A stretch of DNA of 64,000 nucleotides from Rhodanobacteraceae bacterium (lineage in GTDB: Bacteria > Pseudomonadota > Gammaproteobacteria > Xanthomonadales > Rhodanobacteraceae). A program made the translations under genes and the position numbers. Location: contig SCQU01000013.1 of the NCBI GenBank assembly GCA_004299555.1, forward strand, positions 1 to 64,000, in the 5' to 3' direction. The notes below the pieces were generated by a model. The model was given only the letters and a program-made list of their open reading frames with translations, made no database searches and was not told where the DNA came from. Every line of letters starts with the position of its first letter. Position 1 is the stretch's first letter. Below, in pieces: positions 1 to 64,000 of this stretch.

Positions 1-1
1 C

Positions 2-115
2 AGCGACGTGTTCGATTACATCGAGCGGTTCCACAATCCAAGGATGCAACAACGGCTGGACGCCGAGGATCAGAAGTTTTTAGCCTTAACCCAACTGTCC
101 ACGAAAAAGGGGTAG
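2..115 (+). pseudogene. IS3-family transposase (OrfB), C-terminal remnant
   Basis: This frame enters from the window edge and ends at a TAG at 113-115. It reads SDVFDYIERFHNPRMQQRL and a short tail, which matches the last part of the integrase core of IS3-group OrfB transposases (the DYIE-FxN-R signature near the C terminus). Only about 37 codons are visible, so the window edge hides whether the rest of the element is intact. Just past the stop, the sequence becomes a different transposase on the other strand, so at least one rearrangement has occurred here. Base composition is lower in GC than in the housekeeping genes further in. Confidence 0.75.
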
Positions 116-234
116 AACCCGCCCAAGTACTTCCGAAGCCCCACGTACAACGTCTTGCGTCGGCACTTCGGAATGAACACCACGTGGTACAAACACTCCC
201 ACTGCGTATGGCTTAAGCTCTGATACTCGTCCAT
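70..234 (-). pseudogene. IS200/IS605-type transposase TnpA, N-terminal fragment
   Basis: From the ATG at 234 the frame reads MDEYQSLSHTQWECLYHVVF and continues through a PKCRRK-type stretch to about YLGG. This is the conserved start of the Y1 (HUH) transposase of IS200-type elements. The similarity stops at about position 120; the remaining residues to the stop at 70 are foreign sequence derived from the antisense of the neighbouring IS3 fragment. The HUH motif and catalytic tyrosine that should follow are absent, so the gene is dead. An upstream in-frame ATG at 267 would add 11 residues. Confidence 0.75.
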
Positions 235-283
235 CGGACTCTCCGATTCGTGTGCTTGGCGGCTCACGTCTCGGAGTTTCCCG

Positions 284-712
284 ATGGACTTCTGGATACG
301 TCAAACTTCTACTGCCTCCCCGGCAGAGCCGGGGGAACTCCTATGTTGGTTTATGGCCACACTCACGAACGCGATAGCTGACAAGCTAACTTACAGACAG
401 ATCGCCGCACTGGTGGAACGAGAATACGGATACAACCGCATTCGCGCGGAATTGATCGCGCACACGGAAGTGGCGCTGGCGACAAGCCGCGGGAACTACG
501 CGCACTCGGTCCTCATTGGCATGAAGGTTAAAAAGTGGTTGTTGTCAAATGACCCCGGCGTTTGCTCCGCGTGTCAAGAGAACGCCGCCCAGGGATGGAT
601 ACCGATCCTCCAACTTTTTGCCAGTGGTGTTCAGGCCCCATCACAACATGCCGGCTGTCGTTGCGATGCCGTGTATCTTCTCAACGCACCGAACCGAACG
701 AAAGCACCATGA
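284..712 (+). pseudogene. Phage Mu gpF-like head morphogenesis protein, C-terminal fragment
   Basis: The frame contains the C-terminal part of the phage head morphogenesis (Mu gpF/SPP1 gp7) family: an IRAELIAHTEVALA helix, then KKWLLSNDPGVCSACQENA and a PSQHAGCRCDA ending, with the family's paired cysteines (CSAC and CRC). In the family this region closes a minor head protein of several hundred residues. Here only about 115 residues of family sequence remain after a non-homologous lead-in, so the gene is 5'-truncated. The stop overlaps the start of the next gene (ATGA at 709-712), an arrangement typical of phage operons. It is probably a prophage relic. Confidence 0.7.
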
Positions 713-1311
713 ACCGCAAAACCGAAGCGCAACAGATGCTGCGCGGGCGCACTACCCACCGCCGTACGCAATCGGATTACAGGGGCGCGCTGCTGGATCG
801 CGCGACGCTGGAAACATGGGGTGACGTGATCGACGCGACCGTTGCAAAGGCCAAGGACGGCGACGCGCAAGCGCGGGCGTTCCTGGCCGCGTACCTTGTC
901 GGCAAACCTGCCCATGACGCGCCCGAACCGCTGGCGGTCACAGCGGCGCGAATCGGAGGCAACGATCCGCTGGTGCACAAACTCAGCAGCGGACTCACGC
1001 ACCGGCGCATGGATGACGACGAAAAGGAATTGATCCGCGAAGCCGTCGCTACCGAACTGCCTGCACATATCGAGCCGCAACCGCGAGCTATCCGGGCGGC
1101 TGGCGATCCGCTACGTTCCGCCATTGGTGGCCGGGCTTTTTTGACGCTACCGCGCAGCCTCACGCACGCGCGACCACAGCGCGTAGGCGGCGGCGTTTCC
1201 GGGCGGCAAATGTTAAGCGCTTTATGGGTGCGGCCATTGTCGAGGGGCAATCCGGGACGGCGCGCCAGCGGTTCAGAATTTTTCAGGCTCGCACGCTTCA
1301 CGCGCGCGTGA
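709..1311 (+). CDS. Hypothetical protein, phage-associated
   Basis: This 200-residue frame starts at an ATG overlapping the stop of the Mu gpF-like fragment, so the two were translationally coupled in the parent phage. The first 130 residues look like genuine protein: charged and helical, with a DGDAQARAFLAAYLVGKP stretch and a DDDEKELIREAV stretch. From about residue 130 (position 1100 onward) the composition changes to arginine- and glycine-rich, low-complexity sequence, which suggests that the true 3' end was lost and the frame now runs into unrelated DNA. I do not recognise a named family. A small packaging or head-associated protein would fit the context but is not shown. Confidence 0.45.
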   Translation: MNRKTEAQQMLRGRTTHRRTQSDYRGALLDRATLETWGDVIDATVAKAKDGDAQARAFLAAYLVGKPAHDAPEPLAVTAARIGGNDPLVHKLSSGLTHRRMDDDEKELIREAVATELPAHIEPQPRAIRAAGDPLRSAIGGRAFLTLPRSLTHARPQRVGGGVSGRQMLSALWVRPLSRGNPGRRASGSEFFRLARFTRA

Positions 1312-1499
1312 CTAAAGGTCATACATGGCGACAAACTCGGGGGAGCGTCGCGCCACGTTGGCGGTAGTTTTGGCGGTATCTATCAACAACGAGCGATTAA
1401 AACTCACCACAAATCAGTATTTTACTCGAATTGTTTGATAGACCTCAGCAAGCGGTTGTCCGCGCAGCGCAATGCGCGCGCAACCGGTGTGCGAGCGCG

Positions 1500-1628
1500 T
1501 CAATCGATGCACATCACGTACACCGCCAGCGCGAGTGGCGTTATCACGATCGCGGCCATGATGGCCACCAGCACCCACCAGGAAGCAAGCCGCCGCAATC
1601 CGTGTACCTGCCGAGTCGATGCTGTCAT
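1500..1628 (-). CDS. Small single-pass membrane protein (42 aa)
   Basis: On the minus strand an ATG at 1628 opens a 42-codon frame ending in TGA at 1500-1502. The peptide has a short basic N terminus (TRQVHGLRR) followed by one strongly hydrophobic stretch (about residues 17-38, LVAIMAAIVITPLALAVYV), the layout of a single-pass inner-membrane small protein. A GGGAG ribosome-binding site lies about 8 bases upstream of the start, which is the main reason to believe it. It sits downstream of ispA in the same orientation (gap about 107 bases) and may be co-transcribed with it. No function is recognised. Confidence 0.5.
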   Translation of the reverse strand: MTASTRQVHGLRRLASWWVLVAIMAAIVITPLALAVYVMCID

Positions 1629-1735
1629 GGCGTGTACTCCCGCGTGTACCAGGGTGCCGCGGCCAGGCAACCTGTGCCGCGCCGGCCGCCCAGCTTACCC
1701 GCTTGCCGCCACCCGGCGCCAATCCGGCGCGTCCG

Positions 1736-2620
1736 TCAGCGATCGCGCTGCACGATGTAGCGCGCCATCCAGCGCAAGGGTCCGGCGGCAGCGCCAAACC
1801 GCTCCAGTGCGGCCAGCGCCTCGGTGTACAACGCGTCAGCGCGCTGCTTGGCGTGCTCCATGCCCAGCAGCGACGGGTAGGTTGCCTTGCCGTGCGCGGC
1901 GTCGGCGCCGTGGGTCTTGCCGGTCAGCGCCTGCTCGCCCTCGACGTCGAGCACGTCGTCCTTGATCTGGAACGCCAGCCCCATGCACTCGGCAAAATGA
2001 TCCAGCGCTGCGCGCGACGCCGCGGGCAGGCCGGGCACCGCGCAGCAAGGCAGCAGCACCGCCGCGCGGATGAGCTTGCCGGTCTTGTCGCGGTCAAGCG
2101 CTTCGAGATCGTTCGCGCTGAGCTGCCGGCCTTCGGCTTCAAGATCCACCGCCTGCCCGCCGGTCATGCCGCACGAGCCCGTGGCCGCCGCCAGCACCGC
2201 CACCATGCCGAGACGCTCGCTCGCGTCCGTCATGCCATCACCGGCAAGAATCTCGAACGCGCGCGTCTGCAGCGCATCGCCGGCAAGGATCGCGGTCGCC
2301 ACGCCAAATGCCTTGTGGGTGGACGGCTTGCCGCGCCGGAGGTCATCGTCGTCCATGGCCGGAAGGTCGTCGTGGATCAGCGAAAAAACGTGCACGCATT
2401 CCAGCGCGCACGCGGCATCATCGAGCCGCTCCGGCGCAACACCCAGTACCTCGCCACTGGCGTAACACAGGAGTGGCCGGATACGCTTGCCGCCTCCCAA
2501 CGCCGCGTAACGCATGGCCGCGTGCAAGGACGCCGGATGCCGGTCGGCTGGCGGCAGGCGCGCGGCCAGCGCCTGCTCCACCCGCTCGACATAGCCCGCC
2601 ACGCGGTCTTGAAAGGACAT
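1736..2620 (-). CDS. ispA: Farnesyl (polyprenyl) diphosphate synthase
   Basis: The 294-residue protein is a short-chain trans-prenyl diphosphate synthase. It condenses DMAPP with IPP to give geranyl and then farnesyl diphosphate, the substrate of the squalene synthase encoded divergently next door. Both aspartate-rich motifs are present: the first in IHDDLPAMDDDD and the second in QIKDDVLDVEG, along with the GGGKRIRPLL substrate-binding segment near residue 45. Length matches bacterial IspA (about 300). Unlike the common xseB-ispA-dxs arrangement, there is no dxs or xseB beside it, and the gene faces away from a mevalonate/hopanoid operon across 153 bases. IPP and DMAPP supplied by that operon are its likely source of substrate. 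Confidence 0.93.
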   Translation of the reverse strand: MSFQDRVAGYVERVEQALAARLPPADRHPASLHAAMRYAALGGGKRIRPLLCYASGEVLGVAPERLDDAACALECVHVFSLIHDDLPAMDDDDLRRGKPSTHKAFGVATAILAGDALQTRAFEILAGDGMTDASERLGMVAVLAAATGSCGMTGGQAVDLEAEGRQLSANDLEALDRDKTGKLIRAAVLLPCCAVPGLPAASRAALDHFAECMGLAFQIKDDVLDVEGEQALTGKTHGADAAHGKATYPSLLGMEHAKQRADALYTEALAALERFGAAAGPLRWMARYIVQRDR

Positions 2621-2773
2621 GCAGCGACTCCGGATCCGGTGATGACCGCCGCGAGCCTAGCGAGGTTGCCGCGGGCATGTCAAAACCGCGACCGCGCGAC
2701 TTCCACCTCGTCTTCACGCACAATGCGTACGATCACCACGTCGGCCGGCAACCTGCCGAAGGAGTCCACCAGG

Positions 2774-3910
2774 ATGATTTCCCGAGCTTCCGCGGGCACC
2801 CGCAACCCGGGCGCCGAAGCCTATCAGGCGCGCATCCTTCCAGCCGTGTCGCGCACGTTCGCGCTCACGATCCCGCAGCTGGATGCGCGGCTGCGGCGGG
2901 TGATTGCCAACGCCTACCTCCTGTGCCGCATCGCCGACACCATAGAGGACGAGCAGTCGTTGCCGGCGGACGTCAAACAGCAATTTCACGATCGTTTCAC
3001 GCGCGTCGTGGGCGCAACCGAAGACCCCGTGTCGTTTGCGCGCGACCTTGCGCCCATGCTGAACGGCAACACCCTGGCCGCCGAGCGCGACCTGGTGACG
3101 CACACGCCGGACATCATCGAGGTCACCGATGGCTTCAACCTCGCCCAGCGTGAAGCACTGGCGCGCTGCATCCGCGTGATGTGTACCGGCATGCCGCGCT
3201 TCGAGCGCTGCGCCAGCGTCGCGGGGCTGGCCAACATGCACGCGATGGACAACTATTGTTACTACGTCGCCGGCATCGTTGGCCAAACCCTCACCGACCT
3301 CTTCTGTGACTACTCGCCGCGCATCGCCGAGCGCCGCGAAGCGATGTCGGCGCTCGACGTGTCGTTCGGCCAAGGCCTGCAGATGACCAACATCCTCAAG
3401 GATTTCTGGGAAGACCGCGACCGCGGGGTGTGCTGGTTGCCGCACGACCTGTTCGCCCACGCCGGGGTGAACCTCGAGGATCTTTGCCGCAGCAGCATCC
3501 CGGCCGCGTTCGGCCACGCCTACACCCAGCTGATCGGGGTGGCACATACGCACCTGCGCAACGCACTCGACTACACCCTGCTGATTCCGGAAAAAGAAGT
3601 GGGCATCCGCCGCTTCTGCCTGATCGCCGTGGGGCTGGCGATGCGCACCCTCGCATCGATCCAGTCCAAGCCAGGCTTCACCGCCGCGGCACAGGTCAAG
3701 GTGTCGCGCCAGGTCGTCAAGAAGGTCGTGCTGATGACCCACCTGTTCGCCGGCTACAGCCGCGTGCTGCAGCGCTGGTTCGGGCGCATGGCCGAAGGCC
3801 TTCCCGTGCAGGCGCTGGCGTCCGACTGGGGCGGCCTGCTGCCCGACCCCCACACCGCGTGGCCACGCAGCGAAAGTTGCGGGCCAACCCACGCCTTCAC
3901 CTTCAAATGA
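2774..3910 (+). CDS. Squalene synthase (farnesyl-diphosphate farnesyltransferase), eukaryote-like type
   Basis: This 378-residue enzyme condenses two farnesyl diphosphates to squalene. It has the squalene/phytoene synthase landmarks: a first acidic motif DTIED (residues 55-59), the YCYYVAGIVG helix (161-170) and the second acidic motif NILKDFWEDRDRG (206-218). The pattern resembles the one-enzyme squalene synthases of eukaryotes and Methylococcus more than the HpnC/HpnD pair used by most hopanoid producers; no hpnC, hpnD or hpnE is seen in the window. The start at 2774 is chosen because GGAG lies 9 bases upstream; the upstream ATG at 2723 has no such site. It is the first gene of the operon, 6 bases before the cyclase gene. 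Confidence 0.88.
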   Translation: MISRASAGTRNPGAEAYQARILPAVSRTFALTIPQLDARLRRVIANAYLLCRIADTIEDEQSLPADVKQQFHDRFTRVVGATEDPVSFARDLAPMLNGNTLAAERDLVTHTPDIIEVTDGFNLAQREALARCIRVMCTGMPRFERCASVAGLANMHAMDNYCYYVAGIVGQTLTDLFCDYSPRIAERREAMSALDVSFGQGLQMTNILKDFWEDRDRGVCWLPHDLFAHAGVNLEDLCRSSIPAAFGHAYTQLIGVAHTHLRNALDYTLLIPEKEVGIRRFCLIAVGLAMRTLASIQSKPGFTAAAQVKVSRQVVKKVVLMTHLFAGYSRVLQRWFGRMAEGLPVQALASDWGGLLPDPHTAWPRSESCGPTHAFTFK

Positions 3911-3916
3911 ACCGCC

Positions 3917-5857
3917 ATGGTGCCTGACGCCAGCTTCCCGCAACCCGACACAACTGGCCGCAGCACACCTGCCGCGCGCGATCGACTGGCGGTTGCGGTC
4001 GACGCCGCGCGCACACGCATCCTTGGCTACCAGCACCCGGTGGGTTACTGGCAGTTCAACCTCGAAGCCGATTGCACCATCCCGGCCGAATACATATTGA
4101 TGTTGCACTACTTCGGCGAGTCCGACCGGTTGCTGGAAGCACGCCTCGCCGAATACCTGCGCGCCCACCAGTGCCGCGACGGCGGTTGGCCGCTGTATCC
4201 TGGCGGCGCGCTGGACGTGAGCTGCAGCGTGAAGTGCTACTTCGCGCTGAAGCTGGTGGGCGACCGCGCAGATTCGGTCCACATGACGCGCGCACGCCAG
4301 GCCATCCTCGCGCACGGCGGTGCGGCGCGCAGCAACGTTTTCACGCGTATCGCGCTGGCCCTGTTCGGCGAGCTGCCGTGGCGCGGAGTGCCTTTCCTGC
4401 CGGTCGAAACGATCCTGCTGCCGCGCTGGTTCCCGTTCAACCTGGCCAAGGTGTCGTACTGGTCACGCACCGTCATGGTGCCGCTGTCGATCCTGACCAC
4501 GCTGAAACCGCATGCGGCCAATCCGCGCGGCATCCACATCAGCGAACTGTTCCTGGCGCCGCCGGCCCAGGAACACCACTACTTCCACGCGCGCTCACTC
4601 CTCAACCGCGTGCTGCTCGCGGCTGAGGAAGTCGTGCGCCACCTCGAGTTCCTGATTCCCAGCCGCGTACGCCGCCACGCGCTCAAGCGCGCCGAACAAT
4701 GGATCCTCGCCCGCCGCAACGGCGAGGGTGGCCTCGGCGGCATTTTCCCGGCCATGGTCAATGCCTATGAGGCACTGGCCCTGCTCGGCTATCCGCGCGA
4801 GCACCCGGCGCGGCAGGAAACGCGCAGGGCCATCGACGATTTGCTGGTGGTGCATGGCCACTCGGCGTGGTGCCAGCCCTGCGTGTCGCCGGTGTGGGAC
4901 ACCGCGCTCACCTGCCTGGCCCTACAAGAGGATCCGGATGCGCCGGCCGCCGCCACGCGACGCGCGCTCGACTGGCTGGTGCAGCACCAGCTGCGCGACG
5001 AGCCCGGCGATTGGCGCGCGTACCGGCCCAACCTGCGCGGCGGCGGCTGGGCGTTCCAGTTCAAGAATGATGCCTACCCCGACCTCGATGACACCGCCGC
5101 CGTGGCGCGCGCGCTGCGGCAGGCTCCCGATCACGCGCCATTTGCCGACGCGATCGAGCGCGCAGCCGACTGGTTGTGCGGGATGCAGTCGAAAAACGGG
5201 GGGTTCGGCGCGTTCGATGCCGACAACAACCACCAGTGGCTCAACCAGATCCCCTTTGCCGACCACGGCGCGTTGCTCGATCCGCCGACCAGCGACGTCA
5301 GCGGCCGCGTGCTGACGCTGCTGGCGCTGCTCCAGCGCCCCCAGGACGCCGCGGCGCGTGCGCGCACCCTGCGGTTCCTGCTGGACGAGCAAACCCCGGA
5401 AGGCGCATGGTTTGGCCGTTGGGGCACCAACTACCTGTATGGCACCTGGTCGGTGCTGGTGGCCCTGCGGCTGGCCGGCCTGCCGCCGGATGCGGCCTGC
5501 ATCCGGCGCGCGGTCACGTGGCTGAAATCCGTGCAGCAGGCGGACGGCGGCTGGGGCGAAGGCAACGACAGTTACCTCAACCCCGAACTGCGCGGCCGCG
5601 GCGCGCGCAGCGGGGCGACGCAAACCGCGTGGGCAATGCTGGCGTTGCTGGACGCCGGCGAAGGCGCGAGTCCCGCGGTGGCGCGCGGTGCGGACTACCT
5701 GCTGCGCACCCAGGTGGACGGCGAATGGCACGACGGGCGTTTCAACGCGCCCGGCTTTCCGCGGGTGTTCTATCTGAAGTACCACGGCTACAGCCGTTAT
5801 TTCCCCTACTGGGCATTGGTACGCTATCGCAATGTCACCGTCGCCGGCCGCCACTGA
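3917..5857 (+). CDS. shc: Squalene-hopene cyclase
   Basis: This 646-residue protein of the prenyltransferase-like alpha/alpha-toroid family cyclises squalene to hopene or diplopterol at the membrane. The catalytic DxDD motif is present as DLDD at residues 389-392, and several QW-type repeats (GGW, GGFGAF, GAWFGRWG, GGWGEG) are spread through the sequence. A DxDD motif rather than the VxDC-type motif of oxidosqualene cyclases supports squalene as substrate. Length matches bacterial cyclases (about 630-680). The gene starts 6 bases after the squalene synthase stop without an obvious ribosome-binding site, so translation is probably coupled. It overlaps hpnG by 26 bases at its 3' end. Confidence 0.95.
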   Translation: MVPDASFPQPDTTGRSTPAARDRLAVAVDAARTRILGYQHPVGYWQFNLEADCTIPAEYILMLHYFGESDRLLEARLAEYLRAHQCRDGGWPLYPGGALDVSCSVKCYFALKLVGDRADSVHMTRARQAILAHGGAARSNVFTRIALALFGELPWRGVPFLPVETILLPRWFPFNLAKVSYWSRTVMVPLSILTTLKPHAANPRGIHISELFLAPPAQEHHYFHARSLLNRVLLAAEEVVRHLEFLIPSRVRRHALKRAEQWILARRNGEGGLGGIFPAMVNAYEALALLGYPREHPARQETRRAIDDLLVVHGHSAWCQPCVSPVWDTALTCLALQEDPDAPAAATRRALDWLVQHQLRDEPGDWRAYRPNLRGGGWAFQFKNDAYPDLDDTAAVARALRQAPDHAPFADAIERAADWLCGMQSKNGGFGAFDADNNHQWLNQIPFADHGALLDPPTSDVSGRVLTLLALLQRPQDAAARARTLRFLLDEQTPEGAWFGRWGTNYLYGTWSVLVALRLAGLPPDAACIRRAVTWLKSVQQADGGWGEGNDSYLNPELRGRGARSGATQTAWAMLALLDAGEGASPAVARGADYLLRTQVDGEWHDGRFNAPGFPRVFYLKYHGYSRYFPYWALVRYRNVTVAGRH

Positions 5858-6548
5858 AGGCGCAGGGCTGGTCGTGGCGTTGCCCGCCGAGGCGCACTGC
5901 GTCGGTGCGCGCGGAATGCGTGCGGGCGACTGCCAACGCTGGCAGCACGGCTGGATCGCGGTCGCCGGCATCGGCCCGCACAACGCCATGCGCGCAGCCG
6001 AACGCCTGCTCGCGTGCGGCGTCAGCCAGCTGGCGAGCTGGGGCGTGGCCGGCGCGCTCGACGCCAAGCTGGCGCCGGGCGACGTCCTGATCCCCGACCG
6101 GGTGCTGCACGCCCTGGATGATCCTGGCTTCGCGACCGATTCCGGCCTACGCGCGTGCCTGGACAGCGCGCTCGCGCGGTACCTGGTGGTACGCCGCGGT
6201 ACGCTGTGGTCCGCCGCGCGACCGGTCACCACGCAAGCCGGCAAGCAATCGCTCGCCGCCCGCAGCGGTGCGATCGCGGTCGACATGGAAGCGGCCGCCG
6301 TCGCCGCGGTCGCCGCCCGCGCCAGGCTTCCCTTCGTGGCGCTGAAGGCCATCTGCGACCCGGCCACGCGGGAACTGCCAGCGTCCATCGTGCATGCGCT
6401 CGACGTGTCCGACGGCGGCGTCTCGTGGCGCATGGTGGCGGCGATCCTCACGGGCGGCCCGCTGGCGTGGCGCGCGGCGCGCGCCTTGGCGCACGACTTC
6501 GCGTGTGCGCGCCGATCGCTGACGACCGCCGCTGCGTTGGCCGCATGA
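5832..6548 (+). CDS. hpnG: Hopanoid-associated nucleoside phosphorylase HpnG
   Basis: The 238-residue protein belongs to the purine nucleoside phosphorylase/MTA-SAH nucleosidase superfamily. It has an early AGIGPHNA strand-loop, a SWGVAGAL segment and the AIAVDMEAAAVAAVA motif that binds the ribose and base. In hopanoid gene clusters HpnG removes adenine from adenosylhopane to give ribosylhopane, the step after HpnH, whose gene lies at about 62 kb here. It begins inside the cyclase gene (26-base overlap) and its stop overlaps the start of hpnA, so it belongs to the same transcript. Confidence 0.88.
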   Translation: MSPSPAATEGAGLVVALPAEAHCVGARGMRAGDCQRWQHGWIAVAGIGPHNAMRAAERLLACGVSQLASWGVAGALDAKLAPGDVLIPDRVLHALDDPGFATDSGLRACLDSALARYLVVRRGTLWSAARPVTTQAGKQSLAARSGAIAVDMEAAAVAAVAARARLPFVALKAICDPATRELPASIVHALDVSDGGVSWRMVAAILTGGPLAWRAARALAHDFACARRSLTTAAALAA

Positions 6549-7537
6549 ACACCCGCGTCCTCGTCAGCGGCGCCAACGGCTTCGTTGGTTCCGCCGTGGT
6601 GCGCGCACTGGTGCGGCACGATTATGCCGTGCGCGGCCTGGTGCGCGCCAGCAGCAACGTCAGCAACCTCAGCGGACTCGAGGTCGAAATCGTCCACGGC
6701 GACCTCTTGGACCCGTCCTCGCTGGAGCACGCGCTCACCGGTTGCGAGGGGCTGTTCCACGTCGCCGCCGATTACCGGCTGTGGGCGCCCGACCCGCGCG
6801 TGATCGGCCGGACCAACCTGCGCGGGACCCACAACATCCTCGTGGCTGCGCAGCGCCGTGGCGTGCGCCGGATCGTGCATACCTCCAGCGTCGCGACGCT
6901 GGGACTCAACGCCGACGCCACGCCGGCGGATGAGGAGACGCCCTCGCGCCTGGCCGACATGATCGGTGCCTACAAGCGTTCCAAGTACCTGTCCGAGGCA
7001 CTGGTGCGGCGCTGCGCGCACGCCGGCCAGGACATCGTCATCGTGAATCCGGCCGCGCCGGTCGGCCCGCGTGACGCCAAACCCACGCCGACCGGGCGCA
7101 CCATCCTCGACGCCGCGCGCGGCAAGATGCCGGCCTACGTCGATACCGGCCTTTGCGTGGTACACGTCGAGGACGTTGCCGAAGGCCACGTGCTGGCGTT
7201 CGAGCGCGGCCGGCGCGGGCGCCGGTATGTGCTTGGCGGCGACAACCTGAGCCTCCACGACATTCTCGCGACGGTCGCGGGGCTGACCGGCCGCCGCGCA
7301 CCGTGGCTGCGGCTGCCGCACGCCGCGGTACTGCCCGTGGCCTACGCGGCCGAAGCCTGGGCGCGCATCAGCGGCCGCGCGCCATTGATCACGGTCGACG
7401 GCGTCAAGCTGTCACGCCACAAGATGTATTTCAGCAGCCGCCGCGCGGCAAGCGAACTTGGCTACCACGCGCGGCCCGCGCGGGCCGCGCTGGCCGACGC
7501 AATACAATGGTTCCGGGACAATGGATACCTTGGATGA
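6545..7537 (+). CDS. hpnA: Hopanoid-associated sugar epimerase HpnA (extended SDR)
   Basis: This 330-residue protein is an extended short-chain dehydrogenase of the NAD-dependent epimerase/dehydratase type. The Rossmann glycine motif GANGFVG lies near the N terminus, the active-site YKRSK (YxxxK) around residue 140, and HTSSVATLG supplies the serine of the triad. HpnA is a standard member of hopanoid clusters and is thought to act on the sugar moiety of hopanoid head groups, although its exact reaction is not settled. The start codon overlaps the hpnG stop (ATGA), and its own stop overlaps the start of the decarboxylase gene, joining the hopanoid half of the operon directly to the mevalonate half. 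Confidence 0.88.
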   Translation: MNTRVLVSGANGFVGSAVVRALVRHDYAVRGLVRASSNVSNLSGLEVEIVHGDLLDPSSLEHALTGCEGLFHVAADYRLWAPDPRVIGRTNLRGTHNILVAAQRRGVRRIVHTSSVATLGLNADATPADEETPSRLADMIGAYKRSKYLSEALVRRCAHAGQDIVIVNPAAPVGPRDAKPTPTGRTILDAARGKMPAYVDTGLCVVHVEDVAEGHVLAFERGRRGRRYVLGGDNLSLHDILATVAGLTGRRAPWLRLPHAAVLPVAYAAEAWARISGRAPLITVDGVKLSRHKMYFSSRRAASELGYHARPARAALADAIQWFRDNGYLG

Positions 7538-8535
7538 CCGCGGATACCTCGCAGGCTACGGCCACGGCGCAACCCAACATCGCGCTGGTCAAATACTGGG
7601 GCAAGCGCGACGCCACGCTGAACCTGCCGGCCGCGGGCTCGCTTTCGATCACGCTGGCGGGGTTGCACACGCGCACGCACGTTCACTTCGATCCCGCGCT
7701 GGACGCCGACGACGTTGCGCTGAACGGTGCGCGCGACACCGCGCAAACGCGCAAGGTCAGCGCGTTCCTGGATTTGTTCCGCGCCCGCGCCCGGGTCGAC
7801 ACCCGCGCACGCGTGACGTCCAGCAACGACTTTCCGACCGGCGCGGGGCTGGCATCGTCGGCGTCGGGCTTCGCCGCACTCGCGGTCGCGGCCGACCGGG
7901 CGTTGCGGCTTGGCCTCGGCGCCCGCAACCTCTCACGGCTGGCGCGCCGGGGCTCGGGTTCGGCCGCACGCTCGATCTTTGGCGGCTTCGTGGAAATGTC
8001 GGCCGGCACGCGCGCCGACGGCGAGGACGCGTTCGCGACGCCGCTGCTGGCCGCCGACGCCTGGCCGCTCACGGTCGTGGTCGCCATCACCGCCCGCGGT
8101 GCCAAAAGCATCAGTTCACGCGCCGGCATGGAGGCGTCACAACGCGCATCGCCGTTTTACCGTGCATGGCTGGCGACGGTGCCGGAGGACCTCGCCAGCG
8201 CGCGCGCGGCGGTCCAGGCGCGGGACTTCGAGCAGCTGGCGCGGGTCAGCGAGGCCAGCTGCCTTGCCATGCACGCGGTGATGCTGGCAACCCGCCCGGC
8301 GCTCCTCTACTGGAACCCGGCGACGGTTGCCTGCATCGACTGCATCCGCGGCCTGCAGCGCGACGGCATCGGGGTGTTTTTCACGATCGACGCCGGCCCC
8401 CAGGTCAAGGCCGTGTGCCTGCCGGGCGCCTCTTCCCGCGTGGCCGCCGCGCTGCGCGGTGTCGGCGGGGTCCAGGACCTCGTGACCAGTACGCTGGGTG
8501 CCGGCGCGCGCGTGGTCCCGGACACCGCGGCATGA
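7534..8535 (+). CDS. mvaD: Diphosphomevalonate decarboxylase
   Basis: The 333-residue GHMP-fold enzyme uses ATP to convert mevalonate 5-diphosphate to isopentenyl diphosphate. Family hallmarks are visible: NIALVKYWGKRD near residue 15, the phosphate loop DFPTGAGLASSASG near residue 105, GSGSAARSIFGGFVEM, and FFTIDAGPQVK with the conserved aspartate. The ATG at 7534 overlaps the hpnA stop; an in-frame ATG at 7507 would add nine residues inside hpnA and is less likely. Together with the following phosphomevalonate kinase it defines the classical (eukaryote/Gram-positive) branch of the pathway. Confidence 0.93.
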   Translation: MTADTSQATATAQPNIALVKYWGKRDATLNLPAAGSLSITLAGLHTRTHVHFDPALDADDVALNGARDTAQTRKVSAFLDLFRARARVDTRARVTSSNDFPTGAGLASSASGFAALAVAADRALRLGLGARNLSRLARRGSGSAARSIFGGFVEMSAGTRADGEDAFATPLLAADAWPLTVVVAITARGAKSISSRAGMEASQRASPFYRAWLATVPEDLASARAAVQARDFEQLARVSEASCLAMHAVMLATRPALLYWNPATVACIDCIRGLQRDGIGVFFTIDAGPQVKAVCLPGASSRVAAALRGVGGVQDLVTSTLGAGARVVPDTAA

Positions 8536-9560
8536 GCATCGCGACTAGCGCCCCGGGCAAACTGGTGCTGCTGGGCGAATACGCCGTGCTGGACGGCGCC
8601 CCCGCGCTGGTGCTGGCGGTGAACCGCCGCGCGAACGCCACGCTCACACCCATCCCGGGCGATTGCTTTGAAATCATTTCGCCCACGCTGGGCATGGCTG
8701 CACGGCTGCGGCCGGGGGACGGCGCCGCACACCGCCGCGGCCCGGCCCCGCCGGCCGAGCTGGCGTGGATCGCGACATTGCTCGCGCACTTCGGGCCGGC
8801 GCGGACGCTGCCCGCCTGCCGGGTCGAACTTGACAGCGACGCGTTTTACGTTGACCACGCCGGGGCCAGGGTCAAGCTTGGCTTGGGTTCCAGCGCGGCG
8901 CTCGCCGTTGCCTTGCTGGGCGCCTTGCGGGCGCTGGCCCAACTGCCGCCTCCCGCGCTCGCCGAAGCCATCGCGATGCACCGCGCCATCCAGGGCGGAC
9001 GCGGCAGCGGCATCGACATCGCGGCCTCGCTCGCGGGTGGCTTGACGCGCTTCCAGCTGGACGCCGCCGGCGCCGCACACGCCACGCCGGCCAGCCTGCC
9101 GCGCGGCCTGCACATGTGTTGCGTGTACAGTGGACGCCCGGCGTCCACCCGCGCGATGCTGGCGGAAGTTGCGGCCTGGCGCACGCATGCGCCCGGCGCA
9201 TACACACGGCACATCCGCGAACTCGCTACAATTTCTTCACGCGGCGTCGACGCGGTTGCCACCGGCGACGCTGCCGCCTTCCTGTCCAGCCTCAGCGCGT
9301 ATGCACAAACCCTGGCCCGTTTCGGCCACGCCTGCGGCGTGGATATTGCAAGCCGCGAACACCAGACCATCGGTGCCATCGCCACGGATTGCGGTTGCGT
9401 CTACAAAAGTTGCGGCGCGGGCGGCGGTGACGTGGGCATCACGTTTGGCGTGGACAATCACCGCGTGCAGGTTTTTGCATCACGCGCGGCACGCGCCGGT
9501 TTCCGCGTGATCGGGCTGGAAGCAGACCCGCGGGGTCTGGGCATGATGGTCAACGTCTGA
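8532..9560 (+). CDS. mvaK2: Phosphomevalonate kinase
   Basis: The 342-residue GHMP kinase phosphorylates mevalonate 5-phosphate to the diphosphate. It opens with SAPGKLVLLGEYAVLDGAPA, carries the ATP loop GLGSSAALAVALLG, has GSGIDIAASLAGG in place of the family's GSGxDxAA motif, and ends with a KSCGAGGGDVG motif matching the KxxGAGGGD signature of phosphomevalonate kinases. These last two features separate it from mevalonate kinase. ATGA overlap with mvaD and 17 bases to the next gene place it firmly in the operon. Confidence 0.9.
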   Translation: MSIATSAPGKLVLLGEYAVLDGAPALVLAVNRRANATLTPIPGDCFEIISPTLGMAARLRPGDGAAHRRGPAPPAELAWIATLLAHFGPARTLPACRVELDSDAFYVDHAGARVKLGLGSSAALAVALLGALRALAQLPPPALAEAIAMHRAIQGGRGSGIDIAASLAGGLTRFQLDAAGAAHATPASLPRGLHMCCVYSGRPASTRAMLAEVAAWRTHAPGAYTRHIRELATISSRGVDAVATGDAAAFLSSLSAYAQTLARFGHACGVDIASREHQTIGAIATDCGCVYKSCGAGGGDVGITFGVDNHRVQVFASRAARAGFRVIGLEADPRGLGMMVNV

Positions 9561-9577
9561 GGTTGCGGGGTACCAAG

Positions 9578-11836
9578 ATGGATCAGTCAAGATTGCCGGG
9601 CTTCTACAAATTGTCGGTGTCCGAGCGTGTGGACCTGGTACGCGCACGCGGCCTGGTCTCGCGTGAAGACTTCCAGTCGCTGTCGACCGGCGCGCATACG
9701 CTCACCGTCGCACGCGCCGACAAGATGATCGAAAACGTGGTCGGCGTGATGGGGCTGCCACTGGGCCTTGGCCTCAACTTCCTGATCAACGGCGCCGATC
9801 GCGTGGTGCCGCTGGTGGTTGAAGAGCCCTCCATTGTCGCGGCGCTGTCCTCGGCGGCCAAACTGGTGCGCGCGGCGGGCGGCTTCACCACCCGCTCGAC
9901 CGAGCCGATCCTCATCGGCCAGGTGCAGATCGTCGACGTCGACAACTCGGCCAGCGCACAAAACGCGCTGCTGCAGCGCAAGCAGGAAATCCTCAACCTC
10001 GCCAACAGCCTGCACCCGAAGATGGTCGCGCGCGGCGGCGGCGCCAAGGACATCGAAGTCCGCATCTATCCGGGCGCGGCCGAAGGCCGCGACATGGTGG
10101 TACTGCATCTTTTGGTCAACACCTGCGACGCGATGGGCGCCAACATGGTCAACACCATGTGCGAAGGCGTCGCGCCGTTGGTGGAAACCATCACCGGCGG
10201 CAAGGTGTTCCTGCGAATCTTGTCCAACCTTACCGACCGCGCGCTGGTCTGGGCCAAGGCCGTGATCCCGACCGCGCTCCTGGCCGGCAAGGGCTACGAC
10301 GGCGAACAGGTGCGCGACGGCATCATCCTCGCCAACGACCTTGCGCTGTGCGATCCGTACCGCGCCGCGACGCACAACAAGGGCATCATGAACGGGGTCG
10401 ACGCCGTGGCCCTTGCCACCGGCAACGACTGGCGCGCGCTGGAAGCCGCGGCCCACGCCTACGCCGCGCGCGGCAAGCACTACACGTCCCTGACCCGCTG
10501 GTACAAGGACGATCTGGGCAATCTCGCCGGCAGCCTCGAGATGCCGATGAAGGTCGGTACCGTCGGCGGCAACCTGCAGTCGAACGCCACGGTCGCCTTG
10601 AACCTGCGCCTCCTGAACGTCGGTTCGGCGCGGGAGCTGGCGGAGATCATGGGCGCGGTGGGGCTGGCGCAAAACTTCTCGGCCCTGCGCGCGCTCGTCA
10701 CCGACGGCATCCAGCAAGGCCACATGACGCTGCACGCGCGTTCGGTCGCGGTCAGCGCGGGCGCGACCCCCGAAATTTTCGACACCGTGGTTGAACGCCT
10801 GCTCGACAGCGGCGAGGTCAAGGTGTGGAAGGCCAAGGAGATCATCGCCGAGGTACGCGGCCAGGCGCAGCCGGAAGCCACGACGGTGGCGCAGGGTTTC
10901 GAGCCGGTGGATGACGCCGAATACGCGACCGGCTACGGCAAGGCAATCCTTCTCGGTGAGCACTCGGTCGTCTACGGCCGGCACGCCATCGCGGTGCCGG
11001 TGCCGATGGCCATCCGCGCGCGCGCCGAGGCGTCGAAGGACGGCACCTGGCTCATCATCCCGCGCTGGGGCGTCGAACAGCGCCTGCATCCGGGCACCAA
11101 GCACCCGGGTTCGTTCCTGCAATCGCTCGAACTGATCCTTGCAAAGCTGGAACTCAGCGAACGGCCGCTGCGCATCCAGGTGTACCCCAACCTGCCGCGC
11201 GCCAATGGCCTCGGCGGCTCGGCGGCACTGGCGGTCGCGGTCATCCGCGCGCTTGACCGTTACTGTTCACTCGGCCTGACCGACCAGCAAGTCTGCGCGC
11301 TGGCCTACGAATGCGAACGCGTGGCACACGGCACGCCGTCGGGCATCGACAACACGGTGGCAACCTACGGCCAGCCATTGCTGTACCAGCGCGGCGAGCC
11401 CCCGGTGATCGAACCGCTGCACTTTGCCAAACCGCTGCCGATGGTGATCGGCCTCTCGGGCGTGGAGAGCCTGACCGCGCGCACGGTGCGTCGCGTACGC
11501 GAGGCATGGCTGCGCAACAAGCCGCTGTACGAGCGCATTTTCGATGAAATCGACGCGCTGGCGATGCAGGGCATCAAGGCGCTGGAGGCGTGGGACCTGC
11601 AACAGTTTGGCGAGCTCATGAACGTCTGCCAGGGCCAATTGAACGCACTGCAGGTATCGAGCTGGGAGCTGGAAGAAATGATCCAGATCGCGCGCACCAA
11701 CGGCGCGGTCGGAGCCAAGCTCACCGGCGGCGGCGGCGGCGGCGCAATGATCGCGCTGTGCCCCGATGATCCGGGCCGCGTGGCGCGCGCGCTGAAGCAG
11801 GCCGGCTACCAGGCGATGGAGACCCACCTTGGCTGA
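9578..11836 (+). CDS. mvaA-mvaK1: Bifunctional HMG-CoA reductase-mevalonate kinase fusion
   Basis: One uninterrupted 752-residue frame joins two consecutive pathway enzymes. Residues 1 to about 430 are a class II HMG-CoA reductase: ENVVG with the catalytic glutamate (52-56), DAMGAN (184-189), GIMNGVDAVALATGND (about 269-284) and GHMTLHAR with the catalytic histidine (381-388). After a short linker, residues about 452-752 are mevalonate kinase: GYGKAILLGEHSVVYG at the start, ATP loop GLGGSAA (544-550), HGTPSGIDN (584-592) and KLTGGGGGGA near 714-723. Each half has near-complete family length. The ATG at 9578 has GGGG 7 bases upstream; a TTG at 9563 is the alternative. The product would convert HMG-CoA to mevalonate 5-phosphate in one polypeptide. 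Confidence 0.93.
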   Translation: MDQSRLPGFYKLSVSERVDLVRARGLVSREDFQSLSTGAHTLTVARADKMIENVVGVMGLPLGLGLNFLINGADRVVPLVVEEPSIVAALSSAAKLVRAAGGFTTRSTEPILIGQVQIVDVDNSASAQNALLQRKQEILNLANSLHPKMVARGGGAKDIEVRIYPGAAEGRDMVVLHLLVNTCDAMGANMVNTMCEGVAPLVETITGGKVFLRILSNLTDRALVWAKAVIPTALLAGKGYDGEQVRDGIILANDLALCDPYRAATHNKGIMNGVDAVALATGNDWRALEAAAHAYAARGKHYTSLTRWYKDDLGNLAGSLEMPMKVGTVGGNLQSNATVALNLRLLNVGSARELAEIMGAVGLAQNFSALRALVTDGIQQGHMTLHARSVAVSAGATPEIFDTVVERLLDSGEVKVWKAKEIIAEVRGQAQPEATTVAQGFEPVDDAEYATGYGKAILLGEHSVVYGRHAIAVPVPMAIRARAEASKDGTWLIIPRWGVEQRLHPGTKHPGSFLQSLELILAKLELSERPLRIQVYPNLPRANGLGGSAALAVAVIRALDRYCSLGLTDQQVCALAYECERVAHGTPSGIDNTVATYGQPLLYQRGEPPVIEPLHFAKPLPMVIGLSGVESLTARTVRRVREAWLRNKPLYERIFDEIDALAMQGIKALEAWDLQQFGELMNVCQGQLNALQVSSWELEEMIQIARTNGAVGAKLTGGGGGGAMIALCPDDPGRVARALKQAGYQAMETHLG

Positions 11837-12428
11837 GGACCGCGACCCGCGCGTGGTGTCATTCGACTCCGAACGCCTGATTCTGGTCGACGCGGCCGAT
11901 CGCGAGATCGGCTTTGCAACCAAGGCCGACGCGCACGCCGGCAAGGGCATCCTGCACCGCGCGTTCTCGCTGTTCGTGTTCAACCCCGCGGGCGAACTGC
12001 TGCTGCAGCAACGCGCGCCCGGCAAGCCCTTGTGGCCGGGTTACTGGGCCAACAGCTGCTGCAGCCACCCGCGCGGCGGCGAAAACATGGAAGTTGCCAC
12101 CCAACGCCGCCTCAGCGAAGAGCTGGGCTTCACCTGCGGGCTCGAGTACCTGTTCAAGTTCCAGTACCACGCCGAGTTCGGCGCCAGCGGCTCTGAGACC
12201 GAACTGTGCTCGGTGTACGTCGGCACCTCCGCCGCGCCGGTGCGGGTCAACGATACCGAAATCGCCGCCTGGCGCTATGTAAAACCGGAAGCGTTGGACC
12301 GCGAAATCGCGGACACCCCCGAACACTTCACGCCCTGGCTGAAACTCGAATGGCAGCGCCTGCGCGGTGAATTCGCCGATCGCCTGCCGCGCGCCAGCGC
12401 GTCTTCGCCACGGCAACGCGAAGCCTGA
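11829..12428 (+). CDS. idi: Isopentenyl-diphosphate delta-isomerase, type 1
   Basis: The 199-residue Nudix-fold protein interconverts IPP and DMAPP, which a mevalonate pathway needs because it makes only IPP. Type 1 features are visible: the cysteine segment ANSCCSHP, the Nudix box running HPRGGENMEVATQRRLSEEL, and the SETELCSVYVG strand bearing the second catalytic acid. Translation appears to start at a TTG at 11829, supported by GGAG 7 bases upstream; the coding region overlaps the preceding fusion gene by 8 bases. It is the last gene tightly linked to the pathway before glucokinase. Confidence 0.92.
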   Translation: MAEDRDPRVVSFDSERLILVDAADREIGFATKADAHAGKGILHRAFSLFVFNPAGELLLQQRAPGKPLWPGYWANSCCSHPRGGENMEVATQRRLSEELGFTCGLEYLFKFQYHAEFGASGSETELCSVYVGTSAAPVRVNDTEIAAWRYVKPEALDREIADTPEHFTPWLKLEWQRLRGEFADRLPRASASSPRQREA

Positions 12429-12503
12429 CTTGGCGGCGGCGGCGCGCCCTGCGGTACCCCTGCGCGGTGGCTCCGCGCCGCGGTTCACGCGGAGCACAGC
12501 ACC

Positions 12504-13532
12504 ATGACCGGATTCGCGCTCATTGGCGACATTGGCGGCACCCACGCGCGCTTCGCGCTGACCGATCTGGTGGCCGGCCAGCCGCAGATCCTCAACGCCC
12601 AAACCTTCAGTGACGCCGGCTTCGAGAGCCTTGGCGCCGCTGCACGGCACTATCTGGACGCGTCAGGCACCAGGCTGCGCCGCGCCGCGCTGGCCGTGGC
12701 GTCACCGATCGAAGGCGACACGATCACCCTCACCAACCGGGGCTGGTCGTTCCGCCGCAGCGAGCTGCAGCGCCAGCTCGGACTGGATGACCTGCAGATC
12801 ATCAACGACTTTGCCGCGATCGCGTGGGCGGCGCCGTACCTGGCCGCGGACGCCCGCCTCGCCATCCACGGTACGCCCGCGACACCGCCCGTCGGGCCGA
12901 TCACGCTGATCGGCGCCGGTACGGGGCTCGGTGTGGCGCTGCTGACGGGTGCTGCGTCCTCTGGCTGGCACGTGGTGCCGACCGAGGGAGGGCACGCCGC
13001 CTTCGCACCCGCCGACGCCGAAGAACGCATGCTGGCGGCCTGGCTCAACGCGCGTTACGGCCGCGTATCCAACGAACGCGCACTCAGCGGCAACGGGTTG
13101 TCCTGCATCGACGCTGCCCTGCGCGGCGTGGCGCCGGTACCCGCGCCCGGCGGGCAGACCGGCGCACGCAGCGCCAGCGACGTCACGGCGGCCGCGCTCG
13201 CCGGCGAGCCTGACGCGCGCCGCGCCCTGCAACGGTTCTGCCGCATCTACGGCGCCGTGGCGGGCGACGCCGCGTTGCTGCACGGCGCCAACACCGTGCT
13301 GATCGCCGGCGGCGTGGTGTTGCACTTCCTCGATTTCTTTCGCGCCAGCGGCTTCATGGACGCCTTTACGGCCAAAGGCCGCCGCCTCGATTACATGCAG
13401 CGCATCGCCGTGCAGGTCATCACCCACCCGAACCCGGGCCTGCTGGGCGCGGCGGTGGCAGCACGATACGCGCCTGCGCGAGGCGCAACCGGCGGCACGC
13501 ACCACGAACACCCGACTCCACGCAGCACATGA
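12504..13532 (+). CDS. glk: Glucokinase (bacterial Glk family)
   Basis: The 342-residue protein belongs to the proteobacterial glucokinase family, which phosphorylates glucose with ATP in the cytoplasm. It begins with the phosphate-binding GDIGGTHARFAL, has INDFAAIAWA around residue 95, GAGTGLGVA, and the PTEGGHAAFAP zinc/substrate segment. It follows idi after 75 bases in the same direction and could be transcribed with it, although the gap is larger than the overlaps upstream. It has no direct place in isoprenoid synthesis. Only non-coding sequence follows for more than 500 bases. Confidence 0.88.
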   Translation: MTGFALIGDIGGTHARFALTDLVAGQPQILNAQTFSDAGFESLGAAARHYLDASGTRLRRAALAVASPIEGDTITLTNRGWSFRRSELQRQLGLDDLQIINDFAAIAWAAPYLAADARLAIHGTPATPPVGPITLIGAGTGLGVALLTGAASSGWHVVPTEGGHAAFAPADAEERMLAAWLNARYGRVSNERALSGNGLSCIDAALRGVAPVPAPGGQTGARSASDVTAAALAGEPDARRALQRFCRIYGAVAGDAALLHGANTVLIAGGVVLHFLDFFRASGFMDAFTAKGRRLDYMQRIAVQVITHPNPGLLGAAVAARYAPARGATGGTHHEHPTPRST

Positions 13533-13772
13533 CACACAGGACAGTGACGGCGCAATCGCGTCGCTACTCCGGTGTTGCGCACCTGCTGCGGGCGCCGCCA
13601 CCCCATCGGCACCATCCATCGCAGGCGTTTTCCGGCCACGCTCCGTCATCGAACCTTGACCTCACGCGGCCGGTGTTTCAAAGCTCCGGCCGTGCCACGG
13701 TCAGGCCAGCCACTCCAGACAGCACCCGTTGTCACCGGTGCTGACCGCGCCATCCAGCCACGTTGGCAAACA

Positions 13773-13809
13773 ACTGCGTATTCCGGTGAGGTTGACTGCG
13801 TGTTCCGGT
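13773..13809. repeat. Two 15-bp direct repeats, 22 bp apart
   Basis: ACTGCGTATTCCGGT at 13773-13787 recurs as ACTGCGTGTTCCGGT at 13795-13809 with one mismatch. The 22-base period is close to two helical turns, as expected for tandem binding sites of a regulator. They lie about 290 bases before the TIR gene and 240 bases after glk. No protein is assigned. Confidence 0.5.
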
Positions 13810-13952
13810 AGTCACTGACCACGGTACCCATGCTGACCCGGCGACGCCGCATCGCCCAACCTGGATGTGGCGCACGGCTGGATTCGGCGCCAAAAGCTGA
13901 CGTTGCTGCATCGCGGGCGAAGGTCGGCTTACGCTCGAACGGACACGGAACC

Positions 13953-13972
13953 ATGTGAGATGTGGTTCACAT
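13953..13972. promoter_or_regulatory. Palindromic operator-like site upstream of TIR gene
   Basis: ATGTGA and TCACAT form a perfect 6-base inverted repeat with 8 bases between them; a nested ATGTG/CACAT pair with 3 bases between shares the right half. The half-sites resemble those of CRP/Clp-type regulators, but the canonical spacing there is 6, not 8. It lies about 125 bases upstream of the TIR gene start and could be its operator. Confidence 0.35.
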
Positions 13973-14096
13973 TTTGGTAGAGTTGCCTTCCCGCTCCGGC
14001 GCCGCCGGAACGGGGCGACCCGCCGGTGCCTTGCGCGCTCGACGATCGCGCCCCGCCAAGGACGGTGTGCAGCAACGTCGAACGCAGGTGACGGTC

Positions 14097-16352
14097 ATGC
14101 CCGAATCGTCGTCCGGTTCCAGCTTCACGTATCGCGCGTTCATCAGCTACAGCCACCGCGACAAGGCGTGGGCGGATTGGCTGCACCGGTCGCTCGAAAC
14201 GTATCGCGTACCTTCGCGGTTGGTCGGCAAGCAAACCGCGGCGGGCGTGATCCCACGTCGCCTGAATCCGATCTTCCGCGACCGCGAGGAACTGTCGAGT
14301 TCGCCGGAGCTCGGCAGCAAGATCAATCAGGCGCTCGCACAGTCCGAAAACCTGATCGTGCTCTGCTCGCCCGCTTCGGCCACCTCGCGCTGGGTAAACG
14401 AGGAAGTGCTGGCGTACAAGCGCATGGGCCGCGCCAGGCACATCTTCTGCCTGATCGTGGAGGGCGAACCCAACGCGACCGATAGGCCCGGCCGCGAGGC
14501 GGAAGAATGTTTTTGTCCCGCGCTGCGCTTCGCGACGGATACGGACGGACGGCCCACGAACGAACGCACCGAGCCGATTGCAGCCGACGCGCGCGAGGGC
14601 AAGGACGGCAAGGCCAACGCCAAGCTGAAACTGGTCGCGGGCATGCTCGGCGTCGGGTTCGATGCGCTGAAGCAGCGCGAACTGCAGCGCCGCACCCGCC
14701 GCATGACCGCGATCGCCGCGCTGGCGCTGGGGGTGATGGCCGTCACCAGCGTGCTGGCGGTGTACGCGCTGATTTCGCGTCACCAGGCTGTGATCGCGCA
14801 ACACCAGGCGGTCGTCGCGCAACAAGCCGCGCAACGCCGCCAGAAACAGGCTGAGGGCCTAGTCAACTTCATGCTCGGCGACCTCACTGGCAAGCTCAAC
14901 GAAGTCCACCGACTCGACATCCTGCAGGCCGTGGACAACAAGGCCATGGCCTACTTCAAGTCGCTGCCGGCCACGGACGTCAACGACGCGGCACTGGAAC
15001 AACGCGCCAAGGCCTTGGAAGCAATTGGCACCGTACGCATGCAACAAGGCCAGCAGGTTGCCGCGCGTCAGGCGTTTCTGGCTTCCACACGCATATCTTC
15101 GCAGCTTGCTGCCTCGGCTCCGATGGACGCCGCACGGCAGATGGCCTATGCAAACACGTTGAACTTCATCGGCTTCACCTACTGGGACGAAGGAAATCTC
15201 GAGGCAGCGCAGCAAAACTTCATATTGTCGCAAGCTTCTCTGCTGCACGCGCAAAAAATGACAAAAGGCAGTCCGAAACTAGATTCCCAGTTGGCCACGA
15301 CCATCAACAACATTGGGCACGTGCACGAAGCACGCGGCAACCTCAATGCGGCGATCGCTGCGTACCGCAGCATGCTTGCGCTTTTGCAAAGTGTGGTTTC
15401 AGATCAACCTAAAAACATGGATTGGAAAAACCTGCTCGGGAACGCATGGGACGACCTGGGAAAAGTCGAGCTTGAGCAAGGCCACCTTGATCGCGCCATC
15501 ACCGACTACCGTACAGACCAGAACCTCCGGGAAGCCATGTCCGCCGGGGATCCCGCCAACCACGACGAGCTGAACGATTTGATGGTCAGTGATGCCATCC
15601 TTGGCCGCACGCTCGCACTTTATGGCGACATGCAAGGGGCTCTTCGGTACACCCTTTCCGCAGTGGACATCGGCAAGAGTCTGGTCAAGTTCGAGCCTGC
15701 CGACACGGACAATCAAGATGACCTGGCGCTCTACAGCTCGCAACTCGGTGGCCTGTTGCGCCAAACGGGCCAAGTAACCGCCGCAGCTGTTGCCGATGCC
15801 GAAGGCGTGGCGATTTTTTCGACGCTGGTTTCCAGGGATCCAAAGAACTCCGGATGGAATCGAGGCTTCGCACAAGCGCGCATCGAGCTTGCTCAACTGA
15901 AGCTCCGGCAGGGCGATACAGGCGCAGCGCGCTCGTCGGTTGACGACGCGTTGCAGTTGCTGGAGTCTCTGCGTCGTACGAACGCATCCGACCCCGCGCT
16001 CGCCCTGCTCGCGGCGCAAGCCAACCTGATCATGGGCGAAATTTCAGCGAAACAGGGCGACACGGCGGAGGCGCACAAAGCCTGGATCGACGCGCGAACC
16101 GCCGTTGCCGACAAAAGTATCAGCAACGACCCGAACGCGCTCGCAGCAGTCGTCAGGGCTTGCCTGCTACTCGACGACACTGCTGCGGCACGACCATCGC
16201 TCGCGAAATTGTCGGCGATGGGCTACCGCACACCCGACTTCGATGCGCTGCTCGATGCCAAGCATGTGACCTACACGGTGGACCCCAGAGCCACAGCGCG
16301 CATCAACGCCGCGATCAACGAACCGGTGAACCCGCTCAAAAAGCCCTTATAG
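14097..16352 (+). CDS. TIR domain - transmembrane - TPR repeat protein
   Basis: The 751-residue protein has an N-terminal TIR domain (about residues 10-160, beginning FTYRAFISYSHRDKAWADWL). The helix after LIVLCSPAS reads SRWVNEEV, which aligns with the S-x-W-C-x-x-E pattern of NAD-cleaving TIR domains and puts Glu103 at the catalytic position. One membrane helix follows (about 203-226), then a helical QAEGLVNFMLGDL segment and TPR-like repeats (for example INNIGHVHEARGNLNAAIAAY) to the C terminus. The ATG at 14097 is preceded by AGGTGA. GC content falls to about 50 % in parts of the TPR region, below that of neighbouring genes, which suggests transfer. The gene sits 74 bases before a small companion gene. 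Possible roles are NAD-depleting immunity or stress signalling; neither is shown. Confidence 0.82.
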   Translation: MPESSSGSSFTYRAFISYSHRDKAWADWLHRSLETYRVPSRLVGKQTAAGVIPRRLNPIFRDREELSSSPELGSKINQALAQSENLIVLCSPASATSRWVNEEVLAYKRMGRARHIFCLIVEGEPNATDRPGREAEECFCPALRFATDTDGRPTNERTEPIAADAREGKDGKANAKLKLVAGMLGVGFDALKQRELQRRTRRMTAIAALALGVMAVTSVLAVYALISRHQAVIAQHQAVVAQQAAQRRQKQAEGLVNFMLGDLTGKLNEVHRLDILQAVDNKAMAYFKSLPATDVNDAALEQRAKALEAIGTVRMQQGQQVAARQAFLASTRISSQLAASAPMDAARQMAYANTLNFIGFTYWDEGNLEAAQQNFILSQASLLHAQKMTKGSPKLDSQLATTINNIGHVHEARGNLNAAIAAYRSMLALLQSVVSDQPKNMDWKNLLGNAWDDLGKVELEQGHLDRAITDYRTDQNLREAMSAGDPANHDELNDLMVSDAILGRTLALYGDMQGALRYTLSAVDIGKSLVKFEPADTDNQDDLALYSSQLGGLLRQTGQVTAAAVADAEGVAIFSTLVSRDPKNSGWNRGFAQARIELAQLKLRQGDTGAARSSVDDALQLLESLRRTNASDPALALLAAQANLIMGEISAKQGDTAEAHKAWIDARTAVADKSISNDPNALAAVVRACLLLDDTAAARPSLAKLSAMGYRTPDFDALLDAKHVTYTVDPRATARINAAINEPVNPLKKPL

Positions 16353-16426
16353 CCTTCCGCCCGAACAAGTCTGAAGGCGAAACGGCCCGCCCCAAGTGCC
16401 GTGCATGCTGAAAAAGGAGTGCCCCG

Positions 16427-16774
16427 ATGTCTGACATCGTCGTCAAGTTGAATATCAACCCCGCTCCCGGCAAGGCGGCTGTCACCTGCGAGCCAGCGGA
16501 GTTTTCCGCGAATCGCGGCAACCAGGAAATCAAATGGAAGCCGGGCGGGAACGAGGGGTTCACCTTCTACTCGCTGACCGGCTTGTCAGACAATCCACCG
16601 TTCTCAGGATTGAATGTCATCGATGACGAAATCACCATCAATGACAATGACCAGGCAGCGAACGAATACACGTACACCATCACCGTGGTCGCAGACGCAA
16701 ACGGTGGTCATTACACCACCCAGGTGAGCAACTCCGCTGCCACTACAACGCCCCCGTGCATCAAGAACCAGTAG
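16427..16774 (+). CDS. Small beta-rich protein, possibly DP-EP family
   Basis: This 115-residue protein starts at an ATG with AAGGAG 8 bases upstream. It has no signal peptide or membrane segment. Alternating hydrophobic residues, a NRGNQEIKWKPGG turn, a NPPFSG segment and a TYTITVVADANG strand suggest an all-beta, immunoglobulin-like fold. It resembles, from memory, the small DP-EP family of uncharacterised proteins found in some gammaproteobacteria; this assignment is tentative. GC is lower than that of surrounding genes, like the TPR part of the adjacent TIR gene. The 74-base spacing and shared direction suggest a two-gene unit in which this could be a partner, sensor or effector of the TIR protein. 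Confidence 0.65.
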   Translation: MSDIVVKLNINPAPGKAAVTCEPAEFSANRGNQEIKWKPGGNEGFTFYSLTGLSDNPPFSGLNVIDDEITINDNDQAANEYTYTITVVADANGGHYTTQVSNSAATTTPPCIKNQ

Positions 16775-17274
16775 CCGCCAGCGGTCCGCAACGGCAGTTG
16801 CATTGCCGGGGCTGCCGAGGTCGTTCCGCGACAGCCCCGTGTTCCTCGTCATAGCGGGGCGGCTCGCCCGCCGAACCTGGAATGGCAGAGCGAAGGGTTC
16901 ATCCAGGCAGTCAGTCAAATCGGACGCGCCTCGCATTCCGCCACGAATCCTGCACAGTTGGCGTTCCGGACGACAGTGACCAGTCGGCTGTGGTGAGCAC
17001 CAGTAGCCTGGTGGGCCATTTGCGGCGTGTTGGTCAGCGTTTACCGGCACGCCGGTCGGCGAAAACCGGCCTACTCAAACAACGCCACGATGGCGCAGGG
17101 CGGAACCCCAAGCGCGCGAGAACGCCCGCCTTTGACCGGAAAATCCGCGACCAACGCTGGCTCCGAGGCCGGCGCCGGCTGAAAAACAGCCCGCACAGCC
17201 GAAACCGCTCACGTTAAGGCCGACGGCATCGGCCGGGGTCGACCAGGCGTGACGGGCCGGCAACCCGACGACCG
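16775..17274. other. Intergenic region between convergent genes (500 bp)
   Basis: No gene is supported. CGGGGCTG at 16807-16814 and CAGCCCCG at 16832-16839 form an 8-base stem 33 bases after the small beta-rich gene and may end that transcript, though no T-run follows. The remainder is featureless apart from a small hairpin near the uvrB end, listed separately. Confidence 0.5.
17218..17234 (-). terminator. Weak hairpin downstream of uvrB
   Basis: GGCCGA and TCGGCC form a perfect 6-base stem with a 5-base loop about 40 bases after the uvrB stop on the minus strand, followed by TTAACG. There is no real T-run, so this is a candidate only. Confidence 0.3.
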
Positions 17275-19338
<2,064 letters not shown>

Positions 19339-19465
19339 CCCGACATTATACGTTTGCGCCGCCGACAACCTGCATCGGCATCGGCTGACGCACGTTGCGG
19401 TGGCGTCCCGCTGCCCGCGAAGGCGCGCATTGCGCAGACTGCTCCCACGCCACGAGGGAGCGGTC

Positions 19466-20017
19466 ATGCAACCATCCAGCACGTCAGCAAGCGGGTTCAC
19501 CCTGACGGAATTGTTGACCACGCTCGCCATCGCTGGGCTCCTGGCCGCGCTCGGCATGCCCGCGCTTGGCAGCCTCGTGTCACGCGTTACGGACACCCGC
19601 GCCGCGACGGCCATCACCGGCAGCCTGCACCAGGCGCGCGCCGCCGCGGTCGTGCGGGGCACACGGGTGCTGCTCTGCCCGAGCCGCGATCGCGTCCACT
19701 GCCGCGCCGGCGACGACTGGCAACACGGCTGGATCATAGGCATCGACACCGACGCGGACGGTCAGCCCGATGCCGGCGCGCCGCTCATCGCCGCCCAGGC
19801 GGCATTGCACGCGGGCACCCGCGTCATCACCAGCCGCGGACGCGGCCAGATCGTCTTTCATCCAAACGGCAGTGCCGCCGGCAGCAATGCACGCTTCACG
19901 ATTTGCCGCCTGCACACACGCATGGCCACGGCGGTGGTCGTCGCAAATTCAGGACGCGTACGCCTCGCCGGCGCACGCCCCGACCAGCTGCAGGCGTGCC
20001 TCACCGGCGGACAGTGA
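19466..20017 (+). CDS. FimT/GspH-type minor pseudopilin
   Basis: The 183-residue protein has the type IV pilin N terminus: a short leader, then [20 protein letters not shown] with the prepilin peptidase site G/F and Glu5 (FTLTE). The C-terminal domain has cysteine pairs ([14 protein letters not shown]) and a [12 protein letters not shown] strand like FimT and GspH minor pseudopilins. GAGGGAG lies 5 bases before the ATG. It stands alone between uvrB (divergent) and HMG-CoA synthase (convergent), with no other pilus genes in the window except fimV, so its pilus partners must be elsewhere. FimT-like proteins in Xanthomonadales have been linked to DNA uptake. Confidence 0.85.
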
Positions 20018-20043
20018 TGCCGCGCCCACCGGTCCCGGCGCCC

Positions 20044-21582
20044 TCATGCAGCGTGGTCTACACCCGCCTCCGGTGACGCCAGATCGGCCCCCGCGTAGCG
20101 GTAGTACGCCACGCCATAATCGTGGAACGAAGCGTCATCATGCGTGCCGACGTGGTCGATGACCACGCCCGCCGACGCTACCCGGTGCACCGCATCGAGC
20201 GTGCCCGCATCGTGCAGCGACACGTACGCGTCGCGCTCCAGATCCACCGCGCCGGCAAGCGCCGCGCGGAACCCTATCGCGCGCGCCGCCGCTTGCCAGC
20301 CGGGCACCAACCGCGCCGGAATGGCCTCGGCCGCATCACCGCTGCCGTAGCCCAGCAGCAGCAGTTCGCGCCCCTCCAGCGCGACGGCATTCACCGCCGC
20401 ATCCTCGAGCCCGGCGGCCAGCCATGCCGGCAGCGCGGCGGTGTAGAGGTTGCCCAGTTCCAGCATTGCCGCAGACCCGGCGCGGAGCTTGTCTTCCACC
20501 ACCTGCCGGTAGGCCGGAGTTTTGCGAAACACCTTGAGCAGCGCAGAAGCAGCGGGATACGCATCCGCCGGCAGGCTGTCGGCACCGCACGCGCGGACGC
20601 CAAGGCGCCACTCTGAGGTGACAGCCTCCTGCGTCACGCCTGCCGCCGCGCAGTAACCGGCCAGCCCATCGGCCGCCGCATGGTCGCCGTGCTCCGCATC
20701 GTGCGCGAGCGCAGCCAGATACGCCATCGCCCAGGCGTTGCGCGGCATCCGGTGGTAGGGGCGATGCATGAATACCGCCCCCAGCCCGCGCATCCAGGCG
20801 TTGCGCGAGCCTGCGCGCCGGGCGCACAGCGCGTCCAGCGCGCACAGCGTCGCCTCGGTGTAACAGTCGGTCGAATATTTGCCGTTGAACACCGGCTCGT
20901 CGCGCAGGCGCCCATGCCGTCCCGGCACCTGCCCGGCAAACCGGAGGAACGGCTTGCGAAAATCCAGCTCGCGGTAGGCGGAGGCACTGCCGCCGCCGGC
21001 AAGGTCAAATTGCATCAGCCGCGGCGCGGATTCCAGCAGCATCGCAACCGCGCCCGCCCCCTGGGTCGGCTCGCCGCTGCTGCCGCGTGCGTACTCGGCC
21101 ATGTCGGCACTGACCACGATGGCCTGCCGGTTGCGCCCGTCGCAGGCGAGGTAACGCAAGCCGCCCTTCAGCGCGTACACACCGCCCAGGCACGCGTGCT
21201 TGAACTCGGGCACCTCGCACGCGCGCGCCAGCGCGGGCCGGCCCTGCGCCGCCAGCGCGGCGTCCACCAGGCCACGCACGATGACCGCACCCGCCGCATT
21301 GTCGACGCTGGACTCGGTACCCAGCGCGAGATAACCGACGCGGCCCGGATCGATGGCGTACCGCGCCAGCAAACGCAGCACCGCGTTGGCGGCCAGCGTG
21401 TAAACATTCTGATCCGGACCGGCCATGCGGAACGCGCGCCCTACAACCGCGTGCAATTTGGCCGGGTCATTGCGCGTCCATTCGCACCAGCGATCCAGGT
21501 CCACCCGGTACGGCGGCACCCAGACAGCCATTCCGCTGAGGCCAACCCCGGGACTCGTCACCTGCGCGCGTGCGCTCACCAT
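20044..21582 (-). CDS. Hydroxymethylglutaryl-CoA synthase
   Basis: The 512-residue thiolase-fold enzyme condenses acetoacetyl-CoA with acetyl-CoA to HMG-CoA, the entry step of the mevalonate pathway. The catalytic cysteine is Cys131 in EFKHACLGG, the general acid/base Glu90 lies in LALGTESSVDNA, and His273 lies in FMHRPYHRMP. A GYGSGDAAE loop near the C terminus also fits the family. It is longer than Gram-positive MvaS (about 390) because of extra sequence in the C-terminal half. GGAG lies 6 bases upstream of the ATG. It stands apart from the rest of the pathway, about 7.6 kb downstream of idi and on the opposite strand, so its expression is probably controlled separately. Confidence 0.9.
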   Translation of the reverse strand: MVSARAQVTSPGVGLSGMAVWVPPYRVDLDRWCEWTRNDPAKLHAVVGRAFRMAGPDQNVYTLAANAVLRLLARYAIDPGRVGYLALGTESSVDNAAGAVIVRGLVDAALAAQGRPALARACEVPEFKHACLGGVYALKGGLRYLACDGRNRQAIVVSADMAEYARGSSGEPTQGAGAVAMLLESAPRLMQFDLAGGGSASAYRELDFRKPFLRFAGQVPGRHGRLRDEPVFNGKYSTDCYTEATLCALDALCARRAGSRNAWMRGLGAVFMHRPYHRMPRNAWAMAYLAALAHDAEHGDHAAADGLAGYCAAAGVTQEAVTSEWRLGVRACGADSLPADAYPAASALLKVFRKTPAYRQVVEDKLRAGSAAMLELGNLYTAALPAWLAAGLEDAAVNAVALEGRELLLLGYGSGDAAEAIPARLVPGWQAAARAIGFRAALAGAVDLERDAYVSLHDAGTLDAVHRVASAGVVIDHVGTHDDASFHDYGVAYYRYAGADLASPEAGVDHAA

Positions 21583-21671
21583 GCTGGCTCCAGTGCGTGA
21601 CTACAAGGCAGCCGAGTATGCAGTACGCCGCCGTCCAAGCCATGTGAACGATGACACATGTACGCAGGTTG

Positions 21672-21706
21672 CCAAAAACGAAAAGGCCGGCAGCAGGGCC
21701 GGCCTT
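21672..21706 (-). terminator. Rho-independent terminator of tRNA-Asn
   Basis: On the minus strand a perfect 9-base stem (AAGGCCGGC with GCCGGCCTT, 6-base loop) is followed by TTTTCGTTTTT. It begins 8 bases after the CCA end of the tRNA and separates it from the HMG-CoA synthase gene. Confidence 0.85.
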
Positions 21707-21713
21707 CCACATC

Positions 21714-21790
21714 TGGCGCCCGAAGTAGGACTCGAACCTACGACCCCCAGATTAACAGTCTAGTGCTCTAACCAGCTGAGCTATTCGGGC
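21714..21790 (-). tRNA. tRNA-Asn (anticodon GTT), CCA encoded
   Basis: The minus strand folds as a full cloverleaf: acceptor GCCCGAA paired with TTCGGGC, D-arm GCTC/GAGC, anticodon stem CTAGA/TCTGG with loop CTGTTAA giving anticodon GTT (asparagine), and a T-arm with GTAGG-TTCGAGT-CCTAC. The 3' CCA is encoded at 21714-21716. Length is 77 bases. It has its own promoter and terminator. Confidence 0.96.
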
Positions 21791-21802
21791 AGCAAGCCGC
21801 GC

Positions 21803-21831
21803 ATTATCGTGCCGGCAGCCGGGACTGTCAA
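21803..21831 (-). promoter_or_regulatory. Sigma-70 promoter of tRNA-Asn
   Basis: On the minus strand TTGACA (21826-21831) is followed after exactly 17 bases by GATAAT (21803-21808). The -10 box ends 12 bases before the mature tRNA, leaving a short leader. This is the clearest sigma-70 promoter in the window. Confidence 0.85.
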
Positions 21832-21885
21832 AGCTTGCCACGCACTCCCCGAGCTGCCCAGGCGTGGCAATTACGCCAGCAGGAA

Positions 21886-23370
21886 TCACGAATTCGGGAT
21901 CAGCAAAACCTGGCCGGCCTGGATCCCGCCGCCGGTCTGCACCTTGCTCGAATTGACCGAACGCAGCGCGTTCATGCTGATGCCGTACCGCTGTGCGATG
22001 CCGGACAGCGTTTCTCCGCGCGTAACCTTGTGCATGCCCTGGAACGCGTCGTCGGCGGCCTTGACCGCTGCCGGTCGCGGCGGCGGCGGATCCGTGATCG
22101 CCGAACGCGTACGGCTGGCCGCCCGATTGGCGGACGCAAGCCGCGTCGCCGCATCCGACGTCAGATGCAGGCGCAGGTTGCGTTGCTCGGCAAACCAGGT
22201 ACCCGGCGGTGGCGTGGTTTCAAAGTACTGCTTGACGCCGGCCAGGATCGCCTGCGCCAGCCGCCCGCGATCCGTGCTGCTGTCCAGCCGCCGCTCACCC
22301 GCGCGATTGCTGATGAACGCGGTCTCGACCAGGATCGAGGGCACGTCCGGGGACCGCAGCACCACAAAGTTGGCCCCCTGCACGGTGTTGCGGTACAGCG
22401 GCCCGATCTTGCCCAACGCAGCGAGCACGTCGCCGCCGACCTCGTGCGCGGCGTGCATGCTGGCGCCCTGCGACAGATCGAGCAACACCGACGCCAGCGT
22501 CGGGCTCTTGTTGTCCAGCGACACGCCGCCAATCAGGTCCGACGCGTTTTCGCTCTTGGCCAGCCAGCGCCCGGCCTCACTCTGCTTGCCGTGCGGGTCG
22601 AGCACCCACACCGACGCACCGCGCGCGTCGCAATAGTCGGGGCAGGAATTGGCGTGGATCGACACGAACAGGTCCGCCTTGTGCTCACGCGCGATCTGAA
22701 ACCGCTTCTGCAACGGAATGTAATAGTCACCCGTGCGGGTGAGCACGGCGTGCATCCCCGGCTGTGCATCGATCAATTTGGCGAGATCCTTCGCCACTTC
22801 CAGCGTCACGGTCTTCTCGAGCGTGCCGCCCTGGCCGCGCGCACCCGGATCGTCGCCGCCGTGGCCGGCATCGACCGCAATGACCACCGGACGCGGGGTG
22901 CCGTGTGCGATGTCGGTGTCAATCGTGCGCACGATTTGCGACGGCTTGGTGTCCGGCGTACCCAGGTCCACGATCAGCCGGTAGCCGTACTGCGCGGTCG
23001 GATTCAACAAGAAACTCTTGGGCTGCGCGGGTTCGTCCAGATCCAGCACCACGCGCGCCTTGCCCTGGTAGTGGCCGATCCGCATGTCCTTGACCGCGCC
23101 CTTGCCCGGCTTGGCGGCAACATCCTTGCCAAAATCACCATTGTCCAGATCGATGACGACGCGATCCGGCTTGGAGAGCTGGAACAGCCGGTAGTCGACC
23201 GGTGCGGTCAGCTCGAAAATCACCCGCGTGGCGTCGGGTCCACCCCAGATGCGGACGGCTTTGACCGTGCTGGACGGCGCGGCTGGCGTGGCGGCGGCCG
23301 CGACGGCGCACGCCAGCACCCCGCAGAGAGCGGAAAAAATCCACAGCAACGGATGGCGTATCCCCTTCAT
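21886..23370 (-). CDS. amiC: N-acetylmuramoyl-L-alanine amidase, AmiC-type with LysM
   Basis: The 494-residue periplasmic amidase cleaves peptidoglycan stem peptides during cell separation. A signal peptide covers residues 1 to about 26. An AMIN domain follows (about 35-135), then a proline/threonine linker and the zinc amidase_3 domain from about 162 with VDAGHGGDDPGA (zinc ligand His170) and LEKTV (Glu185). A LysM peptidoglycan-binding domain closes the protein (446-494, HKVTRGETLSGIAQRYGIS). It follows tsaE on the same strand with 112 bases between, as in the common tsaE-amiC arrangement. The intervening sequence is AT-rich for this genome and may hold a promoter. Confidence 0.94.
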   Translation of the reverse strand: MKGIRHPLLWIFSALCGVLACAVAAAATPAAPSSTVKAVRIWGGPDATRVIFELTAPVDYRLFQLSKPDRVVIDLDNGDFGKDVAAKPGKGAVKDMRIGHYQGKARVVLDLDEPAQPKSFLLNPTAQYGYRLIVDLGTPDTKPSQIVRTIDTDIAHGTPRPVVIAVDAGHGGDDPGARGQGGTLEKTVTLEVAKDLAKLIDAQPGMHAVLTRTGDYYIPLQKRFQIAREHKADLFVSIHANSCPDYCDARGASVWVLDPHGKQSEAGRWLAKSENASDLIGGVSLDNKSPTLASVLLDLSQGASMHAAHEVGGDVLAALGKIGPLYRNTVQGANFVVLRSPDVPSILVETAFISNRAGERRLDSSTDRGRLAQAILAGVKQYFETTPPPGTWFAEQRNLRLHLTSDAATRLASANRAASRTRSAITDPPPPRPAAVKAADDAFQGMHKVTRGETLSGIAQRYGISMNALRSVNSSKVQTGGGIQAGQVLLIPNS

Positions 23371-23482
23371 GGGGGCAAATTCAATCGCAAGCCACCCTTA
23401 ATTGCAAGTACTTTTTCCTTTGTTATCCGGCAACTGCGCAACTTTCATCAATCCAGATTCAACAAGTTGCGCCAAGTTGGCG

Positions 23483-23983
23483 TCAATTCATGCCAGCGCC
23501 GCCCCCGCAGGGACCGGTTCCAAGCCAGTCCGCGGCTCGCGTCGAAACCGGTGTCAGATGCACGGTGCGCCCCGCACCCGCGTGCTCCAGGGCCACTTCA
23601 AGGTCCGCGGGCGGCAGGCCGCCGGCGCCACGCTCGGGCCATTCGACCAACACGATGGCCTCCGGCGCGTCCAATTCGTCCAATCCCAGCCACTCGAGCT
23701 CGCCGGCACCCGCGATCCGGTACAGATCGAGGTGGAAGCCGGGATGGCCGTTGACGTGGTAGCGCTCGAGCAGGGTGTAGGTCGGGCTTTTGACGCGCTC
23801 GCCGACCCCAAGCGCACGCAGCAGTGCGCGCGCAAAGGTGGTCTTGCCGACGCCCAGCTCACCGCGCAGATACACCACGCCGCCGTCCGCGAGGGCCGGC
23901 GCCAGCCGCCGCGCCAGCGCCACCGTCGCCGCTTCATCGGGCAACGCCAGCACCAGGGTTCGAGCGCGGTCAGACACGGCCAT
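23483..23983 (-). CDS. tsaE: tRNA threonylcarbamoyladenosine biosynthesis ATPase TsaE
   Basis: The 166-residue P-loop ATPase works with TsaB and TsaD in making the t6A modification of tRNAs reading ANN codons. It shows Walker A GELGVGKTTFARALL (about residue 42), the SPTYTLLERY segment and the HLDLYRIAGAGELEWLGLDE motif that includes the family's conserved tyrosine and glutamates. Its start overlaps the end of nnr by 14 bases, the usual nnr-tsaE pairing, so the two are translationally coupled. Confidence 0.95.
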   Translation of the reverse strand: MAVSDRARTLVLALPDEAATVALARRLAPALADGGVVYLRGELGVGKTTFARALLRALGVGERVKSPTYTLLERYHVNGHPGFHLDLYRIAGAGELEWLGLDELDAPEAIVLVEWPERGAGGLPPADLEVALEHAGAGRTVHLTPVSTRAADWLGTGPCGGGAGMN

Positions 23984-25439
23984 TCACCAAAGCCCGCAAG
24001 TAAGGAAACAGTTCCGCCGCCAGCAAGCCCCTCTCGCCCGCCCGCGCCGCCAGATCGCCCGCCCGCGCATGCAGCCCGACGCCAAGGCACGCCGCTTCCC
24101 AAGCGTCCAGCCCTTGCGCCAGCAACCCCGCAACGACGCCCGTCAGGACATCACCCATGCCACCCGTTGCCATGCCGGGATTGCCCCACGGACACAACGC
24201 CACGCGGCCACCGGGATCGGCGATGAGGCTGCCGGCGCCTTTCAGCACCACGACGGCGCGGTATTTTTGCGCGAGCGCGCGCACAACGCCAAACCGGTCC
24301 GCCTGCACCTGCGCGCCGGTGAGGCCCGACAGCCGCGCTGCCTCGCCCGGATGCGGCGTCAACACGGAGACCTGCGGCAACGGGCGCGGTGCGGCGGCCA
24401 GCAAATTGAGGCCATCGGCGTCCAGCACCAGCGGCTTGCCCGCGTCCAGCACAGCCCGCCACAGGCCCTGCCCCCAGTCGCCCTGGCCAAGGCCCGGACC
24501 CAGGGCGCACACGCTGGCACGCGCCAACAGCGGTTCGAGGTTGCGCGGCACGTGCACGCCCGCCGGCATGAGTTCCGGACGCGCAGCGAGGATCGCACCG
24601 ACATTGGCTTCACGCGTGGCAATGCTGACAAGCCCTGCGCCCACCCGCACGGCGGCCTCGCCGCACAGCCGGATCGCGCCGCCGGCGCCGATGTCGCCGC
24701 CGACCGCCAGGACGTGCCCGTAGCGACCCTTGTGGCTGTCGCACGGCCGCGACGGCAATGCCTGCGGCGCAAGCAACACGGCATCGGCCGCGACGTCTGC
24801 GTAAACCTGGGTTGGAATGTCCAGCGTCGCCAGGCTGCGTGCGCCGCATTGATCAGGACCCTGGGCGGTGAACAGCCCACGCTTCCAGCCGACCAGGCAC
24901 ACGGTCGCGCTGGCGTGCACGCAGGCTGCAAAGGCCACTCCGGCATCGGCGTCCAATCCACTCGGCACGTCCACGGCCAACACCGCGCCCGGCCGCGCAT
25001 TCAACGCGGCAATCAAGTCCGCTGCCACCCCCGCCGGGACGCGGTTCAAACCGGAGCCAAACAACGCATCGACGTACACGTCGGCATCCGGCAGCGCCGC
25101 ACCGGCGGCCACCACCGTGCCGCCCGCGCGCAGGAACCCGGCGCGCGCGAGGCCCGCGTCACCCGTGGACTGGCCACCGAGCGCCAACACGCTCACCTGC
25201 AAGCCCGCAGCCCGCGCGAGGGTCGCCACGAGAAAGCCGTCGCCGCCGTTGTTGCCCGGCCCGCACAGGACGCACACGCTGCGCGCGTCGGGCCATCGGC
25301 GGCGCAATTGACCAAACACCGCCTGCGCGGCGCGGTGCATCAAATCGATCCCGGCAATGCCGCCCGCGATCGCCGCACGGTCGAGCGCACGCACTGCCGC
25401 GGTGGTGTAGAGCGTGGTCTGGGGGTCGGGCGCATCCAT
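23970..25439 (-). CDS. nnr: Bifunctional NAD(P)H-hydrate epimerase / ADP-dependent dehydratase
   Basis: The 489-residue protein repairs hydrated NADH and NADPH. The N-terminal YjeF_N epimerase domain (about 1-210) has the GPGNNGGDGFL loop. The C-terminal ribokinase-like dehydratase domain has VLTPHPGEAARL and the anion-hole loop GMGDVLTGVVAGLLAQG near the end. Length is normal for the two-domain form. It is the first gene of the nnr-tsaE-amiC group and divergent from queG, with 22 bases between the start codons, so promoters of the two must overlap each other's 5' ends. Confidence 0.93.
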   Translation of the reverse strand: MDAPDPQTTLYTTAAVRALDRAAIAGGIAGIDLMHRAAQAVFGQLRRRWPDARSVCVLCGPGNNGGDGFLVATLARAAGLQVSVLALGGQSTGDAGLARAGFLRAGGTVVAAGAALPDADVYVDALFGSGLNRVPAGVAADLIAALNARPGAVLAVDVPSGLDADAGVAFAACVHASATVCLVGWKRGLFTAQGPDQCGARSLATLDIPTQVYADVAADAVLLAPQALPSRPCDSHKGRYGHVLAVGGDIGAGGAIRLCGEAAVRVGAGLVSIATREANVGAILAARPELMPAGVHVPRNLEPLLARASVCALGPGLGQGDWGQGLWRAVLDAGKPLVLDADGLNLLAAAPRPLPQVSVLTPHPGEAARLSGLTGAQVQADRFGVVRALAQKYRAVVVLKGAGSLIADPGGRVALCPWGNPGMATGGMGDVLTGVVAGLLAQGLDAWEAACLGVGLHARAGDLAARAGERGLLAAELFPYLRALVNGRV

Positions 25440-25461
25440 CGCGTGATCCTACAATGCACCG

Positions 25462-26562
25462 ATGGACGCGGACAGCAACGCCATCACCCCCGACATCGAT
25501 TTTGCCGCGCTGGCCGAACGCATCAAGGCCTGGGGCGGTGAGCTCGGATTTTCGAAGGTCGCCATCGCCGGCATCGAGCTTGCCGAGGACGAGGCCCATC
25601 TCAACCAATACCTGCGCCAGGGCCGCCACGGAACGATGGCGTATCTTGCCAGCCACGGCACCAAGCGCAGCCATCCGGCAGAACTGATCCCCGGCACCGT
25701 CCGCGTCATTTCGGTGCGGATGGAATACTTTTCCGATGACATTTCGCGTCGCCACGCGTGGCACGTCCTTGGCGACGGCGAGCGCGCCTACATCGCGCGT
25801 TTCGCGCTCGGGCGCGATTACCACCGGGTCGTACGCAAGCGCCTGCTGAAACTCGCCAAGCGCATCGAAGCCGAAATCGGCCCGTTCCATTACCGGCCTT
25901 TCAGCGATTCGGCGCCGGTGCTCGAAAAAGCGCTGGCCCGCAACGCGGGGATCGGCTGGCGCGGCAAGCACACCCTGATCCTGGATCGCGACGTCGGCTC
26001 ATGGTTTGTCCTCGGTGAACTCTATACCGACCTGGCGCTCCCGGTCGACGCGCCGGTCGCAGACCTTTGTGGCACCTGCACCAAATGCATCGACGTGCGC
26101 CCGACCCACGCCATCGTCGCGCCCTACCAGCTCGACGCGCGCCGCTGCATTGCCTACCTGACGGTCGAATCCAGGGACGCGATTCCCGTGGAACTGCGGC
26201 CGCTGATCGGCAACCGCGTGTTCGGCTGCGACGACTGCCAGCTGGTGTGCCCGTGGAACAAGTTTGCGCGGCCGACCCACGAAGAAGCTTTCGCACCGCG
26301 CCACGGGCTGGACGGCGCCAGGCTCACCGAGCTGTTTGCATGGACCGAAAGCGAGTTCCTGGCCAAGACCGAAGGCATGCCGATCCGCCGCGCGGGCTAT
26401 GCCGGATTCATGCGCAACGTGGCGGTCGCGCTCGGCAACGCGCCGTGGTCGGCGGCCATCCTCGCGGCCCTGGAAGCGCGCGCCGACGATCCCTCGCCGC
26501 TCGTGCGCGAACACGTCGCGTGGGCGCTCGAACAACAGCACGAACGCGCGTCCGGGCCGTGA
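25462..26562 (+). CDS. queG: Epoxyqueuosine reductase QueG, with one cluster cysteine replaced by Arg
   Basis: The 366-residue cobalamin and iron-sulfur enzyme catalyses the last step of queuosine synthesis in tRNA. It has the catalytic segment SDSAPVLEKALA, DARRCIAYLT, and the second ferredoxin-type motif CDDCQLVCP (Cys256, 259, 263). The first motif should read CxxCxxCxxxCP, but here it is CGTCTKCIDVRP: Cys203, 206 and 209 are present while residue 213 is Arg (codon CGC at 26098-26100) where the fourth cysteine should be. A TGC codon would differ by one base. Unless compensated, one [4Fe-4S] cluster lacks a ligand. The rest of the protein is full length. TACAAT 12 bases before the ATG may be the -10 box. 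Confidence 0.92.
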   Translation: MDADSNAITPDIDFAALAERIKAWGGELGFSKVAIAGIELAEDEAHLNQYLRQGRHGTMAYLASHGTKRSHPAELIPGTVRVISVRMEYFSDDISRRHAWHVLGDGERAYIARFALGRDYHRVVRKRLLKLAKRIEAEIGPFHYRPFSDSAPVLEKALARNAGIGWRGKHTLILDRDVGSWFVLGELYTDLALPVDAPVADLCGTCTKCIDVRPTHAIVAPYQLDARRCIAYLTVESRDAIPVELRPLIGNRVFGCDDCQLVCPWNKFARPTHEEAFAPRHGLDGARLTELFAWTESEFLAKTEGMPIRRAGYAGFMRNVAVALGNAPWSAAILAALEARADDPSPLVREHVAWALEQQHERASGP

Positions 26563-26568
26563 CCCCGC

Positions 26569-27390
26569 TCAGAACATGTGCCGCTCGATCCCAAGGTGGG
26601 CCATGATCTTGGCGCCGATTTCCTCGATCGAGGTGTGGGTCGTGTTGAGCGATGGAATCCGCTCATGCCGGAAGATCTGGTCGGCCAGCACCAGCTCGCG
26701 CTTGCAGCGGTCGAGCTTGGCGTAACGGCTGCCGGGGCGGCGGGCCTCGCGCACCTGGGCCAGGCGCACGGGTTCGATGGTCAGGCCGTACAGCCGCTGG
26801 CGATAATCTTCCAGGCGCCTGGGCAGCGTATCGTGCTCAAGGTCCTCGTCGGTCAGCGGGTAGTTCGCCGCCTTCACGCCGTAGTGCAGCGCCATGTACA
26901 GGCAGGTCGGGGTCTTGCCGACCCGCGACACGCCGACCAGGATCACATCGGCCCGGCTGTAGTCGAGGTCAACGCCATCGTCGTGCGCCAGCGCGTAATT
27001 GGTCGCGTCGATGCGCGCCTCGTACTGGCCAAAATCCACCATGCCGTGTGCGCGGTTGATCGCACCGGAACGGCGCATGCCCAGCTCCAGCTCCAGCGTA
27101 CCCACGAACGGCGCCAGCACGTCGATCACCAGTGCACCCGACTCGGCAATGATCTCGCACAGCTGCGGATCGACCACGGTATTGACCACGATGGGGCGTT
27201 CATCGCTTTGCGCGTAGACGATCTTGATCCGCAGCGCTGCCGCCCGCGCCTTCTCCGGCGTATCCACGAAGGCAATGCGGTGCGCATCGCACTCAAGGCC
27301 TTCAAACTGTGCGAGGATGGAATTGCCGATGGTCTCGGCGGTGATCCCGGTGGAATCGGAGACGAAAAACACCGTCCTGCGACCGTTCAT
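26569..27390 (-). CDS. ppsR: Phosphoenolpyruvate synthase regulatory protein (bifunctional kinase/pyrophosphorylase)
   Basis: The 273-residue PSRP-family protein inactivates PEP synthase by ADP-dependent phosphorylation and reactivates it by phosphorolysis. It starts with [20 protein letters not shown] and has the P-loop-like [15 protein letters not shown] near residue 150. The start at 27390 (MNGRRT) fits the family; upstream extension is not conserved-looking. It is divergently paired with ppsA, its target, across 118 bases, the typical arrangement. Confidence 0.95.
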
Positions 27391-27508
27391 GCCAAGCCTC
27401 CAAGTGAACGCGCAGTGTAACGACCGCGCCGGCAAACTTGTTTCGGCCCGCCGGCACCGTGAAAATGGGTACTTTTACGGGCTCGCGCCCGCTCCCTGGA
27501 GACAAGCC

Positions 27509-29893
<2,385 letters not shown>

Positions 29894-30061
29894 TCCCAAA
29901 CCGGACCGCGGCGGCCTCCGGTCACGGCGTCACCTGGCGGCAACAATCGGCCGGCTACCATGGGCGCGCCGTTGCCGCACGCTGGTTTTGCTCCGCAGTT
30001 CATGCGCTGAAACACTCCGGTCCCGGCCGGGGCGGTTGCCACCGACCGATGAGAGCTTCCG

Positions 30062-32116
30062 ATGATCATTTGGCTCCCGGTGCTCTGGATCGCCACAGGC
30101 GTTTGCCTGTTCGCAGGCATGCATTTTCTCCGTGCGGGACACACGCAAGAAGATGTGCGGCTGTTCCACGCATTCGGCATCCTGTGCCTGGCCGTGGCCG
30201 CCTACATCGGCGTCAGCGCACTGCTGCAAGCGCCGGTCGCAGGCACCCCGTCGGTGCGGCTCGAACGCCTGCACATCACGATCCTGTGTCTGGTCTTTCC
30301 CGCGGCGGTCTGGTTCATGGCACTCTATTCGCGCTTGCAGCGGTGGCAGCCCTGGGTGCTGGCAAGCGTTGCAGTGTTTGGCGCGCTGCTCGGCCTGAAC
30401 CTGGCCGGGCCGCACAGCCTGCTGCTCGCGGAGGCACGGCCACTCGCGCCGATGGTGCTGCCATGGGGTGAACGCGTCGCCCAGATCACCGGCATCACCG
30501 CGCCACTGGCACCGGCGTTCTACGCCGCGACCCTGGGCGTTTTCTGCTGGGCCTTCTGGCGCTGCCTCGCGCTCTGGAAACGCGGTGACGCCACGCGCGC
30601 CCGGCCGTTGGCGGCCTACCTCATCCTGCAGTTGGCGGCGACCGGATACTCCGAATACACCATGCTGCGCCCACGACCCACCCTGGACTGGGATGCCCTG
30701 CCCTTCCTGGTACTCGTACTGCTGCTGAGCCGCACGCTGAATCTGGAACTGCGCAGTTACGCGGTTGCCCTGGACGCCAGCAACGCGGCGCTGCGCGAAG
30801 AAAACGGCCTGCGCGACCGCGCCGAAGCCAAGCTGCGGCAAATGGCCTACAACGACGCCATCAGCGGTTTGCCCAACCGGCACGCATTGAGCGACCGCCT
30901 GGCGGCGATCCTGGCCACGGCGCCACTTCCGCACGGCGCGCTCGTGGTCATCGACCCACAGCGGTTTGAAGTCATCAACCACGCACTCGGACACCGTACC
31001 GGCGACCTGCTGATCCGCGAACTCGGCAACCGCCTGTCGCGCGCGGTTGCCGGCAAGGAATTCGTCGCGCGTTTGAGTGGCGATGAATTTGCGGCGGTGT
31101 TGTTCGTACCGGCAACCGACGCTGCCACCGCACTGGCGCAGGCCTTGCACCGGGCCGAAGAGCTGCACGAGGCGCTCGCGCATCCGTGGCAGGTTGGCGC
31201 CAGCACATTGTCAATCAACACACACATGGGCCTGGTGATGTTCGACGAGGCCGGCGGCAATGGCGACACCTTGCTGCGGCAAGCCTACGCCGCGCTGCAC
31301 GCCGCCAAGGCCGCCGGACGCAATGAACCCACGGCTTTCACCCAGGCCATGCAGGCACAAGCCGAACGCCGGATGCGCATTGAGGTAGATCTGCACGCCG
31401 CAATCGCGAACCAGCAGCTGCACCTCGTGTACCAGCCGCAGGTCGACCGTGGCGGCAGCCTGGTTGGCGCCGAGGCGTTGCTCAGGTGGGATCATCCGGC
31501 ATACGGCACGGTCAACCCGGCAGAATTTGTCGCGATTGCCGAAGACAGCGGACAAATGCCGGCGCTGGGACTGCTGGTCCTGCGGATGGCGTTTTCCACT
31601 TTGGCGCGGCTGCCAAGCCGCGGCAGCTTCCGCTTGTCGATCAACGTCAGCCCATGGCAGCTGTTTCTCGCCGATTTTCTGGAAACCATGCAGATGGCCA
31701 TCCGCGAGGCCGCGGTGGACCCGCGCCGGGTCATGCTCGAAATCACCGAGACCGCACTCATCCACGACATACCCGATGCGGTTGCCAAGCTGCAGGCACT
31801 GGTCGCGATCGGCATCCAGGTGTCGATTGACGACTTTGGCACCGGCTACGCTTCGGTCGCGCGGCTGAAAACCCTGCCCGTACACGAACTGAAGATCGAC
31901 CAGGCTTTCATCCGCGACATGAGCGTCACCACGCCCGATCGCTTCGTCGCCGCGCTGATCGGCCTCGGCGATGCCATGCACCTGCGGGTGGTGGCCGAAG
32001 GCGTGGAACGCGAGGACCAGCGGGATGCGCTGATCCGCATGGGCTGCGATGCACTGCAAGGATACTTGATCAGCCGCCCCATCCCGGCCGACGCACTCGC
32101 GGAATGGATGCAGTGA
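30062..32116 (+). CDS. Membrane GGDEF-EAL protein, probably a c-di-GMP phosphodiesterase
   Basis: The 684-residue protein begins with about six or seven membrane helices (residues 1-235), then a short coiled segment, a GGDEF domain and a C-terminal EAL domain. The GGDEF signature is SGDEF (339-343) and the RxxD inhibitory site five residues before it is absent (AGKE), so cyclase activity is uncertain. The EAL domain looks intact: EAL at 471-473, ITETALIHD and IDDFGTGYASV with its metal ligands, and VVAEGVE. Net c-di-GMP hydrolysis is the likely output. The N-terminal membrane region resembles integral sensor modules but matches none I can name. It stands alone. Confidence 0.9.
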   Translation: MIIWLPVLWIATGVCLFAGMHFLRAGHTQEDVRLFHAFGILCLAVAAYIGVSALLQAPVAGTPSVRLERLHITILCLVFPAAVWFMALYSRLQRWQPWVLASVAVFGALLGLNLAGPHSLLLAEARPLAPMVLPWGERVAQITGITAPLAPAFYAATLGVFCWAFWRCLALWKRGDATRARPLAAYLILQLAATGYSEYTMLRPRPTLDWDALPFLVLVLLLSRTLNLELRSYAVALDASNAALREENGLRDRAEAKLRQMAYNDAISGLPNRHALSDRLAAILATAPLPHGALVVIDPQRFEVINHALGHRTGDLLIRELGNRLSRAVAGKEFVARLSGDEFAAVLFVPATDAATALAQALHRAEELHEALAHPWQVGASTLSINTHMGLVMFDEAGGNGDTLLRQAYAALHAAKAAGRNEPTAFTQAMQAQAERRMRIEVDLHAAIANQQLHLVYQPQVDRGGSLVGAEALLRWDHPAYGTVNPAEFVAIAEDSGQMPALGLLVLRMAFSTLARLPSRGSFRLSINVSPWQLFLADFLETMQMAIREAAVDPRRVMLEITETALIHDIPDAVAKLQALVAIGIQVSIDDFGTGYASVARLKTLPVHELKIDQAFIRDMSVTTPDRFVAALIGLGDAMHLRVVAEGVEREDQRDALIRMGCDALQGYLISRPIPADALAEWMQ

Positions 32117-32523
32117 CGGCACCTGCCAACGCCGCTCACCGCCAGGCCGGACCCGTTTAATTGCCTCGGCCCTCTTGACCCGTCGGCACCGTGACTGCAT
32201 ACCGCTGGGCGCATCAGCACCGCGCCATGACTAGAGTCACACGGCGCCAAGAGGAGCACGCCGTCCGTTTGGTTGCCTCCGCTCCTTTGTCGTCGAATTG
32301 GGGCGCAGATCGCTGCCACAGACGGCCGTGTCACGCAGACCCTTGTACCCGGTCCAGCCGGACATCGGCGAGTCGCTCGAAATTAATTACCTCCGTCCCC
32401 TTTTTCGCTGCTTTTTCGCGGCGCGTGTGCCATTGGTCATCGTGACCCGTCGTGATGCGCGTGGCATGCTGGCGGATGCGTGCGGGACAGGGCACGCGCC
32501 CTCGCCATCGGTGGATAGCTCGC
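32117..32523. other. Intergenic region (407 bp)
   Basis: I see no gene, riboswitch fold or strong terminator here. A T-rich patch (CCCCTTTTTCGCTGCTTTTTCG) around 32396-32417 stands out from the GC-rich background, but no stem precedes it. The promoter for the downstream peptidase is presumably within this stretch. Confidence 0.5.
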
Positions 32524-34527
32524 ATGAAGTCTGCATGCCCGGTCATCATTGCGCTGTTGTTGATCATGCCCTTCGCGAGTGCCACACCCGCCGCCGCGGG
32601 TGCCTCGCGCTACGACCCGCGCGCACTGTTCGCGCCGTTCGCCAACCAGTATCCGGTCAACCGCTATCGCGCGGCCGATGGCCAGCCCGGGCCGGACTAT
32701 TGGCAAAACCGCGCCGACTACCTGATCCACGCAACGCTCGATCCCGTGACCAAGACGCTCACCGGTACCGAGACCATCACCTATACCAACCATAGCCCAC
32801 AGGCACTCGGCTACCTGTGGCTGCAGCTCGACCAGAACCGCTACCGCGCCGATGCGCGTGCGAACTTCACCGGTGGTTCACGCGCGCCAAAGTTCGCTCA
32901 CCACACCGCGGGCGACGTGATCACCACGGTGCAGGTGGAAGCCGGCGGCAAGACCGTCGCCGCGCATTACAACGTCACAGACACCCGCATGCGCGTGGAC
33001 CTGCCGCAGGCCGTCGCGGCCAACGGCGGCCGGGTCAAGCTGCACGTCGCGTGGCACTACACGATCCCGGCCGCAAGCTTCGGCGGCCGCAACGACTGGT
33101 TGGCGACCAGGAACGGCGACATCTTCGAAATGGCCCAGTGGTACCCGCGGCTGTGCGTGTACGACGACCTGCGCGGCTGGGATACGGCGCCGTTCCTGAA
33201 CCAGGAGTTCTACCTCGAGTACGGTGATTTCGACTACCGCATCACCGTGCCGGCAAACATGCTGGTGGCGGGCTCGGGTGAACTGGTGAACCCCGCGGAA
33301 GTGCTGACCCCAACCGAACGCGCACGCCTCGCCCGGGCGCAAAACAGCGAGCAGACCGTGCTGATCCGCACGCCCGGCGAAGTCACCGATCCCGCAAGCC
33401 GGCCGCGGCAAAGCGGTATGCTGACCTGGCACTTCGTGATGCACGACACGCGCGACGTCGCCTTCGGCGCCTCCAGGGCCTACGTGTGGGACGCGGCGCG
33501 CATCGACTTGCCCGGCGGCACGCACGCCTTGGCGCAATCGGTGTACCCGGTCGAGAGCCTCGCCAGGGATGGCTGGCAAAATTCAACCCAGGCGGTGAAG
33601 TACACCGTCGAATATTTCTCGAAATACACCGGCTTCAATTACCCGTGGCCGAATGCGATCGCCGAGGCCGGCACCGTCGGCGGCATGGAATATCCGGGCA
33701 TCGTGTTTGACTGGTGGAAGGCCAGCGGCAAGGGCCTGTTCGGGCTCACCGTGCACGAAGTCGGACACTCGTGGTTCCCGATGATCGTGGGCAGCGATGA
33801 ACGCCGCGACGCCTTCATGGACGAGGGCTTCAACACCTTCGTCGATGTCATGGCGCAGGCAGCCTGGGGCCAGGCCCACGGCGGCCAGTACGCACCGAAA
33901 CAGGACGGCGAGTACGCCCCGCTGACCGGCGATCCGGCCAAGGATATCGTCACGCAGGTCTTCGACGCCCCGGACGCGCCGCCGATCCTGACGCGCGCGG
34001 ACCTGATCCCCGAGAAATTCCGTCACCCCATCACCTACTTCAAGACCGCCTACGGCCTGACCCTGCTGCGCGCGGAGATCCTCGGGCCGCAGCGGTTCGA
34101 TGCTGCGTTCCGCCAGTATGTGCACGACTGGGCATTCAAGCACCCCTCGCCGTCCGATTTCTTCCGTCTGATGGACAGCGCCGCGGGCGAAGACCTGTCG
34201 TGGTTCTGGCGCGGCTGGTTCCAGCACAACTGGAAAGTCGACCTTGCCGTCACCGGGGTCAAATACATCGGCAACGATCCCGCCAAGGGCGCACTGGTCA
34301 CGGTCGCCAATCTCGACCGGTTCGCCATGCCGGCGATGCTGAAAGTGACCTACGTCGATGGCAGCTCGACCGAGTTGCGCGTACCGGTCGCGACCTGGAT
34401 GCAGCACACGCAATTTGCGGTACCGGTCGCGGGCAGCAAGCGCATCGCCAGTGCCACCATCGACCCGGCCGGCGTGCTGCCTGACGCCGATCGCGCCAAC
34501 AATACCTTCACCATTGCGCGGCCCTGA
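32524..34527 (+). CDS. Secreted M1-family metallopeptidase
   Basis: The 667-residue protein has a signal peptide (MKSACPVIIALLLIMPFASA) and is therefore exported. The gluzincin motif HEVGH (411-415) followed after 18 residues by Glu434 gives the full HExxH-x18-E zinc site, and GGMEYPGIVF corresponds to the GxMEN exopeptidase loop of M1 aminopeptidases, with MEY in place of MEN. An N-terminal beta domain precedes the catalytic domain and a beta-sandwich follows it. The changed loop suggests substrate preference may differ from classical aminopeptidase N. The next gene, an RNB ribonuclease, starts 31 bases downstream. Confidence 0.88.
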   Translation: MKSACPVIIALLLIMPFASATPAAAGASRYDPRALFAPFANQYPVNRYRAADGQPGPDYWQNRADYLIHATLDPVTKTLTGTETITYTNHSPQALGYLWLQLDQNRYRADARANFTGGSRAPKFAHHTAGDVITTVQVEAGGKTVAAHYNVTDTRMRVDLPQAVAANGGRVKLHVAWHYTIPAASFGGRNDWLATRNGDIFEMAQWYPRLCVYDDLRGWDTAPFLNQEFYLEYGDFDYRITVPANMLVAGSGELVNPAEVLTPTERARLARAQNSEQTVLIRTPGEVTDPASRPRQSGMLTWHFVMHDTRDVAFGASRAYVWDAARIDLPGGTHALAQSVYPVESLARDGWQNSTQAVKYTVEYFSKYTGFNYPWPNAIAEAGTVGGMEYPGIVFDWWKASGKGLFGLTVHEVGHSWFPMIVGSDERRDAFMDEGFNTFVDVMAQAAWGQAHGGQYAPKQDGEYAPLTGDPAKDIVTQVFDAPDAPPILTRADLIPEKFRHPITYFKTAYGLTLLRAEILGPQRFDAAFRQYVHDWAFKHPSPSDFFRLMDSAAGEDLSWFWRGWFQHNWKVDLAVTGVKYIGNDPAKGALVTVANLDRFAMPAMLKVTYVDGSSTELRVPVATWMQHTQFAVPVAGSKRIASATIDPAGVLPDADRANNTFTIARP

Positions 34528-34558
34528 AGGCGCGCCGCCACCCGAGCCACCGACCGCC

Positions 34559-35995
34559 ATGCCGATCACCCGTCGCCTGCGGATCACCGCACCGCCCAAT
34601 CCGGTGCTGGTGGATGGCCTCGCCGCCATCCGCGAGGCACTGCACCTGCCCGACGCGTTCCCGCCCGACGTCGAAGCCGAGGCGCGCGCCGCGGCGGCAT
34701 GCGTCAGGCTGCCCGCGCTCGATCGCACCAACGTCCCGCTCGTCACGATTGATCCGCCGGACGCGATGGATCTTGATCAGGCACTGTGGCTGGAACGCAC
34801 GGCAAACGGCTTCCGCGTGTACTACGCGATCGCCGATGTCGCCGCGTTCATCGCGCCCGGCGGCGCACTCGACCGCGAGGCCAACCGGCGCGGCGAAACG
34901 CTGTACGGCATCGGCCACACCCTTCCGCTGCATCCGACGGTGCTGTCGGAAAATGCAGCCTCGCTGTTGCCGGGCCAGCTGCGCCCGGCGCTGCTGTGGA
35001 CCATCGAGCTTGATGCGGCAGGCGAAGCCACCGCGGCGCGGGTCGAGCGTGCGCGCGTACAAAGCCGCCGGCGCTACGACTACGCCAGCGTGCAGGCCGC
35101 GCTCGACGCCGGCACCGCCGAGCCGTGGTGGAGCGTGCTGCGCGAAGTCGGTCAGCTGCGCCGGCAACGCGCCGGCCGGCTGGGCGCGATCAGCCTGCCG
35201 CTGCCCGAGCAGGAAGCCACCCAGATCGACGGGCACTGGACGCTTGCCTACCGCGCGCGGCATCCGGTTGAAGACTGGAACGAGCAGATTTCGCTGCTGA
35301 CCGGCATGGCGGCGGCGGGCATCATGGTCAAGGGCAAGGTCGGCATCCTGCGTACCCTGCCCGAACCCGATCCCGCAGCCATCGCGCACCTCAGGCAGAC
35401 CGCTGCCAACCTGCACCTGCCTTGGCCAGCCGGTCGTGCCTATCCCGAATTCATCGATGCGCTCGACCCGTCCGACCCTGCGCAGGTGGCCATGCTGGTC
35501 GCCTGTACGCGGGTACTGCGCGGCGCGGGCTACGCGGCGTTCGACGGCACCCTGCCGGCGCACCCGGAGCAGTCCGCGCTCGCCGCCGAATACACCCACG
35601 CCACCGCACCGCTGCGGCGGCTGGTTGACCGCTACGCGGGCGAGGTGTGCGTGGCGCTGTGCGCGGGTCAACCCGCACCGGCCTGGGTGCTCGCAAGGCT
35701 CGGCGCGCTGCCCGCGGCCATGCGCGAATCAGGCCGCATGGCGGGCCGCTTCGAGCGCGCCACCATCGATCTTCTGGAAGCCGTGGTCCTCTCGTCACGC
35801 ATCGGCGAGACATTTCCTGGCATCGTCACCAGTCGCGCCGATGGTGATCCGCGCAGCGGCAGCGTGATGATCCACGACCCCGCCATCGAAGCCCGCGTGC
35901 ATGCCGGGCGCGACCTGCCGCTCGGCGCACGCGTGACGCTGCGCCTGGCCGCCGCCGACCCGGCGCAACGGCGCGTCGCGTTTCAGCTCGCCTGA
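34559..35995 (+). CDS. RNB-domain exoribonuclease (RNase II-like)
   Basis: The 478-residue protein is built around an RNB 3'-5' exoribonuclease domain. The active-site segment reads IDPPDAMDLDQAL: Asp65, Asp71 and Asp73 align with three of the four metal-binding aspartates of RNase II, but the fourth is Gln74. This IDPP...DLDQ form is one I associate with a shorter RNB subfamily also found in actinobacteria, so it may be a subfamily trait rather than damage. Clear cold-shock and S1 RNA-binding domains are missing, and the protein is shorter than RNase II (about 640) or RNase R (about 800). It lies 31 bases after the peptidase gene and 6 bases before a small membrane protein gene. Confidence 0.85.
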   Translation: MPITRRLRITAPPNPVLVDGLAAIREALHLPDAFPPDVEAEARAAAACVRLPALDRTNVPLVTIDPPDAMDLDQALWLERTANGFRVYYAIADVAAFIAPGGALDREANRRGETLYGIGHTLPLHPTVLSENAASLLPGQLRPALLWTIELDAAGEATAARVERARVQSRRRYDYASVQAALDAGTAEPWWSVLREVGQLRRQRAGRLGAISLPLPEQEATQIDGHWTLAYRARHPVEDWNEQISLLTGMAAAGIMVKGKVGILRTLPEPDPAAIAHLRQTAANLHLPWPAGRAYPEFIDALDPSDPAQVAMLVACTRVLRGAGYAAFDGTLPAHPEQSALAAEYTHATAPLRRLVDRYAGEVCVALCAGQPAPAWVLARLGALPAAMRESGRMAGRFERATIDLLEAVVLSSRIGETFPGIVTSRADGDPRSGSVMIHDPAIEARVHAGRDLPLGARVTLRLAAADPAQRRVAFQLA

Positions 35996-36001
35996 CCCGC
36001 C

Positions 36002-36202
36002 ATGGGCACCGCCACCCTCCTGTGGGGCATGGTCTTCAGCGCGATCGGCGCCGGCTATTTCATTTACGGCAAGCGCCAGACATCGATTGCGGCGATGCTG
36101 TGCGGCATCGCACTGGTGGTGTATCCGTGGTTCGTCACCAGCGCGTGGCTGACCGTCATCATCGGCGTCGTGCTGATGGCAATTCCCTATCTCGTCCGCT
36201 AG
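36002..36202 (+). CDS. Small two-helix membrane protein (66 aa)
   Basis: The peptide has two hydrophobic helices (about residues 5-22 and 30-64, the second possibly broken around FVTSAW) separated by a short basic loop GKRQTS. The gene begins 6 bases after the RNB ribonuclease stop, so co-translation is likely. Homologues of this kind are sometimes annotated as amino acid transport-related proteins, with no evidence visible here. Function unknown. Confidence 0.7.
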   Translation: MGTATLLWGMVFSAIGAGYFIYGKRQTSIAAMLCGIALVVYPWFVTSAWLTVIIGVVLMAIPYLVR

Positions 36203-36275
36203 GCGCCGCCTTCACACGTTGCCACCACCCATCGCGTTACGCTGCGGGCTTTCGCATTCGTGTGGAGACATCACC

Positions 36276-37247
36276 ATGCAATACCGCCGCCTCGGATCAT
36301 CCGGGTTGCAACTTTCCGCCTTGTCACTCGGTTCGTGGGTGACCTTTGGCCGTCAGGTCGATATGGCGAAGGCGCGCGACCTGCTGGCCTGCGCGTTTGA
36401 CCACGGGGTCAACTATTTCGACAGTTCGGAAACCTACGCCGCGGGGCAGGCCGAAACCATCCTCGGCGAAGCCCTGCACGCGCTGCGCTTTCCGCGCGAT
36501 GCCTACTGCGTGTCGAGCAAGGTGTTCTTCGGTGCGGTGACCGATCCCAAACCTACCCAGAAGGGCCTGTCGCGCAAACACGTCACCGAAGCCTGCCACC
36601 AGGCGCTGCAGCGCCTCAAGGTCGACTATCTGGATTGCTACTTCTGCCACCGGCCCGATCCCGACACACCGGTCGCCGAGACGGTGTGGGCGATGGACAC
36701 CCTGATCCGTCAGGGCAAGGTGCTGTACTGGGGCACCAGCGAGTGGCCGGTCGAGGCGATTCTCGAGGCGCACGCCGTGGCGGAACGGCACCACCTGCAC
36801 GCCCCCACGATGGAGCAGCCGCAATACAACCTGTTGCACCGCGAACGGGTGGAAGCCGAATATGCCCCGCTCTACAGCCAATTTGGCATGGGCACCACGA
36901 TCTGGTCGCCGCTGGCATCGGGCCTCTTGACCGGAAAATACGCGCACGGCGTACCCGCCGGGTCGCGCTTCACGCTGCCCGGCTACGAATGGCTGCGGCA
37001 ACGTTACGACCTCGCACCGGGCAGTGCCGACATGACGCGCGTCGCTGCCATGTCACGCATCGCCCACGACCTCGGCGCGGCGCCGGCGCCATTCGCGATC
37101 GCGTGGTGCCTCAAGAACCCCCACGTCTCGACCGTGATGCTGGGAGCAACGCGCCGCGAGCAGCTGGAGGAAAACCTGACCGCGCTCGATGTGGTCGACA
37201 AGCTGGGCGACGCCACCATGCAGCGCATCGACGCCGCGCTCGCGTGA
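36276..37247 (+). CDS. Aldo/keto reductase, KCNAB/YghZ-like
   Basis: The 323-residue NADPH-dependent oxidoreductase has the family features MQYRRLGSSGLQLSALSLG at the start, the catalytic Asp-Tyr pair in FDSSETYAAG, Lys in VSSKVFF, and KVDYLDCYFCHRPD. The QPQYNLLHRERVE segment and overall length match the bacterial relatives of voltage-gated potassium channel beta subunits (YghZ group). The ATG at 36276 has GGAG about 10 bases upstream; 19 further in-frame residues upstream are not conserved-looking. It converges with the DUF455 gene. Physiological substrate unknown. Confidence 0.9.
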   Translation: MQYRRLGSSGLQLSALSLGSWVTFGRQVDMAKARDLLACAFDHGVNYFDSSETYAAGQAETILGEALHALRFPRDAYCVSSKVFFGAVTDPKPTQKGLSRKHVTEACHQALQRLKVDYLDCYFCHRPDPDTPVAETVWAMDTLIRQGKVLYWGTSEWPVEAILEAHAVAERHHLHAPTMEQPQYNLLHRERVEAEYAPLYSQFGMGTTIWSPLASGLLTGKYAHGVPAGSRFTLPGYEWLRQRYDLAPGSADMTRVAAMSRIAHDLGAAPAPFAIAWCLKNPHVSTVMLGATRREQLEENLTALDVVDKLGDATMQRIDAALA

Positions 37248-37254
37248 CAGCACA

Positions 37255-37274
37255 CCGCAGGCTCTAGCCTGCGG
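37255..37274. terminator. Candidate bidirectional terminator hairpin
   Basis: CCGCAGGC and GCCTGCGG form a perfect 8-base stem with a TCTA loop between the convergent aldo/keto reductase and DUF455 genes, overlapping the last codons of the latter. There is no T-run, so termination strength is uncertain. Confidence 0.45.
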
Positions 37275-38064
37275 CGCCAAGGTCCGCCAGTTCTGCGGCG
37301 TTGAACCTTGCGGCGCGCCGTGCATCGAGGTTGAACGGGCCGCGCAGGCCGGCCGGCACGTATCTGGCCAGCAATTCCGCAAAGGTCGTGTCCGGATCGC
37401 GGCCCTCGCGTTCGCAGCACCAGCGGAACCAGCGGGTACCCGCGGCGACGTGCTGGATCTCCTCACGCAGGATGACTTCAAGGATATTGGCGGTGACGCC
37501 ATCGCCCACCATACGCAAACGCCTGATCATGCCGGGGGTCACATCCAGCCCGCGCGCTTCGAGCACGCGCGGCACCATGGCCATGCGCGCACGGCACGAA
37601 TCGGCCGTTTTGACGGCCATTTGCCACAGGCCATTGTGGGCATCGAAGTCGCCATACGCGTGACCGAGCCGGGCGAGGCGCGCGGCGAGCATGGTGAAGT
37701 GACGGGCCTCGTCACGCGCCACCGACGCCCAGTCGCGGTAGTAGTCGTCCGGCATGCCGCGAAACCGGTACACCGCGTCCCACGCGAGGTTGATCGCGTT
37801 GAATTCGATGTGCGCGATCGCATGGACCAGCGCAGCCTGGCCTTCGGCGCTGCCAAGACCGCGCCGCGGCACCGCGCGCGGCATGACCAGCCGCGGGCGC
37901 AGCGGGCGCCCCGGAGCGCCGATGGGCGCCGGCTGGACGCCGTCAGCCGCCAACGACAGCGCACCGGCGCGCAGGTCCGCGAACGCCTCGCACGTCAAGG
38001 CAACCTTGTCCTCCGGCGCCGCGCAGTCGATGCACCGCTTGGCCGCTTGCATCAGCGTGTTCAT
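37264..38064 (-). CDS. DUF455 family ferritin-like protein
   Basis: The 266-residue protein matches the DUF455 family. Glu and His residues sit in helical motifs typical of ferritin-like di-metal proteins: HIEFNAINLAWDAVYRF, DEARHFTMLAARL and REEIQHVAAGTRWF. This pattern predicts a carboxylate-bridged di-iron centre and oxidoreductase or hydroxylase-type chemistry, but no reaction is established for the family. Its start overlaps the stop of the DUF2235 gene (ATGA at 38061-38064), so the two are co-translated. Confidence 0.85.
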   Translation of the reverse strand: MNTLMQAAKRCIDCAAPEDKVALTCEAFADLRAGALSLAADGVQPAPIGAPGRPLRPRLVMPRAVPRRGLGSAEGQAALVHAIAHIEFNAINLAWDAVYRFRGMPDDYYRDWASVARDEARHFTMLAARLARLGHAYGDFDAHNGLWQMAVKTADSCRARMAMVPRVLEARGLDVTPGMIRRLRMVGDGVTANILEVILREEIQHVAAGTRWFRWCCEREGRDPDTTFAELLARYVPAGLRGPFNLDARRAARFNAAELADLGAAG

Positions 38065-39170
38065 GCCACGCTGCCGGAACCGTTTTCAATCAGGCCTGCG
38101 TCCAGGGCCACCTGCAACGACGCCGGGCGGTAGCCGGGCGTCGTGTACCACTTCATCCACACCGACGGGTCGATGGTTTCATTGACCCCACCACCCAGAA
38201 CACGATCGAAGCGCGGGCTGAAAAGCTTGTAGAGCCCGTACATGAACGTCTTCCACGACGGGTTCGGGGTATCGAGTTCGGCCCCCGGTGCGGGAACGAA
38301 CGCCGTGGTGAACGCAAGCCCCGTCGCGACCGCCTTGGCCTGCATCCACGCGAGGGTAATATCCGAAAGCGTATCGGGGCGGTGGCCTGCGCCGTCGGTG
38401 AGCTCGCCACCACCGACGTCCGAGTGCGCGCCGACAAACCAACGCTGCTCGACGCGCAGCGTCGCATCGCCGGGCGGCACGCGGGTCCACCGGGTTGGCT
38501 TGAATGCGGCACGGTGCTCGTCCAACGCCAGCGCCTGGCAGGCGTTGCGCACGTTGGCGCTCAAGGCCGTGTCATGGAACGCATAGCGTTTGCGGGCGTA
38601 GGGAAACCATGCCCCCACCGCGGGAATGCCAAGTGCACCCACCGTTTCCCACACACCGATGAAATGGATGGGAATGGCAATGGAGTGTTGCGCCCGGAAC
38701 GCCACCGCCTGCGGATCGGCGTAGGCGAGGTTGCGCTGATAGAACTTGTACGCCGCGGCGACCATCTTGCGGGTGACCTGGCCCCCGGCATCGCGTTTCA
38801 GCAGGCCGCAGTGATGCACCAGTCCCGACAGGCTGCGCACCGCGTACGCACCCCGGCTGAAACCGAACAACCACACCTCATCACCCGGCTGCCAGTTGGA
38901 CGCGAGCCACCGGTAACCTTGCTTGACCAGATCGGCAAGCCCGAGCCCGAACGCGCCACCGAGCAGGTGCGCGAGGCCGGGTTTGACACCGACGCCCGGA
39001 AGGTACGCACACAGCTGCCGCGCGCCCGCCGCTGAGCGCGGCGCAATCAAGCGGTACAGGCGTTCAACGTTGGTATCGGTGGCCGCGCGGCTCCAGGTGC
39101 CATCCAGCAGCACCACCAGCTTGCGCGAGGACGCCGCATCCGGCACACCATCGCCTACCGCGGCAGCCAT
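38061..39170 (-). CDS. DUF2235 family alpha/beta-hydrolase-like protein
   Basis: The 369-residue protein starts with the DUF2235 strand KLVVLLDGTWS and has the nucleophile elbow GFSRGAYAVRSL (Ser105), followed by HFIGVWETVGALG and VGAHSDVGGG, the remaining catalytic segments of the family. Members include phospholipase-type type VI secretion effectors (Tle families), but many are cytoplasmic and unassigned. No secretion genes, VgrG or immunity lipoprotein lie nearby, so a toxin role is not supported here. It overlaps the DUF455 gene by four bases and lies 6 bases after purF, so read-through from the purF transcript is possible. Confidence 0.85.
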   Translation of the reverse strand: MAAAVGDGVPDAASSRKLVVLLDGTWSRAATDTNVERLYRLIAPRSAAGARQLCAYLPGVGVKPGLAHLLGGAFGLGLADLVKQGYRWLASNWQPGDEVWLFGFSRGAYAVRSLSGLVHHCGLLKRDAGGQVTRKMVAAAYKFYQRNLAYADPQAVAFRAQHSIAIPIHFIGVWETVGALGIPAVGAWFPYARKRYAFHDTALSANVRNACQALALDEHRAAFKPTRWTRVPPGDATLRVEQRWFVGAHSDVGGGELTDGAGHRPDTLSDITLAWMQAKAVATGLAFTTAFVPAPGAELDTPNPSWKTFMYGLYKLFSPRFDRVLGGGVNETIDPSVWMKWYTTPGYRPASLQVALDAGLIENGSGSVA

Positions 39171-39176
39171 CGCGGC

Positions 39177-40652
39177 TCAGGCACTCCGGCGGTGTGCCTT
39201 GGCCGCATCCGAACGCGCGAACTCGAGCTGGCGCAGGTATTCCGGTTCGACGCCGGTGACGTACTGCCCCGAAAAACACGAATCGTCGAAATGCTGCAGG
39301 CGCGCATTGCCCTCGGCCACGGCGTCGATCAGGTCCGACAAATCCTGGTAGATCAGCCGGTCAGCGCCAATCGCCTGGCGGATTTCATCGACCGTGCGCC
39401 CATGCGCCACCAGTTCCGCCGGGGCCGGCATGTCGATGCCGTAGACGTTGGGATACCGCACGGGCGGCGCCGCCGAGGCGAAATACACCTTGCTGGCGCC
39501 GGCTTCGCGCGCCATCTGCACGATCTGCCGCGAAGTGGTGCCGCGGACGATGGAGTCATCGACCAGCAGCACGTTCTTGTGGCGGAATTCCAACGGGATC
39601 GGGTTCAGCTTGCGCCGGACCGAACGCACCCGCTGGCCCTGTCCCGGCATGATGAAGGTACGGCCAATGTAGCGATTCTTGACGAAGCCTTCGCGGAACG
39701 GCACGCCCAGCGTTGCCGCCAGGGTGGAGCCCGCGGTGCGCGCGGTGTCGGGAATCGGGATCACCGAGTCGATGTCGTGGTCGGGCCACTCGCGCAGGAT
39801 CTTGGCGCCAAGCTTTTCGCCCATGCGCAGGCGCGCCTTGTAGACCGACACGTCCTCGATCATCGAGTCGGGCCGCGCAAGGTACACATATTCGAAGATG
39901 CATGGCGCATGCACCGCGCCCTCGGCGCACCGGCGCATGGACAGTTTGCCGTCGAAACTGCAAAACACCGCTTCGCCCGGCTCGACATCGCGGACGCGCC
40001 GGAAGCCCAGGATGTCGAACGCAACCGATTCGGACGCGAACGCGTACTCCGTGCCGGCCGGCGTATCACGCTCGCCAAGTACCAGCGGGCGAATCCCGTG
40101 CGGATCGCGAAACGCCAAAATACCGTAGCCGAGGATCAGCGCCACGCAGGCGTAACCGCCCTTGGCGCGCGCGTGTACCGCGGCGACCGCCTTGAACAAC
40201 TCATCGGCGGTCAGCGCGTGGCGCTCCTGGATCTGCAGCTCGTGCGCCAGGATGTTCAGCAGGATTTCGGAATCGGAATCGGTGTTGACGTGGCGGCGGT
40301 CGTTCTCGAACATTTCGCGCCGCAGCGATTCGGTGTTGATGAGATTGCCGTTGTGCGCAAAGGCGATGCCGTAGGGTGAATTGACGTAGAACGGCTGCGC
40401 CTCTTCCGAATCCTCGGCGCCCGCGGTCGGATAGCGGCAATGGCCGATGCCGGTATTGCCTTTCAGTTCCTGCATGTCGTGCGTGGAAAATACGTCACGC
40501 ACCAACCCGGGGCCGCGCCGCATGTGCAGCTTGCGCCCGTCGTAGGTCGCGATGCCCGCGGCATCCTGACCCCGATGCTGCAAAACCGTCAACGCGTCAT
40601 ACAACGCAGTGGCGACTTCGGTCTTGCCGACGATGCCGATGATTCCGCACAT
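39177..40652 (-). CDS. purF: Amidophosphoribosyltransferase
   Basis: The 491-residue enzyme commits PRPP to purine synthesis. Cys2 in [10 protein letters not shown] is the N-terminal nucleophile of the glutaminase domain, exposed after Met removal. The phosphoribosyltransferase domain carries the PRPP loop [14 protein letters not shown]. The gene lies at the end of the cvpA-purF pair, 46 bases after cvpA, the usual gammaproteobacterial arrangement. Confidence 0.97.
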
Positions 40653-40698
40653 GGCGAGTCTCGAGTTGCTGGCGGTGCCGGGCCGCCGTCACGGAGGG

Positions 40699-41331
40699 TC
40701 ATTGTCCCACATCACCACGCGCCGGGCCGTGTCCGGCAGCACGGCCCGCGGTGGCGGCCGCCGGAGGCTCGGCGATGCGCCGCACCGCGCGTTCAACCGT
40801 TGAAGTGGGGATGGCAGACAGCGCAGGCAAGGCCCGGCCGCCCAGTTCGAGATAGTGCGTCACCCCGGGCGGCAGCGCCTCGGCCAGCCAGCCGGCGCCG
40901 TCGGTGAACACGGGCATGAGCAGGGATTGCTGCCACCATGCGGCCTCACGCGGCACCCGCGTGAAACCCAGCATCAGCACCGCAAACGTCACCAGCAGCA
41001 GGCCCCGCGCGACGCCAAACAAGGCCCCAAGGAACCGGTCGCCGCCACGCAAGCCGCCCCGGTTCATGAGTCCGCGCAAGGCCCACCCGATCAGTGCGCC
41101 AAGGATCAATACCCCCACAAAGCACGTGACGTAGCCAGCAACGATCCGGGCCGCCGGATCGTGCAGCCAGGGGGCATACAGCGACGCCACCCGGTGGCCC
41201 AGCGCCCACGCCACCCAGAACGCCGCCACCCAACACGCCAGTGACAGTACTTCGCTGACAAACCCGCGAATCAGGCCCAGCACCAGCGACAGCGCCAGCA
41301 CGGCAAGGATCGCAATGTCGGCAGCGTTCAT
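40699..41331 (-). CDS. cvpA: CvpA family membrane protein
   Basis: The 210-residue protein has four predicted membrane helices starting with ADIAILAVLALSLVLGLIRG and the conserved GLIRGFVSEVLSL and GAxxGxxRGLLLV segments (here GALFGVARGLLLV). CvpA is needed for colicin V production and for envelope stress resistance in enterics; its molecular role is unclear. It is placed between the SPOR protein gene and purF as in many gammaproteobacteria. Confidence 0.92.
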   Translation of the reverse strand: MNAADIAILAVLALSLVLGLIRGFVSEVLSLACWVAAFWVAWALGHRVASLYAPWLHDPAARIVAGYVTCFVGVLILGALIGWALRGLMNRGGLRGGDRFLGALFGVARGLLLVTFAVLMLGFTRVPREAAWWQQSLLMPVFTDGAGWLAEALPPGVTHYLELGGRALPALSAIPTSTVERAVRRIAEPPAAATAGRAAGHGPARGDVGQ

Positions 41332-41368
41332 CGGCGTCGTGTCGGCATGTCGGGACGGTTGTCCTGAT

Positions 41369-42352
41369 TCAGTTCTGGGTGACGATGTTGCCCTTGATCT
41401 TCAATTTCTGCGCAATCTGCGCCTGCGTACTGGCCGCAACCGCGCGTGATGCGTATGGGCCCGCACGCACCCGCCACAATTTGCCGCTGGCGGCATTCAC
41501 GCTGTCAACGTAGCCGTCGAAGCCCTGCCCGCGCAGCTGGTCGCGCAGTTCATTGGCCGCGCCCTCGGTGCCAAACGCCGCCAACTGCACCGCCCAGCCA
41601 CCCGGCTGGCCGGCGGCAAGCGCCGACGCCGGGGCGTCGCCGGCCTGGTTCAACGCCGTCGCGTCCACCATCATCGACACGTGTTCGAAACCGGCGAGCT
41701 TGAGGCGAGCGGCCTCAGCCGCCGCCCGCGTCGGGAACGTTCCGACGCGCACCCGCAATACCGACTTGCCTTGATAGGTTTCCGGCGTGGCCAGCGCGGT
41801 GAAGCCATGCTGTTTGGCGCGCGCCACCAGCTTGGCCGCACTGGCGTGGTCGGCATAGATACCAAGGTTGACCGTATAAAGCGTACCCGCCGCGGCGCCT
41901 GCCCCGCCGGGGAGCGGCGCCGCCTTCGCCATCGCGGCGGGCCCGGCTTTGGCGATCACCGCCTTGGCGGGCACGCTGGACGGCCGCGGTGGCAGGGCCG
42001 CGGCCCCGGGCGTCACCGCCGGCGCTGATGCCACCGGCGCGCCCGTGGAATCGATCGGCGCCGTCGACCCGGCGACCGACACCGAAGGCGCGGGGTGGCT
42101 CTGGATGTGTACGGTGGCAAGGTGGTCGGGGTCGTTGACCGCGACCTGGGTGCCGGGGCCGGCACTGGCGCCGTCAGGGCCAACCTTGAGGATGCGCGTC
42201 TGCATGTCGCCGCTCGGCTCGGGCGGCACCGTCAGGCTGACCGGCTGCGTTCCATTGTCGGGGTGGCTGGGCAACAGCATCGGCACGAAGATGATCGCCA
42301 GCACGATCAGCACGGCCGCACCGAGCAAGCGTTTTTTCAGACCTGAATCCAT
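41369..42352 (-). CDS. SPOR-domain cell division protein, DedD-like
   Basis: The 327-residue protein has a short cytoplasmic N terminus, one membrane helix (about 9-27, LLGAAVLIVLAIIFVPMLL), a proline/alanine-rich periplasmic linker and two SPOR repeats: one from about residue 170 (YTVNLGIYADHASAAKLV) and one from about 250 (GWAVQLAAFGTEGAANEL). SPOR domains bind denuded glycan at the septum. Its place between folC and cvpA is that of dedD, although two SPOR domains is more than E. coli DedD has. Confidence 0.88.
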   Translation of the reverse strand: MDSGLKKRLLGAAVLIVLAIIFVPMLLPSHPDNGTQPVSLTVPPEPSGDMQTRILKVGPDGASAGPGTQVAVNDPDHLATVHIQSHPAPSVSVAGSTAPIDSTGAPVASAPAVTPGAAALPPRPSSVPAKAVIAKAGPAAMAKAAPLPGGAGAAAGTLYTVNLGIYADHASAAKLVARAKQHGFTALATPETYQGKSVLRVRVGTFPTRAAAEAARLKLAGFEHVSMMVDATALNQAGDAPASALAAGQPGGWAVQLAAFGTEGAANELRDQLRGQGFDGYVDSVNAASGKLWRVRAGPYASRAVAASTQAQIAQKLKIKGNIVTQN

Positions 42353-42441
42353 GGATAGGCACCGTGATGGAAATCAGCGTTGGCGTTGAGCGGCGCGCAG
42401 CAGCGCGCTCGCTCGAACGCCGATGACGCGCGTGCAAGGAA

Positions 42442-43770
42442 TTATACGCGGTGCCATTCGCGCAATACCGGCGCCACCACGTGGAAGCTGCCAAAGGCCA
42501 GGATGCGGTCATCCGGCCGCGCCGCGGCGCGCGCCGCGGCCAGCGCGGCGGCGATGTCGGCGTGTTCGGCGCACACCGCGCCGGGGAGCGCGGCGCCTAC
42601 CCGCGCGGCCAGCCGCACCGTGGTTTCGCCGCGCGGCGATTCGCCCTCAAGCCCAGCCAGATACCAGCGCGCGATACGCGTGCCCAGGGCCGCCACCACA
42701 CCCTCGATGTCCTTGTCCGCCAGTGCACCGAACACCGCACGCGTCACGCCTGCCACGGGATGCCGATCGAGCCAGTGCGCCAGCGCGCGCGCCGCCTCCG
42801 GATTGTGCGCGACGTCAACCACCAGATCCGGGTGCGCGGCAAGGTGCTGCAACCGGCCCGCGAGAAAAGGCACGGCCGGCGCCGGGTGCGGTGGTCGTTC
42901 CAGCGCCCGCGGATCCCAGCGCACCCGCGCACCGAGCGCGTGCAGCGCCGCGATCGCCGCCGCCGCATTGTGGTACTGGAAGGCGCCTTCCAGCGCGAGC
43001 TGGCGCCGCAGCACGATGCCCGAATCGGGCCCTCCGGCCGGCGCCACATAACGCGGCTGCGCCGGATCACGCCGCCACCAGGTGAGGCTGCCGACATCCG
43101 GCGCCCAGCCGAAGTCGCGGCCCCGTACTTCCAGTTCCGCGCCAATCAAGTGCGCGTAATCGACCAACGCAGGCGGTGGATTGGCGTCACCAACGATCGC
43201 CGGCCGTCCGGCGCGCAGGATGCCGGCCTGCTCGCGGCCGATCGAACCGCGGTCCGGACCGAGGTACTCCATGTGGTCAAGATCAACCGTCGCAATCACC
43301 GCGCAATCGGCGTCGACGATGTTGACCGCGTCCAGCCGGCCACCGAGCCCCACCTCAAGCACGGCCACATCCAGTCCGGAACGCGCAAACACGTCGAACG
43401 CGGCCAGCGTGCCAAACTCGAAGTAGGTCAGGGTGGTGTCGCCACGCGCCGCCTCGATGCGCTCGAACGCATCGACCAGCGCCTGATCCGGGGCCTGTAC
43501 GCCGTCAACGCGCACGCGCTCGTTGTAGCGCAGCAGGTGCGGCGAGGTGTACGCCCCCACCCGCATGCCGCCGGCCCGCAGCATGGCCTCGAGGAACGCG
43601 ACGGTGGAACCCTTGCCATTGGTGCCGCCAACGATGATGACCACCGGCGCGGGGCGCGCGCCGCCCATGCGCTGCCACACCACGCGCACGCGATCGAGGC
43701 TCATGTCGATGCTCCGCGGGTGGATTTGTTGCTGGTAGGCCAGCCAGGCGGCAAGTGTTTTGTGCATCAC
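42442..43770 (-). CDS. folC: Dihydrofolate / folylpolyglutamate synthase
   Basis: The 442-residue Mur-ligase-fold enzyme adds glutamate to dihydropteroate and to folates. It shows the ATP loop GGTNGKGSTVAFLEAML (about 48-64), GLGGRLDAVNIVDAD, and HNPEAARAL in the C-terminal domain. It belongs to the accD-folC-SPOR-cvpA-purF order, but here accD is separated from folC by about 0.6 kb of hairpin-rich non-coding DNA, so folC probably needs its own promoter. Confidence 0.95.
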   Translation of the reverse strand: MMHKTLAAWLAYQQQIHPRSIDMSLDRVRVVWQRMGGARPAPVVIIVGGTNGKGSTVAFLEAMLRAGGMRVGAYTSPHLLRYNERVRVDGVQAPDQALVDAFERIEAARGDTTLTYFEFGTLAAFDVFARSGLDVAVLEVGLGGRLDAVNIVDADCAVIATVDLDHMEYLGPDRGSIGREQAGILRAGRPAIVGDANPPPALVDYAHLIGAELEVRGRDFGWAPDVGSLTWWRRDPAQPRYVAPAGGPDSGIVLRRQLALEGAFQYHNAAAAIAALHALGARVRWDPRALERPPHPAPAVPFLAGRLQHLAAHPDLVVDVAHNPEAARALAHWLDRHPVAGVTRAVFGALADKDIEGVVAALGTRIARWYLAGLEGESPRGETTVRLAARVGAALPGAVCAEHADIAAALAAARAAARPDDRILAFGSFHVVAPVLREWHRV

Positions 43771-44397
43771 GCCATTGTCTCACTGCCGCGCAAACGGCCA
43801 GCCGCGTCCCCTCCGGCACGTTTCGGCTCTTTTCCGCCCGCCTCCCGGGCGGGCGTGTGACTTCTCTTTGCGTCGCCAAAGAGAAGTCACCCAGAGAAAG
43901 GCGACCCCGCGGACGCGCCTTCCGCACATCCTCGTGCTTCAGGTTCGCTCGCGGACTGCGGGGTTCGCCGACGGCCCATCCCTGGGCCTGCGGCGAACTG
44001 GTCGACATCCTGTCGACCATCCTTCGGACTGGCCCTGCGTCCGCTCGCCGCGTCCGAGGGGCCCCGTTGGCGCGCCTCCTGCGCGCGCGGTCGCGCGAAG
44101 CGAATTGTTTGCGCGCGCTTCGGCCGAGGCCATGGACGCCCCGTCAGCAAGGTAGGGCTGTTGCGCGCCTTCGCATGACGCCGCGGCGCGCAGCCGAACG
44201 GCGGAGCAAGCGCCGCATGTCCGAGCACAGGGACGTGCAAGTTCGGCGCGGCCGCCGTCCGGCGAGCACCAAGGGAAGTTTCAGCAACGGGACGTTGCTG
44301 AAACCGTCATGCCAGGCGCCATGGTTTTGGCTACTTTTGCCGTAACAAAAGTAACCCGCTCGGCGGCAGCCGAGCGGAACCGCCGTTGATGAGTAGA
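43771..44397. repeat. Hairpin-rich non-coding block between accD and folC (627 bp)
   Basis: No gene is supported. The block contains at least five strong inverted repeats: GCCCGCC/GGCGGGC (43836-43854), a 12-base perfect stem GACTTCTCTTTG/CAAAGAGAAGTC (43859-43888), an 11-base stem TTTCAGCAACG/CGTTGCTGAAA with a 3-base loop (44279-44303), TACTTTTG/CAAAAGTA (44332-44353) and CCGCTCGGC/GCCGAGCGG (44356-44377). The layout, with hairpins clustered at both ends and a GC-rich middle, looks like a dispersed intergenic repeat family of this bacterial group rather than a lost gene. The last two hairpins lie just downstream of accD and may stop its transcript. Confidence 0.6.
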
Positions 44398-45261
44398 TCA
44401 CGCCACCCTGTCGTGGTGCGTCAGGATCGCCAGCAGCTCCGCCACGCGGTCGCGCAACTCGCGCCGGTCGCAGATCAGGTCGATCGCGCCGTGTTCCAGC
44501 AGGAACTCGGAACGCTGAAAGCCTTCCGGCAGCGTTTCGCGCACCGTTTGTTCTATCACGCGCGGGCCCGCAAATCCGATCAGTGCCTTCGGCTCGGCGA
44601 TGTGGATATCCCCCAGCATCGCCAGGCTGGCCGACACGCCACCGGTGGTCGGATGGGTCAGGACGACGATGTATGGCAAGCCGGCCGTCCGCAGGCGTGC
44701 CAACGCGGCCGAGGTCTTGGCCATCTGCAGCAGCGATTGCAGGCCTTCCTGCATGCGCGCGCCACCGGTCGCGGTGAAACAGATAAAGGACGCCTTGTCG
44801 CGCAGCGCGGTTTCCGCGGCGCGGGTGATTTTTTCACCCACCACCGAACCCATCGAACCGCCCATGTAGGCAAACTCGAACGCGCAGGCGACGACCGGCA
44901 GACCCTTCAGCGTGCCTTCGATTGAGACCAGCGCGTCCTTTTCGCCGGTGTTCTTCTGCGCGGCCGCGATACGGTCACGATATCGCTTGGAGTCCTTGAA
45001 CTTCAGCGCATCGACCGGCGCGAGATCGGCGTCCAGCTCGGTGCCGCCCGCATCCAGGAATGCAGCCAGACGGGCGCGCGCAGCGATGGGATGGTGGTGC
45101 CCGCACTTCGGGCACACCATGAGGTTGCGTTCAAGTTCCGGCCGGTACAGCCCGATCCCGCAACCGGAGCACTTTTCCCACACACCCTCGGGCACCCGGC
45201 CGTGGCCGGCCGTGCCTTCGGTACGGATTTTGGGCGCGGTCAGCTTCTGCAACCAGGACAC
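44398..45261 (-). CDS. accD: Acetyl-CoA carboxylase carboxyltransferase subunit beta
   Basis: The 287-residue beta subunit pairs with AccA to transfer the carboxyl group from biotin to acetyl-CoA, making malonyl-CoA. The N-terminal zinc ribbon has Cys31, Cys34, Cys50 and Cys53, and the carboxyltransferase core includes [20 protein letters not shown] and [15 protein letters not shown]. It lies 51 bases after trpA, the usual gammaproteobacterial order. Confidence 0.97.
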
Positions 45262-45312
45262 GGGCAGGATTCCGGCAAAGGCTCAACGGCCAAGGATACA
45301 CCGGGCGGCGGT

Positions 45313-46116
45313 TCAGCGCTGATCAAGCGCCAGGCGGATGGGCCGCAGGAACGCCCGCGCGCGCCGGCACGCGGCGGCCGCATCAACCGCCCCGGCCAGT
45401 GCGGTCACCAGTGCCGAACCGATCACCACCGCATCGGCGAAGGCGGCTACGGCGGTTGCACCGGCCGCACCCTTGATGCCAAAACCCACCGCAACCGGAA
45501 CCTTCGCAATCCGGTGCAACGCGGCGACGTGCGGCGCGACGTCGGCCGCCGACAGCTGGGCGGCGCCCGTGATTCCCGCGAACGAGACGTAGTAAAGGTA
45601 GCCCTCGGCCGCCGCCGCCGCACGCGCGAGCCGCGCGGCCGACGTGGTTGGCGCAACCAGCAGGATGCGCGCGAGGCCGGCCGCACGGAGCGGTGCCAGG
45701 GTCGCGTCCTCTTCCAGCGGGCAATCCACGACGAGCACGCCATCGACCCCGGCCGCGGCGGCCTCGGCGGCAAACCGCGCGCGGCCGTAGATTTCGAGCG
45801 GATTCAAGTAACCCATCAGCACGATGGGCGTAGCGCGGTCATCCTGGCGAAACTCACGCACCCAGCCAAGGATGGCGGCAATCCCCACGTGCTGGCGCAA
45901 CGCGCGCTCATCGGCGTGCTGGATCACCGGGCCATCGGCCATCGGATCGGAAAACGGCATCCCGAGTTCAATGAGGTCGGCGCCGGCATCGACCAGCGCG
46001 TGCAGCAGGCCGACACTGGCTGCGGGCAGCGGGTCGCCCGCGGTGACAAACGGGATCAACGCGGTGCGCTTGGCATCGCGCAGCACGGCAAAGCGGGCCG
46101 CCATCCGATCGCTCAT
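45313..46116 (-). CDS. trpA: Tryptophan synthase alpha chain
   Basis: The 267-residue TIM barrel cleaves indole-3-glycerol phosphate to indole, passed to TrpB. The catalytic acids are Glu50 in [11 protein letters not shown] and Asp61, matching Glu49 and Asp60 of E. coli. Its start overlaps the trpB stop (ATGA), so the two are translationally coupled at matching levels. Confidence 0.97.
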
Positions 46117-47342
46117 AGCTCGATGTGCTCCCGCTGCGCGATGGTGTGAACGTCCTTGTCACCGCGCCCCGAGAGGTTGCACAGGACCAGCTTGTCCCTG
46201 GACATGCCGCGCGCGAGCTTGATGGCTTCGGCGACCGCGTGGCTGGATTCCAGCGCCGGCAGAATGCCCTCGGTTTCACACAGCAGATGAAACGCCGCAA
46301 GCGCCTCGGCGTCGGTGATGCCGACGTACTCCGCGCGGCCGGTGTCCTTCAGGAACGCATGCTCCGGGCCGACCCCCGGATAATCCAGACCCGCCGATAT
46401 GGAGTGGGTTTCGGTGATCTGGCCATTGTCATCGCACAACACGTATGTCCGGTTGCCGTGCAGCACGCCGGGGCGACCGGCCGACAGCGACGCCGCGTGA
46501 TGGCCGGTCGCGATGCCTTCACCCGCGGCCTCGGCGCCGACGATGCGCACGTCGCGATCGTTGAGGAACGCGTGAAACAAGCCCAACGCGTTCGAACCGC
46601 CGCCGACACACGCGGTCAGCACGTCAGGCAGCCGTCCAAACCGTTCCAGCATCTGCGCGCGCGCCTCGCGCCCGACCACGGCGTTGAAGTCGCGCACCAT
46701 CATCGGATAGGGATGCGGGCCGGCGACGGTACCGATGATGTAGAACGTGTCGGCGACGTTGGTCACCCAATCGCGCAGCGCTTCGTTCAGCGCATCCTTC
46801 AGGGTCCTTGAACCGGACGTGACGGGCACCACCTCGGCGCCGAGCAGCTTCATCCGGTACACGTTGATCTTCTGGCGCTCGATGTCGACCGCGCCCATGT
46901 AGACCACGCACCGCAGGCCAAACCGCGCGCACACGGTGGCGGTCGCAACGCCGTGCTGGCCGGCGCCCGTCTCGGCAATGATGCGGGTTTTGCCCATCGC
47001 GCGTGCCACCAGCGCCTGGCCGATGGTGTTGTTGATCTTGTGCGCGCCGGTGTGGTTCAGATCCTCACGCTTGATGAGGATCTGTGCGCCGCCAATCTTC
47101 GCCGACAGGCGCTTGGCGTGGTAGATCGGCGACGGCCGGCCGACGTAGTACTTCAAGTCGTCGGCAAACTCCTGCTGGAACGCCGGATCGTCACGCAGGC
47201 GCGTATAGGCGGCGGTGAGTGCTTCCAGCGGCGCAATCAGGGTCTCGGCGACATAGGTGCCGCCGTAGGGACCAAAGCGTCCCTGCGCATCGGGCAGTGC
47301 CTGATAATCGGCGGGCGCGGGAATACGGGGTGCGGCGGTCAT
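46113..47342 (-). CDS. trpB: Tryptophan synthase beta chain
   Basis: The 409-residue PLP enzyme joins indole with serine. The PLP lysine is Lys102 in [14 protein letters not shown], and the phosphate-binding GGGSNALG loop is present. The start at 47342 overlaps the trpF stop (ATGA) and gives the normal family length; further upstream in-frame sequence belongs to trpF antiphase. Separate trpF here, rather than a trpC-trpF fusion, agrees with the truA-trpF-trpB-trpA order of Pseudomonas and Xanthomonas relatives. Confidence 0.97.
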
Positions 47343-47974
47343 GGCTGGGGGTCGGCTTGCGCAGCGGCGACGGCCGCGAAGAACGCACGCATTTTGGCAG
47401 CGTCCTTGATGCCGGGCGAGGCTTCGACGCCGCTGGCAAGGTCGACCGCCCACGGGTGCACCGCGCGAATCGCGCGGCCCACGTTGTCAGGATTCAGCCC
47501 ACCGGCCAGGATCACCGGGCGATCGAGATCGCGCGGCACGCGCGACCAGTCGAACGTCTTGCCGCGCCCGCCCTGCTCGCCGGGCGGATGGCCGTCCAGC
47601 ACAAAGCCGACCGCGTGTTGATGCCGGTTGGCGGCGGCCTGCACATCGACGCTGCCCGCCATGCCCAGCGCCTTGATGTAGCGCACCCCGAAAGACTCGC
47701 AAAATGCGGCGTCTTCAAGGCCGTGAAACTGCACCAGGTCGGGCCGCACGCCCGCAATGATTTCGCGTACGCGGTCCGCCGGCAAGCCGTGTGTCAGGAC
47801 CACCGCCGTGACAAACGCGGGCAGTGCGTCGCGGATGGCCCGCGCACGCTTGATAGGCACGCAGCGCGGGCTGGTCGGCGTCAGCACAATGCCGATCGCA
47901 TCGGCGCCAAGCGCGCAGGCCAGCAACGCGTCTTCGACGCGGGTGATGCCGCAGATTTTTACACGCGTACGCAA
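47339..47974 (-). CDS. trpF: Phosphoribosylanthranilate isomerase
   Basis: The 211-residue TIM barrel isomerises phosphoribosylanthranilate. It begins [16 protein letters not shown] with the catalytic cysteine, has VQFHGLED in the middle and [12 protein letters not shown] with the phosphate-binding glycine loop near the end. It follows truA after 86 bases and is coupled to trpB by an ATGA overlap. Confidence 0.95.
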
Positions 47975-48060
47975 CGCTCGATCCAGTCAGGCAAACCCGC
48001 AGTTGACCACACCCCGGCGGCAAACGCCAATACCTGGCGCACACGCACAGCTTCCGCCCT

Positions 48061-48849
48061 TCAGCTGTCGGCGGTTGGCGCGTCCAGGGTCACCATGGGC
48101 GGCAGGTGCCACTGCGCCGGATAACGCGGCCCGACGAAAACCAGGCCCTGTGGCAGCGCCGTGGCGCCGGCGAGGGTGCGATCACGCGCGGCCAGCAGTT
48201 CCGCGATCCACGCGCCCGGCCGCACCCCGCGGCCGACTTCCAGCAAGGAGCCCACGATGTTGCGCACCATGTGGTGCAAAAACGCATTGGCTTCGACGTC
48301 CACCACGACCCGTGCGCCGATCCGCGTGACGCTGATCGCGCGCACACAGCGGTAGGGATGGCGTGCCTCGCAGGAGGCGGCGCGAAACGCCGAAAAATCC
48401 TGCTCACCGAGCAGTAACTGCGCCGCGGCCTGCATCGCGCTGGCGTCCAGAGGCACCCGTTCCCAGGTCACGAAGCGGGCATCCAGCGCGGGCCGGACCG
48501 GCCGATTCAACAACGTGTAACGGTAGCGCCGCGCGCGCGCCGAAAAGCGCGCGCTGAAGTCATCCGGTACCGGCCGCGCCCACAGCACCGCAATGCCGGG
48601 CGGCAGGCGTGCGGTGGTCCCCAGCACCCAGCCGCGCGGATCGCGTTCGGCGGCGGTATCGAAATGCACAACCTGGCAGCGCGCGTGCACGCCGGCGTCG
48701 GTGCGCCCCGAGCAGGTGACCGCAACCGGATGGTTAGCCACAAACGCCAGCGCGGCCTCGACCTCGGCCTGCACGCTCGGCCCATGGCTCAGCCGCTGCC
48801 AGCCGAAATAACCGGTGCCGTCGTATTCGATGCCAAGTGCTATCCGCAT
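48061..48849 (-). CDS. truA: tRNA pseudouridine(38-40) synthase
   Basis: The 262-residue enzyme isomerises uridines 38-40 in the anticodon arm. The start [20 protein letters not shown] and the catalytic segment [18 protein letters not shown] with the essential aspartate are clear. It starts 9 bases after the fimV stop. Confidence 0.96.
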
Positions 48850-48858
48850 CGCAGCCGG

Positions 48859-50748
48859 TCAATCGCCGGCCTCGGTCAGCAGGCGGTTGGCCTCATCCTT
48901 CTGCACCTGCGTGCCTTCCTCCAGCACCTCTTCGAGCATGGCCCGCGCCCCCACCGGGTCACCCATGTCAAGGTAGGCACGCGCGAGGTCAAGCTTGGTG
49001 TCCACCGGATCGTTGCTGAAGAGCGGGCCGGCACTGATGCCCTCGGCGGTGGCCTGCGCAGCCGCCGTACCGGCCACCGGCGCCTCGGCGGGCGGCACCG
49101 GCGCGGCAACGGGCGCGGCCACCGGGGCAGCGTCCGCCATGGGCGCGCGCAGCGCGGTCAAGCCATAGGGGTCGTCGCCGGTTTCGGCCGCCGCCGGCGC
49201 GGCGGGCTCAGACGCCGGATCGGCGGCAGCCTCCGCGCCGGGCGCTGCCGTTGCCGGCTCTGTTGCGGGCGCATCGTCCGGCGGCAACGCGACATCGTCC
49301 GGGCCGTCCAACGGCCCCTGCAGCGCAGCTTCAGGCGCCATGCGCCGCCGCCCGCCGTACAGGCCAAGCACGACCAGCCCAAGCACGATGAGGGCCGCGA
49401 CCACCCACACGAGCGGGCGCATGTACCACGGCGTTGCGGTGGCGGCCGCCGGTTTCACGGCCGCGTGCGTCGCCGCGCTGGCGGCCGGCTTGGCCGCCGC
49501 GGCGGCGGTTCCGGCGCGACCAGTCTGGATCGCTGCCAACCGCTGCTGCAGCTCGGCGACGGTGGCGTCCTTGAGCTTCAGCAACTGGCTGGACTTGGTC
49601 TGCAGGTCTTCAAGGTTCTGGATGCGGGCACCGAGATCCGTGTTGGACTGGTTGAGGCTGATCAGGGAATCATGATCCGCCTGCAGCTGTTGACGCAGCC
49701 CCGCGACGGTTGCACGGCCCGTGCCGCCGGCGACGCCGGGCCGGTTGCTGGTGCCGCCCGCCTGCCCGGTTGGCGGCGCCAGCGTGAGGTGATCGGATGT
49801 GGCCACCGGTTTGCCGGTCCTGGGTGCGGCCCTGGCGGCGGCCGCCGCCGCCGTGCCTTCGACCACCGTCGCCGCGTGTGGCGCCACCGAGCGCCAGGCA
49901 GCGTACTGCCGGCGCACCTCGGTCGCGGCAGCCGCCACGCTGCGCTGGTCGATCTGCGCACGCGTCGGGATGCGCAGGATCGCGCCGGCCTTGAGGTTGT
50001 TGATATTGTGCTTGAAGAACGCGTGCGGGTTGACCGCCAGCAGCGCCAGCATCATCTGGTTGATGCTGACGCCGGTACCTTGCGTAGCCTGCTGCGCAAG
50101 GTGATACAGCGTGTCGCCGCGCCGGACGTTGATTGGGCCGCCCGCCCCAGCGTTGGCGGCAGGCGCCGCCGCGGGCTGCGGCTGTGGCGGTGTGGCCGGT
50201 TGTGGCGCTGCAGGCTGCGGCTTGACGGCGGGCGGCGGCTTGACCTCGGGTTGCGGGAACTGCGCCGCCGGCGGCAGTTCGGCTGGCTGCGCGGTGGGCG
50301 CCGCGGCGGCCGCACCCGGCGCTGGCGCCGCCTGCACGGTTGGCGCGGGTGCCGCGATGACCGGATTCAGCAACACCACGAACTCGCGCACCTGCTTGCC
50401 CTCGCGCGTGTTCACCTGAACCAGGAAATCCAGATACGGATCGGTCACGGGCTGGCTGCTGGTGACGAGCACGAGCTTCTGCCCGTTGTTGTCGGTGACC
50501 ACGTGGAAGCGCAGGGTCTGGTCGGTTGGCGTGAGGGGCAGGCCGGCCCGCTGGAAATCGGCCGCCGCAGCCAACCCCACCGTAAGCCCGTCGAGCTCGG
50601 CGAGGTTTTTCGGGTGCAACGGGATGGCCGCCACCAACGGCTGGTTCAAGGCCGATTTGACCTGGATCTCACCCAGCTGCAAGGCGAGCGCCGGCGCTGC
50701 CACGGCGGTCAGCAGCGCAGCACATGCAAGGCGGAGTTTCCACTTCAT
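48859..50748 (-). CDS. fimV: FimV-like peptidoglycan-binding pilus assembly hub protein
   Basis: The 629-residue protein has a signal peptide (about 1-22), the FimV N-terminal domain beginning LQLGEIQVKSALNQPL, a proline/alanine-rich linker, a LysM-type domain (about 207-262, VRRGDTLYHLAQQA), a coiled coil, one membrane helix (about 445-465) and a C-terminal TPR-like cytoplasmic end (DTKLDLARAYLDMGDPVGARAML), which is the conserved FimV tail. FimV organises type IV pili and polar protein complexes. It is shorter than Pseudomonas FimV (about 900). Its position between asd and truA is the family's typical one. Confidence 0.92.
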   Translation of the reverse strand: MKWKLRLACAALLTAVAAPALALQLGEIQVKSALNQPLVAAIPLHPKNLAELDGLTVGLAAAADFQRAGLPLTPTDQTLRFHVVTDNNGQKLVLVTSSQPVTDPYLDFLVQVNTREGKQVREFVVLLNPVIAAPAPTVQAAPAPGAAAAAPTAQPAELPPAAQFPQPEVKPPPAVKPQPAAPQPATPPQPQPAAAPAANAGAGGPINVRRGDTLYHLAQQATQGTGVSINQMMLALLAVNPHAFFKHNINNLKAGAILRIPTRAQIDQRSVAAAATEVRRQYAAWRSVAPHAATVVEGTAAAAAARAAPRTGKPVATSDHLTLAPPTGQAGGTSNRPGVAGGTGRATVAGLRQQLQADHDSLISLNQSNTDLGARIQNLEDLQTKSSQLLKLKDATVAELQQRLAAIQTGRAGTAAAAAKPAASAATHAAVKPAAATATPWYMRPLVWVVAALIVLGLVVLGLYGGRRRMAPEAALQGPLDGPDDVALPPDDAPATEPATAAPGAEAAADPASEPAAPAAAETGDDPYGLTALRAPMADAAPVAAPVAAPVPPAEAPVAGTAAAQATAEGISAGPLFSNDPVDTKLDLARAYLDMGDPVGARAMLEEVLEEGTQVQKDEANRLLTEAGD

Positions 50749-50886
50749 TGGCGCGATTCCTGCTGGCAACAAGTCACGCCCGGGCAGCACAGCCACGCCG
50801 CGCCCCCACGCGCAGCGCAAGGGTATTGCAGAAACCGCCAATCACCAAGCCCGCACGGCGCCAGGCGCCGCCGCCGGTACGCGGCG

Positions 50887-51195
50887 TCACGGCCCGGTCG
50901 AAAGCGCCGAGGCCGGTACCCCGGCCGCCCGCGCCTTTTGCTGCAGCGCCGCGATTTCGGCATCGCGTTGCTGCAATTGCTTTTGTTGCGCGGCGCTTTG
51001 CTGCTCCATCTGCGTCACCTGGGCCTGCAACGCGGCGTTTTGCGTACGCGCAGCGGTGATCTGTGCGCTGATGTCCTGCACCTGTTCCTGCAGGCTCATT
51101 TTGTGCGCTGGCGGCGGCGCCGCGAACGCCGCGGTCGCCACGCCGAGCAACGCCACGCCAAGCAGCCTTCCCCCCGACCGATTGCGCCAAGCCAT
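50887..51195 (-). CDS. Exported coiled-coil protein (102 aa)
   Basis: The small protein has a signal peptide ending around AAFAAPPPAHK and then a single uninterrupted coiled coil rich in Gln and Ala (residues about 33-90, heptad pattern with QVQDISAQITAARTQNAALQ). AGGAGG 7 bases before the ATG strongly supports the start. It sits between asd and fimV, where a similar short secreted protein is sometimes found in related genomes. Function unknown; periplasmic location is inferred. Confidence 0.78.
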   Translation of the reverse strand: MAWRNRSGGRLLGVALLGVATAAFAAPPPAHKMSLQEQVQDISAQITAARTQNAALQAQVTQMEQQSAAQQKQLQQRDAEIAALQQKARAAGVPASALSTGP

Positions 51196-51220
51196 GGTCA
51201 GCCTCCTGTTGCGAACGGGC

Positions 51221-52249
51221 TCAAAGGTACTCGCGAATCAGTATTTCCGCGACCTGCACGGCATTCAAGGCCGCGCCCTTGCGGATGTTGTCGGCCACGA
51301 CCCACAGGTCCAGTCCGTTCGGGTGTGAAATGTCCTCGCGAATGCGGCCAACGAACACCGGATCCTTGCCCGCCGCGTGTCCCACCGCCGTCGGATAGCC
51401 GCCGTCCTTGCGTTCATCCACCACCACCACGCCTTCGGCGTGTTGCAGCAACCTGCGCGCGGTGGCCGCATCGATCTTGTCGCGGGTCTCGATGTGTACC
51501 GCTTCGGAGTGGCCGTAGAACACCGGCACCCGCACGCAGGTGGGGTTCACGAGGATGGCGTCGTCCTCGAGGATCTTGCGCGTCTCCCACACCATTTTCA
51601 TCTCTTCCTTGGTGTAGCCATTGTCCAGGAACACGTCGATGTGCGGGATCGCGTTGAAAGCAATCTGGGCCGGGAACCGGTCGGGCTTCACGGTGTGGAA
51701 ATTCAGCAGGTCCGCCGTCTGGTGGCCCAGCTCTTCCATGCCCGAACGCCCCGCGCCGGACACCGACTGGTAGGTCGCGACATTGATGCGCTCGATGCCG
51801 ACACTGCGGTAGATCGGTGCCAGCGCCACCAGCAGCTGCATGGTGGAGCAGTTTGGATTGGCGATGATGTTGCGATTGGTGTACCCGGCGACCGCGTGCG
51901 GGTTGACCTCACTGACCACCAGCGGCACATCGTCGAGGTAACGGAACTCGGAGGTGTTGTCGATGACCACCGCACCCGCCGCCGCCGCGCGCGGCGCGTG
52001 CTCGCGGCTGACGGTACCGCCGGCCGAGAAGAACGCGATGTGGATGCCGGCAAAGTCATACTGCGCCAGATCGCGCACGGTCAGCTGCTTGTGGTTGAAC
52101 TCCACCTTGCCGCCGGCCGAGCGCTCACTGGCCACCGGCACCAGGTCGCCCACCGGGAAATCACGTTCTTCCAGGATCGACAGCAGGGCCTCGCCGACCG
52201 CACCGGTGGCACCGACCATCGCAACGTTGTAACGCTCTTGCTTGCTCAC
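51221..52249 (-). CDS. asd: Aspartate-semialdehyde dehydrogenase
   Basis: The 342-residue enzyme reduces aspartyl phosphate to the semialdehyde for lysine, threonine, methionine and diaminopimelate. The nucleotide motif VGATGAVGE and the active-site Cys134 in NPNCSTMQLL are present. Translation starts at a GTG at 52249 with AGGAAAA upstream; no nearby ATG fits. It follows aroC by 29 bases. Confidence 0.97.
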   Translation of the reverse strand: MSKQERYNVAMVGATGAVGEALLSILEERDFPVGDLVPVASERSAGGKVEFNHKQLTVRDLAQYDFAGIHIAFFSAGGTVSREHAPRAAAAGAVVIDNTSEFRYLDDVPLVVSEVNPHAVAGYTNRNIIANPNCSTMQLLVALAPIYRSVGIERINVATYQSVSGAGRSGMEELGHQTADLLNFHTVKPDRFPAQIAFNAIPHIDVFLDNGYTKEEMKMVWETRKILEDDAILVNPTCVRVPVFYGHSEAVHIETRDKIDAATARRLLQHAEGVVVVDERKDGGYPTAVGHAAGKDPVFVGRIREDISHPNGLDLWVVADNIRKGAALNAVQVAEILIREYL

Positions 52250-52278
52250 GGATTTTCCTGCACGAAGGTTGGACGCCG

Positions 52279-53394
52279 TCACCGCGACGACGCCGGGATG
52301 CGCGGTGCGATCTCGCCGACATCGCCACACTGCGCGCGATGCCGCAAGGCCTGATCCATCAACACCAGGGCCACCATCGCCTCGGCGATCGGCGTGGCAC
52401 GAATGCCCACGCACGGATCGTGCCGGCCCCGGGTGCGCACGTCGACTTCCTCGCCGGCGGTGTTCACGCTGTGGCCGGGCACCAGGATGCTGGAGGTCGG
52501 TTTGAGTGCCATCGATGCCACGATGTCCTGGCCGCTGGCAATGCCGCCCAGTATGCCGCCGGCGTTATTGGACGCAAAGCCGTCCAGACGCATCTCATCG
52601 CGGTGGCCGGTACCGCGCTGGGCGACGCTGGCAAACCCGGCGCCGATCTCGACCCCCTTCACCGCGTTGATCGACATCAGCGCCGCCGCGAGTTCCGCAT
52701 CCAGCTTGCCGTACACCGGCTCGCCCCAGCCGGGCGGCACGCCGGTGGCCACGACATTGACCCGCGCACCGCAGGAATCGCCCGCCTTGCGCAAACCCTT
52801 GATGGCGGCCTCGAGTTCCGGCACCTGTGCGGCCACCGGCCAGAAGAACGAATTGGATTCGACCACCGCGAAGTCGATTCGGGCGCCGGCCGGAACCCGG
52901 GCGACAATGTCACCCATCTGCGCCAGCCAGCCGTGGATCTCGACGCCCCATTTTTCCCGCAGCCAGCGCTTGGCGATGACCGCCGCCGCCACCCGCATCG
53001 TGGTCTCGCGCGCCGACGCCCGGCCACCGCCACGCGGATCGCGCACGCCGTACTTTTGCCAGTAGGTGTAGTCAGCGTGGCCGGGGCGGAAGGCGTCGGC
53101 GATCGCCGCGTAGTCGCGTGAGCGCGCGTCGACGTTGCGGATCAGCAACGCGATTGGGGTACCGGTGGTCTTGCCCGCATAGACGCCCGAGAGGATTTCC
53201 ACCACATCGGCTTCATGCCGTTGCGAGGTGTAACGGGATTTCCCGGTGGCCCGCCGCGCAAGATCATGCACAAAGTCCCCCGGCGCGATCGCGATGCCCG
53301 GCGGGCAACCGTCGACGACGCAGCCGATCGCCGGGCCGTGCGATTCACCGAAGGTGGTGACGCAAAGAAGTTTGCCGAAACTGTTGGACGCCAC
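52279..53394 (-). CDS. aroC: Chorismate synthase
   Basis: The 371-residue FMN-dependent enzyme converts EPSP to chorismate. Family signatures include [18 protein letters not shown] at the N terminus, [20 protein letters not shown] and a C-terminal [17 protein letters not shown]. Chorismate made here feeds the trp genes located 5 kb downstream on the same strand. Confidence 0.97.
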
Positions 53395-53427
53395 TTTGCC
53401 GGACCCGAAAGCCTGTAGCGCGCAAGC

Positions 53428-53955
53428 TTAACCGCGGTCGGCCCAGTGTGCCGGTGGCGCCAGCCAGTCCGCGCGCTCAAGCACGAACACCACGTCCTCG
53501 GCATGCTGGTCATGGCGCCGCATGCCCAGGCCCTCCAGCAGCCGCATGGACATGAAGTTGCGGGCATCGACATTGGCAACCACGCGCTCCTTGCCGAGCC
53601 CGCCAAACACGAAGTCCAGCATGACTTCCACGGTTTCGCGGGCATCCCCTCGGCGCTGATGCGCGGTGGCGAGCGTGATGCCAAGCTCGACCGTCGCCTG
53701 GTCCACGAAGTGCAACCCCACGTCACCGATCAGCTCGCCCGTCGCGCGCAGGCGGATCGCCCGCTGCCACCAGGTACCGAGGGCATCCGGCACCGCATCC
53801 TGCTGGGTTTCGATGAAGCGTGCGGCCTCGGCAAGCGACGCTGGCTTCCAGCCCTGGTACCGGTTGACCGCGGGATCGCCGCGATAGGCGAGCAACGCCG
53901 CCGCGTCCTCCGGCGCCAATGCGTCCAACCGCAGCCGGGCGGTGACGATGTCCAC
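53428..53955 (-). CDS. GNAT N-acetyltransferase, RimJ/RimL-like
   Basis: The 175-residue protein is a GCN5-related acetyltransferase of the RimJ type: TARLRLDALAPEDAAALLAY at the start, WQRAIRLRATGELIGDVGL in the middle, the acetyl-CoA loop QRRGDARE and VDARNFMSMRLLEGLGM at the end. The acceptor is unknown. It is 3 bases after prmB, so co-translated; a ribosomal or amino-acid substrate would suit that context but is unproven. Confidence 0.88.
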   Translation of the reverse strand: MDIVTARLRLDALAPEDAAALLAYRGDPAVNRYQGWKPASLAEAARFIETQQDAVPDALGTWWQRAIRLRATGELIGDVGLHFVDQATVELGITLATAHQRRGDARETVEVMLDFVFGGLGKERVVANVDARNFMSMRLLEGLGMRRHDQHAEDVVFVLERADWLAPPAHWADRG

Positions 53956-53958
53956 GCG

Positions 53959-54876
53959 TCAGCGCGCGCCGGCCGCCGCGCGGATGGCCTTGGCGTGCGC
54001 GGCAAGATCCGCGGCCTGCAGCGCAAACACGCCCATCGGCCCAACCTTGAACTCGATCCACACGAACGGCACGTCCGGCAGCAGCGCGGTCAGGGCCCGC
54101 TCGCTGTCGCCCACTTCGACGATCAGCAGGCCATTGCCGGCCAGGTGCGCGGGCGCATCACGCAGGATGCGCAGCGCCAGGTCAAGCCCGTCGGCACCGG
54201 CGGCCAGGCCGAGCTTGGGCTCGTGGGCGTACTCGCGTGGCAGCGCGGCGTACTCGGCATCGGTAACGTAGGGAGGATTCGACACGATCAGGTCGTAGCA
54301 CTCGCCGCCCAGATCCGCAAACAGGTCGGAGCGGATCGCGCGCACGCGCGCGCCCAACTGGTGCCTGGCAACGTTCTCCCGCGCCAGCGCCAGCGCGGCG
54401 TCGCTGATGTCAGCAAGGTCGACGCGCCAGCGCCTGTTGTACGCCGCCATCGCGATGCCGATGCAGCCCGAACCGGTGCAAAGGTCCAGTGCGGATCCAA
54501 CTTCGCGCCCGTCAAGCCACGGCGAAAACCCGTCCTCGATCAACTCGGCGATGGGCGACCGCGGTACCAGCGCGCGTGGATCGGACTTGAACGGCATGCC
54601 CGCAAACCACGCCTCGCCCACCATGTAGGCCACCGGTTCACGGGTTTGGACGCGGCGATCGACCAGCGCCAGCACCCGGGCCTTCTCGCTGGCCGTCACC
54701 CGCGCGTTGCCGTACGCCGGCGGCAGGTCCGGCGGCAGGTGCAGGCAGGACAACACCAGGTGGCTCGCCTCGTCGATGGCATTGTCGTGGCTATGGCCAA
54801 ACGTCAGCTCCGCTGCATTGAAGCGGCTGGCGGCATACCTTATGAGGTCGATGATGGTGGCGAGTTCGTAGGTCAT
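53959..54876 (-). CDS. prmB: Ribosomal protein uL3 glutamine methyltransferase
   Basis: The 305-residue SAM-dependent methyltransferase modifies a glutamine of ribosomal protein L3. The SAM-binding DLCTGSGCIGIAMA and the catalytic NPPY in VSNPPYVTDAEYAALP are clear. The N-terminal helical domain and adjacency to aroC distinguish it from prmC, which usually lies next to prfA. The ATG at 54876 fits family length; further upstream frame is shadow sequence of psd. Confidence 0.93.
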   Translation of the reverse strand: MTYELATIIDLIRYAASRFNAAELTFGHSHDNAIDEASHLVLSCLHLPPDLPPAYGNARVTASEKARVLALVDRRVQTREPVAYMVGEAWFAGMPFKSDPRALVPRSPIAELIEDGFSPWLDGREVGSALDLCTGSGCIGIAMAAYNRRWRVDLADISDAALALARENVARHQLGARVRAIRSDLFADLGGECYDLIVSNPPYVTDAEYAALPREYAHEPKLGLAAGADGLDLALRILRDAPAHLAGNGLLIVEVGDSERALTALLPDVPFVWIEFKVGPMGVFALQAADLAAHAKAIRAAAGAR

Positions 54877-54930
54877 GGTTGCGCCCGAGACCGCGCAGTA
54901 TAGACGCCGGGCCGACGCTACACTGCCGCG

Positions 54931-55764
54931 ATGCGTGCAGCCACCCTCGTCCAATACCTGGCGCCACAAAAGACCCTCAGCCGGATCGTATACGCCGCGA
55001 CGCGCTGCCGCTGGCGGGCGTGGAAAAATTTCCTGATCGGCCGCGTCGTCCACGCCTACGCGGTCGACATGAGCGAGGCGGCAGAGCCCGATCCCCGCGC
55101 GTACCCGGATTTCAATGCCTTTTTCACCCGTGCACTGCGGGCCGGCGCGCGCCCCGTCCAAGGCGATGCCGGCACCGTCGCGTGCCCGGCCGACGGCCGC
55201 ATCAGCCAGATCGGACGCATCACCGGGGGCCGCATCCTGCAGGCCAAGGGCCGCACCTACACCGTGGCCGAACTGCTGGCGGACGCGGATGCCGCGGAAG
55301 CGTACCGCCAAGGCCTGTTCGCGACCATCTACCTTTCGCCCCGCGACTACCACCGCGTCCACATGCCACTGGACGGCACACTGGCGGCCACCGCCCACGT
55401 CCCAGGACGCCTGTTCAGCGTCGCCCCCGGCCCCGTCGCCGGCATCCCACGCCTGTTCGCGCGCAACGAACGGCTGGTGTGCCACTTCGAGGGTGCGCGC
55501 GGGCCGTTCGTGGTGGTCATGGTTGGCGCGATGCTGGTATCGGGCATCACCACCGTCTGGGGCGGTGTGGCCGTGCCGCCCCACGCCCGCGGCATTGTCC
55601 GCCAGGACTGGCGCGGGCGCGGAATCCACCTTCCGCGCGGCGCCGAGCTTGCCCGCTTCGAGATGGGGTCGACCGCCATCGTGCTCGTACCCGGCGCCGA
55701 ACCCGCCCCGCGGCTGGGCGCCGGGGCCGCGGTCAAGGTCGGGCTTGGCCTCGGGCATTTGTAG
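54931..55764 (+). CDS. psd: Phosphatidylserine decarboxylase proenzyme
   Basis: The 277-residue proenzyme makes phosphatidylethanolamine at the inner membrane. The self-cleavage site that generates the pyruvoyl group is MGST near residue 250, a variant of the LGST seen in E. coli; Gly-Ser-Thr is intact. The catalytic His segment YHRVHMPLDG and the CPADGRISQIG strand are present. It is divergent from prmB with 54 bases between starts. Confidence 0.95.
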   Translation: MRAATLVQYLAPQKTLSRIVYAATRCRWRAWKNFLIGRVVHAYAVDMSEAAEPDPRAYPDFNAFFTRALRAGARPVQGDAGTVACPADGRISQIGRITGGRILQAKGRTYTVAELLADADAAEAYRQGLFATIYLSPRDYHRVHMPLDGTLAATAHVPGRLFSVAPGPVAGIPRLFARNERLVCHFEGARGPFVVVMVGAMLVSGITTVWGGVAVPPHARGIVRQDWRGRGIHLPRGAELARFEMGSTAIVLVPGAEPAPRLGAGAAVKVGLGLGHL

Positions 55765-55812
55765 GCAGCGCCCAATCAGGGCACAATCGTGCGCCCGGGG
55801 GGAACACGACGG

Positions 55813-56286
55813 ATGCATATGAGGAACCTGTCCTTGATCTCGCTCGGCCCAAAATCCGGGGAAGCCTACCTCCGGCGTCTGGTCACGCGCGTGGCCAGCA
55901 TGGGACGCACCGCGCGCCTGCGGCGGCAGTTTGGCGAGATCGACCAGCGCAGCCTGGAACTGCCGCCTTCCTACCGCGAGCAGCTGGCCGAGCTGATCGG
56001 GCGCGAGTGCGACAACGTCGCCGCCAGTGCCGATCCGGCACTGTATGGCAGCCAGACCGAAGAGGGGGTGTCGGCCAGCGGCCTGGACATCGGCTACGAC
56101 CGCGCGCGTTCGGAAAACGTCCAGGTGCGGATGCGCGGCATCGCCCTCTGGGTGGCACTCGTCTATCACGAGACCCGCAGCGCGGAGACGGCCGAAGCCA
56201 AGGACCTGCACCGCAACATCCTGCGCATGATGCGTACGCTCCGGGTTTTTTCCTCGCGCGTGGAGAACAACGGCAACCAGGCGTGA
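55813..56286 (+). CDS. Conserved hypothetical protein next to PP2C phosphatase
   Basis: The 157-residue protein is predicted soluble and mostly helical, with Arg/Glu-rich stretches (YLRRLVTRVASMGRTARLRR; ERAxS-like RARSENVQVRMRG) and a C-terminal helix EAKDLHRNILRMMRTLRV. No domain is recognised. The ATG at 55813 has GGGGGGA 9 bases upstream; another in-frame ATG at 55819 and an earlier GTG at 55789 are alternatives. It is 58 bases before the PP2C gene in the same direction, suggesting that the two act together. Confidence 0.65.
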   Translation: MHMRNLSLISLGPKSGEAYLRRLVTRVASMGRTARLRRQFGEIDQRSLELPPSYREQLAELIGRECDNVAASADPALYGSQTEEGVSASGLDIGYDRARSENVQVRMRGIALWVALVYHETRSAETAEAKDLHRNILRMMRTLRVFSSRVENNGNQA

Positions 56287-56344
56287 GCAGGCGGCCGGCA
56301 GCGCCCGCCTGCCCGCGCGACTTGGCCTTTGCTGCATCCGACGC

Positions 56345-57031
56345 ATGATCGAACACGGACACGCGACCCACACGGGCCTCAGGCGCGAACACAACGAAGA
56401 CAGCTACTGGGCCGATGCCACGCGTGGGTTGTGGCTGGTCGCCGACGGCATGGGCGGGCCCGGCCGCGGCGAAGTCGCGAGCGCGCAGGCGCTGACGGCC
56501 ATCGTTGCGGCCACCACCATTGGCGTCGGCCTCGCCGACGCCTTCAGGCGCGCGGGCGCCGCGGTCCTCGGTCACCCGGCGCAGCAGGCGTCGGTCACGC
56601 CAATGGGCAGCACCCTCGCTGCCCTCAAGATCGGCCAGGCGGGCAACTACGAACTTGCATGGATTGGCGACAGCCGCATTTATCTTTGGCAACACGGCCG
56701 GCTGCTGCGCGCCAGCCGCCCGGCCAACGGCGAAGCGGAGCCCGGCGCAGACGCGACGGTCACCCCGCCCCGCAATCTTGCAACCCAGGCGCTTGGCATC
56801 ACCCCGGTGCTGGAACTCAACGTCGACCCCATCGCCGGACGGTGCGCGGCGGACACCCAGTTCCTGCTCTGCAGCGACGGCCTGACCGAGGAACTGGATG
56901 ATGCCCGGATCGAAGCCATCGTCGCGCGCACGGATCTCGCGGCGCAGGAGTGCGTCGACCAACTGCTCCTCGCCGCACTGGATGCCGGCGGCCACGACAA
57001 CATCACCGCGGTGCTGGTGCGCGTGACCTGA
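56345..57031 (+). CDS. PP2C-family serine/threonine protein phosphatase
   Basis: The 228-residue protein has the PP2C metal-binding motifs in order: REHNEDS near residue 15, ADGMGG near 34, GDSRIYL, CSDGLTEEL and GGHDNITAVLV. All acidic residues that hold the two metals are present, so it should be active. It lacks a membrane segment and is therefore cytoplasmic. No partner Ser/Thr kinase, FHA protein or secretion cluster lies in the window, so its substrate is unknown. Confidence 0.9.
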   Translation: MIEHGHATHTGLRREHNEDSYWADATRGLWLVADGMGGPGRGEVASAQALTAIVAATTIGVGLADAFRRAGAAVLGHPAQQASVTPMGSTLAALKIGQAGNYELAWIGDSRIYLWQHGRLLRASRPANGEAEPGADATVTPPRNLATQALGITPVLELNVDPIAGRCAADTQFLLCSDGLTEELDDARIEAIVARTDLAAQECVDQLLLAALDAGGHDNITAVLVRVT

Positions 57032-57119
57032 GCGCCCAGGGGTTGTGACGGCGGCCAAGGCCGGTTACGGTAAAAAGGCACCCCGACCGCGGCAGTCTGT
57101 CGTGTTCCGCACGTCGGCT

Positions 57120-57168
57120 CGGGTGTTCTTTCGTGTCGGTCGGGTGTTCCTTCATGGGGCAACACCCG
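57120..57168 (+). promoter_or_regulatory. Repeat/hairpin leader upstream of proV
   Basis: CGGGTGTTCTTTC (57120-57132) is repeated as CGGGTGTTCCTTC (57141-57153). AACACCCG at 57161-57168 can pair perfectly for 8 bases with either copy, giving two mutually exclusive hairpins that end 5 bases before the AGGAG ribosome-binding site of proV. This could be a cis-acting RNA switch or a protein site; function is inferred only. Confidence 0.4.
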
Positions 57169-57183
57169 ACGGCAGGAGAACCG

Positions 57184-58443
57184 ATGAGCAAGATCAGGGT
57201 TGAAAAACTCACCAAGATTTTTGGCAGCCACCCGCACGAAGGCCTGCGGATGCTGGATGCCGGCAAATCCAACCAGGAAATCCGCGCCGCCGGCCACGCG
57301 GTTGGCTGCGCCAACGTGTGTTTCGACGTCGAGGAAGGCGAGCTGCTGGTCGTGATGGGGCTGTCGGGCAGCGGCAAGTCCACCCTGATCCGCTGCCTCA
57401 ACCTGCTCAACAGCGTCACCCGCGGCCACGTCTACGTCGACGGCGAAGACATCACCGCGTATTCGACCAAACAACTGCTGGAATATCGCCGCCGGAAGAT
57501 ATCGATGGTCTTCCAGCACTTCGCGCTGTTCCCCTACCGCACGATCACCGACAACGCAGCGTACGGCCTGGAAGTCCAGGGCGTCAACGCGGACCAGCGC
57601 CGGCAACGCGCCCGCGAGGCGCTGCAGCTGGTCGGCTTGAAGGGCTGGGAGGACGCCTATCCCGGCCAGTTGAGCGGCGGCATGCAGCAGCGCGTCGGGC
57701 TGGCCCGCGCGCTGGCGGTGAAATCGGACATCCTGCTGATGGACGAAGCCTTCAGCGCGCTCGATCCACTGATCCGCCGCGACATGCAGCACGAGCTGGT
57801 GCAGCTGCAACAGCGCATGAAAAAAACCATCGTATTCATCACCCATGATCTCGACGAGGCGCTGCAACTTGGCGATCGCATCGTGCTGATGAAGGACGGC
57901 CGCGTGGTGCAGTTCGGTACGCCCGAAGACATCCTCAACAACCCGGCCAACGCCTACGTCGAGCGCTTCGTCGAACACGTGGACCTGTCGCGCGTCCTGA
58001 CGGCGCGCGCCGCGTTGACCCGTGCCCGCGTGGTGGCCTACCCCAAGGACGGCCCGCGCACCGTGCTGCACAAGATGAACGAGGAAAATTTCACCAGCAT
58101 CATCGTGGTCGAACGCGACTACACCTTCCGCGGGACCATCAGCCTGGATGCCGCCGAGCAAGCCGTACGCGACGGCGCACGCAACATCGAAGGCCTGATC
58201 GAACGGACTCCGGCCATCGGCCCCGATACGCAACTGACCAAGGTCATCAACGCCCTGGCGGCGTGGCCGTATTCACTGCCGGTGGTGGACGAAACCTCCG
58301 GCGAGTGCCTGGGCGTCGTGACCCGCACCGGCGTCATCAACGTCCTCGCCGACAACCCGGCTTCCGGCAAGCAAGCCGACGACCCCGGACCTCCAGCCGC
58401 AGCCACGCACACCGCCGCCGTCGCCCGCGGCGTCAGCGCATGA
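57184..58443 (+). CDS. proV: Glycine betaine/proline ABC transporter, ATP-binding protein with CBS domains
   Basis: The 419-residue ATPase powers uptake of betaine-type osmoprotectants. It has the OpuAA/ProV N-terminal insertion (LDAGKSNQEIRAAGHAVGC), Walker A GLSGSGKST, signature LSGGMQQRVGLARAL, Walker B ILLMDEAFSAL, and a C-terminal tandem CBS region (about 285-395) that may sense ionic strength. AGGAG lies 6-7 bases before the ATG. The stop overlaps the proW start (ATGA). Confidence 0.95.
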   Translation: MSKIRVEKLTKIFGSHPHEGLRMLDAGKSNQEIRAAGHAVGCANVCFDVEEGELLVVMGLSGSGKSTLIRCLNLLNSVTRGHVYVDGEDITAYSTKQLLEYRRRKISMVFQHFALFPYRTITDNAAYGLEVQGVNADQRRQRAREALQLVGLKGWEDAYPGQLSGGMQQRVGLARALAVKSDILLMDEAFSALDPLIRRDMQHELVQLQQRMKKTIVFITHDLDEALQLGDRIVLMKDGRVVQFGTPEDILNNPANAYVERFVEHVDLSRVLTARAALTRARVVAYPKDGPRTVLHKMNEENFTSIIVVERDYTFRGTISLDAAEQAVRDGARNIEGLIERTPAIGPDTQLTKVINALAAWPYSLPVVDETSGECLGVVTRTGVINVLADNPASGKQADDPGPPAAATHTAAVARGVSA

Positions 58444-59288
58444 CGCTGCCGGTGATTCCAAAATTTCCGCTGGCCCGCCTGCTGGATGTCGGCCTCAACT
58501 GGCTCACGCTCCACCTTGCGTTCATCACCCGCGCGGTGGCGAGCGTGGTCGGCGGCATCATCGACGGTATTACCGCCGGGCTGACGTGGCTGCCGCCGTG
58601 GGCGCTGATCGTCATCGTCGGGCTGCTGGCGTGGCGCGCGGCGGGCCGCCGGGTCGCGATCTGGAGCGTGCTCGGCCTCGCCTTCCTCTGGAACCTGCGC
58701 CTGTGGGACGCAACGGTCAGCACCTTCACGCTGGTGTTGATTTCGACCCTCATCGCCGTGGGCATTGGCCTGCCGATCGGCATTGCCGCCGCGCTCAGCA
58801 AGCGCACCGGCAAGGTTGTGATGCCGGTCCTCGACTTCATGCAGACCATGCCGGCCTTCGTGTACCTGATCCCCGCGATCCCGTTTTTCGGCCTCGGTGC
58901 GGTATCGGCCAGCGTCGCCACGGTGATCTTCTCCACGCCGCCGGCGATCCGGCTGACCATCCTCGGCATCAACCAGGTACCGCACGACCTCATCGAGGCC
59001 GCCGACGCGTTCGGTTCCACCCGCCGGCAGAAGCTCTTCAAGGTGCAGTTGCCGATGGCCCTGCCAACCATCATGGCCGGGGTCAACCAGACGATCATGC
59101 TTGCGCTGTCGATGGTCGTGATCGCCGCGATGATCGGCGCCGGCGGCCTTGGCGGCGAGGTGTGGCGCGCCATCCAGCGGCTGGAGCCCGGCAAGGGCTT
59201 CACCGCCGGCATCGCCATCGTGATCCTCGCGATGGTGCTGGACCGCATCACCCAACGCATTGGCCGTCGCAAGGAGGTGGCCAGATAA
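58440..59288 (+). CDS. proW: Glycine betaine/proline ABC transporter permease
   Basis: The 282-residue inner-membrane permease has about six helices and the EAA loop EAADAFGSTRRQKLFKVQLP that contacts ProV. TLIAVGIGLPIGIAAALSKR and QTMPAFVYLIPAIPFFGLG are typical of ProW/OpuAB. It is coupled to proV by overlap and is followed 30 bases later by the binding protein gene. Confidence 0.95.
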   Translation: MTLPVIPKFPLARLLDVGLNWLTLHLAFITRAVASVVGGIIDGITAGLTWLPPWALIVIVGLLAWRAAGRRVAIWSVLGLAFLWNLRLWDATVSTFTLVLISTLIAVGIGLPIGIAAALSKRTGKVVMPVLDFMQTMPAFVYLIPAIPFFGLGAVSASVATVIFSTPPAIRLTILGINQVPHDLIEAADAFGSTRRQKLFKVQLPMALPTIMAGVNQTIMLALSMVVIAAMIGAGGLGGEVWRAIQRLEPGKGFTAGIAIVILAMVLDRITQRIGRRKEVAR

Positions 59289-59318
59289 CCCCCGTCCGCA
59301 CGTTGCAAGGAGACGTTC

Positions 59319-60254
59319 ATGCACATTCAATTCCATGCCAGCCTCGTCACCGCCATGGTGGCGGTACTGGCGCTGGCGCTCGGTGGCTGTTCGCCCGGCA
59401 ACGGCAGCCATCCGCCCGCGTCCGCGGCGACACCCGCCGCGGCCACCAAGGCCAGCACTGCGCCAACCCCAGCCGGCGGTACGATCAAGCTGGCGTACGT
59501 GGAATGGTCCAGTTGCCTTGCGGCCACCAACGTGGTCGCCGCGGTACTCGAAAAGGCCGGGTTCAAGGTCAAGACCATGTCTGTCACCGGCGCCATGCTG
59601 TACGAGGCGCTCGCCAACAATGACGTCGACGGCATGGTCTGCGCGTGGCTGCCGACGACCCACAAGAACTACTACGCCAAGACCAAGGACCGCCTGGTCA
59701 ACCTGGGCCCGAACATGAGCGGCACGAAAATCGGGCTGGTGGTGCCCGATTACGTCCAGATCAATTCCATTGCCGACCTCGCCCGCCCGGCCACGGCGAA
59801 GCAGTTCGACAACCGCATCGTCGGCATCGACCCCGGCGCGGGTGAAATGGGCATCACCGAGAAGGCCATCAAGGCGTACAACCTGCCGGAAAGGCTGCTG
59901 GTGGGTTCGGGCGCCACGATGACCGCCGCGCTGGCCAGCGCCATCCAGCAGCACGAACCCATCGTCGTGACCGGCTGGACGCCGCACTGGATGTGGGCGC
60001 GCTGGAAACTGAAGTACCTTGCCGACCCCAAGGGCATCTTCGGCCAGCCGGAAAACATCGACACCCTCGTGCGCAAGGGCCTGCAGCACGATCACCCGCG
60101 CGCCTACGCGATCCTTGATGCATTCCGGTGGACCCCGGCCGCCATGGGCCAGGTCATGGTGGCCGACAACCAGCGCGGTTCGGACCCCATGGCCAATGCG
60201 CAGGACTGGGTCAACGCGCATCCGCAGCAAGTCGCGGCGTGGCTTGGCCGATAG
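59319..60254 (+). CDS. proX: Betaine-type substrate-binding lipoprotein
   Basis: The 311-residue protein has a lipoprotein signal with lipobox ALGGC (lipid-carrying Cys24) and an OpuAC-type binding domain. Aromatic residues likely to form the quaternary-ammonium cage are spread through VEWSSCLA, DGMVCAWLPTTHKNY and TGWTPHWMWARW. Being tethered rather than free differs from E. coli ProX. It completes the proVWX operon. Exact ligand (betaine, choline or proline betaine) cannot be read from sequence. Confidence 0.92.
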   Translation: MHIQFHASLVTAMVAVLALALGGCSPGNGSHPPASAATPAAATKASTAPTPAGGTIKLAYVEWSSCLAATNVVAAVLEKAGFKVKTMSVTGAMLYEALANNDVDGMVCAWLPTTHKNYYAKTKDRLVNLGPNMSGTKIGLVVPDYVQINSIADLARPATAKQFDNRIVGIDPGAGEMGITEKAIKAYNLPERLLVGSGATMTAALASAIQQHEPIVVTGWTPHWMWARWKLKYLADPKGIFGQPENIDTLVRKGLQHDHPRAYAILDAFRWTPAAMGQVMVADNQRGSDPMANAQDWVNAHPQQVAAWLGR

Positions 60255-60428
60255 CCGGCCGGGACGGCTCGTCCCTGCAGCCAGCCATGCGTCCGCCGCC
60301 CCCGCTCCGTATCCGGCGCGGGGTGTGGCGCCGCGGTTAGCCGCGCGCCATTGATCGACGGCGTACCGCCGCCTGCAATCCATGGCGGCGACCGCGCGCG
60401 CACCGCACCTCACACAAGGGGAATCCTG

Positions 60429-61814
60429 ATGACCTTGAAACCCATCGCGCTCGCGCTCGCCCTGGCATCGGCCGCAAGCGTGTACGCCGCACGCGCGCAG
60501 GCGCAGCCAACGGCAACGGCCAGCGCGGACACCCGGTCCGTCAGCCAGCAGATTGCCGCCATGCAGACCGAGATCGACGCCATGCAAGCACGGCTGAACG
60601 CGCTGAAGGCACGCGCGACCGCGCAGCAGGCAGAGCCGCCGGTGACCGCGCAACCGGCACCCGCGCCCCATGCCAAAGGCGCTGCCAAACCGGCATCGGG
60701 CGCAACATCCGGCAGCAACCGGTACGCGGCTGCCAAAGCACCGGCGCCCAAAAAGAGGAAGGAAGGCATCACCGTTGGCGGCGCGGTGCGTTTCCAGTAC
60801 AGCTACGAGGGTTACAACCCGGGCAACGTGCGCCGCGCCGGCGACGTCGACTACGACCTTTTCCGGCTCGACCTGCACGGCACCGTGCACGGCATCACCC
60901 TCGACGCACAATGGCGCTGGTTCCAGTACATGAGCGCGATCCAGCACGCCTGGGTCGGTTACGCGTTCAATGAGCGCTCGCAGGTGCAGGTCGGCCTCAC
61001 CCGCATCCCCTTTGGCAACCAGCCCTACGATTCGCACAGCTACTTCTTCAGCTCCAACTATTACCTCGGACTCGAAGACACCTACGCCGCCGGCGTCGAA
61101 TACGTGTACGCGGGCGACCCATGGAATGTGCAGCTGGCGTTTTTCAAGAACGACGGCACCGGTGGCGTGGACGGCAGCAACCGCACCCACAGTTATTCCT
61201 ATGACGTGGTCGGCGTGCGCGCGCCGGGCGAAGGCATTTATGCCACCCCGAGCCACCCGGCGGGCGCCGCCGACACCGTAGCCGCGCGCGTGGCGCGCAC
61301 CTACAAGCCCGCGCCCGGCCTGGCCGTTGAAGTCGGAGCTTCTGGCCTGTACGGCGGGCTCGATGGCCCCGCGTCACGCATCGGCCACTACCACGCGGCC
61401 GCGGTGCATGCGAACGTCAAATACCAACGCTGGAACCTCCAGGTGCAGGCCGCACGCTACGCGTATACCACCGACAGCGGCGCCAACCGCCTCGCCGTCG
61501 GCGCGTACGCCTTCTACGACACCATTGCCGCGCGGGCGGACAGCTACACGGTCAACCTGGCCTATCGCCTGCCCGTCAGATGGGGGCCCGTCAGCGCGCT
61601 GGATTTTTACAACGATTACTCGCTGGTGATCCACAAATCCGGGGCGCTGCCCGGCACCTTCATGGACGTGCTCGGCGTCGGGGTGTCGGCGGGAGACCTG
61701 TACACCTACTTCGACTTCGTCACTGCGCGCAACCAGCCGTTCATCGGCGGTAGCATGGCCGGCAATGGCAGGATCGAGCACCGGTTCAATATCAACTTCG
61801 GGTTCTACTTTTGA
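60429..61814 (+). CDS. Outer membrane porin-like beta-barrel protein
   Basis: The 461-residue protein has a signal peptide (to about ARAQAQ, residue 26), an N-terminal trimerisation-type coiled coil (SVSQQIAAMQTEIDAMQARL), a Pro/Ala/Lys linker, and then amphipathic beta strands to a C-terminal phenylalanine (NFGFYF) that marks outer-membrane insertion by BAM. The coiled coil plus barrel resembles phosphate-selective (OprO/OprP) and carbohydrate porins of this group. It follows proX by 174 bases in the same direction and may provide outer-membrane entry for the same solute; this is inference. Confidence 0.8.
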   Translation: MTLKPIALALALASAASVYAARAQAQPTATASADTRSVSQQIAAMQTEIDAMQARLNALKARATAQQAEPPVTAQPAPAPHAKGAAKPASGATSGSNRYAAAKAPAPKKRKEGITVGGAVRFQYSYEGYNPGNVRRAGDVDYDLFRLDLHGTVHGITLDAQWRWFQYMSAIQHAWVGYAFNERSQVQVGLTRIPFGNQPYDSHSYFFSSNYYLGLEDTYAAGVEYVYAGDPWNVQLAFFKNDGTGGVDGSNRTHSYSYDVVGVRAPGEGIYATPSHPAGAADTVAARVARTYKPAPGLAVEVGASGLYGGLDGPASRIGHYHAAAVHANVKYQRWNLQVQAARYAYTTDSGANRLAVGAYAFYDTIAARADSYTVNLAYRLPVRWGPVSALDFYNDYSLVIHKSGALPGTFMDVLGVGVSAGDLYTYFDFVTARNQPFIGGSMAGNGRIEHRFNINFGFYF

Positions 61815-61971
61815 CCCGCGGCAGGGCGACGCGCGCCAGGTTCGCGTGAACACCCCGCTCGCGGCATCTAAACGCAACCTTGACATTCAGGCTCCCACAC
61901 TCATCCTTACAAGCCGGCGAGCGTGCCCCTCGCGGGTGTCGTTCAGTGTGCAACGTGCGAGGAGGCATGCC

Positions 61972-63102
61972 ATGTCGATTCCCATCCGCCAGCAGTTCAA
62001 GGTCGCGACCTACATCCTGGGCCAGCGCCTGCGCGGCGTGAAACGGTACCCGCTCACCTTGATGCTGGAGCCGCTGTTCCAGTGCAACCTCGCGTGCCCG
62101 GGCTGCGGCAAGATTGATTACGACTCGCACACGTTGAAGGAGCGGCTGTCGGTCGAGGAGTGCATGCACGCGGTCGACGAATGCGGCGCACCAATGGTGT
62201 CGCTGGCAGGCGGGGAGCCGCTGATCCACAAGGATGTCAAGGCGATCGTCGAAGGCTTCATCGCGCGCGGGAAATACGTTTACCTGTGCACGAACGCGAT
62301 CCTCTTGAAGCAGAAACTCGACCTTTTCACGCCATCGGACCAGCTGACGTTTTCCGTCCATCTTGACGGCATGCGCGAGCGCCACGATGAAAGCGTCGGG
62401 CGTGCGGGCGTGTTCGACATCGCGACCGAGGCCATACGCGAAGCCAAGCGCCGCGGCTTCCGGGTGAACATCAACACCACGCTGTTCCAGACCGCCAAGC
62501 CCGACGAAGTGGCGGAGTTCTTCAGCTGGGCCACCAACGACCTTAAGGTTGACGGCATCACCTTCTCGCCCGGCTTTGCCTACGAGCACGCGCCGCGGCA
62601 GGACGTGTTCATGGGCCGGCGCCAGTCCAAGGAACTGATGCGCAAGATCTTCACCAACAAGAAAAAGAACCACCGCAAGTGGGCGCTGTCGCAGTCGAGC
62701 CTGTTCATTGATTTTGTGTGCGGCAACCAGGGCTACCAATGCACCGCGTGGAGCATGCCCTGCCGCAACGTGTTCGGTTGGCAAAAGCCCTGCTACCTGC
62801 TGGTCGATGAAGGCTACGAGCCGACCTGGCAGGCGCTGCTCGACAACACCGACTGGGACCACTACGGCGTCGGCCGCAACCCGAAGTGCGCCAACTGCAT
62901 GGCGCATTGCGGCTTCGAGGGTACGGCGGCAGCCGACTCGGTCGCGCATCCGCTGAAGGCGCTGTGGGCGAGCCTGCGCGGCCCGAAGCTCAGCGGTGCA
63001 TTCGCCGCCGATCCGCCGCTGCTTTACGACGCTACCCCGCCACCCGCGCACACTCCGCACAGCGACCTGCCCATCGCGCATTTCGGCGGTATCCAGCACT
63101 GA
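61972..63102 (+). CDS. hpnH: Adenosyl-hopene transferase HpnH (radical SAM)
   Basis: The 376-residue radical SAM enzyme attaches the 5'-deoxyadenosyl group to diploptene, the first step toward bacteriohopanepolyols. The cluster motif is Cys38, Cys42, Cys45 (CNLACPGC). SLAGGEPLIHKDV supplies the SAM-binding GGE, and the C-terminal CANCMAHCGFEG cysteines match the family. GGAGG 6 bases upstream supports the ATG at 61972. It is next to hpnB and 55 kb from hpnG, which encodes the following step. Confidence 0.95.
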   Translation: MSIPIRQQFKVATYILGQRLRGVKRYPLTLMLEPLFQCNLACPGCGKIDYDSHTLKERLSVEECMHAVDECGAPMVSLAGGEPLIHKDVKAIVEGFIARGKYVYLCTNAILLKQKLDLFTPSDQLTFSVHLDGMRERHDESVGRAGVFDIATEAIREAKRRGFRVNINTTLFQTAKPDEVAEFFSWATNDLKVDGITFSPGFAYEHAPRQDVFMGRRQSKELMRKIFTNKKKNHRKWALSQSSLFIDFVCGNQGYQCTAWSMPCRNVFGWQKPCYLLVDEGYEPTWQALLDNTDWDHYGVGRNPKCANCMAHCGFEGTAAADSVAHPLKALWASLRGPKLSGAFAADPPLLYDATPPPAHTPHSDLPIAHFGGIQH

Positions 63103-63108
63103 CCCACC

Positions 63109-64000
63109 ATGGCGGCGGCGAGCATGGTCACGCTGATCCTCGCCGCTGCCGCCTTGCTCCTGTGGGCCGGCGTATTGCTGGCGCCATGGGCACCGTGGCT
63201 GTGCCGGGAACGGCTGGAAGCCGATCCGCGTGCGGCCCCAGCGGCCAGCGACCTCACGGTACTGATTCCCGCCCGCAACGAGGCGCCGTTGATCGGCGCC
63301 ACGCTCGCGGCACTGCATGCCGACGCGCCCAATGCACGCGTTGTCCTCATCGACGACCAGTCGACCGACGCCACGGCCGAAACCGCCCGTGCCAGCGGCC
63401 TGCCCAACCTCAGCGTGATCGCTGGCACACCGCCGCCGCCGGGCTGGGTGGGCAAGCTGTGGGCGCTGCAGCAGGGCCTTGAACGCGTCACCACGGCGCG
63501 CGTGTTGTTGCTGGACGCCGACATCCGCCTTGCGCCGGGCATGGTGCCGGCGCTGATCCACAAGGCCGATACGGGGTACGCACTGGTGTCGGTATGCGCC
63601 GAACCGTGCTGGAATCGCGTGGCCGCGCGCTGGTTGCTGCCGGCCTTTGTCTACTTCTTCAAGCTGCTGTATCCGTTCGCGCTCGCAAATCGCGCGGACC
63701 GGCGCACCGCCGCGGCAGCCGGCGGCGTGGTGCTGCTCGACCGCGAGGCATTGCTCGCCGCGGGCGGGTTTGGTGCGTGGCGTGGCGCCATCATCGACGA
63801 CTGCACGCTGGCTGCGCACCTGAAACGCACGGGCCGCCGCTGCTGGATCGGCCTGACCCACGGTGCGCGCAGCCTGCGCCCCGCCGGATTCGGTGCCATC
63901 GCACACATGCTCGCGCGCACGGCCTTCGTGCAATTGCGCGAATCGCTGTGGCTGACCGCAGCCGCGTCTGTCCTGTTGATCCTGGCGTTCTGGATACCGG
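63109..64000 (+). CDS. hpnB: Hopanoid-associated glycosyltransferase HpnB (partial, runs off window)
   Basis: The frame starts 6 bases after hpnH and is open to the window end (297 codons seen). It begins with a membrane helix (LILAAAALLLWAGVLLAPW), followed by a family 2 glycosyltransferase domain: DLTVLIPARNEAPLIGATL, VLIDDQSTDATA, LLLDADIRLAPG and the GAIIDDCTLAAHLKRTGRR region with the catalytic-type acid, then further membrane helices near the edge. This matches HpnB, which is found beside hpnH in many hopanoid clusters. The C terminus is not visible. Confidence 0.88.
   Translation, partial: MAAASMVTLILAAAALLLWAGVLLAPWAPWLCRERLEADPRAAPAASDLTVLIPARNEAPLIGATLAALHADAPNARVVLIDDQSTDATAETARASGLPNLSVIAGTPPPPGWVGKLWALQQGLERVTTARVLLLDADIRLAPGMVPALIHKADTGYALVSVCAEPCWNRVAARWLLPAFVYFFKLLYPFALANRADRRTAAAAGGVVLLDREALLAAGGFGAWRGAIIDDCTLAAHLKRTGRRCWIGLTHGARSLRPAGFGAIAHMLARTAFVQLRESLWLTAAASVLLILAFWIP

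Follow-up and report, generated by a model that had tools for sequence, protein, structure and literature searches.

The window analysed here, a stretch of 64,000 nucleotides, carries a gene that very probably specifies a natural bifunctional enzyme, HMG-CoA reductase (HMGR) joined to mevalonate kinase (MK), at work in a mevalonate pathway that replaced the MEP pathway; the two activities are assigned from sequence. The exact complementarity between this gene and IspH in related genomes (20 carriers against 41), together with its place in a mevalonate operon, makes it the most likely working enzyme for both steps.

A single frame for two complete enzymes

The gene and its parts are as follows:

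9578-11836, + strand: HMGR-MK fusion gene, a single open frame of 752 codons, ATG to TGA
9578-10858, + strand: class II HMG-CoA reductase domain, residues 1-427, with E83, K268, D284, H382 and the cofactor-helix stretch 146-152
10859-10933, + strand: linker, residues 428-452, whose length and sequence differ among the aligned relatives
10934-11836, + strand: mevalonate kinase domain, residues 453-752, stop included, with K455, S548, E580, D591 and the glycine loop 717-722

A preliminary description of this DNA had proposed a continuous frame of 752 codons giving a single polypeptide, in which two complete enzymes of consecutive steps keep their motifs. Both points are borne out. The frame is open from ATG to TGA, with a class II HMGR in residues 1-427 and an MK in residues ~453-752, and a stop or frameshift, looked for at residues 430-455, is absent from it. 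The list of open reading frames begins the gene at a TTG 15 bases upstream of the ATG; of the full-length matches in relatives, all 19 begin to align at residue 1, 2 or 3 counted from the ATG. Pfam recognizes HMG-CoA_red, GHMP_kinases_N and GHMP_kinases_C, all above the gathering score, and of the 16 motif positions checked in the alignment none varies over the 70 fused rows (among them L003 and L022, whose coordinates suggest the same contig). As for the 46 distinct PDB sequences that match the fusion, the best stretch is confined to one half in each. Comparison with four members of the genus shows both domains to be under purifying selection, dN/dS being 0.08-0.19 for HMGR and 0.06-0.18 for MK, ranges that leave aside the L118 pair, which gave no usable dS for either domain; the linker, with 25 codons too short to judge, gave 0.17-0.44 within the genus.

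The genome to which the window belongs (98.3% complete) has one HMGR match, and the mevalonate kinase model matches it in three places: the fusion's own domain, alone over the cut-off, and the PMK and MVD genes. With one HMGR and one MK over the cut-off, no candidate for either step other than the fusion is therefore visible.

An assembly or binning artefact might have joined neighbouring genes, all the more as HMGR and MK stand side by side as two genes in eight Bacillaceae loci and on one Myxococcaceae contig. However, the in-frame fusion is shared by 69 further loci, a pair of which seem to be the same contig, and it is present in the single-contig genomes G004, G014 and G032 as well as in strains of Dyella monticola and of three Cryobacterium species. 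Because full-length homologues exist in independent assemblies, a joining artefact is ruled out, its probability being negligible.

The reductase and kinase halves

Residues 1-387 match the NCBIfam model of class II HMGR, TIGR00532, with 404.4 bits against a cut-off of 259.95, and the best PDB match of the reductase part is 1qax_A, the class II reductase of Pseudomonas mevalonii (E=1e-121). None of the 70 fused rows departs from E83, K268, D284 and H382, which correspond to the catalytic Glu/Lys/Asp/His of the P. mevalonii enzyme, E83/K267/D283/H381; the roles given throughout to catalytic and motif positions of both domains are those known from the literature. In the PDB alignment, the position of P. 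mevalonii Asp146 is occupied by His in 68 of the 70 fused rows, and Arg152 is found in 69, the middle Ser of the motif being mostly replaced by Lys, Arg or Asn (50/59 rows, together with His146 and Arg152). According to a part of PMC13370337, NADPH users among class II reductases carry (H/Y)xSxxxR, and NADH users Dx(V/L)xxxL. Apart from this middle Ser, the cofactor helix of the fusion resembles the former motif, and its preference would probably be for NADPH.

The kinase half is recognized by the NCBIfam mevalonate kinase model TIGR00549 over residues 454-727 (231.8 bits, cut-off 163.05) and matches stand-alone mevalonate kinases in the PDB. K455, S548, E580, D591, K714, T716 and G717 are identical in 70/70 fused rows, the Lys, Ser, Glu and Asp of the GHMP motif being presumably the catalytic residues.

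A mevalonate operon

Upstream and downstream of the fusion, the window contains:

3917-5857, + strand: squalene-hopene cyclase (TIGR01507, 787 bits, over cut-off)
5832-6548, + strand: HpnG-like (TIGR03468, 149.5 bits, below the cut-off of 187.1)
6545-7537, + strand: HpnA (TIGR03466, 475 bits, over cut-off)
7534-8535, + strand: diphosphomevalonate decarboxylase, MVD (Pfam MVD-like_N 195.4 bits and MDD_C 60.8 bits, over cut-off)
8532-9560, + strand: GHMP kinase resembling phosphomevalonate kinase, PMK (best NCBIfam model TIGR01220, 90.6 bits, below the cut-off of 165.7; its place is conserved)
11829-12428, + strand: type I isopentenyl-diphosphate isomerase, IDI (NF002995 166 bits and TIGR02150 146.4 bits, both over cut-off)
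20044-21582, - strand: divergent HMG-CoA synthase (PF01154 45.7 bits and PF08540 32.8 bits, over cut-off)

The fusion gene sits in a mevalonate operon. MVD, the PMK-like kinase, the fusion and IDI follow one another in a tight run, where the ATG of MVD overlaps the stop of the preceding gene, the start of PMK overlaps the end of MVD, and the TTG start of IDI, as given in the list of open reading frames, overlaps the end of the fusion gene. Hopanoid genes (3917-7537, + strand) lie directly upstream of this run. The arrangement is conserved: in the 46 of 69 fused loci that have enough flanking sequence, PMK and MVD are upstream in 39, IDI is downstream in 35 and all three are in place in 31, one locus (L046) showing no PMK, MVD or IDI in the expected places. 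Further along the window, at 13962-16352 (+ strand), there is a TIR-domain protein with tetratricopeptide repeats, which scores 38.4 bits with the Thoeris ThsB TIR model (cut-off 21.2).

Probable replacement of the MEP pathway

A full-length fusion in one stop-free frame is present in 20 of 61 genomes, that is, the window's own and 60 relatives; the carriers are 14 of the 16 members of the genus and six others of the family or order. IspH was found in 41 genomes, exactly those that lack the fusion, and in none of the 20 carriers, a split that should not be read as 61 independent observations, the genomes being related. DXR follows the same pattern, with 40 of the 41 fusion-free genomes (G052 is the exception) and no carrier. 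The two members of the genus without the fusion, G010 and G015, retain both IspH and DXR, so that the isoprenoid pathway has changed among members of a single genus. A type II DXR standing in for DXR was also considered; it would not give an MEP pathway, since IspH is missing from the same 20 genomes.

It is at this point that a role of the reductase half in the degradation of mevalonate must be weighed. TIGR00532 is labelled 'degradative', which speaks for such a role by name only. Against it stand the operon shared with PMK, MVD and IDI, the absence of IspH and DXR, and the residues of the cofactor helix (His at the P. mevalonii Asp146 position in 68 rows of 70, Arg152 in 69), closer to the NADPH motif than to that of NADH users. 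A degradative role is very improbable, and we retain the biosynthetic one.

The step before HMGR is that of HMG-CoA synthase. The HMG-CoA synthase of the window, some 8 kb downstream of the fusion and on the opposite strand, scores 151.1 bits with the curated prokaryotic model TIGR01835, below its cut-off of 360.35, which is reached by none of the 17 genomes tested, the window's own included. Such a divergent synthase often, though not always, accompanies the fusion. PF01154 matches in 16 of the 61 genomes, all of them among the 20 fusion carriers, and finds nothing in the remaining four carriers, G002 (89% complete), G007 (73%), G045 (99%) and G060 (92%). Relatives of the window's synthase, at 52-56% identity, are present in four fusion-bearing genomes of other families. 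In six fusion-bearing genomes, 92-99% complete (G045, G060, G099, G292, G177 and G388), there is neither a relative of the window's synthase nor, by TIGR01835, any recognizable HMG-CoA synthase, the matches to this model being partial and weak (25-34 bits). Six open reading frames near the operon in L118 and L026 were scanned for a substitute for a missing synthase; four of them hit Pfam families, none HMG-CoA-related, and two were without a match.

Distribution and origin

The HMGR-MK fusion is a widespread architecture. In a sample of the class, where at most two candidates were scored per genome, 9 of 369 genomes have it, the window's own counted. A scan of GTDB contigs gave 590 confirmed loci, the best 80 of which comprise 46 fused in one frame, two cut by the end of the contig and 32 with an unfused reductase, proportions in which fused forms are probably favoured, longer matches being likely to rank higher. 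Among these best 80, the record titles of fused loci name Pseudomonadota, Calditrichota, Acidobacteriota, Actinomycetota and Planctomycetota; the fused loci are mostly MAGs, some of them possibly misbinned, with Dyella monticola and the three Cryobacterium species as named strains. An origin on plasmids was looked for in 72,556 plasmid records and rejected: 42 gave partial matches, none covering at least 80% of the query.

Trees were built for each half, after reduction from 117 to 104 rows for HMGR and from 90 to 78 for MK; they omit the window's own copies (L001 and L002) and 14 loci, of which 11 belong to close genus members and three are cut at contig ends. In the reductase tree (59 fused rows and 45 others), the fused rows make up one side of a branch with an SH-aLRT of 99. 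The kinase tree, with 59 fused and 19 unfused rows, likewise has a branch that sets the fused ones apart, its support being weak at 34; this tree is flagged for long branches meeting, and both are 'quick' trees, computed with no bootstrap. Over the 59 fused rows, path lengths in the two trees are correlated at 0.90, the highest of 999 permutations reaching 0.27, and 25 of 56 splits are common to both, 200 shuffles giving at most one. Cryobacterium with Salinisphaera and G229, as well as five Calditrichota rows, are groups found in both trees. Because the domain trees are congruent, and because the fused reductases separate at a branch of 99%, these data, for loci sampled by similarity to the window, suggest one old fusion, handed down whole and subsequently transferred from lineage to lineage.

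The linker: one chain or two, tether or channel

Over the 70 fused rows, the linker is poorly conserved and varies from 10 to 78 residues, the longest (L060:5973-8451, from a Cryobacterium MAG) holding a short repeated unit. An AlphaFold2 model of the monomer, for which 56 of the 70 fused sequences were aligned, predicts two well-defined domains (mean pLDDT 87.7); pLDDT falls below 50 at residues 431-443, and the whole-chain pTM is 0.58. In fold comparison, these domains match P. mevalonii HMGR on the one hand, and the mevalonate kinases of Methanosarcina mazei and Leishmania major on the other. The linker starts after the last of three C-terminal helices (378-430) of the model, and the C-terminal region of another class II reductase is described, in a part of PMC13370337, as a three-helix domain. 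The model points to two domains that are independent of each other and flexibly tethered, rather than to a rigid channel.

The preliminary description had put forward that the fusion could channel mevalonate. A direct passage of mevalonate between the two halves, by proximity or by true channelling and apart from the bulk pool, would suit consecutive steps on one polypeptide, in a fusion found under the record titles of five phyla. Yet the linker is of variable length and poorly conserved, and the low pLDDT at 431-443 and the pTM of the monomer model support no fixed arrangement of the domains. Thus there is no indication of a fixed tunnel, and we consider channelling unlikely. The 1:1 ratio proposed at the same time fares better, as it follows from a single chain, provided that this chain is uncut and that no extra kinase is started internally.

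This proviso leads to the possibility that two proteins are made in the cell, by proteolysis of the linker or from an internal start, the fusion then mainly setting dosage. The linker is predicted to be exposed and flexible. Its region contains an in-frame start-like codon in 56 of the 70 rows (GTG or TTG in 50, ATG in 12), in 17 of which (two apparently one contig), by plain count, it follows a Shine-Dalgarno-like stretch. Nevertheless, ATG occurs in just these 12 linkers, 14 have no start-like codon at all, and the linker alignment has no conserved Met column. We hold the two-protein reading to be quite improbable and keep that of a single chain, while start-like codons may leave room for some additional free kinase.

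Proposed role

We may now put these elements together. The N-terminal class II HMGR would reduce HMG-CoA to mevalonate, probably with NADPH, and the C-terminal kinase would phosphorylate this mevalonate with ATP, the two halves being connected by a linker, probably flexible, that starts where the small helical domain at the C-terminus of the reductase ends, in a chain that would stay in one piece. Together with PMK, MVD, IDI and the divergent HMG-CoA synthase, the fusion would lead to isopentenyl and dimethylallyl diphosphate. Forward and reverse assays are reported for class II reductases in a part of PMC12292504, so the reaction is reversible. Since these enzymes run both ways, the likely advantage of the fusion would be equal dosage, fixed at 1:1, and quick removal of mevalonate, the kinase pulling the reductase forward. 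A bolder scenario, tentative and on balance doubtful, would make a single ancient fusion the core of an operon that moved between phyla and replaced the MEP pathway as it went, with a tether that renders the reductase effectively one-way, since mevalonate would be taken away where it is formed.

The consequences would be of some importance. In a part of PMC12292504, HMGR is named as the enzyme that determines the rate of the mevalonate pathway, and the fusion turns the question whether tethering a kinase alters its flux into a simple assay. A natural HMGR-MK in one protein would be a ready-made part for metabolic engineers and, for evolutionary biologists, a clear marker with which to trace how the mevalonate pathway took the place of the MEP pathway.

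Comparison with known systems

The preliminary description knew of no characterized enzyme of this architecture, and the open-licence PMC literature, mostly judged by title and the start of the abstract, agrees, as no description of an HMGR-MK fusion was recognized there. None appears in the parts consulted of PMC13001223, PMC13370337, PMC12292504 and PMC3847144; the fusion is unmentioned in the section of PMC13001223, a 2026 review, on diversity at the gene and protein level. Both domain families are already known, as is the natural tethering of consecutive pathway enzymes; it is the pairing of HMGR with MK that is apparently undescribed in this open-licence literature.

The HMGRs of P. mevalonii (PDB 1qax) and Delftia acidovorans (6dio) have the same fold, with ~50-54% identity in the fold matches, and share the catalytic residues with the fusion. 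They are stand-alone enzymes that use or prefer NADH, according to a part of PMC13370337, whereas the reductase of the fusion is linked to a kinase, and its cofactor helix looks more like that of NADPH users. Stand-alone mevalonate kinases (Methanosarcina mazei 6mde and 4hac, Leishmania major 2hfs, and 2x7i) share the GHMP fold and motifs with the fusion's kinase, but they are unfused and only 30-33% identical to it in the fold matches shown. Entry 2x7i is the Staphylococcus aureus-type enzyme.

The Bacillaceae loci L071-L078 and the Myxococcaceae MAG L068 have HMGR followed by MK, in the order of the fusion, but in two open frames. The adjacent genes of L068 could represent a pre-fusion state or a later split. 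The Bacillaceae kinases are only 31-34% identical to that of the window. At L068:3466-5752, the kinase is 38% identical to the window's, the most similar unfused one among those fetched.

Bifunctional enzymes of isoprenoid precursor synthesis include IspDF of the MEP pathway, mentioned in a part of PMC13001223. It resembles the fusion in being bifunctional, but belongs to the other pathway and joins non-consecutive steps. MvaE of Enterococcus, an acetoacetyl-CoA thiolase fused to a class II HMGR, is a further likeness, as here too an HMGR is naturally fused to another enzyme of its pathway. The fusion has no N-terminal acetoacetyl-CoA thiolase domain, Pfam at E <= 0.001 giving HMG-CoA_red and the two GHMP domains only. 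The partner in MvaE is the upstream thiolase, on the N-terminal side, whereas the fusion described here carries the next enzyme of the pathway, on the C-terminal side.
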